Made by a program: the position numbers and the translations under genes | From: Treponema denticola ATCC 35405 | GTDB taxonomy: Bacteria > Spirochaetota > Spirochaetia > Treponematales > Treponemataceae | Direction: 5' to 3' | Length of the DNA: 64,000 nucleotides | Assembly: GCF_000008185.1 (NCBI RefSeq) | Contig: NC_002967.9 | Location: forward strand, 186,001 to 250,000 | The notes under the pieces: generated by a model | The model's input: only the letters and a program-made list of their open reading frames with translations | Databases searched by the model: none | Told to the model about the DNA's origin: nothing | Shown here: piece after piece, positions 1-64,000 of the stretch | How positions within the stretch are numbered: position 1 is the first letter of the stretch | Layout: each line of letters opens with the position of its first letter

Positions 1-38
1 TCTATCGTAGTCGGCGGTACAATCATTTCAGTCATCAT
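1..38 (-). CDS. 5' end of an unidentified ORF, cut by the left window edge
   Basis: Only the first 12 codons are visible, reading MMTEMIVPPTTI. A good ribosome-binding site (GGAGG, then TAATAAAA) precedes two consecutive ATG codons, so this looks like a genuine start. It lies directly downstream of the PIN-domain gene, and the frame-shifted tail of that gene would overlap this start by about 11 nt, the arrangement of a translationally coupled pair. It may be a partner of the PIN protein, but too little is visible to assign a family. Confidence 0.4.
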   Translation of the reverse strand, partial: MMTEMIVPPTTI

Positions 39-79
39 TTTTATTACCTCCATTTAATAAATCTATGAATTCTATCGGA
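28..79 (-). pseudogene. Out-of-frame C-terminal remnant of the PIN gene
   Basis: Directly after the stop of the PIN ORF, the adjacent frame encodes NPIEFIDLLNGGNKNDD and then a stop at 28-30. This resembles the usual PIN C-terminus, minus the few residues that would connect it to LKYKIT. The simplest reading is a short deletion with loss of frame. The remnant overlaps the ATG of the next ORF. Confidence 0.5.
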
Positions 80-469
80 TTAAGTAATTTTATATTTCAA
101 CATACCTTTATCCGTGCTCAAAAGATAGTCACATTTCATCATTTCAGCACAAACTATGTGACAAGAATCCTTCATCTTTACTCCCGTTGCCATCACTATT
201 TCTGCCTTTGTAATGACTTCTTCCGATTTTTCACTACAGACATAATCAGAAACATTGTCGCTTAAAAAATTCTTTATGGCAGTTTTTCTATCCATATAGG
301 GATTACAAGAATTTTCATAATCCAAAATAAACGAAGAAGCTAGTTCCAGATGTTTTTCTTTTATAAGCAACTGAACAAGCAACTTTGCCTGTGTTTCAAG
401 TGAAATCGACAAATAATTTTGGTCGTCATATGGCCGATTGTAACAACAGTTATCAAGATAAACTTTCAT
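80..469 (-). CDS. PIN-domain protein with a damaged 3' end
   Basis: A 129-residue protein beginning MKVYLDNCCYNRPYDDQ, the opening of a PIN-domain subfamily. Candidate metal-binding acidic residues are D6, E52, D101 and D120 in the expected order, which suggests a single-strand RNase of the VapC type. An in-frame ATG lies further upstream, but the conserved N-terminus starts at 469. The gene stops after LKYKIT, earlier than I would expect. Immediately after the stop, the next frame reads NPIEFIDLLNGG and ends at position 28, overlapping the downstream ATG. NP-x-EF is a typical end for this family, so a small frame-shifting deletion has probably removed the natural C-terminus. No Shine-Dalgarno is seen; an extended -10 sits 7 nt before the ATG. 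Confidence 0.7.
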   Translation of the reverse strand: MKVYLDNCCYNRPYDDQNYLSISLETQAKLLVQLLIKEKHLELASSFILDYENSCNPYMDRKTAIKNFLSDNVSDYVCSEKSEEVITKAEIVMATGVKMKDSCHIVCAEMMKCDYLLSTDKGMLKYKIT

Positions 470-476
470 GGTCATA

Positions 477-485
477 ATTATATCA
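477..485 (-). promoter_or_regulatory. Extended -10 promoter of the PIN gene, near-leaderless
   Basis: The minus strand reads TGATATAAT, a TG-n-TATAAT extended -10, ending 7 nt before the ATG at 469. The -35 region is poor (3 of 6 matches), as expected for an extended -10 promoter. There is no purine-rich Shine-Dalgarno in between. Confidence 0.5.
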
Positions 486-630
486 CATTTTGAAAATTCT
501 TGCACTATATTAGATTGAACGTTATCTGGTGTCCGCCATTTTTCTAGAATAAAGTCTGATAATATAGAAAATTATTATATCTCGTATCGAAATTCCTTTT
601 TTCAAATTTTGCTATTTATTGCAAACTCTT

Positions 631-690
631 CATATTCAAAATATTGTAAAAGCTACAGGTTTAAGCATTAAAGAAATAGAGGCTCTATAA
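631..690 (+). pseudogene. C-terminal remnant of an Rpn/PD-(D/E)XK transposase-like gene
   Basis: The plus strand encodes QNIVKATGLSIKEIEAL followed by TAA. This closely matches the last residues of the intact Rpn-family protein at 8262-9116 (INKIAEGTGLPVEEIEAL). No start codon, Shine-Dalgarno or upstream homologous sequence is visible, so it is a decayed fragment. The rest of the 506-863 spacer is AT-rich and holds no other recognisable gene; a C/G-rich patch at about 703-730 has weak dyad symmetry only. Confidence 0.7.
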
Positions 691-863
691 TTAGGAGGAG
701 AGCCCCCCGTTCCCTTACGGGCTTTTCAAGTCAGAGCAGGGTTTAGCTTAGAAATTTTCATGTTTTTATTCTACATACACAGAGAGTATTTGCATAATAC
801 TTGCTTAACCTGTATTTGTAGATTGTCTGCAATGTCAGTTTGAAGCGGGTGCTATATGCAATT

Positions 864-1238
864 TCATAGTTTTTTAATTAGCTTAATACATTTTACTATT
901 AAAATAACTGAAATTAGTAAACTTAGTATATTTATAAATATAATTGCGAGCATAGTTGAATTATAGTTCCAACTAGATGATTGGACAGAAGCTATACTTT
1001 GCTTAACAATTCCAATTGATTCTGGAATATATATAATAAAGAATAAAAAACTCACAAAAAACAATGGAATGGCTTTATTTATCAATGTAGTTTTTATTCT
1101 CTTCTTTGGTTCAATTTGATCATCTTTGTGTTCTGGTAGTTCCTCCGCAATAGCTTTCTCAATATCTTGATACCATAGACTATACAGTATTGCAATTACA
1201 GTAATAACCGTACTTATTGATGTTAAAATATCACTCAT
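864..1238 (-). CDS. Small membrane protein of an unidentified two-gene unit
   Basis: A 124-residue protein with three predicted membrane segments at about residues 5-24, 54-77 and 95-121. A charged cytoplasmic-looking stretch (EELPEHKDDQIEPKKRIK) separates the first two. I do not recognise the family. Its start overlaps the end of the upstream 183-residue gene by 4 nt (ATGA), so the two are translationally coupled. Both genes are AT-rich and lie next to a damaged PIN gene and a transposase remnant, which suggests a recently acquired accessory cassette. Confidence 0.65.
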   Translation of the reverse strand: MSDILTSISTVITVIAILYSLWYQDIEKAIAEELPEHKDDQIEPKKRIKTTLINKAIPLFFVSFLFFIIYIPESIGIVKQSIASVQSSSWNYNSTMLAIIFINILSLLISVILIVKCIKLIKKL

Positions 1239-1786
1239 AATTCAAAATGCTCTTTCAATTTATTGTAACTTGATTTTTCAACAATATATTGAGAAACACT
1301 ATCGGAATCTTTTTTTATTTTTGGCAACGTTCCATCTATACTGATTAGTATCTTGTTCAGCTCTTCAACCTTTGTAGAAGAATTTAAAGTAAAAACATAC
1401 TTTCCTTTTTTTTCTGATGCATTACTAATAATTTCTTTTAATGTTTCTGATATTGCTTCACGTAATTCATATTGATATTTTGATGCGATTGATCTAGCAA
1501 GTGATCTACTTTCAGTGGGCGTTGTTTGGAATAGATCTGAAATAATTTGATCATCTGGTATTCTATTATTGAATACTTCTTTTATTATCAAAAATAACCT
1601 ATATTCTCGAATATCATTAAATCTTGTAAATACTTTTTGGCCTAAAATCATTCTACAATATTCCTCAATCGAAGCAGATGCAAATTTATTAACGTATTGT
1701 TTTAGTTTTACATCATCACAATTAAGAATGCCTTTCAATGCTGTTTCTTCTTCTGGTGTTAATTCTATCTTTGTCTTGATATCCAT
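1235..1786 (-). CDS. Unidentified soluble protein, first gene of a two-gene unit
   Basis: A 183-residue, mostly helical soluble protein with no signal peptide. Residues about 92-125 (RIPDDQIISDLFQTTPTESR onward) have the spacing of a helix-turn-helix, suggesting DNA binding, but this is a weak inference. The start is fixed by AGGAGaagaatATG. A good promoter lies about 55 nt upstream. The stop overlaps the start of the small membrane protein gene, so the pair probably forms one functional unit, perhaps a cytosolic factor plus a membrane partner. No family is recognised. Confidence 0.65.
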   Translation of the reverse strand: MDIKTKIELTPEEETALKGILNCDDVKLKQYVNKFASASIEEYCRMILGQKVFTRFNDIREYRLFLIIKEVFNNRIPDDQIISDLFQTTPTESRSLARSIASKYQYELREAISETLKEIISNASEKKGKYVFTLNSSTKVEELNKILISIDGTLPKIKKDSDSVSQYIVEKSSYNKLKEHFEL

Positions 1787-1841
1787 ATTCTTCTCCTATG
1801 CCCGAAGCATCCGTCTAACGCATATTAAACATATCCCTATA

Positions 1842-1870
1842 AAGATAGCCAAAAAAACTTATTTTTTCAA
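1842..1870 (-). promoter_or_regulatory. Promoter of the two-gene unit
   Basis: On the minus strand TTGAAA (1870-1865) is followed after 17 bp by TATCTT (1847-1842). Together with the Shine-Dalgarno before 1786 this gives a conventional leader of about 50 nt. Confidence 0.45.
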
Positions 1871-1934
1871 GTCCTCTCTTTAACCTAATAATTTTAGATA
1901 TTTTTTTATAATTAAACATATTAAAAACATATCA

Positions 1935-1965
1935 TCTTCGCGGTCTTAGCGTCCTTTGCGGTTAA
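1935..1965. repeat. Short periodic GCGAAG/GCAAAG repeat
   Basis: The minus strand reads three degenerate 9-10-mers in a row: ACCGCAAAGG, ACGCTAAG and ACCGCGAAG. The block is G+C-rich in an otherwise AT-rich spacer. Similar blocks occur between genes in many unrelated bacteria, from memory. Nothing else is recognised in the 1787-2037 spacer besides the two promoters. Confidence 0.45.
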
Positions 1966-2022
1966 ACATCGAACTTCTCAAATTTCTCCATATTCGGACT
2001 GGATTTTTCACAAAAAAAGATG

Positions 2023-2028
2023 TATAAT
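2023..2028 (+). promoter_or_regulatory. -10 element just upstream of the large secreted protein
   Basis: A perfect TATAAT lies 9 nt before the ATG at 2038. A transcript would start 1-3 nt before the ATG. There is no Shine-Dalgarno in the intervening TAGAATGTT, and no convincing -35. Confidence 0.4.
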
Positions 2029-2037
2029 TAGAATGTT

Positions 2038-5000
2038 ATGAAGAAAATACAGAAAGCTCTATTTATATCGATTTTTCTCTTTGCCGCAGAAATACTCGCC
2101 TCGGCGCAAACCGTCTATACGTGGACGGGTGGACACGGTAATTTTAAAAATCCGTCAAACTGGAGCCCGAACCTTCCCGCCGGCACAACGCCCGCCGCCT
2201 TTCCGGCCGGTACATATAAAATCCTTTCCGCCGGTCCTTGTTTTTTAACCGAAAATATTACCTTTGCGGGGCCGGCGCAGATTGAAGTAGGGTCGGAAAC
2301 AGCCGCTGCAGGATTGCAGTTAGCCCATTACACTTTGCGCGGGACGGTAACCGTAACCGTAAATAAAAAGGGAACGCTGGAACTTTCCGGTACGGATGAA
2401 CAGCGGAATCTGTTCAGTGGCGGAAAAATAATTCTAAAAACCGACTCTACTGTCGTATACTACGGCAATACCGGCAAAGATATTTGGCAGGGGCCATATC
2501 AAAATTTTAAAGTAACGGGAAACATTAAAGCCCAATCCCTTACGGTAGAGAAAACGACGTCGATAGGGAATAATGATCCGCTAATAACAACGGTAACAAT
2601 AAAAGTTAAAACGCAAACCTATAAGGGGGCCGTAACTGTACAAAAGGATGTCACATTTGATGCGGCAACTTCCGTAACTTTTACAGCGGCAGCGAACGTG
2701 AACGCGGGGACGCAAAATCTGTCTTTTAAAGGTGGCGGAGCGGTGAATATGCAGGGAGTTACCGCCGGAACCGTGGATGCGACGGGAGCGTCGAGCCTAA
2801 AGGTAAACGGAACCGTTACTTTGAGCGGGGATTTAAAAGCAAAGAATTTGGCTGTAAATACCGCAACTGTCTCTGCCGCAAAAGTTGAAGTGAGTCAAGC
2901 GACAACCGTAAGCACTGCCGCAACGATTACCGCACCGACGCAAACGTATACGGGCGCCGTCAGTGTAAATGCGGATACGGCATTTGAAGCGGGAACGGCG
3001 CTTACATTTGAGAGTGCCGTTTTCGGTTTTTTAAAAAATATTGTCATAAAGGGCAAAGACATAACGTTTAATTCTGTGGTAAGTGCAGTTGATTTAACGG
3101 TTATGAATAAAAACGGCGGCACACTCACAATAAAAAAAAATATAACGGTGTCGAACTCTCTTATTCAAAAAGATATGTCGCCCCCTTATTCGCCGCTCGG
3201 CCCTGTGGTAATAGATTCGGATTCCGATGTAACGATTACAGCTCCGAAGCAGGTTTACAACGGCGCCGTTACCCTGAAGGCGAACACGACATTCAGCGCG
3301 GGGGCTCCGTCCGGACCATTGGCGCTTCAGTTTGAAAAGGCGGTCGCCTCTCCCGCTCATAAAAATATCGTTTTAGAAACAGTTACTTCGACCGGAATAA
3401 AAACGGAACAAAGCGTCAGTGCGGGTAAAATTACCGTACGGAACGGAACCGGCAACAGTTCCAGGTGGGAATCATATGGTATCGTTAGCGCCGAAGACGA
3501 TATTGAAGTCGCCGGAGTTTGGCAGCATTCCGCTAGCGGAAATATAACAGCAAAGGGTAATGTAAAAGCCGGAACTTTTAAACAGACGACGCCCGGATCT
3601 ACCCTTATTTTTGCCGGAAACGATACGCAAACCTTAGAAGTCGGTTCGTCTTCTCAAATACAACGGTTGAAAAATACGGCAAGCCTTAAATTGAATTCCG
3701 ACATTAAAATAATCGAAACGTTTGAAAACAACGGCTCTTTTGCTCATAATGACAAAACCGTAACTTTCAACAGCCTGTTTTCCAAAATATCGGGAACCAG
3801 AGAACCGACCTTTTTCAATTTAACAATAGCGACCGGTGCCGAGCTGAAGACTGAACAGGCAAGCGTTAAAATCAGTGGAACTTTCACAAATAATGGGACG
3901 TTTACTCATAATAATAAAAAAGTCATATTCAACGGACTGCTATCCAAAATAGCCGGAAGTACGGAAACCGAATTTTATAAGCTAACGGTAGATGCCAATA
4001 AAATTTTGCATCTTGAGCAAAACATCATTGTTGTCGACACTTTTGAAAACGGAGGAATTTTCAAGGCGCGTGGTAATACCGTAACATTAGCTCCGGCGAG
4101 TACCGCCGCAAACATTCAGGGAAAGAATACGGCAACCGATACGGAATTTGCTGCGATATCGTGTTTGGGAGCCGGCGGAAAAACGCTCACGATAAATGGA
4201 AAAATCATGGTAGCTAACCTGAAGATAGGCGGAGCATCAGAGTTAAATAAATTAACGGTTCAAGGCGGGGCGTCCTCCGAAATTACCCTGACTTCCGATC
4301 AAACTCCCGATCCGGGCACAAAAAAAGGCTATTACTTGGATGTAAACACGAATATCCCTATAGCAGACGGGAAAACCTATTATGTTGCTGAGAGCGTCTT
4401 GGGAAATCCAAATCCGAAAAACTGGGAACATATGTCTTCCACATGGAAAACTAATGCAACAACCACAAATTGGAATACTGCATCAAACTGGACGCCCGAA
4501 GTAGTTCCGGCCGCCGGTTGGCCGGTCATAATTCCCGCGGGAGGAACTAAATATCCCAAACTTACAGCGAATGTAAAGGCAAAAACGATTACCCTTGCTC
4601 CCGGCGCCAAATTGGATTTAGCAGATTATGTTATAACAAAAAGCAACTTGGTTTCCGACTTTACTCCTATTACAAATAACGGCACCCTCAGAATGAAAGG
4701 GACGTCTTATTTAACTGATCCGAAAGGACAAAAAGAGTGGCTCGAAAGCACAGTTCTCGCCAATCAAATAACGCACGGAACAACCTCCGTAATAGAATAT
4801 TACAGTACTGCGAATAATCCCCTTTGGCAGGGGCCTTATCAAAATCTGACAGTAAGCGAGGGAAGAACATCTCTTACCCCTATAATTCCGGGTTCAGGTT
4901 CTACGGCAGCTGATTTAATCGTAGAAAAAACTTTTACGGTTGCCACCGATGCGGGAGATAACGTTATCGTTACTGCAAATTCGCAGCTGTACAAACAAAC

Positions 5001-6942
5001 TGTTTCATTAAGGAAAAAAACAACCTTTAGTTCATTCGGAGGAACCGGAACGGTATTTAAGGGCTCGGTTGCAGCTTCGGAAATCGATATAGGCTTCAGT
5101 GGAAACGGCCTTATTCAAACGGAGAGTGCTGTTACCACAAAAAACATCACCGTAAATTCAGGCACAGGCGCATGGACTTCATCAGGGACAATTACTGCAT
5201 ACGATATTACCGTGAACAGGAGCTGGACATCTTCAGCCGATGTTACCTCTGTCGGAAACATTACGGCAAATGGCTGGACGGCTAACAACGTAAGACTTAA
5301 AGGGAACCTTACCGCTGCAAGGTTTAATCAACTGATCGGTACATTAACCTTTAACGGTACGGGAACACCCGAGCAGGAGCTTAATTTTAACGGTGCCGGC
5401 AATAAAAACATATTCAATCTTACAATCGATACCGGAGCAAAGGTAAAATTACTTTCTCCTGTTACCATTGTAAGAAACATTACCAATTATGGAATCTTTG
5501 ATGCAGACACACACACAGTAACACTGGATAATAATAATAGTCATACAATTACAGGGACTTCATACGGCGATAATACAAAAAAGACAGAATTCCATAACTT
5601 GGAATGTACAGGAGCGGTCGGAAAAACGCTTACGATAAACGGAAAGATTACCGTAGAAAATGCACTTAAGCTTTCAGGTGGAGGCACCTCAAACCGCTTA
5701 ATAATCAACGGAACAGGGAAAATATCTCTGAAAACAGATCATAGCGGTCATACTGATCTTTCACGGCAATTTCTAAAAATTGATACTCGAAATCTAGAAG
5801 TTTTAGAAAAGCCTTATGTTGTTAATCAAAGTGTAGATCATAACGGTAAGCCCAAAAGTCACAACGGCTGGGTATTTTATAAAGATCCTGCCACTATCAG
5901 CATTGAAAACTCACTTGCTAAACCTGGAGATGAGTATATTTACCTTGTATTTAGCAATACAAGTCATATGAGTGAAGAAGAACTTAAATTTATAGGTAAA
6001 CCTCCTTATAATTGTAAATTAAGAATCACAGGCGGCAGTACTACTTATGAATCAGATTTGCAGGATGTTTCTCCCGCCAACCCAGAAAAAACACTATGGA
6101 AAATTAAGCTTGACAAAGAAATCAAAGCTAATGATATTCTTAAACCCTCTTGTCAGGTAGTTTTAAATTATTTTGGTACAAATAAAACCAAACCCCACAT
6201 CTCCGATATCGGAATCAATATAGTAAAACCACAAAAAGCTTTTAATTCCATAGTACTCCGCACGTTTAACGCTAATCCTGATGACAAAGCCTTACCGACC
6301 CTGGATATCACAATACCGACAGAAAGAGAAAGCACAGTAACATCAGACAACTTTAAGCTGTATTTTATCTCAAAAGACGCTCCGGGCAGATTTTGGCATC
6401 CCGATACTATAACATTGCCACCCGGCTCTTTTGCAAATCCTCAATCAGGCACAACAGAATATACCGGCACTCCGGCAGGGGGACTGCTGAACTTTATTAT
6501 TCCGTCAACCGATCCTTACCTAAAAGAAGGAAAGGTAGGGCAATTTATGTACGTCTATGACGGTTGGCTTCCTTGTGCACGCTTAAAAGACGAAACCGGA
6601 AACGACATCCTTTCCTTAGATGTCTGGAATTTTAAAATTGTTGGAATACAAATACAAAAGGGCGGGGTGTCAATCTTTGAAAATGTTGTAAATCCTTACA
6701 AGGGTCAGTCTGCCACAATAGCTGCACACCTAAAAAAATCGGGTATGCTCACAATTCAGATTATGACTTTGGACGGCAATATAGTACGCACCTTGACCCG
6801 TTCTCACCACAATGCAGGCGACCACTTTTATCTGTGGGACGGAAGAAACAATGGCGGAAATCCCGTCGCAAGCGGTATGTATTTTGTAAGAATCGCAGGG
6901 CCCGATATAGATGAAGTGAGAAAAATTCTGATTATCAAATAA
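2038..6942 (+). CDS. Large secreted repeat protein with C-terminal FlgD-Ig-like domain
   Basis: A 1634-residue exported protein. It has a signal peptide with a likely cleavage after ASA at residue 23, then a long stretch of short beta-strand repeats rich in T, N, G and V (patterns such as GTFTNNGTFTHNNK and KTLTINGKI) that suggest a beta-helix or adhesin-like fold. Two homologous modules are present: WTGGHGNF...SNW near residue 29 with WQGPYQN at 150, and WNTASNW near 810 with WQGPYQN at 930, an offset of about 780 residues. Residues about 1544-1634 (NPYKGQ, then WDGRNNGG and ASGMYFVRI) match a FlgD-type Ig fold found at the end of many exported treponemal proteins. The first half is visibly richer in G+C than the last third. 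Probably cell-surface or periplasmic; the ligand is unknown. Confidence 0.85.
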   Translation: MKKIQKALFISIFLFAAEILASAQTVYTWTGGHGNFKNPSNWSPNLPAGTTPAAFPAGTYKILSAGPCFLTENITFAGPAQIEVGSETAAAGLQLAHYTLRGTVTVTVNKKGTLELSGTDEQRNLFSGGKIILKTDSTVVYYGNTGKDIWQGPYQNFKVTGNIKAQSLTVEKTTSIGNNDPLITTVTIKVKTQTYKGAVTVQKDVTFDAATSVTFTAAANVNAGTQNLSFKGGGAVNMQGVTAGTVDATGASSLKVNGTVTLSGDLKAKNLAVNTATVSAAKVEVSQATTVSTAATITAPTQTYTGAVSVNADTAFEAGTALTFESAVFGFLKNIVIKGKDITFNSVVSAVDLTVMNKNGGTLTIKKNITVSNSLIQKDMSPPYSPLGPVVIDSDSDVTITAPKQVYNGAVTLKANTTFSAGAPSGPLALQFEKAVASPAHKNIVLETVTSTGIKTEQSVSAGKITVRNGTGNSSRWESYGIVSAEDDIEVAGVWQHSASGNITAKGNVKAGTFKQTTPGSTLIFAGNDTQTLEVGSSSQIQRLKNTASLKLNSDIKIIETFENNGSFAHNDKTVTFNSLFSKISGTREPTFFNLTIATGAELKTEQASVKISGTFTNNGTFTHNNKKVIFNGLLSKIAGSTETEFYKLTVDANKILHLEQNIIVVDTFENGGIFKARGNTVTLAPASTAANIQGKNTATDTEFAAISCLGAGGKTLTINGKIMVANLKIGGASELNKLTVQGGASSEITLTSDQTPDPGTKKGYYLDVNTNIPIADGKTYYVAESVLGNPNPKNWEHMSSTWKTNATTTNWNTASNWTPEVVPAAGWPVIIPAGGTKYPKLTANVKAKTITLAPGAKLDLADYVITKSNLVSDFTPITNNGTLRMKGTSYLTDPKGQKEWLESTVLANQITHGTTSVIEYYSTANNPLWQGPYQNLTVSEGRTSLTPIIPGSGSTAADLIVEKTFTVATDAGDNVIVTANSQLYKQTVSLRKKTTFSSFGGTGTVFKGSVAASEIDIGFSGNGLIQTESAVTTKNITVNSGTGAWTSSGTITAYDITVNRSWTSSADVTSVGNITANGWTANNVRLKGNLTAARFNQLIGTLTFNGTGTPEQELNFNGAGNKNIFNLTIDTGAKVKLLSPVTIVRNITNYGIFDADTHTVTLDNNNSHTITGTSYGDNTKKTEFHNLECTGAVGKTLTINGKITVENALKLSGGGTSNRLIINGTGKISLKTDHSGHTDLSRQFLKIDTRNLEVLEKPYVVNQSVDHNGKPKSHNGWVFYKDPATISIENSLAKPGDEYIYLVFSNTSHMSEEELKFIGKPPYNCKLRITGGSTTYESDLQDVSPANPEKTLWKIKLDKEIKANDILKPSCQVVLNYFGTNKTKPHISDIGINIVKPQKAFNSIVLRTFNANPDDKALPTLDITIPTERESTVTSDNFKLYFISKDAPGRFWHPDTITLPPGSFANPQSGTTEYTGTPAGGLLNFIIPSTDPYLKEGKVGQFMYVYDGWLPCARLKDETGNDILSLDVWNFKIVGIQIQKGGVSIFENVVNPYKGQSATIAAHLKKSGMLTIQIMTLDGNIVRTLTRSHHNAGDHFYLWDGRNNGGNPVASGMYFVRIAGPDIDEVRKILIIK

Positions 6943-6945
6943 AAA

Positions 6946-6990
6946 AGGGCCTAAAGAACGGCAGTTTAGACTGCCATTTTCTAAGCCCTA
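6946..6990. terminator. Bidirectional terminator
   Basis: An imperfect inverted repeat: AGGGC pairs with GCCCT outside, and GGCAGT with ACTGCC inside. A-rich and T-rich flanks on both sides allow it to serve both the secreted-protein gene and the convergent flavodoxin gene. Confidence 0.75.
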
Positions 6991-7035
6991 AAAAATCAAT
7001 TTTTAAACTTTTTTAATTATAAAAACAAACAGGAT

Positions 7036-7473
7036 TTATTTTGCAAATCTTTCACCGAATTCTTTACACTTTTCTTTTCCTGCAGCGGTGGGAGCATCGT
7101 AGATAATCAAGCCTTCTTCAAATAAGTCGGCTCCCTTATCCTTAGACCTTGCTTCCCAGTTTCTCATCCATTCTCCGCCCGAACCTTCACCGGCCCATTC
7201 ATATGAACCGAACAAGGCAATTTTTTTGCCGGACAATTTTCCTTCAATAGAAGCAAAGAAGGGTTCAAATTCATCCGGCTCAAGCTCTTCGGCTCCCATT
7301 GCGGGGCATCCGAATGCAATCTTGTCATAATCATCAATGCTCTTTGATCCGAATTCCGAAACGGTAAAAATAGAAGCCTCTGCTCCGCCGGCCTTTAAAC
7401 CTTCCAAAACGGATTCAGCCATAGACTGAGTATTTCCCGTTCCGCTCCAATAAATAACAGCAATTTTTGCCAT
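7036..7473 (-). CDS. Flavodoxin
   Basis: A 145-residue short-chain flavodoxin, an FMN electron carrier in the cytoplasm. The phosphate-binding loop [11 protein letters not shown] is at residues 9-19; [10 protein letters not shown] and [14 protein letters not shown] are the 50s and 90s FMN loops. The start at 7473 is preferred over an in-frame ATG four codons upstream because GGAGGtttttATG precedes it. It lies 33 nt after the DUF3793 gene on the same strand. Flavodoxins commonly replace ferredoxin under iron limitation; no iron-responsive operator is evident here. Confidence 0.93.
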
Positions 7474-7506
7474 AAAAACCTCCAATGGTTAAAAATTAAT
7501 TAAAGA

Positions 7507-8091
7507 TTAAGCACTTAACAAATCGTAAAGTCTTAAGCCCTTTTCTATCTGCAAAGCAAAATGCTTTTTGCATTCATTATATCGGTTAAAAATTTCGGCT
7601 GCCTTTTCGGCGTCTGAATAAACCTTCCAATAGCCCGAAAAAATACAGCCTTCTCCATTCCGTCTGTAATATTCCAAAACATCGTATACGGGATAACCCA
7701 AAAAAAGCCCTATCTCATGCGGAAAAGAACAGCATCTCTTACAATGCCTGTCTGCCTGCGAGCTGTGCATTCTGGATGCCAAAAGATTTAGCATATCTTC
7801 CAAACTCATCCCCGGCTCATACCCGAACATTAAAAGAGCAGCTTGTACCCTTTCATCTTTAATCAAAGTCTCAAGAGAATCTTTTTTATACAAAAGAATC
7901 TGCACGCCCCGTTCACAGGCACACAACACTTTTAGGAAGAACCCCTTAGCTTCAAGCAAATCCTTATCAAGCAAAAAAAATTGCTTAAAATCCTCTGCCG
8001 AAATAGAAAATAAGTTTGAGGGTTTAATCCCTGCCAAACAAGGAGCACAAGAATAAGCTAAATTATATTCGATGTTAGCAATACTCAACAT
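7507..8091 (-). CDS. DUF3793 family protein
   Basis: A 194-residue cytoplasmic protein with the family hallmark CSFPHEIGLFLGYP at residues 121-134. It also has a CxxC (C15, C18), a CAC at 57-59 and CKRCC at 117-121, suggesting metal or redox chemistry. The function is unknown; I recall the family beside flavodoxin and iron-uptake genes in other anaerobes, and here it precedes flavodoxin in one transcription unit. The start codon has only a weak AGG three nt upstream, while a 17-bp-spaced promoter ends 6 nt before the ATG, so the mRNA may be leaderless. Confidence 0.85.
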   Translation of the reverse strand: MLSIANIEYNLAYSCAPCLAGIKPSNLFSISAEDFKQFFLLDKDLLEAKGFFLKVLCACERGVQILLYKKDSLETLIKDERVQAALLMFGYEPGMSLEDMLNLLASRMHSSQADRHCKRCCSFPHEIGLFLGYPVYDVLEYYRRNGEGCIFSGYWKVYSDAEKAAEIFNRYNECKKHFALQIEKGLRLYDLLSA

Positions 8092-8097
8092 AAACCT

Positions 8098-8126
8098 ATT
8101 TAAGCACAGATTTTAAATAATGTCAA
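8098..8126 (-). promoter_or_regulatory. Promoter abutting the DUF3793 start (leaderless type)
   Basis: On the minus strand a perfect TTGACA (8126-8121) is followed after 17 bp by TTAAAT (8103-8098, 4 of 6 matches), which ends 6 nt before the ATG at 8091. Confidence 0.55.
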
Positions 8127-8261
8127 CTATTGCTTACTGAATATTTATCAAATTATAGACTTAATATTTTAAATTTTACTATTTATTACAAGCAATTTCT
8201 ATAATATTTATGAAAAGGGGAAAATTTTTTCTCTTTTTAAAAAAATTATGGGAGTTGAAAA

Positions 8262-9116
8262 ATGAAGCAACTATTTAAAATCACCCTCCGCAATGACTAC
8301 GCTTTTAAGCGCGTATTCGGAGTTGAAGAAAACAAAGATGTACTACAGGATTTATTGGAATGTGTCTTAGACATTCCGCCTGAAACCATCGCAGGTTTGG
8401 AACTTCTCGATAAGGAGTTTCACAAGGAGCTTTTAAGTGAAAAACTAGGTATTTTGGATATTAAGCTAAGACTAAAAGACGGAGCCTTTGTCGATATTGA
8501 GATTCAAAACAGTTGGCATTTTGATTTTCCTGAAAGAACCCTATATTATTGGTCTAAGATGTACAATGAAAACATAAAACAAGGTCAAGACTATACAAAA
8601 CTGCCAAAGTGTATTACAATAAACTTGATAGGAAAAGGCTTTAATAAAAATAAGCGTTTGCACAACAAATATCTTGTTTTAGAACAAGACACAAAAGAAC
8701 CTTTAGTCTCAAAACTTGAGATTCATATACTAAACCTTGAAAAAGCGAGACTCTTAAAGAAATCTCAATACAAGGATAATAAAACAAAACGCTTATTAAA
8801 TTGGCTGAAATTTATCGAAACTGATAATGTGGAGGTACGTAATATGCTGGCACAAGAATCACAGATGATGAGAAAGGCAAATGAGACTATTACAATAATG
8901 GAAATGAGTCCTAGAGATAAATGGCTTTATGATTCCCGTATGAAATATGAACATGATAGGGCTTCATGTATAAATGAAGGTTATCAACGAGGTCTTGATA
9001 AAGGGGCCCATCAAAAAGCTCTTGAAACGGCTAAGGCTTTTAAGCAGTTTGGCTTTGATATCAATAAAATAGCCGAAGGAACAGGGCTTCCTGTTGAAGA
9101 AATAGAAGCCCTATAA
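8262..9116 (+). CDS. Rpn family recombination-promoting nuclease / putative transposase
   Basis: A 284-residue PD-(D/E)XK nuclease-family protein. The opening RNDYAFKRVFG at 10-20 is typical. The catalytic core is visible as ILDIKL (D66) followed by VDIEIQ (E80, Q82). The C-terminal tail RGLDKGAHQKALETAKAF, ending in GTGLPVEEIEAL, is also characteristic. Characterised E. coli Rpn members are DNA endonucleases that promote RecA-independent recombination. The start is preceded by GGGAG. A decayed copy of the same C-terminus lies at 631-690, so the family has more than one copy nearby. The ORF appears complete. Confidence 0.9.
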   Translation: MKQLFKITLRNDYAFKRVFGVEENKDVLQDLLECVLDIPPETIAGLELLDKEFHKELLSEKLGILDIKLRLKDGAFVDIEIQNSWHFDFPERTLYYWSKMYNENIKQGQDYTKLPKCITINLIGKGFNKNKRLHNKYLVLEQDTKEPLVSKLEIHILNLEKARLLKKSQYKDNKTKRLLNWLKFIETDNVEVRNMLAQESQMMRKANETITIMEMSPRDKWLYDSRMKYEHDRASCINEGYQRGLDKGAHQKALETAKAFKQFGFDINKIAEGTGLPVEEIEAL

Positions 9117-9139
9117 GAATCTCCTTTGCCGCAGTTAAA

Positions 9140-9961
9140 TTACAGCTCAACCTTTTTATCGAATAACCAACTTGTAGCTGCAAAAAAACCGGCTGAAATA
9201 ATCATGGTCATAATTATTGTAACCAAATGAACCGGCAGCGGCTGGATATTTACAAGGCTATAATACTGGGAAGACATAAGTCTTAGGTCTATGTACTGCA
9301 CAAGATCCCATCTTGTACTTAAATAAGTTCCTAAGGCTATTATTCGTTCAAAAATTAAAATAAAAAGAATTACTGCAATAATTTGAGCTGCCATCTTTTT
9401 TCTTATAAAAGAACGGGTTAGAGCTTTAACAAACATAAAAGCCGTTCCCACAAGTAAAAATGATGAAACCAATAATAAGACGCCGTAAAGAAAAGGAAGA
9501 AAATTCTGAATAAATATCTGATAGAATACATCTCCCAAAACAGATATAAGAGTTTGTCCGGACTGTCCATAAAAAACGGCTTGCTGGGCTCCTATTATTA
9601 TAAAAAATATACATGCAATCAGAGCATATATTAAATATTCCACAAAACCTGCGAGAATTCGGCCTCCCAGTATAGCTTCGCTTCTTATAGGGATGGTAAG
9701 CATAAGGTAGTTAGTGTCCTTGTACAAAAGTTCATCTATATGCCCGTTGCTGCATGTAAAAAACATTACAAGGGGTATAAAGGCAAGGGCAAAAAAAGTT
9801 AAACCCAGCCACAAGTTTCCCGTCGTTCCCATTGAACTGAAAGGCGTCTTAAAAATACCTAATAGAACCATTGAGCCGATCGACAATACAATCATAGTTC
9901 CGCTTAAAATCAAAATAGTATTCAGCCTTCGCCTTATTTCATATTTAAAAATTCTTCCCAT
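9140..9961 (-). CDS. ABC transporter permease, GntR-linked
   Basis: A 273-residue membrane protein with about six hydrophobic segments. The start at 9961 is chosen because GGAG lies 6 nt upstream within the end of the ATPase gene and MGRIFKYEIRRRLN is a typical cytoplasmic start; the longer frame back to 10048 would lie wholly within the ATPase. It is the membrane partner of the ATPase immediately upstream (1-nt gap). With the YtrA-type GntR regulator this forms a three-gene module resembling YtrABC/BcrA-type exporters. Such systems respond to cell-envelope stress in Firmicutes; the substrate here is unknown. Confidence 0.82.
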   Translation of the reverse strand: MGRIFKYEIRRRLNTILILSGTMIVLSIGSMVLLGIFKTPFSSMGTTGNLWLGLTFFALAFIPLVMFFTCSNGHIDELLYKDTNYLMLTIPIRSEAILGGRILAGFVEYLIYALIACIFFIIIGAQQAVFYGQSGQTLISVLGDVFYQIFIQNFLPFLYGVLLLVSSFLLVGTAFMFVKALTRSFIRKKMAAQIIAVILFILIFERIIALGTYLSTRWDLVQYIDLRLMSSQYYSLVNIQPLPVHLVTIIMTMIISAGFFAATSWLFDKKVEL

Positions 9962-9962
9962 T

Positions 9963-10664
9963 TTATGCTCCAAAAACATCAAGATAGATTTGATAAATAG
10001 ATTTGCCTCTTGTAGTACGCAAATCTTCCGCATCGCCTTCCAAAACAATCTCGCCTTCTTTTAAAAAGGCTACATCATTAAACACATGCTCTATATCCGA
10101 AACCAGGTGAGTTGTTATTAGGATCGCACTTTCTTCGGTCCATGTTTTGATTATGGTTTTAATAATCTGCTCTCTGGCTACAGGGTCTGTGCCGCCCAGC
10201 GGTTCATCCAAAATATACAGCTTTGAAGACCTCGAAAAGGTAAGGCTTAAATTAAGTTTTTCTATCATACCTTTCGACATAGTTTTTACGGTTTGCTTGG
10301 GCTCCAACTTCATAAATTTCAGCATTTCCAAGGCCTTGTTTTTATCAAAATCTTCAAAAAAATCTGCATAGAAATTAATGGCATCTTCCGAAGTCATCCA
10401 AGGATATACGACATTTTTATCCGGCAAAAAGGCTACAATCTTTTTTGTATCTATTCCGAATTCTTTTCCGCATACCTTAAAATTGCCGGCAGTCGGTTTT
10501 ATAAGTCCGGCAATTATCTTTAAAAAGGTTGTTTTTCCCGAACCGTTCGGCCCCAAAAGGCCGTAGATTCTTCCGCTTTCTACCTTGAGACTGACATCAT
10601 AAAGAGCAGTTTTTTTCCCCAAGTATGTTTTTTTTAAGTGCTCCGTTTCAAGTATTGTACTCAT
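9963..10664 (-). CDS. ABC transporter ATP-binding protein, GntR-linked
   Basis: A 233-residue ATPase with Walker A GPNGSGKTT near residue 38, a signature region degenerated to MSKGMIEKL, Walker B LYILDEP and the switch TTHLVSD. The ATG at 10664 follows GGAGGaaaaa; a longer frame would require TTG. It is cotranscribed with the permease downstream. A 130-nt palindrome-rich spacer separates it from the gntR gene upstream and may change the ratio of regulator to transporter. Confidence 0.88.
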   Translation of the reverse strand: MSTILETEHLKKTYLGKKTALYDVSLKVESGRIYGLLGPNGSGKTTFLKIIAGLIKPTAGNFKVCGKEFGIDTKKIVAFLPDKNVVYPWMTSEDAINFYADFFEDFDKNKALEMLKFMKLEPKQTVKTMSKGMIEKLNLSLTFSRSSKLYILDEPLGGTDPVAREQIIKTIIKTWTEESAILITTHLVSDIEHVFNDVAFLKEGEIVLEGDAEDLRTTRGKSIYQIYLDVFGA

Positions 10665-10684
10665 TTTTTCCTCCAAAAAAAATT

Positions 10685-10743
10685 ATTCGTGCGGAGGCTT
10701 TAATACCCCGACGCTCTGCGTCGTAACAAAGGGTATTAAAGCC
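10685..10743. repeat. Bipartite palindromic repeat, copy 1
   Basis: It begins ATTCGTGCGGAGG. A perfect 13-bp inverted repeat (GGCTTTAATACCC at 10696-10708, complement at 10731-10743) encloses a second perfect hairpin, CGACGC-TCT-GCGTCG (10709-10723). The edge and core recur at 49901-49953, so this is a dispersed repeat family. Confidence 0.75.
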
Positions 10744-10756
10744 GACTGCAATTACC

Positions 10757-11158
10757 TTATGAGAACAACATACCCCGATGCTCTGCGTCGGGGTTGTTGA
10801 TTTTTAGCTTTGCCTTTATAGACTCAATTATTTGTTCATCAGAAAACTTCAGATTCCTTAAGCCTTCAATAGCCGGCAGTATAATCTGATCCGCCATCTC
10901 TTCCGTCAATTTTCCTACCAAATCGGGCTCATTTACAACAAAACTGCCTAGTCCGCGTTTTGATTCAGTGATACCTTCACCTTCAAGCTGCTTATATACC
11001 CTGAATATCGTATTCGGATTTACATCCATCTCAACGGACATGTCGCTCATTGAAGGGATTTTATCCCCCGGTTTGAGCTCGCCGTAGACAATCTTACATT
11101 TGATTTTCTCAACTATTTGTAAATATATCGGGCGATTTTGATCATATATAACTTTCAC
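10757..11158 (-). CDS. GntR-family regulator, YtrA type
   Basis: A 133-residue one-domain repressor. The winged helix covers residues about 10-76 (PIYLQIVEKIK, then DVNPNTIFRVYKQLE and GLGSFVV), followed by a short dimerisation tail rather than a ligand domain, as in YtrA-type members. It starts at GTG (11158) after GGAGG. It is the first gene of a unit with the ABC ATPase and permease and probably represses that operon. The C-terminal residues from about 119 are encoded by a palindromic repeat, so the original end may have been replaced. Confidence 0.87.
   Translation of the reverse strand: MKVIYDQNRPIYLQIVEKIKCKIVYGELKPGDKIPSMSDMSVEMDVNPNTIFRVYKQLEGEGITESKRGLGSFVVNEPDLVGKLTEEMADQIILPAIEGLRNLKFSDEQIIESIKAKLKINNPDAEHRGMLFS
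10763..10803. repeat. Palindromic repeat half overlapping the gntR 3' end
   Basis: CCCCGATGC-TCT-GCGTCGGGG (10773-10793, one G-T type mismatch), flanked by AACAA and TTGTT that extend the stem. It shares CGTCGGGGTTGTTGATTT with the copy near 49935-49952. It encodes the last residues (NNPDAEHRGM...) of the GntR protein. Confidence 0.7.
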
Positions 11159-11208
11159 AAAAAAAGAACCTCCACAAAATTTGAGTAAAACGACTCTTCT
11201 ATCTGTCT

Positions 11209-11237
11209 ATAATACTATAATTGTTAAATTGTGTCAA
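11209..11237 (-). promoter_or_regulatory. Promoter of the gntR-ABC operon
   Basis: A perfect TTGACA (11237-11232) is spaced 17 bp from TATTAT (11214-11209). The -35 lies inside the last codons of the upstream chemotaxis gene, which ends at 11224. The sequence around the -10 is AT-rich with short TAT repeats where a GntR operator could lie, but no clear palindrome is seen. Confidence 0.7.
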
Positions 11238-12882
11238 GTCCTCTTAAAACATTGTCTGTTTTTTGGTAGGTTTGAATCATTCTATCCGAAAAATTCATAA
11301 CGGTTGTATAAACCTGATTTGTTTTTATATTTATATCGTTGAAGGCCTTATCCAGATCCTCACTGCTCTTTGCCATAAACGAAATATTTTTTACCACCTC
11401 AATTACCGTTTTTCCTATGCCGGCAGAGCTTTCAACTGAAGCTGTAGCCAAGCGGCCCAATTCTTCGGCTACAACGGCAAAACCTTTTCCGGCGTCTCCG
11501 GCATGGGCTGCTTCGATGGCGGCATTCATACTAAGCATCTTTGTCTGCTCGGCAATACCGGCTATAACCTCCGCCATTTCCTGTATATCCGCAATACTTT
11601 GATTTATATGGACGATTTTTTCGTAAGTGGATTTAAATAGTTTATGCCCGCCCTGGAAGGTATCGACAAGTTCTTGTGCAGCCTGAGCATCTTCTTGAGC
11701 TTCGGCAGCTTCCATCTGTATATCGGTCAAAAATACTTTTACCGTTTCACATTTTTCGGCTTTCTTTTCATCGCCTTGCTTCAAGGACTCTTGCAGCTCC
11801 TTATATGATGAACCCAGCTCACTATATTTTGCTTGCAGCTCATTATAGGCGCCGTTTAACTCGTCAGACATTTCTTTTAATTCTTTATAATCGTTTTGAA
11901 GCTTGAGATAAACGGGCGAACTTTCTATAGAAATATTTGATTCTCCGATACGGACTGGGGCCGTTTCGGCATAAGAACCTTGCACCATAGCCGGCTGCAG
12001 GAGGCTTTTTTCGGGCACCTCGGCCGTTGCGTTACTTATCGTAGCAGAGCTTATTGAAGCAGTTTTTAGCAAAGCGGCATTTACTGGAGCTGTACTTACT
12101 GAGAAGGCATTTACCGAAGTGTCGCTTATCGAATCGGTATTCATTAATGTATTGCTTACCGAAGTACTGCTTAAACGTGGGCTTTGTACAGACAATATTT
12201 TATCTGCCGGCCCATCAGACGAAGATCTTTGCACCTCGGTTTTAGGCCCGACATGGAGCCTGAGCTTTGCTTTTTTAGCCCTTTCTCTTTCTATATAAAG
12301 TTTATATATAACCGAAGAAACAAACCACGTTAAAAACACTCCTATACCCCAGGCCAAAACAATCAATAAGACGGCAAAGGTCTTCGACTTTTTTTCCTGT
12401 TTTGTAAATCCATCCTTATATTCTTTTTTAAGCCTTTCAAAACTGTTTTGTACGGCATCGAATTCTTTTAAAACAGGCATAAAGGTTTTTGCCGAAGAAT
12501 CTCCGGTAAGTTCAAACTCCTGCCTCCAAACCTCTATGCTTTTAAAAAGCTTATCATTTGAGCTCTCATAATCATTGTATGCAAACCTTAAGTTAGAATC
12601 GCTTTTGTCGGCAGCTGAAAGTTTTTTTAAATTTTCAAAGGAATTAACGGTTTCCTTTATTTTTGCTTTAAGATTTTGAACCGAAAATTCCCCATCCTTG
12701 CTTGCGGTCCTGTACATATCCGCCTTTAAACTTGCAAGATAAAACCTGTACTCAAGCAGATAATCCGTCTTGAGTTGAAAATCCGACGAAGGTTTTGCAG
12801 CAATAAGAAAAGCCGCTCCTCCTATCCCTATCGCCAAAGCAATACCGCACAAAGCAAAAACAATTTTTATGTAGTTTTTCAT
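11224..12882 (-). CDS. Atypical methyl-accepting chemotaxis protein without HAMP
   Basis: A 552-residue membrane transducer. TM1 is at about residues 7-28, a helical periplasmic region at 29-167, and TM2 at 168-192. There is no HAMP domain; instead a Ser/Thr/Ala-rich low-complexity linker (about 215-300) leads into a coiled coil (about 330-400). The signalling tip is recognisable as [19 protein letters not shown] near residue 455, followed by [12 protein letters not shown]. The signalling domain is short compared with standard receptors, ending soon after the tip. The start follows AAGGA. It is divergent from sbcD, with 46 bp between the starts. It probably signals to CheA/CheW, but the ligand is unknown. 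Confidence 0.85.
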
Positions 12883-12892
12883 TCCAAGGTCC

Positions 12893-12921
12893 TTTACATA
12901 ATCCTTAAATACCCATACATT
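12893..12921 (+). promoter_or_regulatory. Promoter abutting the sbcD start (leaderless type)
   Basis: TTTACA (12893-12898) is followed after 17 bp by TACATT (12916-12921), which ends 7 nt before the ATG at 12929. No Shine-Dalgarno precedes that ATG. Confidence 0.45.
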
Positions 12922-12928
12922 ATAAAGT

Positions 12929-14080
12929 ATGAAAATTTTGCATACAGCCGATCTGCATTTGGGGAAAAGCCTATATGAATCTCCCCAGATAGAAAGACAG
13001 AAAAAAATGCTCGATGATATTCATAAAATTCTTCTAAAAGACGATTATGCAGCCCTTATTATTGCAGGCGATATCTACGACCGTTCTATTCCTCCTGCAG
13101 AATATGTAGCTCTCTTCGATTCATTTTTATCCGCCGTCCATAAGGATTGTCCCAATACAGCCGTGTTTATCATACCCGGAAACCATGACTCCGCCGAAAG
13201 GCTCTCCTTCGGCTCTAAAATCTTAAGTTCGAGTAATATCCACATTGCTGCAGGCATCGGCAAATTATGCTCACCTATCATTATAGCACAAAATGGAGAA
13301 AAAGTTCAATTTTTTTTAATGCCTTTTTTACATTTAGGCTCATTTTCCGAAGAAAATTCGGAGTTAAAGTTGACATCTCAATCCGAGATGGCTCAAGAAG
13401 CCTCCCGCCGCTTAAAAGAGGCCGTAGACCCCTCAATGCCTTCGGTTTTGGCAGCCCATATTTTTACCCTAAACGGAGAAAGCTCCTCCTCTGAAAGAGC
13501 TTTTTTAGGTACTGCGGAATATGTTTCGCCCGCTCTATTTGATTTTTTTACCTATACGGCCTTGGGCCATTTACACAAAATGCAGAAAGTTACCGACAGG
13601 ATGTACTATTCCGGAGCCCCCCTTACATACGCCTTCGATGAATGTTCAACCGAAAAGGTTGTCCTATCCGTAGATGTAGATTGTAAAACGCAAGGCTTCC
13701 CGGTAAGGGTCGAAAAAATTCCGATTAGCCCATTGCGGAAAATGAGCCGTTTAGAGGGCAGTTTTTTCGAATTTTTTAATACGGATAAATTCGATGCCTA
13801 TAAAGACGATTTTTTAGAAATAAATCTCACAGGTTCTGCCGTCATTCAAAGCCCGATGAGCCTTTTGCAGCAAAAATTTCCATATCTTTTAAACCTTCAT
13901 CAAGAAGCTGTCGCCGCCGAATTAAAAGACGAGGAGCAAATTCATATATTAAAAAAGAATATTGAAGACGAAGATGTCATCTTCGAAAACTTTATGCTTT
14001 TTGAAAAGACCATAGACGAAGAGCCCTCCGCAAAAAAACAGGAGCTTTTCAAAAGCCTTTGCAAAGAGCAGTTTACATAA
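12929..14080 (+). CDS. sbcD: Exonuclease SbcCD, nuclease subunit SbcD
   Basis: A 383-residue Mre11-family metallophosphoesterase. Metal-binding motifs appear in order: ADLHLG at 7-12, AGDIYDR near 46, IPGNHD near 83, AAHIF and ALGHLHK. With SbcC it forms an ATP-driven nuclease that opens DNA hairpins and processes protein-blocked ends. sbcC follows 24 nt later. The conserved N-terminus [12 protein letters not shown] fixes the start, although no Shine-Dalgarno is present. Confidence 0.96.
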
Positions 14081-14104
14081 GAAGACATTACCGGAGGAAT
14101 AAAT

Positions 14105-17100
14105 TTGAAGCCTGAAATTTTAAAACTAACCAATATAGGCCCCTTTCGAGGAACCCACACAATAGATTTTAGCCTCATGGATTCTATTTTTTTGGTATGC
14201 GGAAAAACCGGTGCCGGAAAAACAACCATCTTCGATGCAATCTCTTATGCCTTTTATTCAAAGCCTTTGGGGAGCCGCTCCCAAATTACCCGCAGCCTCA
14301 GAAGTCAGTTTGCCCCCGAAGAGGAAACGGCCGAGGTTGAGCTTGTATTTACTATGGGACCTGCCAAATACAGGATTTTTAGAAGGCTCCCTTTTTTACG
14401 CCCGGGAAAGAAAAACGAAACGCCTGAAGAATCGGCCCTAGCTCAATGGGACGGCAAAACTTGGAAAGATTTAAGCTCTACAAATAAAAGGGACACGGAT
14501 AAAAAAATATTGAACATAATAAACCTAAACGAAAAAGAATTTGCCCGCATTGTCCTCCTCCCCCAAGGCGAATTCGCCGCTTTTTTACGCGAAAACTCAA
14601 GCCAAAAAAAAGAAACCCTTGAAGAGCTTTTTCCGATTTCCCGCTACACCAAAATAATGGAAAATCTAAAGGAAAGAGAAAAAGCGGAGTCCTATAAGAT
14701 AAAAAACACGCAAGATGCCCTTGAAGCCCTCGGAAAAGAATTCGATGCCGATTCCTATCCTTCAAAAAAAGAAGGCTTTGAAAAAGAGATAGAACTTATC
14801 AAAAAAAATTATAACAAAATATCAAAAAAAATAGAGGAAAAAATCTCCGAAAAAGAACAGGCAAAGGTTCTCAAAGAAAAAAAAGAAGAACTTGTAACAA
14901 TAAAAACAAGGCTCGAAAATCTTAATGCCCATAAAGAAGAAATAGGCCTGATGGAAGAAGCAGTCGAAAAAGCCCGCAGAGCCGCCTCTCTTGCAGCGCT
15001 TGCCGATTCCGTAAGCAAACTGAAAAACAACATAGCCGAATATAAAACCGACATCGAAAAAAAGATAAAAGACCTAAATGCCGTAACCCAAGTTTTGGAT
15101 TCTCTTAAAGCACAAGAAAAAGAAATCGAAGCCGAAAAAGAAAACAATACGGCCCTAAAGCAAAGCCTCGACCGCCTCAAAAGGGCTGCCGAGGTATACA
15201 AAGAAATAGAAGAACGCTCTTATGAGAAAAAAGGTCTTTCTTTACAAAAAAAAGAAAATACCGAAAAACTTGCTCAAACCGAAAAAAACATTCAGGAACT
15301 AAAAGACAAAGTTTCGGAATACCTTGAAATAATCAGCGAGCTCGATAACAGAAAGGAAATGGCTGAAACCTCAACCCAAAAACTTTCTTACCTAAAAAGA
15401 CTTTTTGATATTGCGGTAAAAAAAGAAAAAGCCTCAAAGCTCTACACAACCCATAAGGCGGCCGCCGAAAAAAACTACAACGATTTACAGTTAATTTTAA
15501 AGGACATCGAAATAGAAAAAGAGCTTTTTGAAAAACTTAAAAAAGAAAAAAAAGATTTGGAAATAAACGCAGAAGCCTCAGCCCTTGCCGTTCACTTAAA
15601 AGACGGAGAGCCATGTCCTGTCTGCGGCTCAATCCATCATCCTTCCCCTGCCGTCGAAAATACGGAAAGTATTTTTTCTCTGGACGAAAAAATACAAAAA
15701 TGTGAACGCAGCATCGAAAAGTTTAATCTCGATAAAGACTCTCTAAGCAACAGCCTCACAGCCCGCAATAAAGATGCGGACTGGCATAAGGAGCAGCTGG
15801 CAGAGCTTGACCGCTCTTTTTTCAATCTGAATGAAGAATTTAAAAACACTTCCTTTATTTTTGAAGAGATGCCCTCGGAAAAAACAATAGAAGACCTTCT
15901 TCCGCAAGCCGGAAAGGAAGCCGAAAAAGACTCTCTTCTTTTTAAAGAAGCCCAAACCGCAAATACTGCAAAAATAAATTTGGAGCAAAAACTTTCTTCT
16001 ATTCAAACCCAAAAAGAAGCTCTAACAGATGCTCTTACAAATATCAAGATAAAAGAAAGCGAGTTAAACACAATCCTCCATGAAAAGAAAAAGCAATATG
16101 ATGATGCCTTTAAATCTATCCCCTCCGATATCCAAAAAGAAAATATAGATGACACTATCGAGGGCTGTAATGAAATGATTTTTGCCTCCGACCGTAAAAT
16201 AAGCGGTTATGAGGAAAAGCTCAAAGAAAACAATGACCGTCATACAAGCATAAAGGCGGGGCTTATTCAAAGACAGGAACAGTTGGCCAAGTGGGAAAAA
16301 TCTTTATTGGAAGAAGAAGAAAATTTAAAAGATTCTTTTGAGCGTAAAGGCTTTTCCTCCTTAAAAGAGCTTTTAGATTCTATTTTGCCCGAAGAAAAAA
16401 TCTCCGATTTTGAAGAAACCATAACAAAATTTAAAGAAGAAAAGATTACCTTGGAACATTCCGCCGCCGGCCTCAAAAAAGATATTGAAGGCAAAACTTT
16501 TATTCAGCCCGAAAAGATTGAAGACGAAATTATAATCTTGCAAAAAAATCTTGATGAAGAACAAGACCGCCTTGCAGAAATAAAAAGCTCCCTCGACAAG
16601 CTCAAAGACCTTTTTGAAAGACGACAGAGCCTTTTAAAGGAATTAAAACAAAGAGCAGAAGAAGCTCAACTTATAACCGAGCTTTCTTTAAGTTTAAACG
16701 GCAGCAATAAATACAAACTGAAATTCAATATTTGGATGCTCTCGGCCTTTTTGCGCGAAATAATCGTCTATGCCAACACCCGTCTTGAACGCATGAGCGG
16801 AGGCCGCTATGTCTTAAAGTTGAGCAAGGAGCTTTCGGGCAACAATCTTTCCGGATTGGACATGGAAATTTATGATGCCTATACGGGCGGCATCCGTCCT
16901 ACAGCCAGTCTTTCGGGAGGAGAAACCTTTATGGTTTCCATAAGCTTAGCCCTCGGCCTTGCCGACTCCATTCAAACAAGAAGCGGAGGCATAAGGCTTG
17001 ATTCAATGTTTATAGATGAGGGCTTCGGCAGCCTCGATGAAGCAAGCCTTGAAAACGCCATAAGCATTCTCGATGAGGTAAGGGGTAACCGCATGGTCGG

Positions 17101-17197
17101 GATAATTTCCCATGTCAGCGAGCTAAAAACCCGCATCCCCCAAAAAATCGAAATAGAAAAGAACTCCAATGGTTCTACAATAAAAATAAGAGGTTAA
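14105..17197 (+). CDS. sbcC: Exonuclease SbcCD, ATPase subunit SbcC
   Basis: A 1030-residue Rad50/SMC-like ATPase. Walker A GKTGAGKT is at 33-40. Long coiled coils flank the zinc hook CPVC at about 504-507. The ABC signature LSGGE lies near 936 and Walker B FIDEGFGSLD near 969. The start is TTG at 14105, with GGAGG 7 nt upstream; the next in-frame ATG would remove the conserved first strand. It is a full-length partner of sbcD in the same operon. Confidence 0.96.
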   Translation: MKPEILKLTNIGPFRGTHTIDFSLMDSIFLVCGKTGAGKTTIFDAISYAFYSKPLGSRSQITRSLRSQFAPEEETAEVELVFTMGPAKYRIFRRLPFLRPGKKNETPEESALAQWDGKTWKDLSSTNKRDTDKKILNIINLNEKEFARIVLLPQGEFAAFLRENSSQKKETLEELFPISRYTKIMENLKEREKAESYKIKNTQDALEALGKEFDADSYPSKKEGFEKEIELIKKNYNKISKKIEEKISEKEQAKVLKEKKEELVTIKTRLENLNAHKEEIGLMEEAVEKARRAASLAALADSVSKLKNNIAEYKTDIEKKIKDLNAVTQVLDSLKAQEKEIEAEKENNTALKQSLDRLKRAAEVYKEIEERSYEKKGLSLQKKENTEKLAQTEKNIQELKDKVSEYLEIISELDNRKEMAETSTQKLSYLKRLFDIAVKKEKASKLYTTHKAAAEKNYNDLQLILKDIEIEKELFEKLKKEKKDLEINAEASALAVHLKDGEPCPVCGSIHHPSPAVENTESIFSLDEKIQKCERSIEKFNLDKDSLSNSLTARNKDADWHKEQLAELDRSFFNLNEEFKNTSFIFEEMPSEKTIEDLLPQAGKEAEKDSLLFKEAQTANTAKINLEQKLSSIQTQKEALTDALTNIKIKESELNTILHEKKKQYDDAFKSIPSDIQKENIDDTIEGCNEMIFASDRKISGYEEKLKENNDRHTSIKAGLIQRQEQLAKWEKSLLEEEENLKDSFERKGFSSLKELLDSILPEEKISDFEETITKFKEEKITLEHSAAGLKKDIEGKTFIQPEKIEDEIIILQKNLDEEQDRLAEIKSSLDKLKDLFERRQSLLKELKQRAEEAQLITELSLSLNGSNKYKLKFNIWMLSAFLREIIVYANTRLERMSGGRYVLKLSKELSGNNLSGLDMEIYDAYTGGIRPTASLSGGETFMVSISLALGLADSIQTRSGGIRLDSMFIDEGFGSLDEASLENAISILDEVRGNRMVGIISHVSELKTRIPQKIEIEKNSNGSTIKIRG

Positions 17198-17275
17198 GCA
17201 TTCCCTGCTGGAAATTTTCTCTTTTTTGTGATATAGTGTTGCTTTATCGTATGTAAAACCTTTCGGGAGAAATTT

Positions 17276-18085
17276 ATGTCGATTTTTCAAGCTATTATTT
17301 TAGGGGCGGTTCAAGGCTTAGCCGAATTTCTGCCTATTTCAAGCTCAGGCCATTTGGCAATTGTAGAATATTTTTTTAAACAAGAAGATCTTCCTATCCT
17401 TTTTGATATACTCCTGCATGTAGCAACCCTTGCAGCTGTCTGCACGGTTTTTGCAAAAAGAATAGCAGGCCTTTTTTCTGTTTTAGGCCGATTTATCATA
17501 AGAAAATCCAAGCCTGAAGATAAGGACGACCTTATGATGATAGCAGCCATTATAGTTGCAACCGCAGTCACAGGCGTAATAGGCCTTTTATTAAAAGATT
17601 GGGTAAAAACCATCGACATTCGTCTAATACCCATCTTCTTTATAATAACAGGGCTTCTTTTAATCGCATCGTCTAAGATAAAACACAATAAACAGGCAAA
17701 AAACGTAACTCTCCTTACGGCAGCTATTACAGGCCTTGCTCAAGGCATAGGAGTTATCCCCGGTATTTCGCGTTCGGGCAGCACCATTTCGGCCTCTCTT
17801 TTTGCAGGTCTTGATAGGGAAAAGGCCGGAGAATTTTCCTTTTTATTATCAATACCGGCAATTCTTGCCGCATTTATACTTGAAATCAAATCTGCCGATA
17901 ATCTTCTTGCAGGTGTAAGCCCTATAAGCCTAATATCCGGAATGATAAGCGCCTTTGTTGTAGGTTATTTTTCTCTCCGGTTTTTACTTAAACTTATAAA
18001 AAACGGAAAGCTTATGTACTTTGCTTTCTATCTGATTCCGCTGGGACTCGGTCTTAGTATTTATTTTTGGGGTTTTGCCGGATAA
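17276..18085 (+). CDS. uppP: Undecaprenyl-diphosphatase
   Basis: A 269-residue integral membrane phosphatase of the BacA/UppP family that regenerates undecaprenyl phosphate for peptidoglycan synthesis. Diagnostic motifs are QGLAEFLPISSSGHL at 14-28 and PGISRSGSTI in the second half. Length and hydrophobic profile are normal. The start follows GGGAG. A possible extended -10 (TGATATAGT) lies about 40 nt upstream, so it may have its own promoter after sbcC. Confidence 0.95.
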   Translation: MSIFQAIILGAVQGLAEFLPISSSGHLAIVEYFFKQEDLPILFDILLHVATLAAVCTVFAKRIAGLFSVLGRFIIRKSKPEDKDDLMMIAAIIVATAVTGVIGLLLKDWVKTIDIRLIPIFFIITGLLLIASSKIKHNKQAKNVTLLTAAITGLAQGIGVIPGISRSGSTISASLFAGLDREKAGEFSFLLSIPAILAAFILEIKSADNLLAGVSPISLISGMISAFVVGYFSLRFLLKLIKNGKLMYFAFYLIPLGLGLSIYFWGFAG

Positions 18086-18109
18086 TTTTTACGTTTTCGG
18101 AGTTAAAAT

Positions 18110-20650
18110 TTGATAGAAGAATCAAAATATAGGGTCATATCAATTACTTTGGGTATTTTAATTTTTATGATCTCAATCTACATAGCCTTGGCGGTTCTCT
18201 TACCTATTTTCGGTTTTAAAGGTTATATATTCCCCTTTGAAACAATAGGCACGATTCTTTTTTCCACATATAAATTTTCTTCTTTGCTGATACCTATTAT
18301 TCTTCTTTATTCTTCAATTTTATTGATGATTCCGGGCTGGTCTCTTCATTCAAAATTTTTATTGTCATTTATGCCGGTGTATTTTTTAACCTGTGTTATG
18401 GGAGAGCACCTAGTTTATTTTCTACTTCCTAAAATTGCAAATAACACGGTTCAAGAATTTACAAAAATTGCCGTAACTCTTGCAACAGGCCTTTTACTCT
18501 TGATGGAGGTATTTCTTACCCTTATATTAAGTGAAAGAGTCCATCAAAAAGCCTCTGTTCAACCTGAAGAAAAAGACGAAATAGAGGATATCATAGGTGA
18601 CAGCTATTCTTCTTCAGAAACACCCATGGTTTTCGGAGAAGGAAATGAGACAGTCAAAACAGGATTTTGGCTAAAAACAAATATAAAGACAGCCCCGGAG
18701 ACCAACAGACAAACCATGTCGGAGGCCGGCCTTACACGAAGTCAGTTTATAAAATCTCAGCTAAATAGCAGAACAGAAGAACCAAAAGAAGCCCCCCCTC
18801 TTAAAGACATAGATGCAGATATACAGGTAGACATAGGAAGCGCAGCTCCTGAAGAATCCAAAAAAAGCATTATAGAATCCCTTGTCGTAATAGAAGATAT
18901 AAACACTGAACAGGACTTAGAAGAGCTTAACTCCATAGATGACGGTAAAGATGAAGTATTTTTATCATCTTCAGAAGAAGAAAGTGATGAAAATCTTACT
19001 GAATACGCTGAGTATGAACAACCTGAAATTGCCGAATATGGTAACCTTGAGCCGAACGAAATTACCGAAGACGAAGACCTTGAAAATGATGATGATTCTG
19101 AAAATACCGATGTTGACGATATCGATACTGATGATGAGGATCAAGATGAAGCAGAGGCTCCTCTTTCAGAAGAATTGAGCGGCGATATAGAAATCAGTGC
19201 AGCCCAGCCCTTAAAACCGAAAAAGGACTCCAAGGATAAAAAAAAGGGCTACCACATTCCTTATGACCTATTAACAAAATATCCGGGAAACGAATACTGG
19301 ATAGTTGACGATTCAACCAGAAAAGCCGCAGTAGCATTAAAAAATACCTTTGAAGAATTTAATATAGCAATTGAAATTACAGGTATAAGGAAGGGGCCTG
19401 TAGTTACCATGTTTGAAGTCTTGCCGCCTCCGGGAATAAAACTGGGTAAAATTACAGCCCTTCAAGATAATATAGCCCTCCGCCTTGCTGCTCAAAGCGT
19501 TCGTATTGTCGCCCCCATTCCGGGAAAACAAGCTGTCGGTATTGAAGTTCCTAACGAATCAAGAGCAATAGTCGGCTTTAGAGAGCTAATCGAAACTCAA
19601 ATTCCAGAAACCGAAAAAATGGGCATACCTATCGTTCTTGGAAAAGATGTAACGGGAGAGCCTCAAACCTTGGACCTTTGTCAGACTCCTCATCTTTTGA
19701 TAGCAGGTGCTACCGGTTCAGGTAAATCCGTTTGTGTAAACTCCATTATTCTTTCAATACTTTACAATAAGAGCCCCGAAGAAGTAAAACTCCTCTTAGT
19801 TGACCCAAAGATAGTAGAGCTTAAACTTTATAACGGCATCGGCCATTTATTGACTCCCGTTATTACAGAACCCAAAAGAGCTCTTCAAGGCTTGCAGTAC
19901 TGTATCTGCGAAATGGAAAGGCGCTATGCCATGCTTGACTCTATGAGCGTCAGAGATATTAAAAGCTACAATAAAAAAATAAAAAGAGAAAAGATTGCAG
20001 CCGAACCGCTGCCCTACATCGTAATAATAATTGACGAATTCGCCGACCTTATGTCTACTACAGGAAAGGAACTTGAAGCTACCGTTTCAAGGCTCTGTGC
20101 TATGAGCCGTGCCGTAGGTATTCACTTAGTACTTGCAACCCAGAGGCCCTCGACCAATGTAATTACAGGTTTAATTAAAGCAAACATTCCAAGCAGGATA
20201 GCCTTTATGGTCGCCTCCCGTGTAGACAGCCAAATTATCCTCGATAACATCGGAGCCGAAAAGCTTTTAGGAAAGGGAGACATGCTCTACGTAAGTACAA
20301 CCAAACCCTTCCCTGCCCGAATCCAAGGAACCTTTGTTTCCGATGATGAGGTAGAGCAAGTAGTAGAATGTGTAAAAACCTTCGGAGAACCCGATTACAT
20401 AGATGACGAAATATTTGTAGACGATGAAGAATATTCGCAAGGAACCCTCTTCGGAGAAGAAAGCGATCCGCTCTATGATGAAGCTTTAGAGATTGTTTTG
20501 GCAGAAGGAAAAGCCTCAGCCTCTTACATTCAAAGGCGGCTTAAAATAGGCTATAATCGTGCTGCACGAATAGTAGAAGAAATGGAAGAACGCGGAGTAG
20601 TCGGCCCTGCAAACGGCTCAAAACCGAGGGAAGTAATTACGCATTCTTAA
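18110..20650 (+). CDS. ftsK: DNA translocase FtsK/SpoIIIE
   Basis: An 846-residue septal DNA pump for chromosome dimer resolution and segregation. The N-terminus has about four membrane segments (residues 10-150). It is followed by a highly acidic linker (about 240-360). The motor domain has Walker A GATGSGKS near 534 and Walker B IVIIIDEFADL. The C-terminal gamma winged helix (residues about 780-846, ASYIQRRLKIGYNRAARIVE) reads oriented DNA sequences. The start is TTG with GGAG 7 nt upstream. Confidence 0.96.
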   Translation: MIEESKYRVISITLGILIFMISIYIALAVLLPIFGFKGYIFPFETIGTILFSTYKFSSLLIPIILLYSSILLMIPGWSLHSKFLLSFMPVYFLTCVMGEHLVYFLLPKIANNTVQEFTKIAVTLATGLLLLMEVFLTLILSERVHQKASVQPEEKDEIEDIIGDSYSSSETPMVFGEGNETVKTGFWLKTNIKTAPETNRQTMSEAGLTRSQFIKSQLNSRTEEPKEAPPLKDIDADIQVDIGSAAPEESKKSIIESLVVIEDINTEQDLEELNSIDDGKDEVFLSSSEEESDENLTEYAEYEQPEIAEYGNLEPNEITEDEDLENDDDSENTDVDDIDTDDEDQDEAEAPLSEELSGDIEISAAQPLKPKKDSKDKKKGYHIPYDLLTKYPGNEYWIVDDSTRKAAVALKNTFEEFNIAIEITGIRKGPVVTMFEVLPPPGIKLGKITALQDNIALRLAAQSVRIVAPIPGKQAVGIEVPNESRAIVGFRELIETQIPETEKMGIPIVLGKDVTGEPQTLDLCQTPHLLIAGATGSGKSVCVNSIILSILYNKSPEEVKLLLVDPKIVELKLYNGIGHLLTPVITEPKRALQGLQYCICEMERRYAMLDSMSVRDIKSYNKKIKREKIAAEPLPYIVIIIDEFADLMSTTGKELEATVSRLCAMSRAVGIHLVLATQRPSTNVITGLIKANIPSRIAFMVASRVDSQIILDNIGAEKLLGKGDMLYVSTTKPFPARIQGTFVSDDEVEQVVECVKTFGEPDYIDDEIFVDDEEYSQGTLFGEESDPLYDEALEIVLAEGKASASYIQRRLKIGYNRAARIVEEMEERGVVGPANGSKPREVITHS

Positions 20651-20673
20651 AATAATTATGTGAGGTAAAATTT

Positions 20674-22110
20674 ATGATTGATAATGCTTTATTTTCAGAC
20701 TTTTATGAATTGACAATGGCTCAAGGTTTTTGGAAAAAAGGAAACAATACAAAAACCGTTTTTGAAATGTTTTTTAGATCAAATCCTTTTAAGGGGGGCT
20801 ATTCCGTCTTTGCAGGCCTTGAACCCCTCTTAAAAACCATTCAAAATTTTCACTTTGAAAAAAGCGATATCGACTGGCTTAAGTCTTTAGGAATATTTGA
20901 AAAAGATTTTTTGGAATATATTGCCGGTTTTAAATTCTCGGGCAATATTTGGGCAATGAAAGAAGGCAGTCTCGTTTTCCCGAATGAACCCTTAATCCGT
21001 ATCGAAGCTGATACGGTTGAAGCCTTGCTCTTGGAAGGCCTAATTTTAAACATGATAAATTTCCAAACCCTTATAGCAACCAAAACAGCCCGAATTTGGC
21101 TGGCCTCAAAAAAGGGATCTATAATGGAATTCGGTCTCCGCAGAGCTCAAGGCAATGACGGTGCTATGAGTGCAACAAGAGCTGCCTACATAGGCGGAGC
21201 TTTCGGCACAAGCAATTCCCTTGCTGCCAAGGAACTCGGCATACCCGCCCTCGGAACAATGGCTCACTCATGGATAATGTCTTTTAAAAGCGAAGAAGAT
21301 GCCTTTCAGGCCTATGCTGACATGTATCCCGACAATTCAATATTCTTAATAGATACTTATGATACGCTCCGTTCGGGTATTGTAAATGCTATCAAGGTAG
21401 GAAAGCGGCTGCAAGAAAAGGGGAAAAACTTCGGAGTACGCCTCGATTCGGGAGATATTTATTATTTGAGTAAGGATGTGCGGAAGCGGCTTGATGAAGC
21501 AGGTTGTACTAAAGCAAAGATTTCCGTTTCAAACGAACTGACGGAAGAAATTGTAGAATCCCTAGTTCAAAACAATGCACCTATAGATTCTTGGGGAGTA
21601 GGTACTCACATGGTTACGGGCGGAAATGAAGCATCTCTTACAGGCGTATACAAAATGGCCGCCCGCAAGAGTTTAGGAGAAGCGGAATGGACTCCGGTTA
21701 TGAAATTTTCTGATAATCCAGCAAAGATGACTAACCCTGCATGTAAGCAGGTTTGGCGCCTATACAATCCCGACGGAACATTTAAGGCCGATGTGTTGAC
21801 CCTTGAAGACGAAAAAATTGAAGAGGGTGTGGAGCAGACTTTTTATCACCCTGCAAACGATTATCAGAATTTTACCTTTACACCGACAAAGATTGAAGCT
21901 CTTTTAGAAAAACGTATTGAAAACGGCAAGGCTGTCGGCAAGGCTCCAAGTCTTAAAGAAATCAAAGCCTATGCTGAAAAACAGCTCGACAGTTTGGACT
22001 ACACTTCAAAGCGCCTTTTAAACCCTCACATATACAAGGTTTCTTTAAGCGAAAAGATGAGGGATTTAAAACAGCAGCTGATAAAAAATAAACCGGTTTT
22101 TAAAAACTGA
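20674..22110 (+). CDS. pncB: Nicotinate phosphoribosyltransferase
   Basis: A 478-residue enzyme converting nicotinate and PRPP to nicotinate mononucleotide in NAD salvage. Family motifs are FSDFYELTMAQGF at 7-19, the substrate-pocket stretch EFGLRRAQGNDG and the PRPP-site stretch GVRLDSGDIYYLS. Length is that of the bacterial long form. Last gene of the plus-strand run, 23 nt after ftsK, and followed by a strong terminator. Confidence 0.95.
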   Translation: MIDNALFSDFYELTMAQGFWKKGNNTKTVFEMFFRSNPFKGGYSVFAGLEPLLKTIQNFHFEKSDIDWLKSLGIFEKDFLEYIAGFKFSGNIWAMKEGSLVFPNEPLIRIEADTVEALLLEGLILNMINFQTLIATKTARIWLASKKGSIMEFGLRRAQGNDGAMSATRAAYIGGAFGTSNSLAAKELGIPALGTMAHSWIMSFKSEEDAFQAYADMYPDNSIFLIDTYDTLRSGIVNAIKVGKRLQEKGKNFGVRLDSGDIYYLSKDVRKRLDEAGCTKAKISVSNELTEEIVESLVQNNAPIDSWGVGTHMVTGGNEASLTGVYKMAARKSLGEAEWTPVMKFSDNPAKMTNPACKQVWRLYNPDGTFKADVLTLEDEKIEEGVEQTFYHPANDYQNFTFTPTKIEALLEKRIENGKAVGKAPSLKEIKAYAEKQLDSLDYTSKRLLNPHIYKVSLSEKMRDLKQQLIKNKPVFKN

Positions 22111-22144
22111 TATTGATGATAAAAAAACCGATTATACTTCCCAC

Positions 22145-22187
22145 AAAAAACGCCTATTAAGATATTTAATCCTAATAGGCGTTTTTA
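22145..22187. terminator. Bidirectional terminator between pncB and pcp
   Basis: A near-perfect stem AAAAACGCCTATTA / TAATAGGCGTTTTT with a 13-nt loop. The A and T ends of the arms let it work in both directions between these convergent genes. Confidence 0.85.
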
Positions 22188-22218
22188 AAATTTAAGATAA
22201 ATTCTTAAAAAATGTATT

Positions 22219-22872
22219 TTAGCAAATTTTACCGCCCGAAACCTTTATGTCGGAATTATTTTGGACAATAGCTTCGATTGCAAGCTCAATTCCTTTTACA
22301 ATCATCTCCAAACTCATTGAAGGCGTTAAGGCGGGCTTTCCGATAACCTGTTCGGGTAAAAACGGAATATGAATAAAACCGCTTTTCATCGGTTTGCCCT
22401 GAGCCGTTCTTGCCGCAGCAATATGGGCTACGCCGTAACAGACATGGTTGCAGATAAAAGTTCCTGCCGTATTCGATATTGAAGCAGGTATTTTACCGGC
22501 TTTTACCTTTTCGACAATGGCCTTAATGGGCAAAGTAACAAAGTAGGCAGCAGGCCCGTCTTTTACAACGGGTTCATCAATGGGCTGATTACCCTCGTTA
22601 TCGGGAATTCGGCAGTCATCAATATTTATACCGATTCTTTCAACCGAAATATCGGCCCGGTTTCCGGCTTGACCGATACTTAAAACTACATCAGGGTTTT
22701 CTTTTTCGATCATATCTTTTATCTTTGCTACGGATTTTCCGATAACTGTCGGAATTTCCAGCTTGATAATTTTTGCTCCCAAAATTTCATTGGGAAGAAG
22801 TTTAATTGTTTCAAGAGCCGGATTAATCTTTTCGCCGCCGAAAGGATCAAAACCGGTAACTAAAATTTTCAT
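22219..22872 (-). CDS. pcp: Pyroglutamyl-peptidase I
   Basis: A 217-residue cysteine peptidase that removes N-terminal pyroglutamate from peptides in the cytoplasm. The catalytic triad is visible as E78 (SVERIG), C141 ([10 protein letters not shown]) and H168 (FIHIPFLP). The start follows GAGGAG. It is last in an operon with DUF969 and DUF979 membrane proteins, a grouping known from Firmicutes, which suggests those proteins import pyroglutamyl peptides or pyroglutamate. Confidence 0.95.
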
Positions 22873-22889
22873 TTATCTCCTCACTAATT

Positions 22890-23888
22890 TTAAAACGCAA
22901 ATATCAACATCAAAATAATATGAACAATAATCAAAGCAAAGGACATAAGGGCTTGGGCCTTAATCAATGTATATTTATTTTTAGTTTCCAAAATTGCGGC
23001 AGGAACAATGTTAAAGTTTGCAGCCATAGGTGTTAAAAGCGTACCGCAGTATCCGCAAGTCATACCTAAGGCTCCTACAACAGCAGGATTTCCGCCTTGA
23101 GCAATTACAAAGGGAACACCTACACCGATTGTGATAACGGTAAAAGCGGCAAAAGCATTTCCCATAATCATCGTAAAGATTACCATTCCAAGACAATAAG
23201 CGATAACGCCCAATACGGGAACACCCTGAGGAACAATACCGCTTGCAAAATGGCCGATTATCTTACCTATTCCGGCTGTTGCAAAGATTGCTCCCAAAAC
23301 GCCGAGGAGCTGAGGAAGCAGACTTGAAGAGCCGACCTGCATGAGCATCTTTGAAGTATCATTGATAGTATTCTTCATCTTAGGCTTGGTTAAAAATATT
23401 GCAAAAATGAGGGCAACTATGGAAGCAAGGCCTACAACTTGTGCAGTAGAAAAACCAAAGATTATTTCTTTTCCGGCAGCATTTGTTCCAAGCGAAATTT
23501 TAAAGCTCTTCATTTGAGCCAATAACATCGCAACAACACCTATCAAAACGGCTGGAATAAAAATCTTGTTGCCTACCTTTTTTGAATTTTCGGTAATCTC
23601 TTCTTTTGTTGCCGACTTAATATCTGCAACTTTTACTTGTTTTGTAAGAGTAAAACCGCCCAAAACAATGAGTAAGCCTCCGATAATGGCACCTCCGTAA
23701 GGTACGTTAAGAACGATAACTTTACCGAACATAAACAAGAGACCTAAGATGCCCCAGAACAAAAATGTTCCGATTGGATTCTTTTTATCTTTTAAGGAGA
23801 TTACGGCTGTGATAATAGAAACTAGACCGCAAAGGCCGTAAACAATTTCATCTATAACCATTGTATTATTATGAATAAAACTAAACAT
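22890..23888 (-). CDS. DUF979 family membrane protein, probable permease subunit
   Basis: A 332-residue protein with about nine hydrophobic segments and the stretch GMTCGYCGTLLTPMAANFNI typical of the family. The start at 23888 (MFSFIHNN) is chosen because AGGAG precedes it and it overlaps the DUF969 stop by 8 nt; the longer frame to 23921 would lie inside DUF969. DUF969 and DUF979 look like two halves of one transporter. Confidence 0.88.
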   Translation of the reverse strand: MFSFIHNNTMVIDEIVYGLCGLVSIITAVISLKDKKNPIGTFLFWGILGLLFMFGKVIVLNVPYGGAIIGGLLIVLGGFTLTKQVKVADIKSATKEEITENSKKVGNKIFIPAVLIGVVAMLLAQMKSFKISLGTNAAGKEIIFGFSTAQVVGLASIVALIFAIFLTKPKMKNTINDTSKMLMQVGSSSLLPQLLGVLGAIFATAGIGKIIGHFASGIVPQGVPVLGVIAYCLGMVIFTMIMGNAFAAFTVITIGVGVPFVIAQGGNPAVVGALGMTCGYCGTLLTPMAANFNIVPAAILETKNKYTLIKAQALMSFALIIVHIILMLIFAF

Positions 23889-24561
23889 CTGCCTTTTCTC
23901 CTTTTCTAAGTGACTTTTCAAATAGCCAGCACTGCACCAAGGCTATAAGAACCATTGCAACACCGGCTAAAATTGAGTACTTAGCTACATCAGTATTTGT
24001 AATATCAAGACCTTGTTCCTTAAGAGTTCCTGTAATTAAAAGAACACCAGATGCAACAGGAAAAATATTTTGACCGAAAAAGTTTCCGTAGTTTTCGGAA
24101 GCTCCTGCGAGCCCCTTAATTTTTTCGATATCATCTTCGGTAAGCTTTACATGTTTTTGAGCAGCTCCTTCAGCCATGGGGAGGATTAAGGGTCTTATAA
24201 ACTGAACATGACCGCCCAATCTAATAGAAAATGCACAAGCAATTGTTCGTATAAGAATGTAGAGCCAAATAACCATACCGGCACTTGCTCCCTTTATCTT
24301 TTTAATAAAGTCTGCAGCTCTTTCCTTTAATCCGTAACGCTCCATAATAGCGATTACAGGAAAAGAAATAAAAAACAAGCTCATGTAGCGGTTGTTGACA
24401 AAACCTGTACCTATTGCATTAAGGACTTCAACGAATCCCATCTTTGCAATCAAACCTGTTACAAGACCTGAAATCAAAACAACTGCAACTACATCGAGTT
24501 TTAAAATAAAACCGGCAATAATAATTGCAACGCCTATTAAAACCAAATAGTTCATATCCAA
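23881..24561 (-). CDS. DUF969 family membrane protein, probable permease subunit
   Basis: A 226-residue protein with about six hydrophobic segments. It contains SIRLGGHVQFIRPLI and ASENYGNFFGQNIFPVASGVLLI, which I recognise as DUF969 hallmarks. It is the first gene of the DUF969-DUF979-pcp operon, with AGGAG before the ATG. Probable role: peptide or amino-acid uptake linked to pyroglutamate metabolism, inferred from gene order only. Confidence 0.88.
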   Translation of the reverse strand: MDMNYLVLIGVAIIIAGFILKLDVVAVVLISGLVTGLIAKMGFVEVLNAIGTGFVNNRYMSLFFISFPVIAIMERYGLKERAADFIKKIKGASAGMVIWLYILIRTIACAFSIRLGGHVQFIRPLILPMAEGAAQKHVKLTEDDIEKIKGLAGASENYGNFFGQNIFPVASGVLLITGTLKEQGLDITNTDVAKYSILAGVAMVLIALVQCWLFEKSLRKGEKADV

Positions 24562-24627
24562 CTCCTTTTATTGGTTTATATCCGGCGTATTTTACCAAAA
24601 AAATAAAGCTTTGTCTATTATAAATAA

Positions 24628-26718
24628 TTACACTTTGAATTTAGAAACTTCTTCCGTAAGATTTTGGATGCTGGCCTTATTTTTTTGGCTTATCTCATTT
24701 ACTTCCTGTACGGCATTGCTAATCTGTACCGCACCGGAGGCCATCTCGTTCATGCTGTCAGTTATAACGCGGGTCAGTCCATCCAGTTTTTGCATCTCCT
24801 CGGCAACACTCTCCCCTCCTTTCAGCATTTCTTCAGAGCCTGCCTGCACTTCAACCGTTACCGTGTTGATACCCTTAATGGCAGACAAAACTTCCTTACT
24901 TCCTTTCTCTTGCTCATGCATAGCTTCGGTAAGAGTGTCACTCATCGATTTAACTTGCTCGGCCAAATTGAAAATAGCGTTAAATTTTTCCTCTACGGTT
25001 TTTGACGAGGTGGAAAGAGCTTCTATTTCACCCGAAAGCGCTTTAAGCGTTGCAGTTATTGTTTTGCCCTGTGCGGAAGACTCTTCTGCAAGCTTTCGGA
25101 TTTCATCGGCTACAACGGCAAAACCTTTGCCTGCTTCTCCTGCATGAGCGGCCTCAATAGCTGCGTTCATTGCCAATAGGTTGGTTTGGCTTGCAATGTG
25201 CTGGATAACGCTTGAGGCTTCCAATAGACTGCCCGACTCTTCCGTTATTTTCTGCGTAACGCTGTTAGCGCCTGAAAGTGTTTCCTTGCCGTCGGCGGTA
25301 GCGGAAGCCAGCGTTTTTATAACGTCATCGGTTTTACCAAGTGTCTGCGTGATGGATGCAATATTCGCAACCATCTGTTCGATTGAAGCGGAGGATTCGG
25401 CGACGCTGGCAGCCTGATTTTCGATACTTCCATTTAGCTGTTTAATCGTACGAACAATTTCTTCAATGGTTGCAGCCGTTTCGGTAACGCTTGCTGCTTG
25501 GGTAAGAGCCTGTTGCTTTACTCCGTTTATGTTGGCGCTTATCTCGTGTACGGCGCTGGCGGTTTCGGTCATATTGCTTGCAAGCTCGTTGCCGATGTTT
25601 TCCATATCGACGCTGTTAAGGCCTACTTGCTTAATCGATGAGCCTATTTTCGAAATAGTCTGATTAAAGTATTCTGAGAGGTCGGTTATCTCGTCATTGC
25701 CGTGTACGGGAAGGCGTACCGTTAAATCGCCTTCACCCTCTGCGATGTCTTTAAGTGCGGAAACGATAGCCGTTATGGGTTTAATCAATGCAAGGGCTAC
25801 AAAGAAAACGATAACCAGTGCAATAGATATAACCACTGTTCCGATACCGAACACCGACCTACGCAAAGTATTAACTGCTCCCATAAACTCATTTACCGGT
25901 GCGCGGATAATAACAGACCAACCAGTGGTTTTCATTGTGGCAAAAGAAGCTATGTAAGATTCTCCTTTGTATGTGTAATAGCCGACCTCGCTTTCGTCTG
26001 TATCCCAAACATACTCCAAAAAATCGGCACACGAAGCAAGCTCTTTGTCCGTTTTTGCCAGCTCGATAATGCTCACTTGATTTCTAACCAGCTCGATATC
26101 TTTATCTGCAACAATGTTTGTTGTATCTCCCATTATATAGCAATTACCTGTTTTGCCGACAACTATATCTTTAATCTGTTCGGAAAGCCAAGACCCGTCA
26201 AAATCCGCACTTAGAACACCTATAATTTGATGATTATCATCGTAAATCGGAACAGCAATAACTTGGATGAGTTTTTGTGTCGTCTTTGAAAAAAGCGGTT
26301 CGGAAAGAAATGCTTTTCCGTTTCGTGCCGCTTTGAACCATTCTCTGTCACCGACATTAGCACGTCCGTTAATACTGTGGAGTGTACCGTCAAGCTCACT
26401 GAAATCCAATTCATGAATGGCTGTATTAAACGCAACCTGTTCCTTCAGCAGTTCAACTTTTTTCTGATTTGAAACGGAGGCATCGCTGAAGACAGGCATA
26501 CGCGCTATACCTTCAAGGAATTGCTGAACTGCGGTAATGCGCCCGTCAATAATTTCGGCAACATCAGTCGCCTTGTCGATTAAGTGATCTTCCACCTTTT
26601 CGGTAACGGCTTTACGGGCGATACGGGTCGCAAGAAAACCTTCCACCGAAGCAGCTATGGCTATCAATAGACCAAAAACTATGATCAGTTTGTAGCGGAT
26701 TGAAAAACGTTTTTTCAT
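24628..26718 (-). CDS. Methyl-accepting chemotaxis protein with Cache sensor, tandem copy B
   Basis: A 696-residue chemoreceptor. TM1 is at about 10-30, a double-Cache periplasmic sensor at about 35-280, TM2 at about 288-312, a HAMP region near 312-365 and the signalling domain with [20 protein letters not shown] near 515. There is no C-terminal CheR-binding pentapeptide (it ends KFKV). The start follows GGAGG. It is a close paralogue of the neighbouring receptor: membrane anchors, HAMP and signalling regions are nearly identical, whereas the sensor has diverged strongly from about residue 70 to 270. Confidence 0.95.
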
Positions 26719-26737
26719 CTATGGTCCTCCTCTTTTA

Positions 26738-26755
26738 GATTGACAGGTCTCAATC
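26738..26755 (-). promoter_or_regulatory. Conserved inverted repeat in the receptor leader, copy B
   Basis: GATTGA and TCAATC arms separated by 6 nt, 19 nt upstream of the ATG and just before the Shine-Dalgarno. The same element is kept upstream of the neighbouring receptor. Candidate operator or leader hairpin. Confidence 0.5.
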
Positions 26756-26902
26756 CAAGACACGATGTATACCTTATCAAAGAGCTGTAGCTATTTAAAA
26801 ATATTTGGTCAGAGGCATCCCTCGGCTGCTAGGCTTCGAATTTTATCCGGCATGCACGTTTTATGCCAAGTATTTTTGAAAAACTTTTTGCACTTTTTTT
26901 GC

Positions 26903-26935
26903 GAGAAGACTTGTAATTGCTATTGAAGTCTTCTC
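26903..26935. repeat. Perfect 10-bp inverted repeat between the two receptor genes
   Basis: GAGAAGACTT and AAGTCTTCTC arms with a 13-nt loop. On the receptor coding strand no U-run follows, so an ordinary terminator is not supported. The rest of the 26756-27076 spacer (about 320 nt) shows no gene; it carries about 20 nt of further leader homology next to the receptor and otherwise nothing recognisable. Confidence 0.5.
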
Positions 26936-27076
26936 TATCATTGTTATAAAGTATACCATGCCTTCCCGCATACTGCAAGCTTTAAAAGAATTTTTTTTAG
27001 TTTTTCTGAACTTTCAAGCGCTTCCTTGAGAAGATAGAAAAACATCATCCAAAAATTCAATAAAAACAACACCGGC

Positions 27077-29167
27077 TTACACTTTAAATTTCCCAACTTC
27101 TTCCACAAGATTTTGTATACTGGCCTTATTTTTTTGGCTTATATCGTTTACTTCCTGTATGGCATTGCTAATCTGCAACGCACCGGCAGCCATCTCGTTC
27201 ATACTGTCGGTAATTATGCGGGTCAGAGCGTCAAGTTTTTGCATTTCTTTAGCTACATTCTCACCGCCTCGCAGCATTTCTGCGGAACCGTCATTTACCT
27301 GACTGGTTACCATGTTTATATCGCGAATAGCCGACAAGACTTCCTTGCTGCCGTTTTCCTGTTCACGCATAGCGTCCATTAGGTTTTGGCTCATCGTTTT
27401 GACTTGTTCCGAAAGGGTAAAAATAGCGTTGAACTTTTCTTCTGCCGTTTTTGAAGAGGATGAAAGAGCTTCAATTTCTCCCGACAGAAGTTTGAGGGTA
27501 GAAGTGATTGCCTTTCCTTGGCTACTGGATTCTTCTGCGAGCTTTCTGATTTCATCGGCTACAACGGCAAAACCTTTGCCTGCTTCTCCTGCATGAGCAG
27601 CTTCGATGGCAGCGTTCATCGCCAAAAGATTAGTCTGTGAGGCTATGTGCTGAATGACACTAGAGGCCTCCAATAAACCACCCGATTCTTCCGTTATTTT
27701 CTGCGTAACGCTGTTTGCTCCGGTAATAGTGTCTTTACCGTCAGCGGTAGCGGACGCAAGCGTTTTTATAACATCATCGGTTTTGCCGAGCGTCTGTGTA
27801 ATAGAAGCTATGTTTCCTACCATCTGCTCGATAGCTGAAGAAGATTCTGCGACATTCGCTGCCTGATTTTCAATACTTCCGTTCAGCTGTTTTATTGTGC
27901 GGATAATTTCTTCGATGGTAGCTGCGGTTTCGCTAACGCTTGCCGCTTGGGTAAAAGCTTGCTGCTTTACGCCGTCAATGTTGGCACTTATTTGATGTAT
28001 GGCACTGGCGGTTTCGGTCATATTCGACGCAAGCTCGTTGCCGATATCTTCCATATCTCCGGTGTTTAGACCTACTTGTTTAACCGATGAACTTATTTTT
28101 GAAATAGTTTGATTAAAATATCCCGACAAATCGGTAATTTCATCGTTACCGCGTATTGGAAGACGCACAGTTAAATCTCCCTCTCCTTGTGCAATGTTTT
28201 TCAAGGCTGAAACGGCAGTTTTTATAGGTTTTACTATGGTGCCGGCTATAAAAAAGACAATTAATTGTGCAATCAAAAAGGTTATCACACCTGTACCGAT
28301 CATTGAAGTACCCAGGGTATTTACCGATCCCATAAATTCATTTACGGGGGCATTTATAACAATAGTCCAGCCGGTAGTTTTCATCTTAGCATGTGAAGCG
28401 ATTTTACTTACGCCCTTGTATTCATAAAAACCGATGGAAGACTCGTCGGCTTTTACCGCCATTCTTTCAAATTCTGCAAGGGAAGCATAAGCTGCATTCT
28501 TTTTTGCCTCTTCACTGAAATTCATATGGCCGGTTACCAATTCTTCATCTCTATCGGCAATGGTAGTTCCCGTAAGCCCTAAAATGTAGCAAATACCGGT
28601 TTTCCCGACAACTATGTCAGATATATATTCCGATAACAGTAAGCCTTTAACGTCGGCGGACAAAACTCCGACTATGGTATCGGTAGAATCGAGAATAGGG
28701 ACGGCAAAGGTTGTTACGAGTGTTCCGGTTGCCCTTTCTATATACGGTTCAGTAACAAATTTTTTTCCTGCAAGAGCCGCTTTAAACCATTCTCGGTCGC
28801 TTACCTGAACTGAACCTCCCGCATAATAAAAGGTTCCATTTGTATCCGTTATATCTAATTCTTTTATACGGTCGTTAAAACGAGACTCTTTTTGTAAAAA
28901 GGATACTATTTGGCTATAAGAATAAGAAGAATCCGACAACTCAGGCATACGGGCAATGCCCTCGAGAAACTGAAAAAGAGCCGTGACGCGCCCATCAATA
29001 ATTTCTGCAATATCGGCCGCCTTGTCGAGTAAATGCGTATCGACTTTTTCTGCTAACGCTTTGCGAGCAGTACGAGTTGCAAGAAAACCTTCCATCGAAG
29101 AAGCGATGGCTATCAATACTCCGAAGACTATAATCAGTTTGTAGCGGATTGAAAAACGTTTTTTCAT
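27077..29167 (-). CDS. Methyl-accepting chemotaxis protein with Cache sensor, tandem copy A
   Basis: A 696-residue chemoreceptor with the same architecture as its downstream neighbour: TM1, double-Cache sensor, TM2, HAMP and signalling domain, ending GKFKV. The sensor contains [15 protein letters not shown]-like and AVPILDSTD-like Cache signatures but differs from copy B through most of the ligand-binding part. The start follows AGGAG. Copy A and copy B share leader sequence for about 60 nt. The homology upstream of copy A stops at the 3' end of the ABC ATPase gene, consistent with a tandem duplication that carried its own leader. Confidence 0.95.
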
Positions 29168-29187
29168 TTATGGTACTCCTTTTTTTA

Positions 29188-29205
29188 GATTGACAAGTCT
29201 CAATC
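29188..29205 (-). promoter_or_regulatory. Conserved inverted repeat in the receptor leader, copy A
   Basis: GATTGACAAGTCTCAATC. The arms and spacing are identical to the element at 26738-26755; only one base in the loop differs. Confidence 0.5.
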
Positions 29206-29223
29206 CACGACATGATGTATATC

Positions 29224-30873
29224 TTATTTTTCCAAGCATCCCAAAGAAATCAATCTTTGATTAAGGCTTGAAAAGAGCATAATTCTATCGCCTTCAATGT
29301 CGAATTTTATTTTTTCGCCTATTTTGTAGGTTATATTTAAAAACACGACACCCGTTAAAAGAAGGTTCCCCACCTTAATCTTAACGGTAGTTTCCATACC
29401 TGTGGGCATCGAGCTGTATATAGAACCTGTCAATTTTCCGTTTTCGTGTATTTTAATAAACTCGGGGCGGACTCCGATGATAAAATCTTTTTCAGTCGGT
29501 ATGGGAGAATTTAAATCAAACTCCGCTTCATCGGCCTTTGCAATGTGATACTTAAAAGGCAAAATCTTATTTTCCTTTTCTGCATTTTTTGTGCGTTCGG
29601 CTTCTTCTTCTCTTTGTTTTTTAATTTCGGCCTCCGTTTTCAAAAGCCATTCTTTATAATCGATTTTTTGAGCCGGCTTAAACTTAAATTGCAAGCCTTC
29701 TAAACAACTTAAATTAAAATCTCCGTCTGCAGAGGTTTCGCCCGCAGCTTCTATAAAATTTATCGAAGGATTTCCTATAAAGTCTGCGGTAAATAAGTTT
29801 ACCGGTTTTTCATAGATATCCAAGGGAGCATCATATTGCTGCAAAAGACCGTTATCCATCAAGCATATCTTTGTTGCCAGAGTCATAGCCTCCAGCTGAT
29901 CATGGGTAACATAGATGAATGTCGATTTTGTATCCAAATGAAGACGCTGCAATTCACTCCGCATTTCAAGCCGGAGTTTTGCATCAAGGTTTGAAAGAGG
30001 CTCATCCATAAAAAGCACCTTGGGCCCGGGAGCCAGGGTTCGGGCAATGGCAACCCTTTGCTGCTGTCCACCTGAAAGTTCATTGGGATACCGATCCATA
30101 AACATTCCGATTTTTACGATGCGGGAAACACGGCGAACTATTAAGTCTATTTCTTCGTTTTCAAGCTTGCGTATTTTTTTTATAACTTCGCCTTTTTCAT
30201 CTACAAGTTCGTAGTTATTATTTACCGAGAATCCGGTTTTCTTGTGCTTCTCTAAAAGAGATGCCCTCTTTTCATCCAAACCGGAAATTATTGATCTTAC
30301 TTTTTCTTCACGATTTTCAGCTTTTTCAAGCCCATAAGACAAAACCGTTTTTGCCGTATATTCCGAAATAATAAAGTTGTCTATTAACTTTATCAAGGCT
30401 GTTTTTTCGTCAAGTCTATTACCTTTTTTCTTGTCTTTAGTCTGCGAGTCGATAATAATTTCCACAGCTTTTCCACATTCATTTAAAATCTTTTTTAAGT
30501 CATCTATTCTTTTAATTTCAAAATCGCAGAGAGGCATGATTTCTTTGATGTTTTTTAAGCCGAAACTTATGTTCTCATAAACGGTCATATTCGGCCAAAG
30601 GGCATAGTTTTGAAACAAAAAACCGACCTTTCTTTTGTTTGCAGGAATGTTTATACCTTGCTCGCTGTCAAAAACCGTTTCCCCGTCGATGATTATCTTT
30701 CCTCTTGTCGGAGTTTCAAGACCGGCAATCATTCTAAGAGTTGTTGTTTTGCCGCAGCCTGAAGGCCCCAGCAGGGTAATAAACGAATTATTTTCTATGG
30801 TTAAATTTAAATTATCCGTTCCGTAAAATTTTCCCCATCTTTTTGTAAGGTTTTGTAAAATTATCTCAGGCAT
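29224..30873 (-). CDS. ABC uptake ATPase, Fbp-like, with large internal insertion
   Basis: A 549-residue ATPase. Walker A GPSGCGKTT is at 37-45, Q-loop Q88, signature LSGGQQQ at 266-272, Walker B VLFMDEP at 286-292 and switch THD in TFIYVTHDQLEA. Family members are usually about 350 residues. Here roughly 130 charged, helical residues (about 110-243) are inserted between the Q-loop and the signature. The C-terminal TOBE-like part also carries a charged insertion (KKQREEEAERTKNAEKE). The start overlaps the permease stop by one base (TAATG). It most likely energises an iron-type uptake system with the fused permease. Confidence 0.88.
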   Translation of the reverse strand: MPEIILQNLTKRWGKFYGTDNLNLTIENNSFITLLGPSGCGKTTTLRMIAGLETPTRGKIIIDGETVFDSEQGINIPANKRKVGFLFQNYALWPNMTVYENISFGLKNIKEIMPLCDFEIKRIDDLKKILNECGKAVEIIIDSQTKDKKKGNRLDEKTALIKLIDNFIISEYTAKTVLSYGLEKAENREEKVRSIISGLDEKRASLLEKHKKTGFSVNNNYELVDEKGEVIKKIRKLENEEIDLIVRRVSRIVKIGMFMDRYPNELSGGQQQRVAIARTLAPGPKVLFMDEPLSNLDAKLRLEMRSELQRLHLDTKSTFIYVTHDQLEAMTLATKICLMDNGLLQQYDAPLDIYEKPVNLFTADFIGNPSINFIEAAGETSADGDFNLSCLEGLQFKFKPAQKIDYKEWLLKTEAEIKKQREEEAERTKNAEKENKILPFKYHIAKADEAEFDLNSPIPTEKDFIIGVRPEFIKIHENGKLTGSIYSSMPTGMETTVKIKVGNLLLTGVVFLNITYKIGEKIKFDIEGDRIMLFSSLNQRLISLGCLEK

Positions 30874-32681
30874 TATTGACCTCCTACACCCGTATCGATT
30901 CCGGCCTTTGTAAGCTTGTTTAATCCGAAATTTACGGCCAAAATAAATATAATTAAAATTAAGTTGATTGCACTCGAAAAGGCGTATAAGCCCATTTCGT
31001 CGTAATAGTCAAGCATGGTTGTGCTTATTTTGGACTGACTGCACAAGAGCATAAATAGGGTCAATTCCCTAACACAGGTTATAAAGGGCAAAAGATAGCC
31101 GCTTAAAATTGCCGTCTTTTGAATGGGAATTATTATCCTTGTCATACGTTTATGCCAGGGCGTGTCCTGTATCAAAGCAGACTCTTCTATTTCATTGCTG
31201 ATTTGAAGCATAGAGTTAAGAGAGCTCCTCGACGAAAAAGGAATATACTTAATTGTTCCGACTATTATTAAAAGCAAAAAGGTATCATATATTCCCAGCA
31301 TAGATCCGAATATAAAGAAGGCTATACCTACTGCAAGCGAAGGTAAAAGGTAGGGCAAAAAAGCTATGTCGTTTACGTAATTTGCAAACTTGTTTCTTCT
31401 GTGCTTGCTTACCGAATAGCCTATCAAAAGCCCTATCGTTCCTGCAAGGAAGGCGCAGAAAAAGGCAACAATCATAGTTCCTTTAAAACTCATCCAAAAG
31501 GCACGGTTATATAAAATACCGAATTGTCCGTACATACCGACATCTTCGGTCGAGTGATGCGTCCACCATTTTAAGGTTAGGTTTGCAAAATTACCTGTCC
31601 TAAAAAAGCTGTAGTCTCCGGGGTTGGGCAAAAAGGTTTCAAAGGCAAAGGAAATAACGGGGTATATTCCGGTAAATAAGGTAAAGATAATTAAAATAGC
31701 AGGAATTAAATATTGCCCGATTTTTCCCACATTTACCTTGCTGACCTGTCCGCTCTTTCCCGTAATTGTGGTATAGTTTTTTCGGGATTTCATGCTGAGC
31801 CTGTTTGTAATCAGTATTAAAATTCCGAAGAGCATCATCACTACGCCGATAATACTTGCCTGCCCCGTCCTTACAACCTTTAAGTCTATATATTTGGTGG
31901 AAAGGGTTGTCAGTTTTAAATAGTGCGGAACGGGATAGCTACCCATAGCGCTGCCGAAAACGAGCAAGATGGTCGATAGGATGGCAGGTCTTAATAATGG
32001 AAGGGTTACTTTGCGGAAAATTTTTGATTTTGAGGTATTTAAAATCAAGGCAGCTTCTTCCAAATTGGAATCCATATTTTTAAATATGCCGCCGATTAAA
32101 ATATAGGCAAAGGCTGCATAGTGCAGGGATAGAACAACAATTGCGGGGAATAGACCCTCAGCCCACCATGCAGGCATTGTAACTCCGAAAAGGTCTGCAA
32201 GTATTCCGTTAGAGCCTCCCGTGACGGCAGTACTCTTAAATAAGTTTATCCAAGTAAGAGCCAATGTCCACTGAGGCATTATATACGGAAAAATAAAAAC
32301 AACATTCAGATATTTTTTGCATTTTATATTTGTGCGTGTAATCAAATATGCAAAAACTCCGCCTATTAAGATAGCTCCTATACAGCTGAATATCGCAAGC
32401 AACAGCGTGTTTGTAAGCGGACCCCAAAAATTTCTCGACGAAAGGGAGCCGGTAAAAATATCCTTCCAATTAAAGACGGTAAAACCGTTCGGCCCATGCA
32501 TAGCATCTATGGTTCCGGGATGAACCGCAACCGTGTCCAAAAGAATAGTTACTACCGGAGCTATAGTCGTAACAGAGAGCACAACACCGAATATAAGCAA
32601 TATCAGGTTTTGAGGTTTTCTAAAAAAATCCTTACTTTGATTTAAAAAAACCGGAATTGTCTTAGTCAAAGTCTCCTCCAT
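30873..32681 (-). CDS. Fused ABC permease, Fbp/Bit-like
   Basis: A 602-residue inner-membrane protein with about twelve membrane segments, made of two homologous permease units. EAA-type loops are visible at EEAALILNTSKSKIFRKVTLP in the first unit and EESALIQDTPWHKRMTRIIIP in the second. Fused permeases of this type serve iron(III) or related cation-chelate uptake. The start follows AAGGAAG. It is translationally coupled to the ATPase. The cognate binding protein is probably the lipoprotein at 36463-37788, now separated by two exporter genes. Confidence 0.88.
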   Translation of the reverse strand: MEETLTKTIPVFLNQSKDFFRKPQNLILLIFGVVLSVTTIAPVVTILLDTVAVHPGTIDAMHGPNGFTVFNWKDIFTGSLSSRNFWGPLTNTLLLAIFSCIGAILIGGVFAYLITRTNIKCKKYLNVVFIFPYIMPQWTLALTWINLFKSTAVTGGSNGILADLFGVTMPAWWAEGLFPAIVVLSLHYAAFAYILIGGIFKNMDSNLEEAALILNTSKSKIFRKVTLPLLRPAILSTILLVFGSAMGSYPVPHYLKLTTLSTKYIDLKVVRTGQASIIGVVMMLFGILILITNRLSMKSRKNYTTITGKSGQVSKVNVGKIGQYLIPAILIIFTLFTGIYPVISFAFETFLPNPGDYSFFRTGNFANLTLKWWTHHSTEDVGMYGQFGILYNRAFWMSFKGTMIVAFFCAFLAGTIGLLIGYSVSKHRRNKFANYVNDIAFLPYLLPSLAVGIAFFIFGSMLGIYDTFLLLIIVGTIKYIPFSSRSSLNSMLQISNEIEESALIQDTPWHKRMTRIIIPIQKTAILSGYLLPFITCVRELTLFMLLCSQSKISTTMLDYYDEMGLYAFSSAINLILIIFILAVNFGLNKLTKAGIDTGVGGQ

Positions 32682-32887
32682 AAATTAACTTCCTTACGAT
32701 TATACTATAACTCGAGCTTTTACGCAATATTTTTCTAAAATTATATTCTAAAATTAAGATATATTTACTAATGATGATTTTATTCCCATTCTAACGGCTG
32801 GTTTATATTACTTTTTTTTGTTATACTGATCGACGAGGAGATATGCGGTTTATAAAAAACCGCTTGAACTTTTTTGAGGAGAAGAAG

Positions 32888-34648
32888 ATGTTCAAGAAAC
32901 TATTGTACTCGCTTAAACTGGTTTTTAAACTAAATCCGTTAAGCTTGGTCTTAATTTTTACTTTTGCAATAATTTCTGCAATATGCAGTGCCGTTTTATT
33001 GGTCTATATAAAGGCTCTGACAGCAAGTCTAACGGCTTCATCGAGTTTAAATACTTTTGTTCAGACAAATATGCTTAATCTGACAATAGCAGGCCTTTGC
33101 TTTTTGCTTACGGTTTCAGTTTCAAAATATCAGTCCGTATATTGCGAAAAAGCGGCTCTCAAAATAAATAAAAAAATAAACGCTTCTATTCTTAGCAAGG
33201 CGGAAAAGTTATACGGCTTACAGCATTTAAAGGATAGACAGTATTTTGTAACCATCGAAAAATTAAATATGGGAGATTTTGTAATTGAAAATTATTTAAT
33301 TTCTTTTTCGCCTCTTATTGCCTTAATTGTTAATACAATCTGTATTTCCCTACTTTTTAATTTTATCACTCCGGTTTTACTAGTCGTATTAATTGCCGCA
33401 AATATTCCTTCATTTTTTATACGAAAAAAAGTTGCAAAAATCAAGCAAGAAGAGATTGAAAAAGGAAATATCCCATCTTCAGCACTTGAGTATTATTTTA
33501 GAAAATCGCTTGATGCCGCGGCTGCAAAAGATTTTAGACTCTTTGCATTTACCGGCCTTTTCCTGAAAAAAATTGATACCTGTTTTTCAGAATTAAAAAA
33601 TTTAAGAATGAATTCCATTTCTAAAACTTCAAGATGGAATTTGCTTAATCTACTCATAAAACTTATATGCACCGCAGGTATTTTCTTTTTATTCTTTAAA
33701 TCAATCATATCCGCAGAGATGTCTACCGGTGCAATTATGATGATCGTTGTAGTTCTCTTTCAGCTTTCTTCAAACATTTCAGGTATCGGTTCTTTTTGGG
33801 CTTATTTACAAAAAGAATTGGATTACTTTTATAATTACAAATATTTTTTGAGCTTACAAACTATCCAAAACGGTAAGTTGATATTTAATGAACCGGTTTC
33901 TTCAATTGAATTTAAGTCGGTTTCTTTCGGATATGACAGAAGAATGGTTTTAGAAAACCTCTCCTTTAAAATAGATTCAAAAAAGGTATTTGCCCTTGTC
34001 GGCGAAAACGGCGCAGGAAAATCTACAATTGTAAAACTGCTTTTACGGTTTATAGAGCCCATCAGCGGCGAAATACTGATTAACGGCATTCCCATAAAAG
34101 AATTTGAAATAGAATCTTATAGAAACGCAATTTCGGTTATCTTTCAAAATTTTATGCGATACGGACTTTCTGCAAAGGATAATATATTTGCAAATCAAGA
34201 TATTTCAAAATATAACAATATTGACTCAATATTATCTTCTCCTTTTTTTAAAAAATTGCCAAATCAAGAAAACACCCAATTAAATATGGGTTTCGGCGGT
34301 TATGATATTTCAGGCGGAGAATGGCAGCGCATTGCCGTCATGCGCGCCTTAAGTAAACCTTACAGCCTTTTTATTGCCGATGAGCCTACTGCAAATATAG
34401 ACCCAATCGAAGAATATAATATTTTCCAAACAATTATAAAAAAGACAAAGGGTATCAGGTTGATTATTACACACCGAATGGGAAGCATAAAAAATTGCGA
34501 TGAAATTTTCGTATTAAGGAACGGAAAAATAGAAATAAGCGGCCCCCATTCCGAAATTATGCAAAAGTCCGAATATTATGCAAGCCTTTACAATTCACAA
34601 AAGTCTATGTACACCCATATTGAAAAAGGAGAAGCAAATGAAAACTAA
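32888..34648 (+). CDS. ABC exporter half 1 (membrane plus ATPase)
   Basis: A 586-residue type I exporter half-transporter. About six membrane segments occupy residues 15-320, and the ATPase has Walker A GENGAGKST near 371, signature ISGGEWQRIA and Walker B LFIADEPTANID. The start at 32888 is chosen for its spacing (GAGGAG, 6 nt); an upstream in-frame ATG at 32843 has its Shine-Dalgarno only 2 nt away. It overlaps the second half by 11 nt, so the two proteins probably form a heterodimer. There is no peptidase domain. The substrate is unknown; no precursor peptide gene is seen nearby. Confidence 0.88.
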   Translation: MFKKLLYSLKLVFKLNPLSLVLIFTFAIISAICSAVLLVYIKALTASLTASSSLNTFVQTNMLNLTIAGLCFLLTVSVSKYQSVYCEKAALKINKKINASILSKAEKLYGLQHLKDRQYFVTIEKLNMGDFVIENYLISFSPLIALIVNTICISLLFNFITPVLLVVLIAANIPSFFIRKKVAKIKQEEIEKGNIPSSALEYYFRKSLDAAAAKDFRLFAFTGLFLKKIDTCFSELKNLRMNSISKTSRWNLLNLLIKLICTAGIFFLFFKSIISAEMSTGAIMMIVVVLFQLSSNISGIGSFWAYLQKELDYFYNYKYFLSLQTIQNGKLIFNEPVSSIEFKSVSFGYDRRMVLENLSFKIDSKKVFALVGENGAGKSTIVKLLLRFIEPISGEILINGIPIKEFEIESYRNAISVIFQNFMRYGLSAKDNIFANQDISKYNNIDSILSSPFFKKLPNQENTQLNMGFGGYDISGGEWQRIAVMRALSKPYSLFIADEPTANIDPIEEYNIFQTIIKKTKGIRLIITHRMGSIKNCDEIFVLRNGKIEISGPHSEIMQKSEYYASLYNSQKSMYTHIEKGEANEN

Positions 34649-36395
34649 AAACTCTGTAATTTTTCTTCCCATTAAAATAATGTTTAAAGCCGACAGCGTA
34701 AAATTGATTTGGCTCTTGTTAATAGCAATTACTTCCGGATATCTTAATTATTTTGTTTTAAAATCTTTAGATTTAATACTCAATTCGAATATATCAAAGC
34801 TATTTACTCCTGAAATGATAAGTCTGACAATCCTTCCGGCTCTTTTATATTTTTTTATCTCTATTTTGAATTTTGTTTCAAGCACTATAATTGAAAAGCT
34901 GGAATACAAAACAGGCCTTTATATCAATAATCTTATTATAAAAAGATCTTTCGGGTTTAAGGGAATCGGAATTTTTGAACATCCTGATTATATCGATATG
35001 TCATACACCCTTGCAAATGCAAAGTCAGTTATGGCATCTTCAGTACGAGAGTTATTTACATTTTTAAGCCTTGTATTAAACCTTATTTTTTATGTTTTCT
35101 TTTTTGCAAAAATAGAATTAATCTTTCTTTTAATTTTAATTCCGGCATTATTGCCTATTTATTTTACCGAAAAAGCAAAAGCAAAGATATTTATGCAAAA
35201 ACAACTTGCTATGCAGCAGTTAAGGATACGAGGATATCAATATAAGTTTATGGCCCTTTCCGCACAACATGCTCAAGATAATCGCATTTTTTCTTTTATC
35301 CCATTATTAAAAAAGAATCTTGAAAAGCTGAATGAGCAAATCGATTCTACATGGAAAACTTTTAACTCTAAAAAATTAATCGTAGATTTTATAGCATTTT
35401 CGACAAACATTCTTGTAACGGCTTTAGTTATTGCAGTTTCATTTTTTAGATTTTCAAATAATCAAATCAGTTTTGCAACTTCGGTTATTTTAATCTTTGC
35501 AGTGTATAGAATATTTAAAATGGCTTCTTCAATTTCGGTACAAATAGGAGTCAATAAGCAAACCTTTTTATTCTATGAAGAACTGCAAAATTATTTGCAA
35601 CTTTCAGATAATATCGATTTATCAAAAAACGGCAAGATTTTAAACGGGCCTATTTCTTCTATCGAATTCCAAGATGTCAGCTTTGCTTATTCTGAAAATA
35701 ATTATGTGCTCAAAAATTTATCTTTTAAAATAAATGCAGGAGAATCCGTTGCTCTTGTCGGACAAAACGGTGCCGGTAAAACCACATTGATAAAATTACT
35801 TTTACGGTTTTACGACCCGTCTTCCGGTACAATTTTAATAAACGGCATCGACATAAAAGAATTGGATATTGATTCTTACAGAAATGCTATTTCGGGAGTC
35901 TTTCAAGATTTTTCAAAATTCGCATTGACCCTTGGCGAAAATATTTTTGGAAGCGGCTCCGGCCAAGACAAAACGGTCTTTTCAAAAAAGAGCAAAATGC
36001 TTTTATCTAAAATTTTAGAAACGATGGACGATAAGTGTGATACCAATATCGGGCAGGATTTGGGCGGCAGAGAGCTATCGGGCGGTGAATGGCAAAAAAT
36101 AGCTATTGCCCGCGGTCTGGAAAAAGAAAATACAAGTCTTTTTTTAGCAGATGAACCGGTATCGGCAATCGACCCGATTGAAGAAGCAAACATATATAAA
36201 TATATTCTTCCCGAAAACCCAAGTCAGGCAATCACGATAATCACAACACACCGCTTAGCTTGCACAAAGGATGTAACAAAAGTATTATTATTGGAAAACG
36301 GAACATTACAGGAGTTCGATTCTCATGAAAACCTGCTAAAGACTTCCGAGCGGTACAAAGCCATTTACTGCACACAGGCGGACGCATACATTTAA
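34638..36395 (+). CDS. ABC exporter half 2 (membrane plus ATPase)
   Basis: A 585-residue half-transporter, paralogous to its neighbour. Membrane domain at about 15-320, Walker A GQNGAGKTT near 374, signature LSGGEWQKIA and Walker B LFLADEP followed by VSAIDPIEEA. The start at 34638 follows AAGGAG inside the end of the first gene. Together the pair forms one transcription unit on the plus strand, ending at a strong terminator. The unit sits in the middle of an oppositely oriented uptake operon, which suggests insertion. Confidence 0.88.
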   Translation: MKTKNSVIFLPIKIMFKADSVKLIWLLLIAITSGYLNYFVLKSLDLILNSNISKLFTPEMISLTILPALLYFFISILNFVSSTIIEKLEYKTGLYINNLIIKRSFGFKGIGIFEHPDYIDMSYTLANAKSVMASSVRELFTFLSLVLNLIFYVFFFAKIELIFLLILIPALLPIYFTEKAKAKIFMQKQLAMQQLRIRGYQYKFMALSAQHAQDNRIFSFIPLLKKNLEKLNEQIDSTWKTFNSKKLIVDFIAFSTNILVTALVIAVSFFRFSNNQISFATSVILIFAVYRIFKMASSISVQIGVNKQTFLFYEELQNYLQLSDNIDLSKNGKILNGPISSIEFQDVSFAYSENNYVLKNLSFKINAGESVALVGQNGAGKTTLIKLLLRFYDPSSGTILINGIDIKELDIDSYRNAISGVFQDFSKFALTLGENIFGSGSGQDKTVFSKKSKMLLSKILETMDDKCDTNIGQDLGGRELSGGEWQKIAIARGLEKENTSLFLADEPVSAIDPIEEANIYKYILPENPSQAITIITTHRLACTKDVTKVLLLENGTLQEFDSHENLLKTSERYKAIYCTQADAYI

Positions 36396-36405
36396 ATCTA
36401 AGGTA

Positions 36406-36435
36406 AACCTCTAAAAACTGAAGTTTTTAGAGGTT
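36406..36435. terminator. Bidirectional terminator between the exporter and the binding-protein gene
   Basis: A perfect 14-bp stem AACCTCTAAAAACT / AGTTTTTAGAGGTT with a 2-nt centre. It lies between convergent genes. Confidence 0.8.
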
Positions 36436-36462
36436 CCCTCATATTAATTTTTTAATAATCTT

Positions 36463-37788
36463 TTAGTTTCGTAAGGAGCTGATCCATTCACCTACGGTAA
36501 AGGTTACACTTGCACAGTATACGGGCTCTTCGACAATTAAGCCGCCTTTTCCTTCTCCTGTCCACCAGTCATAGCCTCTATCGTTTTTAGCGGGGAATTT
36601 ATTTATTTTTTTAACTTCTCCGTTTACTTCTTCTTCAACATAGCCGTCCATGCTGTGATCTTGATTGATAGCAGGGTTGGAGCTGTATCCGCCCATGTCT
36701 TTTCCCCAAGGATGGAAGCCTTCTTTTGTTGTTACCATATAAGCAATAAAGGCACATGCTGTCCAAGGAAGAGGAGCATTGTTTAAAACCTGCAAATAGT
36801 GCTTATATGCATAGCCTCCGAAGCCGATATATCCGTCCTGATAAGCAGCAACGGTAATATTGTTTACGGAAGATTCGTCTGTTTCTTTAATTGAGCGCAA
36901 TTTGGAGTAAACCAATAAACCCGTTTGATCCTTAGAAGATTTTTTTACCAAATCTACGCTGATGGGGCCGTCATCGGTTTTTAAGTTAAACTGAGAAACA
37001 AATAGTTTGATCCATGCGAGGGCATATTTTCCGTTTTCGTTTAAACCAAGTTCTTTAGCTGTTTTTTCCAAGCCGTCAACTATGGGCTTAAAATAAGCTT
37101 TATCGGCTTCAGGCAAAGCATCATAAGCGGCTTTTACAACCTTTGAGTACTTTTCATGAGTAAGCATGAGCAAAAAGTTTTTTCCGATAGGTTCGGATTC
37201 CAAACCCATAAACAGGGGGCTTTGACCTTCTTTTACAAAATCCCATACATTTAAAAACTTGTTTGAAGCTTCGACATTATTGTACATAAAAACTTTGCTC
37301 AAAGTTTGCAAGGCCAAGGGATTTCCGTTTTCTTTCATGTCGGTACCCGCAGATTCTTTCCACTCTTTAGGAACAAAATTATGTAAGATGCCCGTATCAA
37401 TCATCTTAGCCTTAATCTGAGCTCCATCCTGAATAAGAGTCATAGAAAATTCGGGGTTAACGTTCTTATTATCGTTTGTAAGCTGGTCAAAAATAGTATT
37501 GTTCTTAGGCTGAGACCAATCTATTTTTCCGGTATAGTCGGGATATTTTGCCTTCATTGCCTCAACAAAGGTCTCTCCTGCAGTCTTACCTCGGCTTGAG
37601 TTACCCAAACCTTTTAGAACCTTTCCGTTTGATTCTTGATAGGCCTTTTCGAAAAGCTGATCAAGAGTCATACCTTCGGCTTCCTTTATTACTTTAAGAA
37701 CAGCGTTGTTCTTTTCCGATTTGCCACCGCAGCTGGAAATTGCAAATAATAGCGCTGCGATTGATAATACTGAAATAATTTTTTTCAT
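36463..37788 (-). CDS. ABC transporter substrate-binding lipoprotein
   Basis: A 441-residue exported lipoprotein with signal peptide and lipobox ending at C20 (LLFAISSC). The two-lobed periplasmic-binding-protein pattern is diffuse. Recognisable parts include ACAFIAYMVTTKEGFHPWG near the C-terminus. It is longer than classical iron-binding proteins. Gene order suggests it belongs with the fused permease and ATPase at 29224-32681: same strand, directly upstream if the two exporter genes are ignored. That assignment is inferred. The start follows AAGGAGactttaaATG. Confidence 0.8.
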   Translation of the reverse strand: MKKIISVLSIAALLFAISSCGGKSEKNNAVLKVIKEAEGMTLDQLFEKAYQESNGKVLKGLGNSSRGKTAGETFVEAMKAKYPDYTGKIDWSQPKNNTIFDQLTNDNKNVNPEFSMTLIQDGAQIKAKMIDTGILHNFVPKEWKESAGTDMKENGNPLALQTLSKVFMYNNVEASNKFLNVWDFVKEGQSPLFMGLESEPIGKNFLLMLTHEKYSKVVKAAYDALPEADKAYFKPIVDGLEKTAKELGLNENGKYALAWIKLFVSQFNLKTDDGPISVDLVKKSSKDQTGLLVYSKLRSIKETDESSVNNITVAAYQDGYIGFGGYAYKHYLQVLNNAPLPWTACAFIAYMVTTKEGFHPWGKDMGGYSSNPAINQDHSMDGYVEEEVNGEVKKINKFPAKNDRGYDWWTGEGKGGLIVEEPVYCASVTFTVGEWISSLRN

Positions 37789-37889
37789 TTAAAGTCTCCT
37801 TATATCTTTATAATATTAAATATATTACATATTCTTTAAATACACAAGGGCTATTACCTTTAAGTTATAAAATAAGCGATTCTCCTTAT

Positions 37890-37918
37890 TTGAAAAGGTT
37901 AAAAATTTACGGTATAAT
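37890..37918 (+). promoter_or_regulatory. Promoter of the alpha/beta hydrolase with palindromic -10
   Basis: TTGAAA (37890-37895) is spaced 17 bp from TATAAT (37913-37918). The -10 is embedded in the perfect palindrome GGTATAATACC (37911-37921). A related GGTATATAATG follows about 25 nt downstream. Candidate operator overlapping the promoter. Otherwise the 37789-37984 spacer shows only AT-rich leader sequence for the lipoprotein gene on the other strand. Confidence 0.55.
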
Positions 37919-37984
37919 ACCTAGTTTATTTGCAAAAAAAGGTATATAATGTTAGAATGTACTTAGACTTAAAGGAGATTTTAC

Positions 37985-38752
37985 GTGTTTTTTGACAATT
38001 ATCCTATCAAACTTTCAGATACAACAAAACCCTTTTTTTTAAAAGGCCTGAAAACCGCTCCGGCTATTTTGCTGATTCATGGTTACACGGGTTCTCCCAG
38101 AGATATGATTTGGCTGGGGCATCAGCTAAATGAAGCCGGCTACAATATATATATTCCTCGGCTTCCCGGACACGGCACAAATAAGAATGATTTTTTGACT
38201 ACTAATTGGAAAGATTGGCTCCGTAAGGTTTGTGATGAGTATATTGACCTCTGTGCAATGTATGAACGAGTTTTTGTAGGAGGCCTTTCAATGGGAGGGG
38301 TATTAACCTCTCTGATTGCAGCCCGTTTTAACCCTGAAAAGATATTTTTATGTGCTCCGGCTTTTATAGCAGCGGATAATCGAATAAAACTTACTCCTTT
38401 TTTAAAGTTTTTTGTCAAAAAGATAGCAACCGTCAAAAAAACTTATGAAAATGACCCCGAATACGGCAGAGCCATATCGGACTATAACGGTGTAGAATAC
38501 TTAGCAAAAACGGCTGACCTTTATAAATTACAAAGATTAGCCTTAAAAAATATGGTTTTTATAAGATCGCAAAGCCTTACAGTCTTATCAAAAGCCGATA
38601 AATTGGTGCCCTTTAAGGTAAAAGACCTCATAGATAAGACTTTAAGAAATCAAAACGACTATCTAATCCTTGAAAAAAGCAGTCACATAGTTACAAATGA
38701 TGTTGAAAAAGAGCTTGTAGCAAAAAAAATAATAGAATTCTTAAAGGATTAA
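37985..38752 (+). CDS. Alpha/beta hydrolase, carboxylesterase-like
   Basis: A 255-residue serine hydrolase resembling the Est30/YvaK carboxylesterases. The oxyanion motif is HGYTG at 33-37, the nucleophile elbow GLSMGG near 99, the acid probably D in SKADKLVP and the histidine in SSHIVTND near 238. No signal peptide, so cytoplasmic. Start is GTG with AAAGGAG 8 nt upstream. The natural substrate is unknown. Confidence 0.9.
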   Translation: MFFDNYPIKLSDTTKPFFLKGLKTAPAILLIHGYTGSPRDMIWLGHQLNEAGYNIYIPRLPGHGTNKNDFLTTNWKDWLRKVCDEYIDLCAMYERVFVGGLSMGGVLTSLIAARFNPEKIFLCAPAFIAADNRIKLTPFLKFFVKKIATVKKTYENDPEYGRAISDYNGVEYLAKTADLYKLQRLALKNMVFIRSQSLTVLSKADKLVPFKVKDLIDKTLRNQNDYLILEKSSHIVTNDVEKELVAKKIIEFLKD

Positions 38753-38860
38753 ACTTTTTAGTAAAATTTACCGATAATATTGCAGGATTATTGTATATTT
38801 GATATGACTTTTTTAAAAAAGAGTGATATACTTATACTATATGGTTACAAGGAAGTATTA

Positions 38861-39760
38861 ATGAGAGATTTTGATTACTATAAAAAGCAGCCCAAGGCTG
38901 ATACTCATAATCATCTGAATTTAAGTATGGAGTATTCAGACTATAAAAAATGGGCAGGCTTTGAAATTCCCAATTTTCCACGCAAAATGAACGGTCTTGA
39001 TGAAATGCATGAAATAATCGGACAATATACCCGCCCTGCATGTACTACAGCACAACACGTAATAGATCTAATAGAAATGTCCATAATGACCGCAATAAAA
39101 GACAATGTTGTTTGTATCGAAGGATCCGTCGATATTGGCTTTATAAAGCAGTTTAATGAGAATTTGGATGCTTTTCTGGAAGGGATAAGCGGTATAGTAA
39201 AAAAATATAAAAATAAAATCAAAATCATTCCTGAACTGGGAATATCAAAGACCATAGATCAAAGTTTTTTAAAACAATGGATAGAACCCATGATATCATC
39301 AAAGGTTTTTAAAAATATAGACCTTTACGGGCCTGAAGTTTCCGAGGGTATTGAACAATGCGTATATATCTTTAAATTGGCCGAAAAATACGGCTTAAAA
39401 AAGAAGGCCCATGTCGGCGAATTTTCAGATGCAGCTTCAGTCAAATATTTTGTTGAAATGTTTAATTTAGACGAGGTTCAGCACGGCATAGGGGCAGCCC
39501 AAAACGATAAGGTACTGCAATTTTTAGCCGACAGAAAGATACGCTGCAATGTTTGTCCGCAAAGCAATATCATGCTGGGGGCAGCCAAAGACCTAAAATC
39601 CCATCCGTTACGTAAAATGATGGATGCAGGAGTTCCTATAAGCATAGGAACCGATGATATTCTGTTCTTCGGAAAAACAAACAGCGAGCAGTTTTACGAC
39701 CTTGTAAGCGAAAAAGTTATAACCGAGGAAGAAGCCGATCAGTTGATGGCAATTAGATAA
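38861..39760 (+). CDS. Adenosine deaminase-like amidohydrolase
   Basis: A 299-residue member of the adenosine/AMP deaminase family. Zinc ligands and catalytic residues are visible: DTHNHL (HxH) near residue 12, KKAHVGEF (H, E), VQHGIGA (H) and SIGTDD (D) near 265, with the family stretch [10 protein letters not shown]. It should deaminate adenosine or a related purine. The start at 38861 is chosen for AAGGAAG 5 nt upstream; the longer frame to 38780 has no Shine-Dalgarno. Slightly shorter than typical adenosine deaminases (about 330-350). Confidence 0.88.
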
Positions 39761-39761
39761 T

Positions 39762-40550
39762 TTAAAATAATCCTAATATCATCTTACCGAATACATCATA
39801 AAATAATTTTGCAAACAATAAAATTATAACAACAATCATAAGAGGCCTGATAAATGCAGCTCCTTTCTTTAAAGCAAATCCGGCACCTAAGTAATTACCG
39901 ATAATACCGCAAACAGCAGCAGGAATTGCAATTGAAAAAATAACCTTATTATTTATGAGAACGGCTGTCAACGAAGCATAGTTTGAAGCAAGGTTTAAAA
40001 GTTTAGCATTCCCCGATGCCGTTTTTAGGTCATACTTCATCCATGCAGAATAAGCGATAATTGCAATCGTACCTGTTCCCGGCCCTATAAGCCCGTCATA
40101 AAAACCTACACAAGCACCGATCAAGGCCGCCAAAACAAAAGTCTTTTTTTGAGGTATTTCCTTTGATTTATTTTCATTGCCGAAATTCCGTTTTAGCAAA
40201 AGAATAACAGCTATTGCCGGAAGTATTAAAATCATAGCTTTTTTTAGAAAAACTTGGTCTATTCCCAAGGCAATTTTCATTCCCAGATAGGAAGAAATAA
40301 AAGAAAATAAGGCAGAGACTAAGGCTATACGCCACTCAAGAGCTCCATGTTTAAAAAACCGAAAAGCCGAAAAAGTTGTCCCGCATGCTGCCGAAAACTT
40401 ATTGCAGCCTATAGCCATATGAGCCGGAAGCCCTACAAAAAAATAGGCCGGAATAGAAATAAGGCCTCCGCCGCCGGCAGCCGAATCTACAAAACCTGCA
40501 AGAAAAACACAAAAACATAAAAAAATCATTGCCTGTAAAGATATATACAT
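39762..40550 (-). CDS. TSUP/TauE-SafE family transporter
   Basis: A 262-residue membrane protein with about eight segments. The N-terminal half-repeat has FVDSAAGGGGLISIPAYFF, and the second half has FYDGLIGPGTGTIAIIAY, both typical of the sulfite-exporter TauE/SafE family. Members move organosulfur compounds or sulfite; the substrate here is not defined. Last gene of the minus-strand unit starting at 44724; it ends 1 nt from the convergent deaminase gene. Start follows GAGGAG. Confidence 0.9.
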   Translation of the reverse strand: MYISLQAMIFLCFCVFLAGFVDSAAGGGGLISIPAYFFVGLPAHMAIGCNKFSAACGTTFSAFRFFKHGALEWRIALVSALFSFISSYLGMKIALGIDQVFLKKAMILILPAIAVILLLKRNFGNENKSKEIPQKKTFVLAALIGACVGFYDGLIGPGTGTIAIIAYSAWMKYDLKTASGNAKLLNLASNYASLTAVLINNKVIFSIAIPAAVCGIIGNYLGAGFALKKGAAFIRPLMIVVIILLFAKLFYDVFGKMILGLF

Positions 40551-40568
40551 AAATTATTCTCCTCTATA

Positions 40569-41456
40569 TCAATTTAAATCTACATGAACTTCTGTCTTAT
40601 CTTCGTGGTGTAAGAACATAAAAAGAGCCACTGCAAAAATTATGGCAAAACCTAAAAGGCTCCATCGGTCGGGAAGTTCTCCTAAAAAAGCAAAACCGAA
40701 AATTGCAGAAAAAACTATTTGGGTATAATCATAGACCGAGATTGAACCGGCCGGAGCATGAGCATAAGCTGCGGTTACACAAAACTGACCTCCTGTTCCA
40801 AAAAGGCCCGCAATCAATAGCATAATGATTTGATAAAGGCTCATCGGATGATAAAAGATGATAAAAAGCGGAAACAGCATTAAAATCGAAAAAAATGAAA
40901 AGAAAAAGACTATGAGAGGCCCCTTTTCACCCTTAAGAGAAAGGCAGCGGACGCAAGTATAGGCGGCACCGGCCATCATTCCTCCGCACGCCCCTACAAG
41001 AGCTGCAATCACATGGCCTGTGTCTGCAAAAGCCGGTTTTATTATAAGAAGGCTTGCCGAAAAAGCTGTGATTACCGCAAGGATTTGATATAGTTTTATT
41101 TTTTCCTTTAAAAATAAAAAAGAAAAAAGAATGGCAAAAAAAGGAGCCAGTTTTGCAAGAATAGAAGCATCCGCAAGAAGCATGTGCTCTATCGCATAAA
41201 AGTTTCCGACAATCCCCATAGTGCCGAAAATTGCCCTCATAAAAAAGAAGGGCAGATTTTTTTTATTCAAATGAAATTTTTCTTTTGAATTTATAAGCAC
41301 GGTAAAGGATACAGCAGCCGCTATTAGATTTCTAAAAAAAGCCTTTTGCATTGAAGGCAAACTACCGGCAAGCTTTGCCGACAAATTCATCGATGCAAAG
41401 CAAAGAGCCGACAAAATTAAAAACATAATACCCTTTTGTTTCGATGTTAATTTCAT
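40569..41456 (-). CDS. EamA/DMT-superfamily transporter
   Basis: A 295-residue protein with ten membrane segments in two EamA repeats, ending in a short charged tail. The motif APFFAILFSFLFLKEKI in the first half and SAIFGFAFLGELPDRW in the second are typical. It may export metabolites or amino acids; substrate unknown. The Shine-Dalgarno GAGGG overlaps the end of the upstream GNAT gene (12 nt between stop and start), indicating cotranscription. Confidence 0.9.
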   Translation of the reverse strand: MKLTSKQKGIMFLILSALCFASMNLSAKLAGSLPSMQKAFFRNLIAAAVSFTVLINSKEKFHLNKKNLPFFFMRAIFGTMGIVGNFYAIEHMLLADASILAKLAPFFAILFSFLFLKEKIKLYQILAVITAFSASLLIIKPAFADTGHVIAALVGACGGMMAGAAYTCVRCLSLKGEKGPLIVFFFSFFSILMLFPLFIIFYHPMSLYQIIMLLIAGLFGTGGQFCVTAAYAHAPAGSISVYDYTQIVFSAIFGFAFLGELPDRWSLLGFAIIFAVALFMFLHHEDKTEVHVDLN

Positions 41457-41467
41457 TTTTCAACCCT

Positions 41468-41896
41468 CTAAAATATTTTTCTAAAATTTTTTTGTTCTTT
41501 TTTGCTGGTATAACCCATTGCCTCGTAGAATTTATGGGCTTCAGTGCGGCCTACACTCGAAACAAGTCTTATACCTGCGGCTCCCGTATCCCTTGCCCAA
41601 GTTTCAGCCTTAGTAAGAAGATCACGCCCGATTCCCTGCTTTCGATATGAGGGATCAACGGCAATACCCATAATATTTTTCAAACTGTCATTAAAAGAAC
41701 ATTCATAATCGGCAATATGTACATAGCCGATTAATTTATTGTCAACAAAGGCTCCAAAAATTTTAGCTTCCTTGCCGGTCAAAATTTTTTCCAACTGTGT
41801 TTTTGTTTTTTCCAGAGGAAAATCATAACCCAGAGCATTTTTATTTAAATTCCGGATATCTTTATAATCATCTATAGTAACTTCTCGTATTATCAT
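41468..41896 (-). CDS. GNAT N-acetyltransferase
   Basis: A 142-residue acetyltransferase. The acetyl-CoA loop is YRKQGIGRDLL at about 86-96, followed by GIRLVSSVGRTEAHKFYEAMGY, both diagnostic. The substrate is unknown. It sits between a hydrolase and an EamA exporter in one unit, with GAGGAGG before the ATG. Confidence 0.92.
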   Translation of the reverse strand: MIIREVTIDDYKDIRNLNKNALGYDFPLEKTKTQLEKILTGKEAKIFGAFVDNKLIGYVHIADYECSFNDSLKNIMGIAVDPSYRKQGIGRDLLTKAETWARDTGAAGIRLVSSVGRTEAHKFYEAMGYTSKKEQKNFRKIF

Positions 41897-41906
41897 AACA
41901 GCCTCC

Positions 41907-42671
41907 TCATAGATTTTCGTTCAGCCATAGAATGGCCTCATCCAGCATTTGAATGCTTATATAATGGTTCATTCTTTCGACGCTCATTAACTTTAAAAGC
42001 TCCTTGTTTTTATAAAGCGGTAAGGTTGAATCGTAAAATTGTTTTTGAATCTTATAAGAAACAAGGGAGTCCTTTATTCCATGTAAGAGGAAAAGAGGAC
42101 GGTTTATAAGCTTGCCGATGTTTTGTGCGGGGTCGGCTTTTTTTGTTGCCTCATCAAATTCGATATGAGCTTCATCATATTCTTTTTCGATTTGAAGGAT
42201 TGCATTTTGCCAATCGCAGGCACCGTTAAAAACGACCGCAGTTTTTACGCTTGGATTATGGGTAAAGATTCCTGCCGTAGTAAAGCCTCCCATAGAATGT
42301 CCTGAAACGGCAAGGCTGTTTTTATCGGCATTACAATTTTTAACGGCATAATCTTTTAGTACGGAAAACTCGGCAAGGTTTTGCATAATTGTAGGCAAAA
42401 AAAATTCGTTTAAAGCCTTATCATAATCTTCAAACTTATTTCTTTCACCGTGATGGACTGCATCGGGTAAGATTACCTGATAACCCAAAGTCGAAAAAAC
42501 ATAGCCCATCAGCTTTTGCTTATTCTTTTCTGAAGACCAGCCGTGATAATAAAATACGGTAGGGAAAGGCTGAACAAAACCGCTTATTTCTGAAGGATAA
42601 AAACGCAGACAAGGTATTCCCTCAATTTCTATACGTTCTTCGATTATGTTTTGATTTTTGTATTTACCCAT
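41907..42671 (-). CDS. Alpha/beta hydrolase, prolyl-oligopeptidase-like
   Basis: A 254-residue cytoplasmic serine hydrolase. FYYHGWSSEK is the oxyanion region near 41-50, GHSMGG near 123 the nucleophile elbow, LHGIKDSLVSY carries the acid and MNHYIS the histidine near 239. It resembles the YitV/dienelactone-hydrolase-like group. It is coupled to the GNAT gene downstream (10-nt gap). A G-rich Shine-Dalgarno precedes the ATG. Substrate unknown. Confidence 0.88.
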   Translation of the reverse strand: MGKYKNQNIIEERIEIEGIPCLRFYPSEISGFVQPFPTVFYYHGWSSEKNKQKLMGYVFSTLGYQVILPDAVHHGERNKFEDYDKALNEFFLPTIMQNLAEFSVLKDYAVKNCNADKNSLAVSGHSMGGFTTAGIFTHNPSVKTAVVFNGACDWQNAILQIEKEYDEAHIEFDEATKKADPAQNIGKLINRPLFLLHGIKDSLVSYKIQKQFYDSTLPLYKNKELLKLMSVERMNHYISIQMLDEAILWLNENL

Positions 42672-42702
42672 AGCTTTACCCCCCTTTTATTCCGTCATTC
42701 CC

Positions 42703-44724
42703 TTATTCCGAAAAAATAGAATTTTGAATCAGCTTTATTTTTGAAATATGGGCTATAGAAATTTTCAGCTTGTCATTAAGATTACCGCATGCAAGTATAA
42801 GAACAGCATCTTTTTCTTGTTTTAAAATATCTTCAGGAATCCCGTATATCTTTTCCTTTCCTTTTTCAGTGTGCAGCTCTATCTCAAGAGAATGATTTCC
42901 TAAGATTGCCTGTTCTGCTATTTTTTGTTTTCCTAAAAAATCAAGGCCGGTCGCTTCTTTTTTTGTAAATTTAAAAACTCCGTCTTTAAGCTGCTCCTCC
43001 GTAATTATAGCTTTACGGTTTATGCGGCTGCTTACGGCCTTAGCATCTTCCTTTGTTAAGTGCAAATCTTTTAGTATTGCACTTAATTGAGATAAAGTTT
43101 TTGAGTATTTATTTTCTCTTTCTTTTTGCTTCTTTACCCAATCAAGCTTTTTTGTATAATCTTTTTTTTCTTTTTGAGAAAATAAATTCAACTTTTGAAA
43201 ATTTCTTACGGACGAGGATTGAGGAGGTTTATTTTTATAAAAGATAAATTCCAAACCGCTTTTATAAACGGCTTGTTCAAAATCTTTTAAATCTTGAACA
43301 TTTAAAAGATAAACTCCCTCCGCTATTTTTTTACGGACAAGTTTTTTTAAAGGCGTATCAAGTTCAAAAAACTTTTCCTTTTCCTTGTTTACGGAAACGA
43401 CAAAACCGCTGTATAATTCCAATGAAGTAAAATTCTTATACCACTCGTTTATAGAAACTCTTATATTTTGCGGAATCTCATGCCCTGTTGCATCAGATAA
43501 GATTTTATATATATTTTCGGAAGTTAATTCCGATTGAAAAATCCTAGAGCAAGCTTTTTTTGTGATTTCGAATTTTCCTGTAGTTTGAATTAAAACGGGC
43601 TCCATACACTCTGCTGCAGACAGAAGATGTTTTAGGTTACTGTCGGGTAAAACCGTAACTTCAAATGAGGGATCAATTAAAAGAGGTTTTTGAGGCTCTT
43701 CCGCATTTTTAAATAATTCGGGATTTAAATAAATCAAATTTTTCTCTCTGCATAAAATTCCGAACAGTTCTGCGGTGTCGATAAAGTTTGTATGTAAAAT
43801 ATTCTCGTTTCCAATTTCATTTTGTACTGCCGAAGAAAAATTTTGCATATACAAAAGAAGAAAAAATTGCTCTACATCTTCTTCTTCATAATATGCATCG
43901 GGATAAAAACTATTTAAAAATTCGAAAAGGATTATAACAAGTTTTTGTAAATTTTCTTTCCTCATCTTAAATAAGGATGCAGCCGTAAAATATACCAAAC
44001 GCTCAAGTTTATTTAATTGAGAAAAAGCGCCCCATTTTGCTTTTTGAACTGCAAATCCGTTTTCGGTTCTAAAAACAAGCCCTAAAGATTCACATGCTAA
44101 AAAAATAGAGTCAATATGTTTTGTCTTTTCCGAAAGCCACGGAAAAACTTCTTTAATTAAATCTTCGTATTTTTTTTTAAAAGAACCGTCATTTTTTAAA
44201 ACGACTTCGTTATGAATACAAAAGGAATAAATTCCGGCAAGGGCCGTATCGTTTATATTTATTTCTTTAGATTTTACCTGCCCTGTTTTTTCCGGCATAA
44301 AAAAAAGATTGGGTGATAAAAAGGGGTCTATAATTTTTTGTAAAATAGGATTAATCCTGTATATCTTATCCCCGTCATTATTTTGAACACGGTACAAAAG
44401 AAGGCGCTCTTCCGCATTTAAAAGTTTTTCGGACAATTCGGAATAAGATATTTTTTTTGAAAAAAATATAGACAGCATCGCCTGTGTTGGATTGGGGATT
44501 TCGCTTACGGCTTTTAAAATCAATATATCATAAGAATCCAGACTTTCTGCAATTTTTTCTTGTATTGCCGGTTTTCGCAAGAAAGCACTGAGCTGTTCCG
44601 CAAGGCGCTGCTTATTAAAGGGGGTTTTAATTTTTCCCAAATACAGCTGTATTAAATCAAAAAAATGATGATCGGGCAACTTTATAATGTTTTCCCGCCA
44701 TTCGGCAACATCTTTGGGGTTCAT
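42703..44724 (-). CDS. Protein with XPB/Ssl2-like C-terminal helicase-associated domain, no helicase motor
   Basis: A 673-residue cytoplasmic protein. Residues about 340-450 match the helicase-associated C-terminal domain of the XPB/Ssl2 type: DPSFEVTVLPDSNLKHLLSAAE, then TGHEIPQNIRVSINEW. No Walker A or DEAH box is present, so it is not a helicase by itself. The N-terminal half is helical, with several possible winged-helix units (residues about 70-130). A lysine-rich coiled stretch follows at about 530-590. First gene of a five-gene unit; start follows GAGGAGG. Role unknown; a DNA-linked accessory factor is a reasonable guess. Confidence 0.75.
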   Translation of the reverse strand: MNPKDVAEWRENIIKLPDHHFFDLIQLYLGKIKTPFNKQRLAEQLSAFLRKPAIQEKIAESLDSYDILILKAVSEIPNPTQAMLSIFFSKKISYSELSEKLLNAEERLLLYRVQNNDGDKIYRINPILQKIIDPFLSPNLFFMPEKTGQVKSKEININDTALAGIYSFCIHNEVVLKNDGSFKKKYEDLIKEVFPWLSEKTKHIDSIFLACESLGLVFRTENGFAVQKAKWGAFSQLNKLERLVYFTAASLFKMRKENLQKLVIILFEFLNSFYPDAYYEEEDVEQFFLLLYMQNFSSAVQNEIGNENILHTNFIDTAELFGILCREKNLIYLNPELFKNAEEPQKPLLIDPSFEVTVLPDSNLKHLLSAAECMEPVLIQTTGKFEITKKACSRIFQSELTSENIYKILSDATGHEIPQNIRVSINEWYKNFTSLELYSGFVVSVNKEKEKFFELDTPLKKLVRKKIAEGVYLLNVQDLKDFEQAVYKSGLEFIFYKNKPPQSSSVRNFQKLNLFSQKEKKDYTKKLDWVKKQKERENKYSKTLSQLSAILKDLHLTKEDAKAVSSRINRKAIITEEQLKDGVFKFTKKEATGLDFLGKQKIAEQAILGNHSLEIELHTEKGKEKIYGIPEDILKQEKDAVLILACGNLNDKLKISIAHISKIKLIQNSIFSE

Positions 44725-44828
44725 CTTTTACCTCCTCTTATCGAAAACTTTTTAGCGAGGTGATATTTTATCACATAAGACGAAAAAATAAAAGTAGGAG
44801 GAGGCTAAATTGCCGGCCTTAAAAGCTC

Positions 44829-45971
44829 TTAATACGACAAAGAATGCGGCAATATTATGGGGTAAATCTTTACTCCCTTTTCTGCAGCAAGTTTATCTAC
44901 ATCTTCTTTTGTTACCTTGCCTCGAGGCTTGGGATGGGGAGGAGCATCTCCTATAAGAATAAGTTTTTTATCAACATCGGCATCTAAGGCGCGCCATGAC
45001 TGACGAAGCCCTAAGAAGATACCCTCATATACGGCTTCGGGAATATCCCGCCCTCCGAAAACTTTAAAGCCGTATAAGGCTTTTTCAAATTTTTTTAAAT
45101 TATCGGTAAAAACGCAGGCTTCCCTCACTAAAAAGTCTTCACGGTAATCCTTGTATAAAACCAAGGCTATTCTATAAGTTTTATATTGAGGCAAAGTCTC
45201 GGCAAGCATTGAGCTGATATTTTTACGCACTTCTTCAACATCATCCTTCATACTCTCGGTGGAATCTAAAGCAAAGAGTAAATCAAGATGGTCCTTTTCT
45301 CCCTTTTTTAAAATTTCTTTTATTGTTGAAAGAATATCCTCAGGCCCCTTTGCATAAATCATTTCTCCTTCGGTTGTGTCGGCTAAATCCGTAAAAGTTT
45401 TTACGGCCTCATCACTATACGAAAGATCAGGGGGAGGGTCTTTTTCAACAGGTTTTTGGGTTACCCGCAAGGTAAAAGGATTGTCCTGAAAATTTCCCGT
45501 ATAATCTCCGTAAGGTTTTGCAAAGGTGCGTATATTAAAAAAGGTTCCGTCTTTTACTTCGATTTCGCCGCTTCGCGACCAATCATATCCGTATAAAATT
45601 ATATAGGGAATCCAAATATGATAGGCCTCCCCCAGAGGCGTATTTTTTTCGGGAGTAGAATCTATAAGACTGTAAAGTCTTTTTTCGGGCAGCAAAAATT
45701 CACCGTTTAAAAGCCTTTTTTCATCTCCGTTTATTTCATTATAATTGGGATCACGGTAGGCATAGTTATCCAATTTTAAATCGGGATCCTTTGTCGTCTC
45801 CGTTAAAAGCACACTTTTTATATCGGGTTTGGCTTTTATATATAAATGGTAGCCGCCCTTAGGGTTTTGTATAACAAGCAAATCTTCTTTTGAAAGGCTT
45901 AAGTCCTCAGCCTCAAGAAAAACAGAAAGAAATCCGACAACAAGAATCCATAAAAACTTTCTTTTTTGCAT
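44829..45971 (-). CDS. Secreted von Willebrand factor A domain protein
   Basis: A 380-residue exported protein. Signal peptide at about 1-21 (cleavage near LEAED), a 200-residue N-terminal region of unknown fold, then a vWA domain from about 230 with MIDAS motif DSTES, a later threonine/aspartate site and GDAPPHPKPRG. The vWA fold binds metal and protein partners; the periplasm or surface is the likely site. No Shine-Dalgarno is present; a 17-bp-spaced promoter ends 6 nt before the ATG. The 44725-44828 spacer shows nothing recognisable. Confidence 0.85.
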   Translation of the reverse strand: MQKRKFLWILVVGFLSVFLEAEDLSLSKEDLLVIQNPKGGYHLYIKAKPDIKSVLLTETTKDPDLKLDNYAYRDPNYNEINGDEKRLLNGEFLLPEKRLYSLIDSTPEKNTPLGEAYHIWIPYIILYGYDWSRSGEIEVKDGTFFNIRTFAKPYGDYTGNFQDNPFTLRVTQKPVEKDPPPDLSYSDEAVKTFTDLADTTEGEMIYAKGPEDILSTIKEILKKGEKDHLDLLFALDSTESMKDDVEEVRKNISSMLAETLPQYKTYRIALVLYKDYREDFLVREACVFTDNLKKFEKALYGFKVFGGRDIPEAVYEGIFLGLRQSWRALDADVDKKLILIGDAPPHPKPRGKVTKEDVDKLAAEKGVKIYPIILPHSLSY

Positions 45972-45977
45972 ATATTA

Positions 45978-46006
45978 ATTATCGGATAAAATTCTTATTT
46001 TGTAAA
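45978..46006 (-). promoter_or_regulatory. Promoter abutting the vWA gene start (leaderless type)
   Basis: TTTACA (46006-46001) and GATAAT (45983-45978), each 5 of 6 to consensus, are spaced 17 bp. The -10 ends 6 nt before the ATG at 45971. Confidence 0.6.
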
Positions 46007-46031
46007 TAGAATTTTTTTTGCAAAAAATATT

Positions 46032-46565
46032 TTATAAATCATCCCTTAAAACCGCATAATAACAAGTATCTACCCATTTTCCATTATCATATTTAGACTT
46101 GCGGAAATGTCCTTCCATTTTTAACCCTGCTTTTTCGAGTAATTTTCTGGAAGCTATATTGTCATAATCGCATCCTGCTTGAATACGGTTCCGTTTCATT
46201 TTTTTAAAAAGAAAATCGATAAAGGCTTTTAATGCTTCAGAAGCAAACCCCTGTTTTTGATAATCAGGATGAACGGCAAAACCTATTTCATTAATTTCGT
46301 TATTATGATCCCAAAACGATACAGTAATTTCTCCTATTACTTTTGAATTTAAAAGAATAAGAAAAACCGAATAACCGCCCTCCGGATTATCAAATTCGGT
46401 AATTTGTTCTTCAAAATATTCTGCAAGAACTTGAGGGGTATCTATTTTTGCAGTGTAAGGTTTATAAATTTCAGGAAGGGAACGGTATGCAAACACCTCA
46501 TTTAAATATTCCGGAGCATATTCAACAATAACCAGCCTGCTCGTTTTTATAGGTTCAAATTTCAT
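46032..46565 (-). CDS. GNAT acetyltransferase, RimJ/RimL type
   Basis: A 177-residue acetyltransferase. TSRLVIVEY at the start, the acetyl-CoA loop HPDYQKQGFASEAL and NIASRKLLEKAGLKMEGHFRKS are diagnostic of the RimJ/RimL group, which acetylates N-terminal amino groups or small amines. The start is placed at 46565 (MKFEPIKTSRL). The longer frame to 46601 would begin inside the promoter -35 element. There is no Shine-Dalgarno; the promoter ends 7 nt before the ATG. Confidence 0.88.
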   Translation of the reverse strand: MKFEPIKTSRLVIVEYAPEYLNEVFAYRSLPEIYKPYTAKIDTPQVLAEYFEEQITEFDNPEGGYSVFLILLNSKVIGEITVSFWDHNNEINEIGFAVHPDYQKQGFASEALKAFIDFLFKKMKRNRIQAGCDYDNIASRKLLEKAGLKMEGHFRKSKYDNGKWVDTCYYAVLRDDL

Positions 46566-46572
46566 AGAAAAC

Positions 46573-46601
46573 ATACTATAAGATTTATGTATAAATTTCA
46601 A
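46573..46601 (-). promoter_or_regulatory. Promoter abutting the GNAT gene start (leaderless type)
   Basis: TTGAAA (46601-46596) and TAGTAT (46578-46573) are spaced 17 bp. The -10 ends 7 nt before the ATG at 46565. Confidence 0.6.
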
Positions 46602-46710
46602 GTATAAAAATAACGCTATTTTCGGCTTTCCGGTAATAGTCTTGACAAAGACATATAATCACTATTGACTATATGCATAAACTATAATAGAATTATGTAT
46701 GGAGGATAAA

Positions 46711-46905
46711 ATGAGAACAACTATTGTATTAAATGAGTCAAAGATTCAACAAGCTTTTGCATTGACAAAAATAAAAACCAAAACAGAGCTCATTGAAGTT
46801 GCCATTGATAATTTAATAAAAAAATATCAAATTCAAGACCTAAAAAGCTATTTTGGTAAATGCAACTTAGAAATAGACCTTGATACTTTAAGGAATAGAG
46901 CTTAA
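46711..46905 (+). CDS. vapB: VapB-type antitoxin
   Basis: A 64-residue protein with an N-terminal ribbon-helix-helix-like segment (MRTTIVLNESKIQQAF, then TKTELIEVAIDNLIKK), followed by a C-terminal tail that would wrap the toxin. The start at 46711 is chosen for GGAGGataaaATG; an in-frame ATG four codons upstream lies in that Shine-Dalgarno. The stop shares a base with the start of the toxin gene. The upstream region has a TATGCATA palindrome at 46672-46679 and a TATAAT at 46683-46688, suitable for autoregulation. Confidence 0.88.
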   Translation: MRTTIVLNESKIQQAFALTKIKTKTELIEVAIDNLIKKYQIQDLKSYFGKCNLEIDLDTLRNRA

Positions 46906-47285
46906 TGGTTTTAGTAGATACGTCTGTTTGGATTGAATATTTTAGAGGGAACGAACAGGTTAAAAATTTAAATGACCTTATAGATTCAAATACTCTTGCG
47001 ATAAATGATTTGATTTTAACAGAACTATTGCCATTTATAATACAAAAAAAAGAAAACAAGCTAAAAAAACTGTTATTGAACTTGGACAGGATAAAGATGA
47101 ATATAGACTGGAACGGTTTGATTCAAATGCAAACATTAAATCTGCAAAACGGAATAAACAAAGTCGGAATTCCAGATTTGATTATAGCACAAAATGCTAT
47201 ACAAACCAATTTACATCTTTATAGTTTAGATAAACATTTCAAATTAATGAGCTCATTATTTGGGCTAAAACTTATACATAAATAG
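46905..47285 (+). CDS. vapC: VapC-type PIN ribonuclease toxin
   Basis: A 126-residue PIN-domain toxin, an RNA-cleaving enzyme restrained by VapB. The acidic site is D5 (VLVDTSVWIEYFRG), E40 (LTELL), D91 (GIPDLIIA) and D109 (SLDKHF). It is translationally coupled to VapB (TAATG). It is followed only 9 nt later by an asparaginase-like gene, so that gene may be cotranscribed with the toxin-antitoxin pair. Confidence 0.9.
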   Translation: MVLVDTSVWIEYFRGNEQVKNLNDLIDSNTLAINDLILTELLPFIIQKKENKLKKLLLNLDRIKMNIDWNGLIQMQTLNLQNGINKVGIPDLIIAQNAIQTNLHLYSLDKHFKLMSSLFGLKLIHK

Positions 47286-47294
47286 GAGATCAAA

Positions 47295-48284
47295 ATGGAA
47301 ATACTTTTAAAATCTTATAGGGGCAAAATTGAAGACCTTTATACATTCGGTTCAATCGCCGTAGTCGATAAGAACGGCAAGATTGTATACTCGGCAGGAG
47401 ACCCAAAGGAAGTATCCTTTCCGCGTTCAAGTGCAAAACTTATTCAGGCTCTGGTGCCTCTTTCATTGGGTGCCAAGGAAAAGTTCAATCTAAGCCATGA
47501 AGAAATAGCTCAAATCTGTGCCTCCCATTCAGGCGAAGATTTTCATATAAAAACCGTAACGGGAATATTAAAAAAGATAGGACTTGATGAAAGTGCCTTA
47601 AAGTGCGGCCCCCACTATCCTTTTAAACCGGAAGTAGAATTGAGAATGAAGGTAAATAATGAAAAACCTCGCGATATTCACAATAATTGCAGCGGAAAGC
47701 ATTCCGGTATGCTGGCGGCAGCCGTATTAATGAAAGCTTCTACTGACGATTATTACAAGCCTCAGCACCCCGTTCAGCAAAAAATAAGAGAAATGATAGA
47801 GCTGATCTGCGATTGCAAGATTCCCGATGATAATATCTCGGTTGACGGCTGCGGAGTTCCGGTTCACTCCCTGCCCCTTTACAATTTTGCATTCGGAATG
47901 GCAAGAATGGCCGACTATAAAAACCTGCCTCAAAATTTATCTACCCATGCGAAGGACATAATAGATTCCATAACAGCCTGTTCCGAATACACTTCCGGCA
48001 CGGATAGAATAGACCATCTCTTGGTAAAAAAATATCCCGAGAAACTTGTTGTAAAATCGGGAGCAAACGGATATTTCGGCGGCCTTTTACCCGATAAAAA
48101 ATACGGCATTGCCGTCAAAACCTATGACGGAATTTCAAAAACCAGAGATATCGTTTTGGTTCACTTATTAAAAAAACTCGGTGTAATCGATAAAGCCGAT
48201 TACGAATATTTTGATAATCTTGCCGATAAAAACATCAAAAATCATCGGGGTGAAACAGCAGGAGAGGTTGTTCCTCAGTTTTAA
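47295..48284 (+). CDS. L-asparaginase II family protein
   Basis: A 329-residue protein of the asparaginase II family (PF06089 type), distinct from the classical bacterial asparaginases. Typical stretches are VSFPRSSAKLIQALVPL, ASHSGEDFH, NNCSGKHSGMLA, DGCGVPVHSLPL and VKSGANGYFGGLLP. It probably hydrolyses asparagine to aspartate and ammonia in the cytoplasm. Its start follows AGGAG, directly after VapC. Confidence 0.9.
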   Translation: MEILLKSYRGKIEDLYTFGSIAVVDKNGKIVYSAGDPKEVSFPRSSAKLIQALVPLSLGAKEKFNLSHEEIAQICASHSGEDFHIKTVTGILKKIGLDESALKCGPHYPFKPEVELRMKVNNEKPRDIHNNCSGKHSGMLAAAVLMKASTDDYYKPQHPVQQKIREMIELICDCKIPDDNISVDGCGVPVHSLPLYNFAFGMARMADYKNLPQNLSTHAKDIIDSITACSEYTSGTDRIDHLLVKKYPEKLVVKSGANGYFGGLLPDKKYGIAVKTYDGISKTRDIVLVHLLKKLGVIDKADYEYFDNLADKNIKNHRGETAGEVVPQF

Positions 48285-48288
48285 CTTT

Positions 48289-48699
48289 TTAACTCATAAA
48301 GCGGCAGTTTGAACAGCCTAGAATATGAACCCGCTTTTTTCCTTTTTTTCGGTCGAAGTATCTTGCAATTAGATGAGCTTCATTTGGAACAGTCTTATGG
48401 CAAACGGGACATTGACGCTGCACACCCTTTTCACAACCGGGATAACAATGCGGACAGCCGTATATATAGCATAATCTATCATCCGCTCCCGGATACACAG
48501 CCGATTTTACCTGTTCATCTCTAGCCAAAACAGTACCGCAAACAGGGCAAACTCCTGGGGACCCTTTTTTCCCCGTTTGCCTAATCTTTTTGCCGCTTGC
48601 ATGTTTTGCAGATGCACTAAAAAGAACATAAGCGAATACAATTAAAAAAAGGCCTATAAAAACTAATATCATCCATGATAAAGGCTGTAAATCCGTCAT
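48289..48699 (-). CDS. Membrane-anchored zinc-ribbon protein
   Basis: A 136-residue protein with one N-terminal membrane segment (about 9-29), a basic stretch and then several paired cysteines: CPVCG, CPHCYPGC, CPVCH and CSNC near the C-terminus, giving two probable zinc ribbons. No known enzyme domain. The start at 48699 (MTDLQPLSW) is preferred over 48798, because the latter would run across the divergent rsmI promoter. There is no Shine-Dalgarno; the promoter ends 6 nt before this ATG. Confidence 0.78.
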   Translation of the reverse strand: MTDLQPLSWMILVFIGLFLIVFAYVLFSASAKHASGKKIRQTGKKGSPGVCPVCGTVLARDEQVKSAVYPGADDRLCYIYGCPHCYPGCEKGVQRQCPVCHKTVPNEAHLIARYFDRKKGKKRVHILGCSNCRFMS

Positions 48700-48705
48700 A
48701 AATAC

Positions 48706-48734
48706 ATCATACACCTTTTTTTCTATTGATTCAA
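48706..48734 (-). promoter_or_regulatory. Promoter of the zinc-ribbon gene (leaderless type)
   Basis: TTGAAT (48734-48729) and TATGAT (48711-48706), spaced 17 bp, ending 6 nt before the ATG. Its -35 overlaps that of rsmI by 3 bp within the palindrome ATTGATTCAAT (48725-48735). Confidence 0.65.
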
Positions 48735-48754
48735 TACTAAAACTATGATATAAT
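48726..48754 (+). promoter_or_regulatory. Promoter of rsmI (leaderless type)
   Basis: TTGATT (48726-48731) and a perfect TATAAT (48749-48754), spaced 17 bp, ending 6 nt before the GTG start at 48761. Confidence 0.65.
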
Positions 48755-48760
48755 GAATAA

Positions 48761-49432
48761 GTGGGAATTTTATTTGTGGTTGCCACTCCTATAGGCAATC
48801 TAAAAGATATCAGTTTTAGAGCTTTAGAGACTTTTCAAGAAGCCGATTTTATCGCCTGTGAGGATACGAGGCACACTTTAGGCCTTTTAACTCATTATGA
48901 GATCTCAAAGCCTTTAATTTCGTGCAGGGCTGTAAATGAAGCCGCCGCCTCCGAAAAAATTGTAAAACTTTTAGATGAAGGGAAAAAAATAGCCTATGCA
49001 AGCGACGCGGGAACACCGGCAATCAGCGATCCGGGCTCTATTTTAGTAAGGACGGCAAGGAAAGCAGGGCATACAATAATTCCGATTCCGGGTGCGTCAG
49101 CCTTTGGTGCTATAATGAGTATAGCTGGAACCTACGACAAAACGGTAGTGTTTGAGGGTTTTTTGTCGCCTAAGGCCGGAAAACGCAAACGGAGGCTTCA
49201 AGAGCTATTTGACTTTGGGGCAGGCTTTGTTTTATATGAATCCCCTTATAGAATCGTAAAGCTCTTAGCCGATATTGCCGAAATAGATAGTAACCGTGAG
49301 CTTATTATAGGGAGGGAGCTTACAAAACTCCATGAAGAGATTATCAAGGGGCCGGCAAGTGAAGTTTTGCAAAATTTTGAAAAAAGGCCCTCGATAAAAG
49401 GGGAATTTTCTGTTTTTGTTACAGGAAAATAG
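48761..49432 (+). CDS. rsmI: 16S rRNA 2'-O-methyltransferase RsmI
   Basis: A 223-residue SAM-dependent methyltransferase that modifies the ribose of C1402 in 16S rRNA. Family motifs are FVVATPIGNLKDISFRAL at 5-22, CEDTRHT near 38, ASDAGTPAISDPGS near 82 and PIPGASA. It is shorter than the E. coli enzyme (about 286) and lacks the C-terminal extension. The start is GTG because the conserved N-terminus begins there and a promoter -10 lies only 6 nt upstream; there is no Shine-Dalgarno. Confidence 0.93.
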   Translation: MGILFVVATPIGNLKDISFRALETFQEADFIACEDTRHTLGLLTHYEISKPLISCRAVNEAAASEKIVKLLDEGKKIAYASDAGTPAISDPGSILVRTARKAGHTIIPIPGASAFGAIMSIAGTYDKTVVFEGFLSPKAGKRKRRLQELFDFGAGFVLYESPYRIVKLLADIAEIDSNRELIIGRELTKLHEEIIKGPASEVLQNFEKRPSIKGEFSVFVTGK

Positions 49433-49453
49433 ACTTTTATAAAAATAAAACCT

Positions 49454-49480
49454 TAACTTTTGATAAAGATTAACCGATAA
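49454..49480 (+). promoter_or_regulatory. Sigma-28 (FliA)-type promoter of flgM
   Basis: TAACTTTT (6 of 8 to TAAAGTTT), 11 nt, then ACCGATAA (7 of 8 to GCCGATAA). The -10 is part of a perfect palindrome TAACCGATAATCGGTTA (49471-49487). The ATG of flgM follows 22 nt after the -10. Confidence 0.6.
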
Positions 49481-49502
49481 TCGGTTAGGAAGGCAGGAAA
49501 AC

Positions 49503-49784
49503 ATGATGATAGAAAAATTGGGCGGAATTGATCCGATCAAAAATTTACAAAACACTCAAAAACCAAGAAGAATGGAAAAGGTAGAAGTTTCCGATTCAGT
49601 GCAAGTATCTCCTGAAGCTCAAAAATTATCGGAAATTTATTTTGCAATGGATGCAGTAAAGGCTGCTCCGGATATCCGCCGGGAAAAGATAGAAGAAGTT
49701 GCAAGAAAACTTCAAGATCCTTCATATATAGACAGTATTTTGGATCAAACAGCAGATAAAATTTTAGACTCTTTGGGATTTTAA
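49503..49784 (+). CDS. flgM: Anti-sigma-28 factor FlgM
   Basis: A 93-residue protein with an unstructured N-terminal half and a helical C-terminal half. DSVQVSPEAQKLSEIY and APDIRREKIEEVARKLQDPSYID are typical of FlgM. It holds the flagellar sigma factor inactive until the hook-basal body is complete. No flagellar genes neighbour it. The sigma-28-type promoter immediately upstream would give the usual feedback loop. AGGA lies 6-7 nt before the ATG pair at 49503 and 49506. Confidence 0.85.
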   Translation: MMIEKLGGIDPIKNLQNTQKPRRMEKVEVSDSVQVSPEAQKLSEIYFAMDAVKAAPDIRREKIEEVARKLQDPSYIDSILDQTADKILDSLGF

Positions 49785-49863
49785 TTAAAATAATTTATTG
49801 ATAAAAGCATGGATAAACCGTGCCGAACCGACATCATGGTTTCTATATCATCTTTAAAACAAC

Positions 49864-49901
49864 AAAGGCTGTATCTCTTTATGAGCTTACAGCCTTTTTT
49901 A
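49864..49901 (+). terminator. Terminator after flgM
   Basis: Perfect 10-bp stem AAAGGCTGTA / TACAGCCTTT with a 14-nt loop, followed by a T-run. The palindromic repeat begins directly after the T-run. Confidence 0.85.
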
Positions 49902-49953
49902 TTCGTGCGGAGGGTTTAATCCCCCGACGCAGAGCGTCGGGGTTGTTGATTTG
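49901..49953. repeat. Palindromic repeat, copy 2
   Basis: It begins ATTCGTGCGGAGG, then a perfect 9-bp stem CCCCGACGC-AGA-GCGTCGGGG (49922-49942), then TTGTTGATTT. It matches both outer ends of the composite repeat at 10685-10803 but lacks that repeat's central part. It abuts the 3' end of the secreted-protein gene at 49960. Confidence 0.75.
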
Positions 49954-49959
49954 GTGTTT

Positions 49960-50982
49960 TTATTGATACATTATAAGGTAGGGGCGAGGGTTTAAGTTAA
50001 AGACCTCATCAGGGGTCATCATGGGCTGGTCATAACCTGCACCTGCAACAGTCGGTTTTGAAAAAAGCTTAAAAGATTTAAGCGGAATATTTTGTGCTAG
50101 AGCATTATAGGCATAAGAATCTTTCTTTAATTGGGGAGAACCGAATCCGTCCGCACAGTGAATAAGCTGAACTCTTTCATAATCGCTTCTTACATTAGCC
50201 CTTTTTTTAATCATTATAGAATTAAACTGATGAATTACAAGCATTCTTCTGCCCGTAATATTATTTTCCTTTATGTATTTATCCATCATTTCTTGAGCTT
50301 TATTTATCTCATCACCCGTAACCGAGCCGATAACCCTCATCGGCTGAGTTGTACGCCACTCGGGATCCAGAGCCAAATGCACATTCGGGTACTTCAAAAA
50401 AGGCAAGATTGCATTCATAGCCTGTTCTACCGTATATTTTCCGATTTGATGGTCAATAAATACATACCAGCCTCTTTCGGCGGCAAATTCTATATATTTT
50501 TTGACAGTGGATAAGCGAAGAAGACCGATTTCGCCTTCTGGCCAACATGTTCCGTAAATTAGATAAAAAGCCGGTATAATTCCTCTTTCCTTGTTTACTT
50601 CATCATAAGTTATTATAAACTCATTCATAATCGGTTCGATTTCTTCAGGAGAATATCTTCCTAAAATGCCCATAGTATAAGCTCCCGGTTTTCCATAAAG
50701 AGCAAAAATATCGTTATTCAATAAAACGGATTGCAGCTTTGATTCGTCAAATTTAAGAGAAGCATCCATTTCTTCTTTTGTTTTTACAGTTTGTATCAAA
50801 ACTTCTTGTTTGATTGGAATATTTTTTACCCACAAAGCTGACGGAAACAAGGGTTCCCACTTAGGGGGCATCGAAGTAACCGGAATATTTTGCTTTATAT
50901 CTCCGGATTCGGAAAAAACGGCTGAAACACAAAATAAAAAAAACATTAGCCTAACGGCAAATTTAATACGAGAAGTCTTCAT
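49960..50982 (-). CDS. Secreted protein of unknown function, possible TIM-barrel
   Basis: A 340-residue exported protein with a signal peptide ending near VFSES (about residue 24). The body contains AFYLIYGTCWPEGE, WYVFIDHQIGKYTVEQA, VHLALDPEWRTTQPMRVIGS, MLVIHQFNSIMI and HCADGFGSPQLKKDSY. The alternating strand and helix segments suggest a barrel. I recall similar blocks (LALDPEWR, HQF, DGFG) in secreted lipoproteins of Actinobacteria, but the function is unknown. Weak Shine-Dalgarno (AGG, 5 nt). Divergent from gltX. Confidence 0.8.
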   Translation of the reverse strand: MKTSRIKFAVRLMFFLFCVSAVFSESGDIKQNIPVTSMPPKWEPLFPSALWVKNIPIKQEVLIQTVKTKEEMDASLKFDESKLQSVLLNNDIFALYGKPGAYTMGILGRYSPEEIEPIMNEFIITYDEVNKERGIIPAFYLIYGTCWPEGEIGLLRLSTVKKYIEFAAERGWYVFIDHQIGKYTVEQAMNAILPFLKYPNVHLALDPEWRTTQPMRVIGSVTGDEINKAQEMMDKYIKENNITGRRMLVIHQFNSIMIKKRANVRSDYERVQLIHCADGFGSPQLKKDSYAYNALAQNIPLKSFKLFSKPTVAGAGYDQPMMTPDEVFNLNPRPYLIMYQ

Positions 50983-51025
50983 TAGTACCTGTATCGGCTT
51001 AAAAAAAATAAGCTTTAATTTAGCC

Positions 51026-51054
51026 TTGCACCTAAGACTAAAAAAATGTATAAT
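51026..51054 (+). promoter_or_regulatory. Promoter of gltX
   Basis: TTGCAC (51026-51031) and perfect TATAAT (51049-51054), 17 bp apart. This gives a leader of about 45 nt with GGAGG before the ATG at 51108. Confidence 0.6.
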
Positions 51055-51107
51055 AGGCCCCTTAATAAACTTGACATTATCTATAACAGTTAGGAGGTTT
51101 TGTAACT

Positions 51108-52628
51108 ATGCAAGTTAAAGTCAGATATGCTCCTTCTCCCACCGGCTTTCAGCACATAGGCGGAGTCCGTACAGCCTTGTTTAATTATCTTTTTGCCCGC
51201 TCAAAAGGCGGAAAATTCGTTTTGCGTATTGAAGATACCGACAGAACAAGATACAGCGAAGAATATGAACAGAACCTTTATGATACCCTTGAATGGCTCG
51301 GCCTTGAATGGGATGAAGGCGGACCGAAGGGAGGCCCCTGTGCACCCTATATTCAGTCTCAAAGGTTCGATATTTACCGAAAATACGCCCAAGAACTTGT
51401 CGACAAGGGCTTTGCTTACTATTGCTTTTGCGATTCGGAAAGGCTCGACAGAATCCGAAAAATTCAAACAATGAACAAGATGCCTCCGGGCTATGACAGG
51501 GCTTGCCGCAATTTAACCGATGAAGAAATTAAAGCTAAAATGGATGAGGGTATTCCCTATGTTATCCGCTTAAAGGTTCCGCTTGAAGGCAGCACCAAAT
51601 TTACAGATGCCCTTTTAGGCGATATTGAATGGAAAAATGAAGATATAAACCCCGACCAAATCCTTTTAAAAAGCGACGGGTTCCCGACATATCACTTGGC
51701 AAACATAGTAGATGACCACCTTATGGGCATAACCCATGTTATGCGTGCCCAAGAATGGCTCCCATCCACCCCAATGCATGTTATAATGTACAAGGCCTTC
51801 GGCTGGGAACCGCCTCAATTTTGCCATTTGCCCATGGTTATGGGAAATGACGGACAAAAGCTTTCAAAACGGCATGGAGCCACCAGCTGCAACGAATTCA
51901 GAAATAAGGGCTACCTAAAAGAAGCCATTATCAATTATGTTGCTATGCTGGGCTGCTCTTATGAAGACGGCCGTGATATGTACAGCCTTTCAGACTTGGA
52001 AAAACTCTTTGACATTAAACATTTAAACAAGGCCCCTGCCGTATTCGACTATAAAAAGCTGGAATGGTTTAACGGCCAATATATGCGGGAAAAAACCGAT
52101 GAAGAACTCTTTGCTCTTACATGGCCCTACATTGCAAATTCAGGCCTTTTCGGAAAAATAAATGAAGAAGAGCTGAAAAAAGCCGGATGCCGTTTTGAAA
52201 ATCAAACCTATTTAAAGCCGACCCAAGAACAAAAAGAAATTTTAATGAAGGTGATGCCTTTGGTAAAAGAGAGACTTCACCTTTTAAGCGAAATAACCGA
52301 AATGGTTCGTTTTCTCTTTGAAGAACCGGCTGTTCCTCCGGCAGAAGAAATAATACCGAAAAAACTTGATGCCGAAACTACAAAAAAAGTTCTTCAAAAG
52401 GCAATCGAAGTAATGCCCAAAATTTTAGGTCTTGACGACCATGCCGGCGGAGAAGTCTTTAGGGCAGAAGCAGATGCTATGGGTATTAAGATGGGAGACT
52501 TTATGATGCCTGTCAGAATGACCGTTACCGGCAGCAGAATAAGCCCGCCCCTTGTAGGTTCAATCCAGATTTTAGGGATAGAAAAAGCTATTAAACGCAT
52601 CGAAAAAGCTATAGCAGAAAGGTTTTAA
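51108..52628 (+). CDS. gltX: Glutamate--tRNA ligase
   Basis: A 506-residue class I aminoacyl-tRNA synthetase charging tRNA-Glu, and in organisms without GlnRS also tRNA-Gln. The HIGH-type motif is PSPTGFQHIGG at 9-19 and the KMSKS-type motif GQKLSKRHG near 248-256. The C-terminal anticodon-binding helical domain is complete. Start follows GGAGG at 10 nt. Confidence 0.97.
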   Translation: MQVKVRYAPSPTGFQHIGGVRTALFNYLFARSKGGKFVLRIEDTDRTRYSEEYEQNLYDTLEWLGLEWDEGGPKGGPCAPYIQSQRFDIYRKYAQELVDKGFAYYCFCDSERLDRIRKIQTMNKMPPGYDRACRNLTDEEIKAKMDEGIPYVIRLKVPLEGSTKFTDALLGDIEWKNEDINPDQILLKSDGFPTYHLANIVDDHLMGITHVMRAQEWLPSTPMHVIMYKAFGWEPPQFCHLPMVMGNDGQKLSKRHGATSCNEFRNKGYLKEAIINYVAMLGCSYEDGRDMYSLSDLEKLFDIKHLNKAPAVFDYKKLEWFNGQYMREKTDEELFALTWPYIANSGLFGKINEEELKKAGCRFENQTYLKPTQEQKEILMKVMPLVKERLHLLSEITEMVRFLFEEPAVPPAEEIIPKKLDAETTKKVLQKAIEVMPKILGLDDHAGGEVFRAEADAMGIKMGDFMMPVRMTVTGSRISPPLVGSIQILGIEKAIKRIEKAIAERF

Positions 52629-52650
52629 ATATCGAATTTGTAACTTTTAT

Positions 52651-52681
52651 AATAACTCCGGGTTAAATCTCCGGAGTTATT
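52651..52681 (+). terminator. Hairpin after gltX that encloses the cyclase ribosome-binding site
   Basis: Perfect 11-bp stem AATAACTCCGG / CCGGAGTTATT with a 9-nt loop, ending in a short T-run. The GGAG used by the cyclase start (ATG 52684) is inside the 3' arm (52673-52676). It can therefore terminate gltX transcripts and, in read-through RNA, hide the cyclase ribosome-binding site. Confidence 0.7.
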
Positions 52682-52683
52682 TT

Positions 52684-53748
52684 ATGAATTTAAATTTACA
52701 ATACAATCAAAATCAAGAAGAAGCAGATAAAATTGCGGCATCCTTATCGGCACTGCAAGAAGAAAAATTATTTCACATAGATGTGTATGGTCTTGCAGAA
52801 GAATTAAGTCTAAACAGAGAAACAGCCTTAAATATTTTTATCCAAGGCGTATATGACGGTTTTTTTATAATCGACTGGATATATCATTGCCCGACCTGTG
52901 GAAGTGTAGCTCATGAAACCCTTTCAATACATGAAGCTGTTTCAGAAAACTATTGTCCGGCTTGCCAAAAAAACTTTAACAATACCTTAGACGACAATAT
53001 TGAAGTTTTCTTCTCCATTCACCCGAATATACTACCCTTGGATTCTTCATTGAAGGAAAACTATCTTGCAAAAATAGAAACTGATGTAAATGAAGGAAAC
53101 TATCTTACTTGGAAAACCCCTAATTCCATAAAGGGAATCGATTTAATTCAAAACAACCTTTACAGGGACCTCATGGGATCGGATGTTTTAATACCGGGGC
53201 AATCCCTCCAAGTAATGAAAGCTGCAATTCTCTTTACGGATATTAAGGGTTCAACCCTTATGTATTCGGAGTTAGGAGATGCAAAGGCCTTTGCCCTTGT
53301 CAGAGATCATTTTATAATTCTATTTGATGTAATAAAAAAGTTCGGAGGCGTACCGGTAAAAACCATAGGAGACGCAATTATGGGCGTTTTTATGAACTCT
53401 AAGAAAGCCGTAGATGCAAGCATTGAAGCGCAAAAAGAATTGCACGAGCATTATAAAAACAACCCCGAAATCGAAAAAATTGAAGTGAAAATCGGCATTC
53501 ATGCAGGCCCCGCTCTGGTCGTTACCTTAAACAACCGCTTAGACTACTTCGGTACAAGCGTAAATATGGCTGCCCGTATCCAAAATGCAGCTCAGCCGAA
53601 TGAGGTAGTAATTTCAGAAGAACTTTTTAACAATAACGAAATACAAAAATCCATAGCAGCAATCACAAACAAAGTTCAGCGCCAACGTATTACTTTTAAG
53701 GGAATAAAAGAAGAATCGACGATTTACCACATAAAGGTTAAAGATTAG
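52684..53748 (+). CDS. Class III adenylate/guanylate cyclase with N-terminal zinc-ribbon domain
   Basis: A 354-residue cytoplasmic nucleotide cyclase. The N-terminal 150 residues resemble DUF5939: a winged-helix-like start (VYGLAEELSLNRETALNIF), then CPTCG near 69 and CPAC near 91 that likely bind zinc. The catalytic domain begins near residue 178 with ILFTDIKGSTLMYSE and contains KTIGDAIMGVF and GPALVVTLNNRLDYFGTSVNMAARI. It should make cAMP from ATP. The start lies 7 nt after a GGAG embedded in the gltX terminator hairpin. Confidence 0.92.
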   Translation: MNLNLQYNQNQEEADKIAASLSALQEEKLFHIDVYGLAEELSLNRETALNIFIQGVYDGFFIIDWIYHCPTCGSVAHETLSIHEAVSENYCPACQKNFNNTLDDNIEVFFSIHPNILPLDSSLKENYLAKIETDVNEGNYLTWKTPNSIKGIDLIQNNLYRDLMGSDVLIPGQSLQVMKAAILFTDIKGSTLMYSELGDAKAFALVRDHFIILFDVIKKFGGVPVKTIGDAIMGVFMNSKKAVDASIEAQKELHEHYKNNPEIEKIEVKIGIHAGPALVVTLNNRLDYFGTSVNMAARIQNAAQPNEVVISEELFNNNEIQKSIAAITNKVQRQRITFKGIKEESTIYHIKVKD

Positions 53749-53760
53749 CCTATAAAATTT

Positions 53761-55557
53761 TTAATGGCCCGTAAATTCGCCGCTATCGGATTTTAGAACA
53801 TTCCAATGTTTTTTCTTTGCATCATTAACCTGCTGAATAGTACAGATATTATTATCTGTACTATTTTCCCGTCTATCGACTACGTAGAATCTTCCATTTT
53901 CTTCGCTTGAACGGGTCGGTAAAGATTTTATGAGCCTATCCATCTCTTTTTCTTTTATTTGGTTATTATAACAAGATATAAGTTTTATATTCTTATTATT
54001 TAAAACACTAAGCCCCATGAGTAAGTTATCGTAACACCATAGCTTTTCCAATTTTACATTATTTCGTAAATTCAAAAATTTCAAACGGTTTTCGCTTACA
54101 GACAAAAACTGCAATTCCGTATTTTTTGTAAGATCGATATCTGTAATTTCATTTTGTTTACAGTATAGATAAATTAATTTTACATTATTAGATGTATTAA
54201 GAGCCTTTAGTTTATTATTTCTGCAATATAATTCTTTTAGTTTTCTATTACTGTTTATATTCAATTCTGTCAACATATTTCCTCCACAATCAAGCTCCGT
54301 AAGATTTAAATTCTGCGTTATATCCAAAGCTGAAAGGCTGTTTTCAGATACATAAAGAAACTCAAGATCTTTAAGATTAGAACAGTTTATTTGAGAAAGA
54401 TTATTTTTGCCGCAAGACAATCTTATCAACTTATTATTTTTAGATACATCCAGCTCGCTTATATTTGTATTGTAGCAATAGCATTCTTGTAATTCCGGAA
54501 GATGAGAAATATCAAGCGAATTCAGTTGATTATCATAACAAGATAATATTTCAAGATTCTCATGACCATCTAAAGATAAATTGGATAGATTATTTTTATA
54601 GCACCAAAACTCTTTTAAGCTGGGATTATTGCTTATATCCAATTCCGATAATAAGTTATTATTCAGCACAAGAAATGTAAGGTTCACATTTTTCGATAAA
54701 TCGATATTTTTAAGTTTATTATTTGCACACCATAATTTACGCAAAATAGGATTTGAACTTATATCTATGGATGTAAGAGCATTTTCGGAACAAGAAAGAA
54801 ATTTTAAGTTTTTACAATTATCCGTATTTAAATATGTCAGCTCATTTTCATGGCAATATAAAGTTATAAGAGATGTATTTTTCGACATATCGAGAAATTT
54901 CAATTTGTTTTTTTGAGCTTCTAAAGTTGTTAACACCTTAATATGAGAAACATCGAGTTCTCTGATTAGATTTTCATCACAAAAAATTTCTTTTAAATCG
55001 AAATTTTGGCTAAAATCTATAGAAGTCAAATTATTTTTACCGCAAGATAAATATACCAGATTCCTGTTATTTATAAGAGATAAGTCTTGAAGGTTATTAT
55101 CGGAACAAGAAAGATGTGTTAATGAAGGATTATTAGCTAAATCAATACTTGTTATACGGTTTCCCTCACAAAAAAACCTATTTATTTTACCATATATAGT
55201 TATAACCTCACTATCAATAGTATAATCACGATAAGCGGACATACCCGGTACAACAAAAGGCGTTATATCTTCATTTTCATCCATTTTTTTATTTGAATTT
55301 AAATCGATCCATATAGGCTCACGATTGGAAACAAATCTTTCAACCCTAAGCTTTATTTTTTCACCCTTTGACTTTGCCGTGATCAAGCTTATAGATTCCG
55401 TATTAGGCAAATTTATGGGTTCTTCTTCTTTAACATCGTTTTTGCCGTCAACAGTTTTTATATCTTGTTCTTTCTCCGGCTTATTATCCGAACAAGCCGC
55501 AACAAGAAAAATAAAACTCATAAAAATTATAGTCTTCTTTAGTTTTTTTATACCCAT
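53761..55557 (-). CDS. Leucine-rich-repeat lipoprotein, treponemal LRR type
   Basis: A 598-residue exported lipoprotein with lipobox ending at C22 (FIFLVAAC), then an acidic linker and a region with an EF-hand-like DLNSNKKMDENED. About twenty tandem LRRs of 20-22 residues follow (pattern L-x-x-L-x-C-x-x-N-x-L-x-x-L-D-x-S), as in surface LRR proteins of Treponema and Tannerella that bind host or bacterial partners. The start at 55557 is chosen because the signal peptide begins there and GAGG lies 9 nt upstream; a longer frame to 55617 would add about 20 residues before it. Confidence 0.9.
   Translation of the reverse strand: MGIKKLKKTIIFMSFIFLVAACSDNKPEKEQDIKTVDGKNDVKEEEPINLPNTESISLITAKSKGEKIKLRVERFVSNREPIWIDLNSNKKMDENEDITPFVVPGMSAYRDYTIDSEVITIYGKINRFFCEGNRITSIDLANNPSLTHLSCSDNNLQDLSLINNRNLVYLSCGKNNLTSIDFSQNFDLKEIFCDENLIRELDVSHIKVLTTLEAQKNKLKFLDMSKNTSLITLYCHENELTYLNTDNCKNLKFLSCSENALTSIDISSNPILRKLWCANNKLKNIDLSKNVNLTFLVLNNNLLSELDISNNPSLKEFWCYKNNLSNLSLDGHENLEILSCYDNQLNSLDISHLPELQECYCYNTNISELDVSKNNKLIRLSCGKNNLSQINCSNLKDLEFLYVSENSLSALDITQNLNLTELDCGGNMLTELNINSNRKLKELYCRNNKLKALNTSNNVKLIYLYCKQNEITDIDLTKNTELQFLSVSENRLKFLNLRNNVKLEKLWCYDNLLMGLSVLNNKNIKLISCYNNQIKEKEMDRLIKSLPTRSSEENGRFYVVDRRENSTDNNICTIQQVNDAKKKHWNVLKSDSGEFTGH
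53837..53866. repeat. Perfect 13-bp hairpin inside the LRR gene 3' end
   Basis: AATAGTACAGATA / TATCTGTACTATT with a 4-nt loop, located in the coding region about 100 nt before the stop. It encodes residues around ENSTDNNICTIQQ. No T-run follows on the coding strand. Confidence 0.6.
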
Positions 55558-55678
55558 AAAACAAAACCTCGCATTAAAATAATTAAACATGATAAGGCTA
55601 TGATGACGGTTTTTCAAAATGATGTCAAGACTTTATCAACTTGAAACATAAAACTGAAAGCCTTTACCATATTTAAAT

Positions 55679-55707
55679 TTGCATTATAAACATTTATATG
55701 ATATAAT
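55679..55707 (+). promoter_or_regulatory. Promoter of the gntP-type gene with downstream palindrome
   Basis: TTGCAT (55679-55684) and perfect TATAAT (55702-55707), spaced 17 bp. An inverted repeat ACATTT-ATT-AAATGT (55715-55729) lies between the start point and the Shine-Dalgarno, a candidate operator. Confidence 0.6.
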
Positions 55708-55741
55708 TCTTCTTACATTTATTAAATGTCCGGAGGTTTAT

Positions 55742-57097
55742 ATGCAAGGTATAGCACTTATTATTACATTTGTTATTGCTATTGCTCTTATGATTTTCGC
55801 TATTTCAAAGCTGAAAATTCATCCCTTTTTATCGATTATGGGAGTTTCGCTCCTTTTGGCTCTGGCCGCAGGAATACCGTTGGTAAAGATTCCCGGCACA
55901 ATAGGAGCCGGTTTTAGCGGAACTTTTACAAGTATCGGTATTGTTATTATTCTTGGTGCCCTAATCGGAACAATCCTTGAAAAAACAGGAGCAGCCCTAA
56001 AGCTCTCCGATATGGTTATCAAGGTTGTAGGTAAAAAGCATCCTGAACTTGCTATGCTGATTATGGGCTGGATAGTTTCAATTCCCGTATTTTGTGACAG
56101 CGGTTTTGTTATTCTAAACCCGATACGAAAGGCTCTTGTGCAAAGAACAAGAATATCGAGCGTTGCAATGACTGTAGCCCTATCGGCCGGTTTGTATATT
56201 TCTCACGTATTTATTCCGCCTACACCCGGGCCTATTGCAGCTGCAAGCTCTCTCGGCATAGGAAACAACCTTCTTTTAGTAATCGGTATGGGAGCCCTAG
56301 CTTCTATCTTCCCCCTCATAGCAGGTTATTTTTTTGCAAGATATATAGGAACTAAGGTAAAGGCTTCAGAAGACAGCTCTACAGATGAGGTTTCACAATC
56401 CTATGAAGAACTGGTTGCAAGTTACGGATCTCTTCCAAACGGTTTTACTGCCATAGCTCCTATTATTGTGCCGATCCTCCTCATGGCTCTTTCTTCAGTT
56501 GCTTCTATGGCAAATATGAGCGGTACCGGTGCCGATATCTTAAAATTCCTCGGAGCCCCTATTATGGCCTTAGCGGTAGGTCTCATTTTCGGTGTCATAC
56601 TTTTTGCAAGCCAAAAAAAGACAGAGGACTTTTATATTCTCACAAATGAAACCTTAAAGGTTGTAGGCCCCATTCTCTTTGTAACTGCCGCAGGCGGTGT
56701 TTTAGGCAAGGTTATAGCTTCATCAAGCTTAGTAGGTTATATTACTGAACATGCTGCCGTTTTAAAAACCGTCGGCATTTTCTTCCCATTCCTCTTGGCT
56801 GCTATTTTAAAATCTGCACAAGGTTCATCGACGGTTGCGATTACAACTACGGCAGGAATCCTTGCTCCTCTTATGGCACCCCTAGGCCTTGCTACCATTC
56901 CCTTATCGGCCTTAACCGTTATGGCAATCGGAGCAGGAGCAATGACCGTTTCTCATGCAAATGACAGTTATTTCTGGGTAGTCACAACCTTCGGCGGTTT
57001 AAAGGCTGAGGACGGATACAAGACGCAAACCCTTATGACTCTTGTAATCGGTATTGCCGCAATTATAGGTATATTTATCATATCCTTATTTTTATAG
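55742..57097 (+). CDS. GntP-family gluconate/glycerate:proton symporter
   Basis: A 451-residue membrane protein with about twelve segments. Family stretches include FCDSGFVILNPI, SHVFIPPTPGPIAAA, KSAQGSSTVAITTTAG and SHANDSYFWVVTTFGG. It takes up gluconate-like sugar acids. Start at 55742, just after CCGGAGGtttat; an in-frame ATG further upstream lies in the promoter. Followed 24 nt later by glycerate kinase, so glycerate is the likeliest substrate. Confidence 0.92.
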   Translation: MQGIALIITFVIAIALMIFAISKLKIHPFLSIMGVSLLLALAAGIPLVKIPGTIGAGFSGTFTSIGIVIILGALIGTILEKTGAALKLSDMVIKVVGKKHPELAMLIMGWIVSIPVFCDSGFVILNPIRKALVQRTRISSVAMTVALSAGLYISHVFIPPTPGPIAAASSLGIGNNLLLVIGMGALASIFPLIAGYFFARYIGTKVKASEDSSTDEVSQSYEELVASYGSLPNGFTAIAPIIVPILLMALSSVASMANMSGTGADILKFLGAPIMALAVGLIFGVILFASQKKTEDFYILTNETLKVVGPILFVTAAGGVLGKVIASSSLVGYITEHAAVLKTVGIFFPFLLAAILKSAQGSSTVAITTTAGILAPLMAPLGLATIPLSALTVMAIGAGAMTVSHANDSYFWVVTTFGGLKAEDGYKTQTLMTLVIGIAAIIGIFIISLFL

Positions 57098-57121
57098 AAC
57101 AATTTAAAAGAGGTTAATGCT

Positions 57122-58288
57122 ATGAAAAAGATACTGCTTATCCCCGATTCCTTTAAGGGAACAATGAGCTCGGCTCGGATATGCACTTTGATGAAAAATG
57201 CGATAAAAGAGATTTTCCCTGAAGCTCAAACTCTTTCAATCCCTGTCGCAGACGGCGGGGAGGGCAGTGTCGAAGCCTTTTTAGAAGCTATAGGCGGCAT
57301 AAAAAAAACGGTTAAAGTCAAAAATCCTTTTTTTGAAGAAATGGAAGGCTTTTACGGTATTTTAAAAAATGAAGAGCCAAATGCCGAAAAGACTGCTGTA
57401 ATTGAAATGGCCGCCTGTGCGGGCCTCCCTCTTGCGTTGGGAAGGCTTAACCCATCTCTTACCACGACCTATGGGGTAGGTGAACTCATAGCCGATGCCC
57501 TTAAAAACGGCTGTACAAATATTATAATCGGTTTGGGCGGAAGTGCGACAAATGACGGAGGCTGCGGAGCTGCAGCAGCCTTGGGAGTTAAGTTTTTTGA
57601 TAAGGAAGGAAAAAGTTTTATTCCGGCAGGCGGAACCTTAAAAAATATTGAACGCATAGATATGACAGGTCTAAGCCCTCTTGTAAAAAAAGCAAGGTTT
57701 ACGACTATGTGCGATATAGATAATCCTCTTTTCGGAAAAACCGGAGCAGCCTACATCTTTGCTCCGCAAAAAGGTGCAGACCCCGGCATGGTTGAAGAAC
57801 TCGACCAAGGCCTAAAACGTCTGGCCTTGGTTGCAGGAAAAACCGAATCCCTCAATTCCGGTTCTGAAACGGCAGAAATCCCCGGGGCAGGGGCTGCCGG
57901 AGGCATGGGCTACGGAACTCTTGTCTTTTTAGGTTCCGAGTTAAAAATGGGTATTGAAATTGTTCTTGATACGGTTGACTTTGAGAAAAAACTGGATAAT
58001 ACCGATTTTGTTTTTACGGGAGAAGGCAAATTGGATAGTCAAAGTTTAAGAGGAAAGGTTGTTGCAGGCGTTGCCCAAAGAGCCAAAAAGAAAAATGTGC
58101 CTGTGATAGCTGTCGTAGGCGATGCAGAAGAGGGCATAGACGATATCTATAAAATGGGAGTTTCCGCCGTATTCAGTATAAACCGTCTTGCCGTCCCATT
58201 CAGCCAAGCAAAAAAAACGGCCGAAACGGATTTGACCGCAACAATGAAGGATGTTTTGCGCCTAATCGGAATTTTTTCCATATGTTGA
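57122..58288 (+). CDS. glxK: Glycerate kinase
   Basis: A 388-residue type I glycerate kinase (GarK/GlxK family) producing 2-phosphoglycerate. Signature stretches: LIPDSFKGTMSSARI at 6-20, PVADGGEGSVEAFL near 41, IIGLGGSATNDGGCGAAAALG and TGEGKLDSQSLRGK. Start follows GAGG. It probably works with the GntP symporter upstream to feed glycerate into glycolysis. Confidence 0.95.
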   Translation: MKKILLIPDSFKGTMSSARICTLMKNAIKEIFPEAQTLSIPVADGGEGSVEAFLEAIGGIKKTVKVKNPFFEEMEGFYGILKNEEPNAEKTAVIEMAACAGLPLALGRLNPSLTTTYGVGELIADALKNGCTNIIIGLGGSATNDGGCGAAAALGVKFFDKEGKSFIPAGGTLKNIERIDMTGLSPLVKKARFTTMCDIDNPLFGKTGAAYIFAPQKGADPGMVEELDQGLKRLALVAGKTESLNSGSETAEIPGAGAAGGMGYGTLVFLGSELKMGIEIVLDTVDFEKKLDNTDFVFTGEGKLDSQSLRGKVVAGVAQRAKKKNVPVIAVVGDAEEGIDDIYKMGVSAVFSINRLAVPFSQAKKTAETDLTATMKDVLRLIGIFSIC

Positions 58289-58334
58289 CAAATTTTCTCA
58301 TTTAGTGTAAGAATTTACCCTTTAGGAGATTACC

Positions 58335-59621
58335 ATGGTTACAGATCCTCTCATTTTAGCGGCCGTCTTATTCGGATTGACCTATGTTTTGATGATTACC
58401 TTGACAAACCACAGGCCGATAGTGGCCTGTTCATCGGCCCTAATCTTCGTACTTTTAGGGATACTCCCTTATAATGAAGTTTTTTTTGCCATTGACTGGA
58501 ATGTTATTTTAATGATTGCAGGAACAATGGGCTTGGTTGCCCTTTTTACCGAATCTAAAATGCCGCAACGCATTGCAGATAAGATTATAAACAATGTACC
58601 CGATGTAAAATGGATTATAGTATGTCTATCCCTCTTTGCGGGTTTTATTTCAGCCTTTATGGATAATGTTGCCACAGTCTTAATGCTGGCACCCATTGCT
58701 GTTGTATTATCGAAAAAGCTCAACATGTCGCCTGTTAAACCCATAATTGCTATTTCAATTTCGGCAAACCTTCAAGGAGCAGCCACCTTGGTAGGAGACA
58801 CTACCTCAATTCTTTTAGGAAGCCATTTAAACATGACCTTCTTCGACTTTTTTTGGTATTTGGGAAAACCCTCTCTTTTCTTTGCCGTCGAAATTGCAGC
58901 TGTTGCCGCCACCGGAATTATCTATTTTATTTTCCGAAAGGCCGTCCAGAAGCCGGATAAGGTTGAACTTACCAAGGTAACGGATTATTTTCCTTCAATT
59001 TTGCTTATAGTAATGGTCGTACTTATGATTGGAGCCTCATTTTTACCGGAGGAAAAAAAGCCCCAAACAATAAACGGGTTAATTTGTACAGGCCTTATGA
59101 TCGTAGGTATTATCTATAACATCATAAAAACAAAAAAACTTGATATTTTAAAAGTCGTAAAAAAAGAACTCAGTTTTGAAACCCTCTTTTTACTTATGGG
59201 GCTTTTTACTGTTATTGCAGCCGTTACAAGGGCCGGAGTTATACAGGCCATTGCCGACTGGTTTTTAACCCTTGGCTCAAATGTATTTTTAATTTACACA
59301 ATAATAGTTTGGGGTTCGGTTTTAATTTCTGCATTTGTAGATAATATTCCATATGTTGCTGCCATGATACCTATTATACAAATACTTTCGGAAGGCCTTA
59401 ATATAGCTTCACCCATTTTGTTTTTCGGACTTCTTTCAGGAGCAACCCTCGGCGGGAACATTACGCCCATTGGGGCTTCTGCAAATATTACATCTCTCGG
59501 TATTTTAAGAAACGAAGGCCATCAGGTAAAAAACAGCGAATTTATGAAGATGAGCGTTCCTTACACCCTTACTGCGGTTGTAATAGGTTATATTCTTATT
59601 TGGCTTTGTTACGGCGTGTAA
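58335..59621 (+). CDS. Ion transporter superfamily permease (ArsB/NhaD/SLC13-like)
   Basis: A 428-residue membrane protein with about eleven segments. It contains AFMDNVATVLMLAPIAVVLS and SAFVDNIPYVAAMIPI, and GNITPIGASANI near the C-terminus, typical of the ArsB/CitMHS ion-transporter superfamily. It could move dicarboxylates, citrate or sodium/proton; the substrate cannot be told. Start follows AGGAG. It trails glycerate kinase by 46 nt; a perfect TTGACA lies over the glycerate-kinase stop but the matching -10 is weak. Confidence 0.88.
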   Translation: MVTDPLILAAVLFGLTYVLMITLTNHRPIVACSSALIFVLLGILPYNEVFFAIDWNVILMIAGTMGLVALFTESKMPQRIADKIINNVPDVKWIIVCLSLFAGFISAFMDNVATVLMLAPIAVVLSKKLNMSPVKPIIAISISANLQGAATLVGDTTSILLGSHLNMTFFDFFWYLGKPSLFFAVEIAAVAATGIIYFIFRKAVQKPDKVELTKVTDYFPSILLIVMVVLMIGASFLPEEKKPQTINGLICTGLMIVGIIYNIIKTKKLDILKVVKKELSFETLFLLMGLFTVIAAVTRAGVIQAIADWFLTLGSNVFLIYTIIVWGSVLISAFVDNIPYVAAMIPIIQILSEGLNIASPILFFGLLSGATLGGNITPIGASANITSLGILRNEGHQVKNSEFMKMSVPYTLTAVVIGYILIWLCYGV

Positions 59622-59650
59622 TTGTATCTTTAATAAAAAGCTGGTATAAT
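59622..59650 (+). promoter_or_regulatory. Promoter of cobO
   Basis: TTGTAT (59622-59627) and perfect TATAAT (59645-59650), spaced 17 bp. The leader is about 34 nt and includes GGAGGG before the ATG. Confidence 0.6.
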
Positions 59651-59690
59651 CAAGACATAGCGAATTTGCTTAATTTTTCTGGAGGGAAAT

Positions 59691-60206
59691 ATGAAAAAAG
59701 GTTATGTCCAAGTTTATACCGGAGACGGTAAGGGAAAAACGACAGCGGCTTTCGGGCTTGCTCTTAGAGCCGTGTGTGCCGGATACAAAGTTTATATAGG
59801 TCAATTTTTAAAGGGAATGAATTACAGCGAGCTAAAAGCCCCTGAGTATCTACCCAATCTTACAATAGAACAATACGGAGAAGCTCACTTTGTTCATAAT
59901 GATCCTACGGAAAAGGATATTCAAAGAGCAAATGAAGGCTTGGATAAGATTGAAAAGATAATTATGTCGGGCGAGTACGATGTTGTAATTATGGAAGAAG
60001 TAAATGTTGCCCTTTTATACGGCCTTTTTGATATTGAACGCATCCTGCATATTATCAAAAACAAGCCCGAATCCGTAGAACTCGTCTTAACCGGCCGCTA
60101 TGCAAATAAAAAAATAATTGAAGCGGCCGACCTTGTAACCGAAATGAAGATGATAAAGCACTATTTTAATGACGGTGTACAGGCAAGGCGTGGTATAGAA
60201 TCTTAA
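59691..60206 (+). CDS. cobO: Cob(I)yrinic acid a,c-diamide adenosyltransferase
   Basis: A 171-residue CobO/BtuR-type ATP:corrinoid adenosyltransferase, which makes adenosylcobalamin. P-loop GDGKGKTT is at 11-18, followed by AAFGLALRA; VIMEEVNVALLYGL and VLTGRYANKKIIEAADLVTEM are characteristic. Single-gene unit with its own promoter; no B12 riboswitch is visible in the short leader. It converges on the tmRNA gene. Confidence 0.94.
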   Translation: MKKGYVQVYTGDGKGKTTAAFGLALRAVCAGYKVYIGQFLKGMNYSELKAPEYLPNLTIEQYGEAHFVHNDPTEKDIQRANEGLDKIEKIIMSGEYDVVIMEEVNVALLYGLFDIERILHIIKNKPESVELVLTGRYANKKIIEAADLVTEMKMIKHYFNDGVQARRGIES

Positions 60207-60214
60207 AAAGCTGA

Positions 60215-60562
60215 TGGAGATGGGGGGAATTGAACCCCCGTCCCGAAAAGGGAATCAGAAGCGTCTACAGGCTTATCGGTGCGAGGTGGTTGTAGGGATC
60301 CGGTAGCAGCACCGAAAGCGTCGAATCCTTAGTGTAAAAAAAGTCCCTTTTAACGTTTACACGCCGCTAAAAAGCAAGCCCCGATTGGCGTCGGAATCAT
60401 GCCCCGCTCGGAGCAGTGCAAAGCAGATTCCGCGATTATGCAGCTAAGGCGTAATCGAAACTGTCGTTATTTTCGGCAGTTATAGTGTTTGCCGAATCAG
60501 GAGATCGGCACTCCGCCTGCAGCTTAAGCCTCCGTCTTTCCGGTCGAAACCGGAACATCCCC
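60215..60562 (-). ncRNA. ssrA: Transfer-messenger RNA
   Basis: A 348-nt tmRNA that rescues stalled ribosomes. The 5' end GGGGATG pairs with CATCTCC near the 3' end (one G-U), and GGTTCAATTCC with flanking C-runs forms the T-arm. The 5' domain has CGGTTTCGACCGG. The tag ORF (60477-60436) reads AENNDSFDYALAA and stop, ending in the protease signal ALAA. The terminal CCA is not encoded. Pseudoknot-like pairings are evident downstream. Confidence 0.95.
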
Positions 60563-60584
60563 AAGCTGTAAATAGATTACTATA

Positions 60585-60613
60585 TTTATATTAAATTTAT
60601 ATGAAAAAGTCAA
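60585..60613 (-). promoter_or_regulatory. Promoter of the tmRNA gene
   Basis: TTGACT (60613-60608) and TATAAA (60590-60585), spaced 17 bp. Transcription would begin about 15-20 nt upstream of the mature 5' end. Confidence 0.6.
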
Positions 60614-60644
60614 GAATATAGAAAACTAAAATCGAAACATTATA

Positions 60645-61376
60645 CTATAAAATTTTTTTTACTCCCTTTTGTAAGAAGGCGGCAAGTAAGACGGCTATTC
60701 CCGTCCATGCAAAGATAGAAGCGGTTTCAATCTGAATCTTAGCTGTTTGAAAAGCAGAGCCTATGCCGTATTTCGGCTGGCTTAAGACCTCTGCCATTAT
60801 AACAACCTTCACGGCAAAGCCCGTACTTAAAATATAACCGTTCTTCAAAAAAGGTCTTATGCAGGGAAGGTATAAACTTTTTAATCTTTTACCAAAAGGA
60901 ACATTAAAATCGTAAGACATTTCTATCAGACCTTTATCTATGTTTTTTACTCCGTCTACAATGTTTCTATACAAAAGAGGAAGAACAATCAAACTTGTTA
61001 CAAAGATGGGCGTCATATTCGATTTAAACCAAATTAAGGCTAAAAGCAAAACGGATATTGTAGGGCTGGATTTTAAAATATTTTCGGGAGCCGATAAAAA
61101 ATCTTCAACATTTTTATTTAAACCGGAAGCTATACCTAAAAGAAATGCAATAAAGGAATCTATAGCCAATGTTATAAAAATTCTGATAAGGGTGCTTAAA
61201 ATAAAAACATAAGTTTCCGGAGTTTTTATAATAACAAAAAGAGCTGATAATATTTCTTTTATAGGGGGGATAATAAGCGGAGCTTTTAAGCCTTGGGCAA
61301 ATATTTCCCAAAGGATAAGGCAAAAAAAAGCCCCGCCTATTTTAAACTTATTTTGCTTTATAGTAGAAAGCATCAT
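60645..61376 (-). CDS. ABC transporter permease, SsuC/TauC-like
   Basis: A 243-residue inner-membrane protein with about six segments. The permease loop GFAVKVVIMAEVLSQPKYGIGSAF near the C-terminus is typical of nitrate/sulfonate/taurine-type permeases. Two ATGs at the start overlap the end of the binding-protein gene by 29 nt; GGAAG lies about 8 nt upstream. No ATPase gene accompanies the pair. Confidence 0.88.
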   Translation of the reverse strand: MMLSTIKQNKFKIGGAFFCLILWEIFAQGLKAPLIIPPIKEILSALFVIIKTPETYVFILSTLIRIFITLAIDSFIAFLLGIASGLNKNVEDFLSAPENILKSSPTISVLLLALIWFKSNMTPIFVTSLIVLPLLYRNIVDGVKNIDKGLIEMSYDFNVPFGKRLKSLYLPCIRPFLKNGYILSTGFAVKVVIMAEVLSQPKYGIGSAFQTAKIQIETASIFAWTGIAVLLAAFLQKGVKKIL

Positions 61377-62325
61377 CAGGCAAACTTCCGCCTATAAATT
61401 TAGGATCGGCTTCAGCCAAAACCTTCAAATAAGCTTCTACAGCAGGTCTTGCTTTTCCGGCCTCAACAAAAACTATGTTCAGCTTAGGAATAGCCTTGGA
61501 TAAAATGGGCGGAGGAGGCAATGCAGCAATTTTGGAAGCATACTCGGCAGCCTTTTGAGGGTTCTCCTTTACCCATTCGGAAGACTCTTTAGCCTTATCT
61601 AAAAAAGCACTTACATATTCGGGATGTTTTTGTAAAAATTCGGCGTTTACAATTAAAGAAGCTTGAGGATAAGACGCTCCTGAAAAAGCTTTTTTCCATT
61701 CTTCCTGAATATCAACAACAATCTTAGTATTGGGCTTTTTTGTCATGATCATGCTGAGAGAAGGTTCTGCAGCAAGAGCATACTTCGCTTTCCCGCTTAT
61801 AAAAGCAGAGGGAATATCCCCGACAGCACTTAAATACTCAAAACTCACGTCCTTATCAGGATCAATACCGTTCTTCTTAAGCACTTCGCGGGCTGTCAAA
61901 TCGGGGGTATTATTTCTTCCGAAAGAATAAATAGTTTTGCCCTTTAAGTCTGCTATCGAAGAAACAGGCTCCGAACTTATAAAATAAAGATTTCCCCAAA
62001 CAATGGGAGCCAACAATTTTATATTTTTCTGTTTGGAATATAAGACCGATGCAAGATTGGTAGGCACGGCTATAATATCGGCCTCCCCAGATAAAACCCT
62101 CGCTTGTAAAAGCTCCGGACCTGAAACAACTTCATATTCCGTTTCAGAATTATCAAACTGTGTTTTTTCATACACAAGTTTTGAAAGAGCTGCAGCAGGA
62201 GCTCCTGCGGGTAATACAACCTTAGCTTTAAAGCTGTCATTTACAGATTTTTCCTTGGTTCCGCCTGCAAATAGTAAGCTAAGACCAACAAACAAGAAAA
62301 AGAAACTCGAATATATTTTTTTCAT
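61348..62325 (-). CDS. ABC transporter substrate-binding protein, NMT1/SsuA-like
   Basis: A 325-residue exported binding protein with a hydrophobic signal segment (residues 6-22); AGGTKEK follows but has no lipobox cysteine. The stretch LKGKTIYSFGRNNTPDLTAREVLKKNGIDPDKDV is characteristic of the NMT1/SsuA superfamily, which binds sulfonates, nitrate or pyrimidine precursors. The ligand is not determined. The start at 62325 is chosen for GGAGG 5 nt upstream; an ATG four codons earlier lacks this. It is coupled to the permease. Confidence 0.88.
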   Translation of the reverse strand: MKKIYSSFFFLFVGLSLLFAGGTKEKSVNDSFKAKVVLPAGAPAAALSKLVYEKTQFDNSETEYEVVSGPELLQARVLSGEADIIAVPTNLASVLYSKQKNIKLLAPIVWGNLYFISSEPVSSIADLKGKTIYSFGRNNTPDLTAREVLKKNGIDPDKDVSFEYLSAVGDIPSAFISGKAKYALAAEPSLSMIMTKKPNTKIVVDIQEEWKKAFSGASYPQASLIVNAEFLQKHPEYVSAFLDKAKESSEWVKENPQKAAEYASKIAALPPPPILSKAIPKLNIVFVEAGKARPAVEAYLKVLAEADPKFIGGSLPDDAFYYKAK

Positions 62326-62358
62326 ACTTTCCTCCAATGCCGATTTTCCGGCCGGATA

Positions 62359-62388
62359 AGAATACTACAAATAATCTTTTTAAGTCAA
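62359..62388 (-). promoter_or_regulatory. Promoter of the SsuA-like operon, with leader palindrome
   Basis: TTGACT (62388-62383) is followed after 18 bp by TATTCT (62364-62359). Immediately downstream is the perfect palindrome TCCGGCCGGA (62347-62356), which could be an operator or short hairpin before the Shine-Dalgarno. Confidence 0.4.
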
Positions 62389-62407
62389 GAGATTAACCTG
62401 ATTTAAC

Positions 62408-63550
62408 TTATGCCCGAGGTTTACCCAAAACATTTAAAGCTATTTTATCGTCAGGATTTATTTCTAAAACGGTTCTAAAAAAGGCTTCCGCTTCTTCTTG
62501 TTTTCCCTGTTTTAGAGCGAGGGTGCCAAGATTGGAAATAATTTTTATGTTCTCGGAATCTAAACTCAAGGCATTTATAAGATGTTTTTCGGCTTCATCA
62601 AAAAGTTCTAACTCCATCAAACAAATTGCAAGCTCATTGTAAACATCGCAAAGAGGTTCTTTGTCTGAAATTTCGGAATTTTCTAAAAGTTCAATGGTTT
62701 TTAAAAAAGAAGATCGGGCATCTTCCCAACGGCCCATTCGTCTTAAAGCCCAGCCCAACAAAAACCAAGCATTCCAAACCTTAGGATTTTTTCGCAAAAA
62801 AAGCTTTATACTTTCGGCGGCTTTTTCTTCTTCGCCTAAATCAATACATTTATAGGCTTTTTGGAAAAGCTCATCGTCAAGAGCTTGTTCCGAAATAGTT
62901 TTAAGCAACTCGGAAGCCTTAGCTTTTCGGAATTCGGCTGTTTCTGAAGAATCATTTTCTATTTCCAAATATGTTTTTAAAAGGGATTTGGCTTTTATAT
63001 AGTTTTTCTGTTTTATAAAAAAATATGCAGCATTAAAAAAAACACCCGGCAATGGAGGCTCAAAAAGTATAAGCTCTGAATAAAGCTCTTCGGCTCTTTT
63101 ATTAAAGCTCAAAGCATCTTCAAAAAGTTCTCTCATCTCACAGAATTGAGAACGCTCTTCCATCAAAAGAGCAAGGTTTAATTTGGTTATACCGTCATCC
63201 GGATTTAAACCTTCAAGAGAAAGTAAAATCTCTTCAGCCATATCAAAATCATTATTTTTGATTTTGATAATTGCAGCCTCAGTCATTTCTTTACGGATAT
63301 CGGGACGGAGTAAATTAAATATTTTTCGATAATATGTAATATGGGGATTTTCCCTGTCATAGGCAAAAACGGTAAGCATTCCGGCTAAAATCATTTCCGG
63401 CTTTATATTTTCGGCCTTAAAATCTTCTTTTTGGCCGGGTTCGGATAATTGAATAGGAAGCGGAATTGAAGACTCAAGATTTTCAAAAATCTTGCCAGCT
63501 TGTTCAGCCGATATTTTTACATATAAAAGCGAATCGATAGGATTTTGCAT
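62408..63550 (-). CDS. Tetratricopeptide-repeat protein
   Basis: A 380-residue cytoplasmic protein with at least five TPR units, clearest at residues about 250-375 (VWNAWFLLGWALRRMGRWED, VYNELAICLMELELFDEAEK and IISNLGTLALKQGKQEEAEAFF). The N-terminal 60 residues are different and may be a separate small domain. TPRs mediate protein contacts; partner unknown. Start follows AGGAG. It lies 44 nt downstream of the PilZ gene on the same strand, so the two are probably cotranscribed. Confidence 0.88.
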   Translation of the reverse strand: MQNPIDSLLYVKISAEQAGKIFENLESSIPLPIQLSEPGQKEDFKAENIKPEMILAGMLTVFAYDRENPHITYYRKIFNLLRPDIRKEMTEAAIIKIKNNDFDMAEEILLSLEGLNPDDGITKLNLALLMEERSQFCEMRELFEDALSFNKRAEELYSELILFEPPLPGVFFNAAYFFIKQKNYIKAKSLLKTYLEIENDSSETAEFRKAKASELLKTISEQALDDELFQKAYKCIDLGEEEKAAESIKLFLRKNPKVWNAWFLLGWALRRMGRWEDARSSFLKTIELLENSEISDKEPLCDVYNELAICLMELELFDEAEKHLINALSLDSENIKIISNLGTLALKQGKQEEAEAFFRTVLEINPDDKIALNVLGKPRA

Positions 63551-63594
63551 TTTATCTCCTAAATATGGTAATTTGAAATTTCAGCAGGTCATTG

Positions 63595-64000
63595 TTAAGA
63601 AATTTGTTCCGGAGCAGAATCAGCTGGGGGCGGCGTTAGAGGAGCCGTATTGGTACCGATTGGAGAAGAAACAGGCGTAAAGGATGAAGCAGGAGCCACA
63701 TCTTCCAAAAAGTCATCTCCAAAACCATCCGAAGCAGGTTTACGCACAACGGAAAAATACTTATTTAAGTACATCTTATACATCATTGGGATATTCTTCG
63801 GATAATATTGAACTGCAAGAGCAACCAAGTCTTTTCTGCCTTCAACAGGTTCGGTTCTCACAGTTTTTCCTTTTATTCCAAAAACAGACTGCGGATCATC
63901 AAAAGCAAAGCGGAGAATTACTTCTTTATTTATTAAAAAGTTAGCAATACCGACAAGAAGAATTTTAGCGCCCGAAAAAGAAAGGTCCCTAATAAGACAG
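63595..64000 (-). CDS. PilZ-domain protein, 5' end outside the window
   Basis: The frame runs without a stop from the right window edge (134 visible residues). It reads CLIRDLSFSGAKILLVG, whose DLSFSG matches the D/N-x-S-x-x-G motif of PilZ domains, followed by strands EVILRFAF, SVFGIKGKTVR and a helix. The RxxxR half of the c-di-GMP site would lie beyond the edge. A Pro/Ser-rich tail ends the protein. It should bind c-di-GMP and may control motility or surface traits. Confidence 0.75.
   Translation of the reverse strand, partial: CLIRDLSFSGAKILLVGIANFLINKEVILRFAFDDPQSVFGIKGKTVRTEPVEGRKDLVALAVQYYPKNIPMMYKMYLNKYFSVVRKPASDGFGDDFLEDVAPASSFTPVSSPIGTNTAPLTPPPADSAPEQIS

What the first reader, a model, noticed from the sequence alone, without database searches (positions are those of the whole stretch)
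48725..48735. One palindrome serves as both -35 elements of divergent leaderless genes
ATTGATTCAAT is a perfect 11-bp palindrome. Its right-reading TTGATT is the -35 of rsmI and its left-reading TTGAAT the -35 of the zinc-ribbon gene, each 17 bp from a good -10 that ends 6 nt before a start codon. RNA polymerase cannot occupy both at once, so expression of an rRNA methyltransferase and a membrane zinc-ribbon protein would be mutually exclusive per DNA copy.
Basis: partly seen in the sequence, partly recalled or inferred. Interest (0 to 1): 0.65.

Follow-up and report, generated by a model that had tools for sequence, protein, structure and literature searches.

The report
Two opposite promoters sharing one -35
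Two neighbouring genes that point away from each other in oral and gut spirochaetes appear to start from two promoters sharing one recognition box, so that RNA polymerase can sit there in only one direction at a time; the layout is kept in 28 species of five genera, but whether it works as a switch is untested.

Summary
ATTGATTCAAT (48725-48735) holds two overlapping -35 elements (TTGATT for rsmI, TTGAAT for a membrane double-CXXC gene). Each is 17 bp from a -10, which ends 6 nt before a start codon. The spaced composite is unique in its genome. In 255 family genomes it occurs 10 times, always between rsmI and this gene.

Comparison takes it further. The 11-mer itself is confined to the T. denticola group, but its skeleton TTG-N3-CAA, with both -10s at the same spacing, occurs in 28 sampled genomes of five genera. 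The middle varies and the six outer bases never do. In 13 species with saturated fourfold sites (38% identity) those six are 100% identical. Where the second gene is not close by, rsmI keeps TTG but CAA is found in only 2 of 36 family promoters, against 27 of 28 where it is close. Two functional, overlapping -35s is therefore the best reading.

"Mutually exclusive expression" is overstated. Simultaneous occupancy is sterically implausible, but at E. coli bidirectional promoters basal transcription shows no competition (PMC12825309). A regulatory effect is inferred, not shown. I call it a new variant of overlapping divergent promoters.

The parts
48725..48735 (.). ATTGATTCAAT, inverted repeat (5-bp arms, 1-bp centre); its conserved skeleton is TTG-N3-CAA (48726-48734)
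   Evidence: Sequence; once in window; TTG and CAA invariant in 28 genomes of 5 genera, N3 variable
48726..48731 (+). -35 element TTGATT of the rsmI promoter
   Evidence: 17 bp from TATAAT; TTG at 17-18 bp from the -10 in most rsmI promoters of the family with or without the second gene
48729..48734 (-). -35 element TTGAAT of the zinc-ribbon gene promoter; shares 48729-48731 with the rsmI -35
   Evidence: 17 bp from TATGAT; its TTG (CAA on + strand) present in 27/28 family loci where the gene is close, 2/36 where it is not
48746..48754 (+). extended -10 (TGA TATAAT) of rsmI promoter
   Evidence: TACACT in G002 (same sequence as T. putidum L032), TATAAT in G001, G004, G006
48706..48711 (-). -10 element TATGAT of the zinc-ribbon gene promoter
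   Evidence: invariant in five genomes of the genus
48761..49432 (+). rsmI, 16S rRNA (cytidine1402-2'-O)-methyltransferase, GTG start, predicted leaderless
   Evidence: TIGR00096 204 bits over cut-off 168; PDB 5hw4 RsmI E 8e-44; -10 ends 6 nt before the start, no Shine-Dalgarno, same in most relatives
48289..48699 (-). divergent gene: short protein with N-terminal hydrophobic helix and four conserved CXXC pairs (double zinc ribbon), function unknown, predicted leaderless ATG
   Evidence: No Pfam/NCBIfam family over cut-off; conserved C..C, GC..C.P, CPVC, GC..C.MS in 77 aligned locus sequences, some loci overlapping; in 51 of 59 relatives
49503..49784 (+). flgM-like anti-sigma-28 gene, possibly read through from the rsmI promoter
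   Evidence: PF04316 38 bits over cut-off 25; 70 bp downstream of rsmI

Best explanation
The 61-bp spacer is two back-to-back housekeeping-sigma promoters fused at the -35. One 9-bp core, TTG-N3-CAA, gives sigma domain 4 a TTG on each strand; the two hexamers share the three middle base pairs. From this core each strand has 17 bp to its own -10, and each -10 lies 6 nt before a start codon, so transcription should begin at or next to the start codon on both sides (leaderless mRNAs). Shown by comparison: both -35 TTGs, both -10s and both start codons are under selection, at fixed spacing, in five genera. Inferred from known structures: sigma cannot occupy both -35s at once, so polymerase binds in one orientation or the other. 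Inferred, and probably weak: at ordinary firing rates both genes are transcribed from the same copy in turn, with rsmI favoured (extended, consensus -10); real competition arises only if one side becomes strong. I think the layout is mainly a compact, inherited arrangement of two leaderless genes, with competition as a possible by-product.
For: Exact geometry. Unique in own genome; 10 hits in 255 family genomes, all at this locus, 0 controls. 28 genomes in g1, g3, g14, g18, g20 with TTG/CAA invariant and N3 varying: ATT, TCG, CCG, TTA, CGA, CGG, CTT. In 13 g3/g18 species: fourfold-site identity 0.38, spacers 0.53, discriminators 0.30-0.50, but TTG/CAA 1.00, -10(+) 1.00, -10(-) 0.90. Where the divergent gene is not close, CAA is absent in 34 of 36 family rsmI promoters while TTG stays; in same-genus G007 rsmI keeps TTGATT but reads TTGATTTTA, and its copy of the gene lies elsewhere with internal stops. 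Predicted leaderless rsmI start recurs across most of the family and the order; leaderless mRNAs are common in the spirochaete Leptospira (PMC5243855). Basal bidirectional promoters show no polymerase competition (PMC12825309).
Against: No transcript data. The zinc-ribbon side is weak in several genera (CATTAT, CAATAT as -10). Related species are not independent: only about 3 informative independent contrasts, nearly always in the expected direction but sign test p 0.25. The 110-column tree is poorly resolved and needs at least four gains or losses. In other sampled families of the order the starts can be as close (D 63-66) but TTG-N3-CAA is absent, and in g6, g10, g11, g13 the spacer is longer, so sharing is not obligatory for the pair.
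Confidence: 0.8

Rival explanations
1. Same anatomy, but a true either/or switch: polymerase competition at the shared -35 makes rsmI and the zinc-ribbon gene anticorrelated, and this is why it is conserved.
For: Overlap of the two -35s makes joint binding sterically implausible; competition is real at bidirectional promoters once one side is strong (PMC12825309); spacing TTG-N3-CAA shows no indel in 28 genomes while the discriminators do (D 62 or 63).
Against: Basal promoters in the same study showed no competition. Absence of indels in 3 bp is not significant against about five in 12 bp of discriminator (my estimate, P about 0.3). Several genera keep the gene pair with longer spacers.
Confidence: 0.15
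2. TTG-N3-CAA is the operator of a dimeric regulator that covers both promoters, not two -35s.
For: It is symmetric and invariant in 28 genomes; arms extend to 5 bp in g1 and g14.
Against: Arms are only 3 bp in most g3, g18 and g20 sequences. Each TTG sits exactly 17 bp from a -10. rsmI keeps TTG at that spacing even where the mirror half is lost. The full composite is found nowhere else in 255 genomes, though a regulator site alone was not searched for.
Confidence: 0.06
3. Only the rsmI promoter is real; the mirror half is chance or descent.
For: The rsmI side scores higher in every genus with the shared core, and single consensus hits are no more frequent than chance here.
Against: CAA and the second -10 stay fixed across saturated divergence and CAA is rare where the gene is not close.
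Confidence: 0.05

Closest known systems
Prokaryotic bidirectional promoters (Warman, Grainger and colleagues; PMC12825309, PMC10268837)
   Same: Pseudo-symmetric core that can engage RNA polymerase in either orientation but not both; divergent mRNAs.
   Different: There the -10 is shared and the start sites lie 7-25 bp apart, usually 18. Here the -35 is shared, the -10s are separate and predicted starts are 62 bp apart; that work does not count separate divergent promoters as bidirectional.
Overlapping back-to-back (divergent) promoters of regulator/target gene pairs (general knowledge)
   Same: Two promoters pointing apart with overlapping polymerase footprints.
   Different: No regulator gene and no operator seen here; both genes predicted leaderless; exact 3-bp sharing of the two -35 hexamers kept in 28 sampled genomes.
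Leaderless genes of spirochaetes (Leptospira interrogans map, PMC5243855)
   Same: Start of transcription at or within a few bases of the start codon.
   Different: Predicted here from sequence only, in Treponema, and for both members of a divergent pair.

Membership tests
sigma-70-type promoter (rsmI side) | -35 and -10 hexamers, 16-18 bp apart, conserved at fixed distance from the gene | tested here: met
   TTGATT-17-TATAAT; conserved in genus and, in form, across the family
sigma-70-type promoter (zinc-ribbon side) | -35 and -10 hexamers, 16-18 bp apart, conserved | tested here: met
   TTGAAT-17-TATGAT; TTG invariant in 28 genomes, -10 weaker but conserved in place
Bidirectional promoter as defined by Warman et al. 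| divergent start sites 7-25 bp apart around a shared -10 | tested here: not met
   Predicted starts 62 bp apart, separate -10s, shared -35 (definition)
Bidirectional promoter as defined by Warman et al. | polymerase binds in one orientation at a time | not testable with these tools
   Expected from overlap of the two -35s; needs footprinting
Leaderless gene | -10 ends about 6 nt before the start codon, no Shine-Dalgarno | tested here: met
   6 nt on both sides; 5-7 nt for rsmI in most relatives; few such genes in the window
Leaderless gene | mapped 5' end at the start codon | not testable with these tools
   No Treponema start-site data found in the library
RsmI (TIGR00096) | score over curated cut-off | tested here: met
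   204.4 bits against 167.9

The most novel reading that the evidence does not exclude
A class of bidirectional promoter that shares its -35 rather than its -10, conserved in one spirochaete family, in which polymerase orientation choice at a single TTG-N3-CAA core sets the ratio of a ribosome-modifying enzyme (and the anti-sigma factor FlgM downstream) to a membrane zinc-ribbon protein.
Probability: 0.15. Interest if true: 0.75.

Novelty: new variant of a known kind. Interest (0 to 1): 0.5.

Why it matters
Known bidirectional promoters share a -10. A conserved example that shares the -35 shows another way for two transcripts to depend on one polymerase-binding site, and the lineages with and without the second gene nearby are a ready natural comparison for testing polymerase competition. 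It also suggests that a leaderless rsmI is widespread in treponemes.

Tried and rejected
TATAATN{2,16}ATG over the genome lists mostly matches that cannot be tied to genes; the first listed ones show no clear peak at 6. A search for published shared -35s found nothing relevant; the library is open-access only and short phrases with '-35' search badly. A pure consensus scan was rejected as evidence because hits equal chance. An indel argument for constraint on the 3-bp centre was dropped as not significant. The strict composite misses g3, g14 and g18, mostly because their second -10 starts with C or G, so the counts are a lower bound.

Full report
What is there. The window is G000:C1:186001-250000 of a 2,843,201-bp single-contig genome; its size matches Treponema denticola ATCC 35405 from memory, and T. 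putidum (L032, NZ_CP009228) is a 96% protein neighbour. Between rsmI (GTG 48761, + strand) and a divergent small gene (ATG 48699, - strand) lie 61 bp. The rsmI side reads TTGATT-17 bp-TATAAT-6 nt-GTG, with TGA just before the -10, and the other side TTGAAT-17 bp-TATGAT-6 nt-ATG. The two -35 hexamers overlap by three base pairs inside ATTGATTCAAT. rsmI is confirmed by TIGR00096 and by the solved RsmI 5hw4. The other product has an N-terminal hydrophobic stretch and four CXXC pairs conserved in 77 aligned locus sequences (some loci overlap), and belongs to no curated family.

Is it more than chance? By itself a two-hexamer hit is worth nothing here: 10 hits in this region against 9.7 in shuffles. 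The composite is different. The pattern CAT-N6-ANNNTA-N14-TTGNNNCAA-N14-TANNNT-N6-RTG is found once in the genome, and one mismatch brings in nothing else. Over 255 genomes of the family it is found in ten, always between rsmI and this gene, with no hit for the reversed pattern.

Comparison. rsmI is in 56 of 59 and the small gene in 51 of 59 sampled relatives, often side by side and divergent, also in other families of the order and in three families elsewhere in the class. In the T. denticola group (G001, G002, G004, G006) the 11-mer is identical, and both -10s are kept apart from TACACT for rsmI in G002. In other genera the 11-mer is gone but the skeleton stays: g3 mostly TTGTCGCAA, with TTGCCGCAA and TTGTTACAA; g18 TTGCCGCAA; g20 TTGCGACAA or TTGCGGCAA; g14 TTGCTTCAA. 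The 17-bp spacings and the 6-7-nt distances to both start codons are the same in nearly all; in G105 (TTGTTACAA) the scan preferred another -10/-35 pair for the small gene.

Selection. Among 13 g3/g18 species the fourfold sites of rsmI agree at only 38% (saturated), the spacers at 53% and the discriminators at 30-50%, while TTG and CAA agree at 100% and the -10s at 100% (rsmI) and 90% (small gene). The six fixed bases and the two -10s are therefore kept by selection. Because the middle three bases vary and the arms are often only 3 bp long, a regulator's operator is a poor reading.

Natural controls. When the small gene is not close, rsmI keeps its TTG-17-(-10)-N6-start. The mirror CAA is then found in 2 of 36 family promoters, against 27 of 28 where the gene starts within about 66 bp (exception L014; the two strays are L015 and L024). 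In G007, from the same genus, rsmI reads TTGATTTTA and its copy of the gene lies elsewhere with internal stops. These counts are inflated by relatedness. The tree of 110 columns is poorly resolved, and only about three independent contrasts are informative, nearly always in the expected direction, which cannot reach significance.

Leaderless starts. The 6-nt distance from the -10 to the start codon, with no Shine-Dalgarno, recurs for rsmI across most of the family and in ATG form in other families. Within the window such genes are few. Leaderless transcripts are common in Leptospira (PMC5243855). No start-site map of a treponeme was found in the library.

Mechanism. Sigma domain 4 needs the -35 as double-stranded DNA, and the two hexamers share three base pairs, so polymerase should bind in one orientation at a time (inference). 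This does not make expression mutually exclusive. At five E. coli bidirectional promoters, which also exclude joint binding, basal activity was too low for competition, and competition appeared only when one side was strengthened or activated (PMC12825309). I therefore take the arrangement as a compact pair of leaderless promoters with an orientation choice for polymerase, and a regulatory effect as possible but unproven.

Relation to known kinds. The published class of bidirectional promoters shares the -10, with start sites 7-25 bp apart. This locus fails that definition and works on the same principle at the -35. I found no published example of shared -35s kept over genera, but the search was limited.

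Noticed in passing
49433-49502: Between rsmI and flgM lies TTAACCGATAATCGGTTA, which holds a sigma-28-type -10 (CCGATAA). Similar ATCGGT sequences precede flgM-like starts in many relatives (minus-strand rows), so flgM probably has its own sigma-28 promoter besides read-through from rsmI.
   Followed up: partly
48284-48289: The asparaginase-II gene (47295-48284, +) and the zinc-ribbon gene (48289-48699, -) converge with stop codons 4 nt apart and no obvious terminator, so their transcripts probably overlap as antisense.
   Followed up: no
G007:C1:826714-827110: A zinc-ribbon homologue in the same genus, away from rsmI and broken by internal stops.
   Followed up: partly
G026 (1.1-Mb genome): The smallest relative lacks the zinc-ribbon gene, and its rsmI match is split into two pieces in one open frame.
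   Followed up: no
46699-47285: A pair of small genes that looks like a VapBC-type toxin-antitoxin pair (by eye: PIN-like start MVLVDTSVWIEYFRG).
   Followed up: no
L136, L137, L138 (other orders of the class): The same divergent pair with a very short spacer, but rsmI there seems to have a Shine-Dalgarno (GGAGGAT before GTG), so the leaderless start is not universal.
   Followed up: partly
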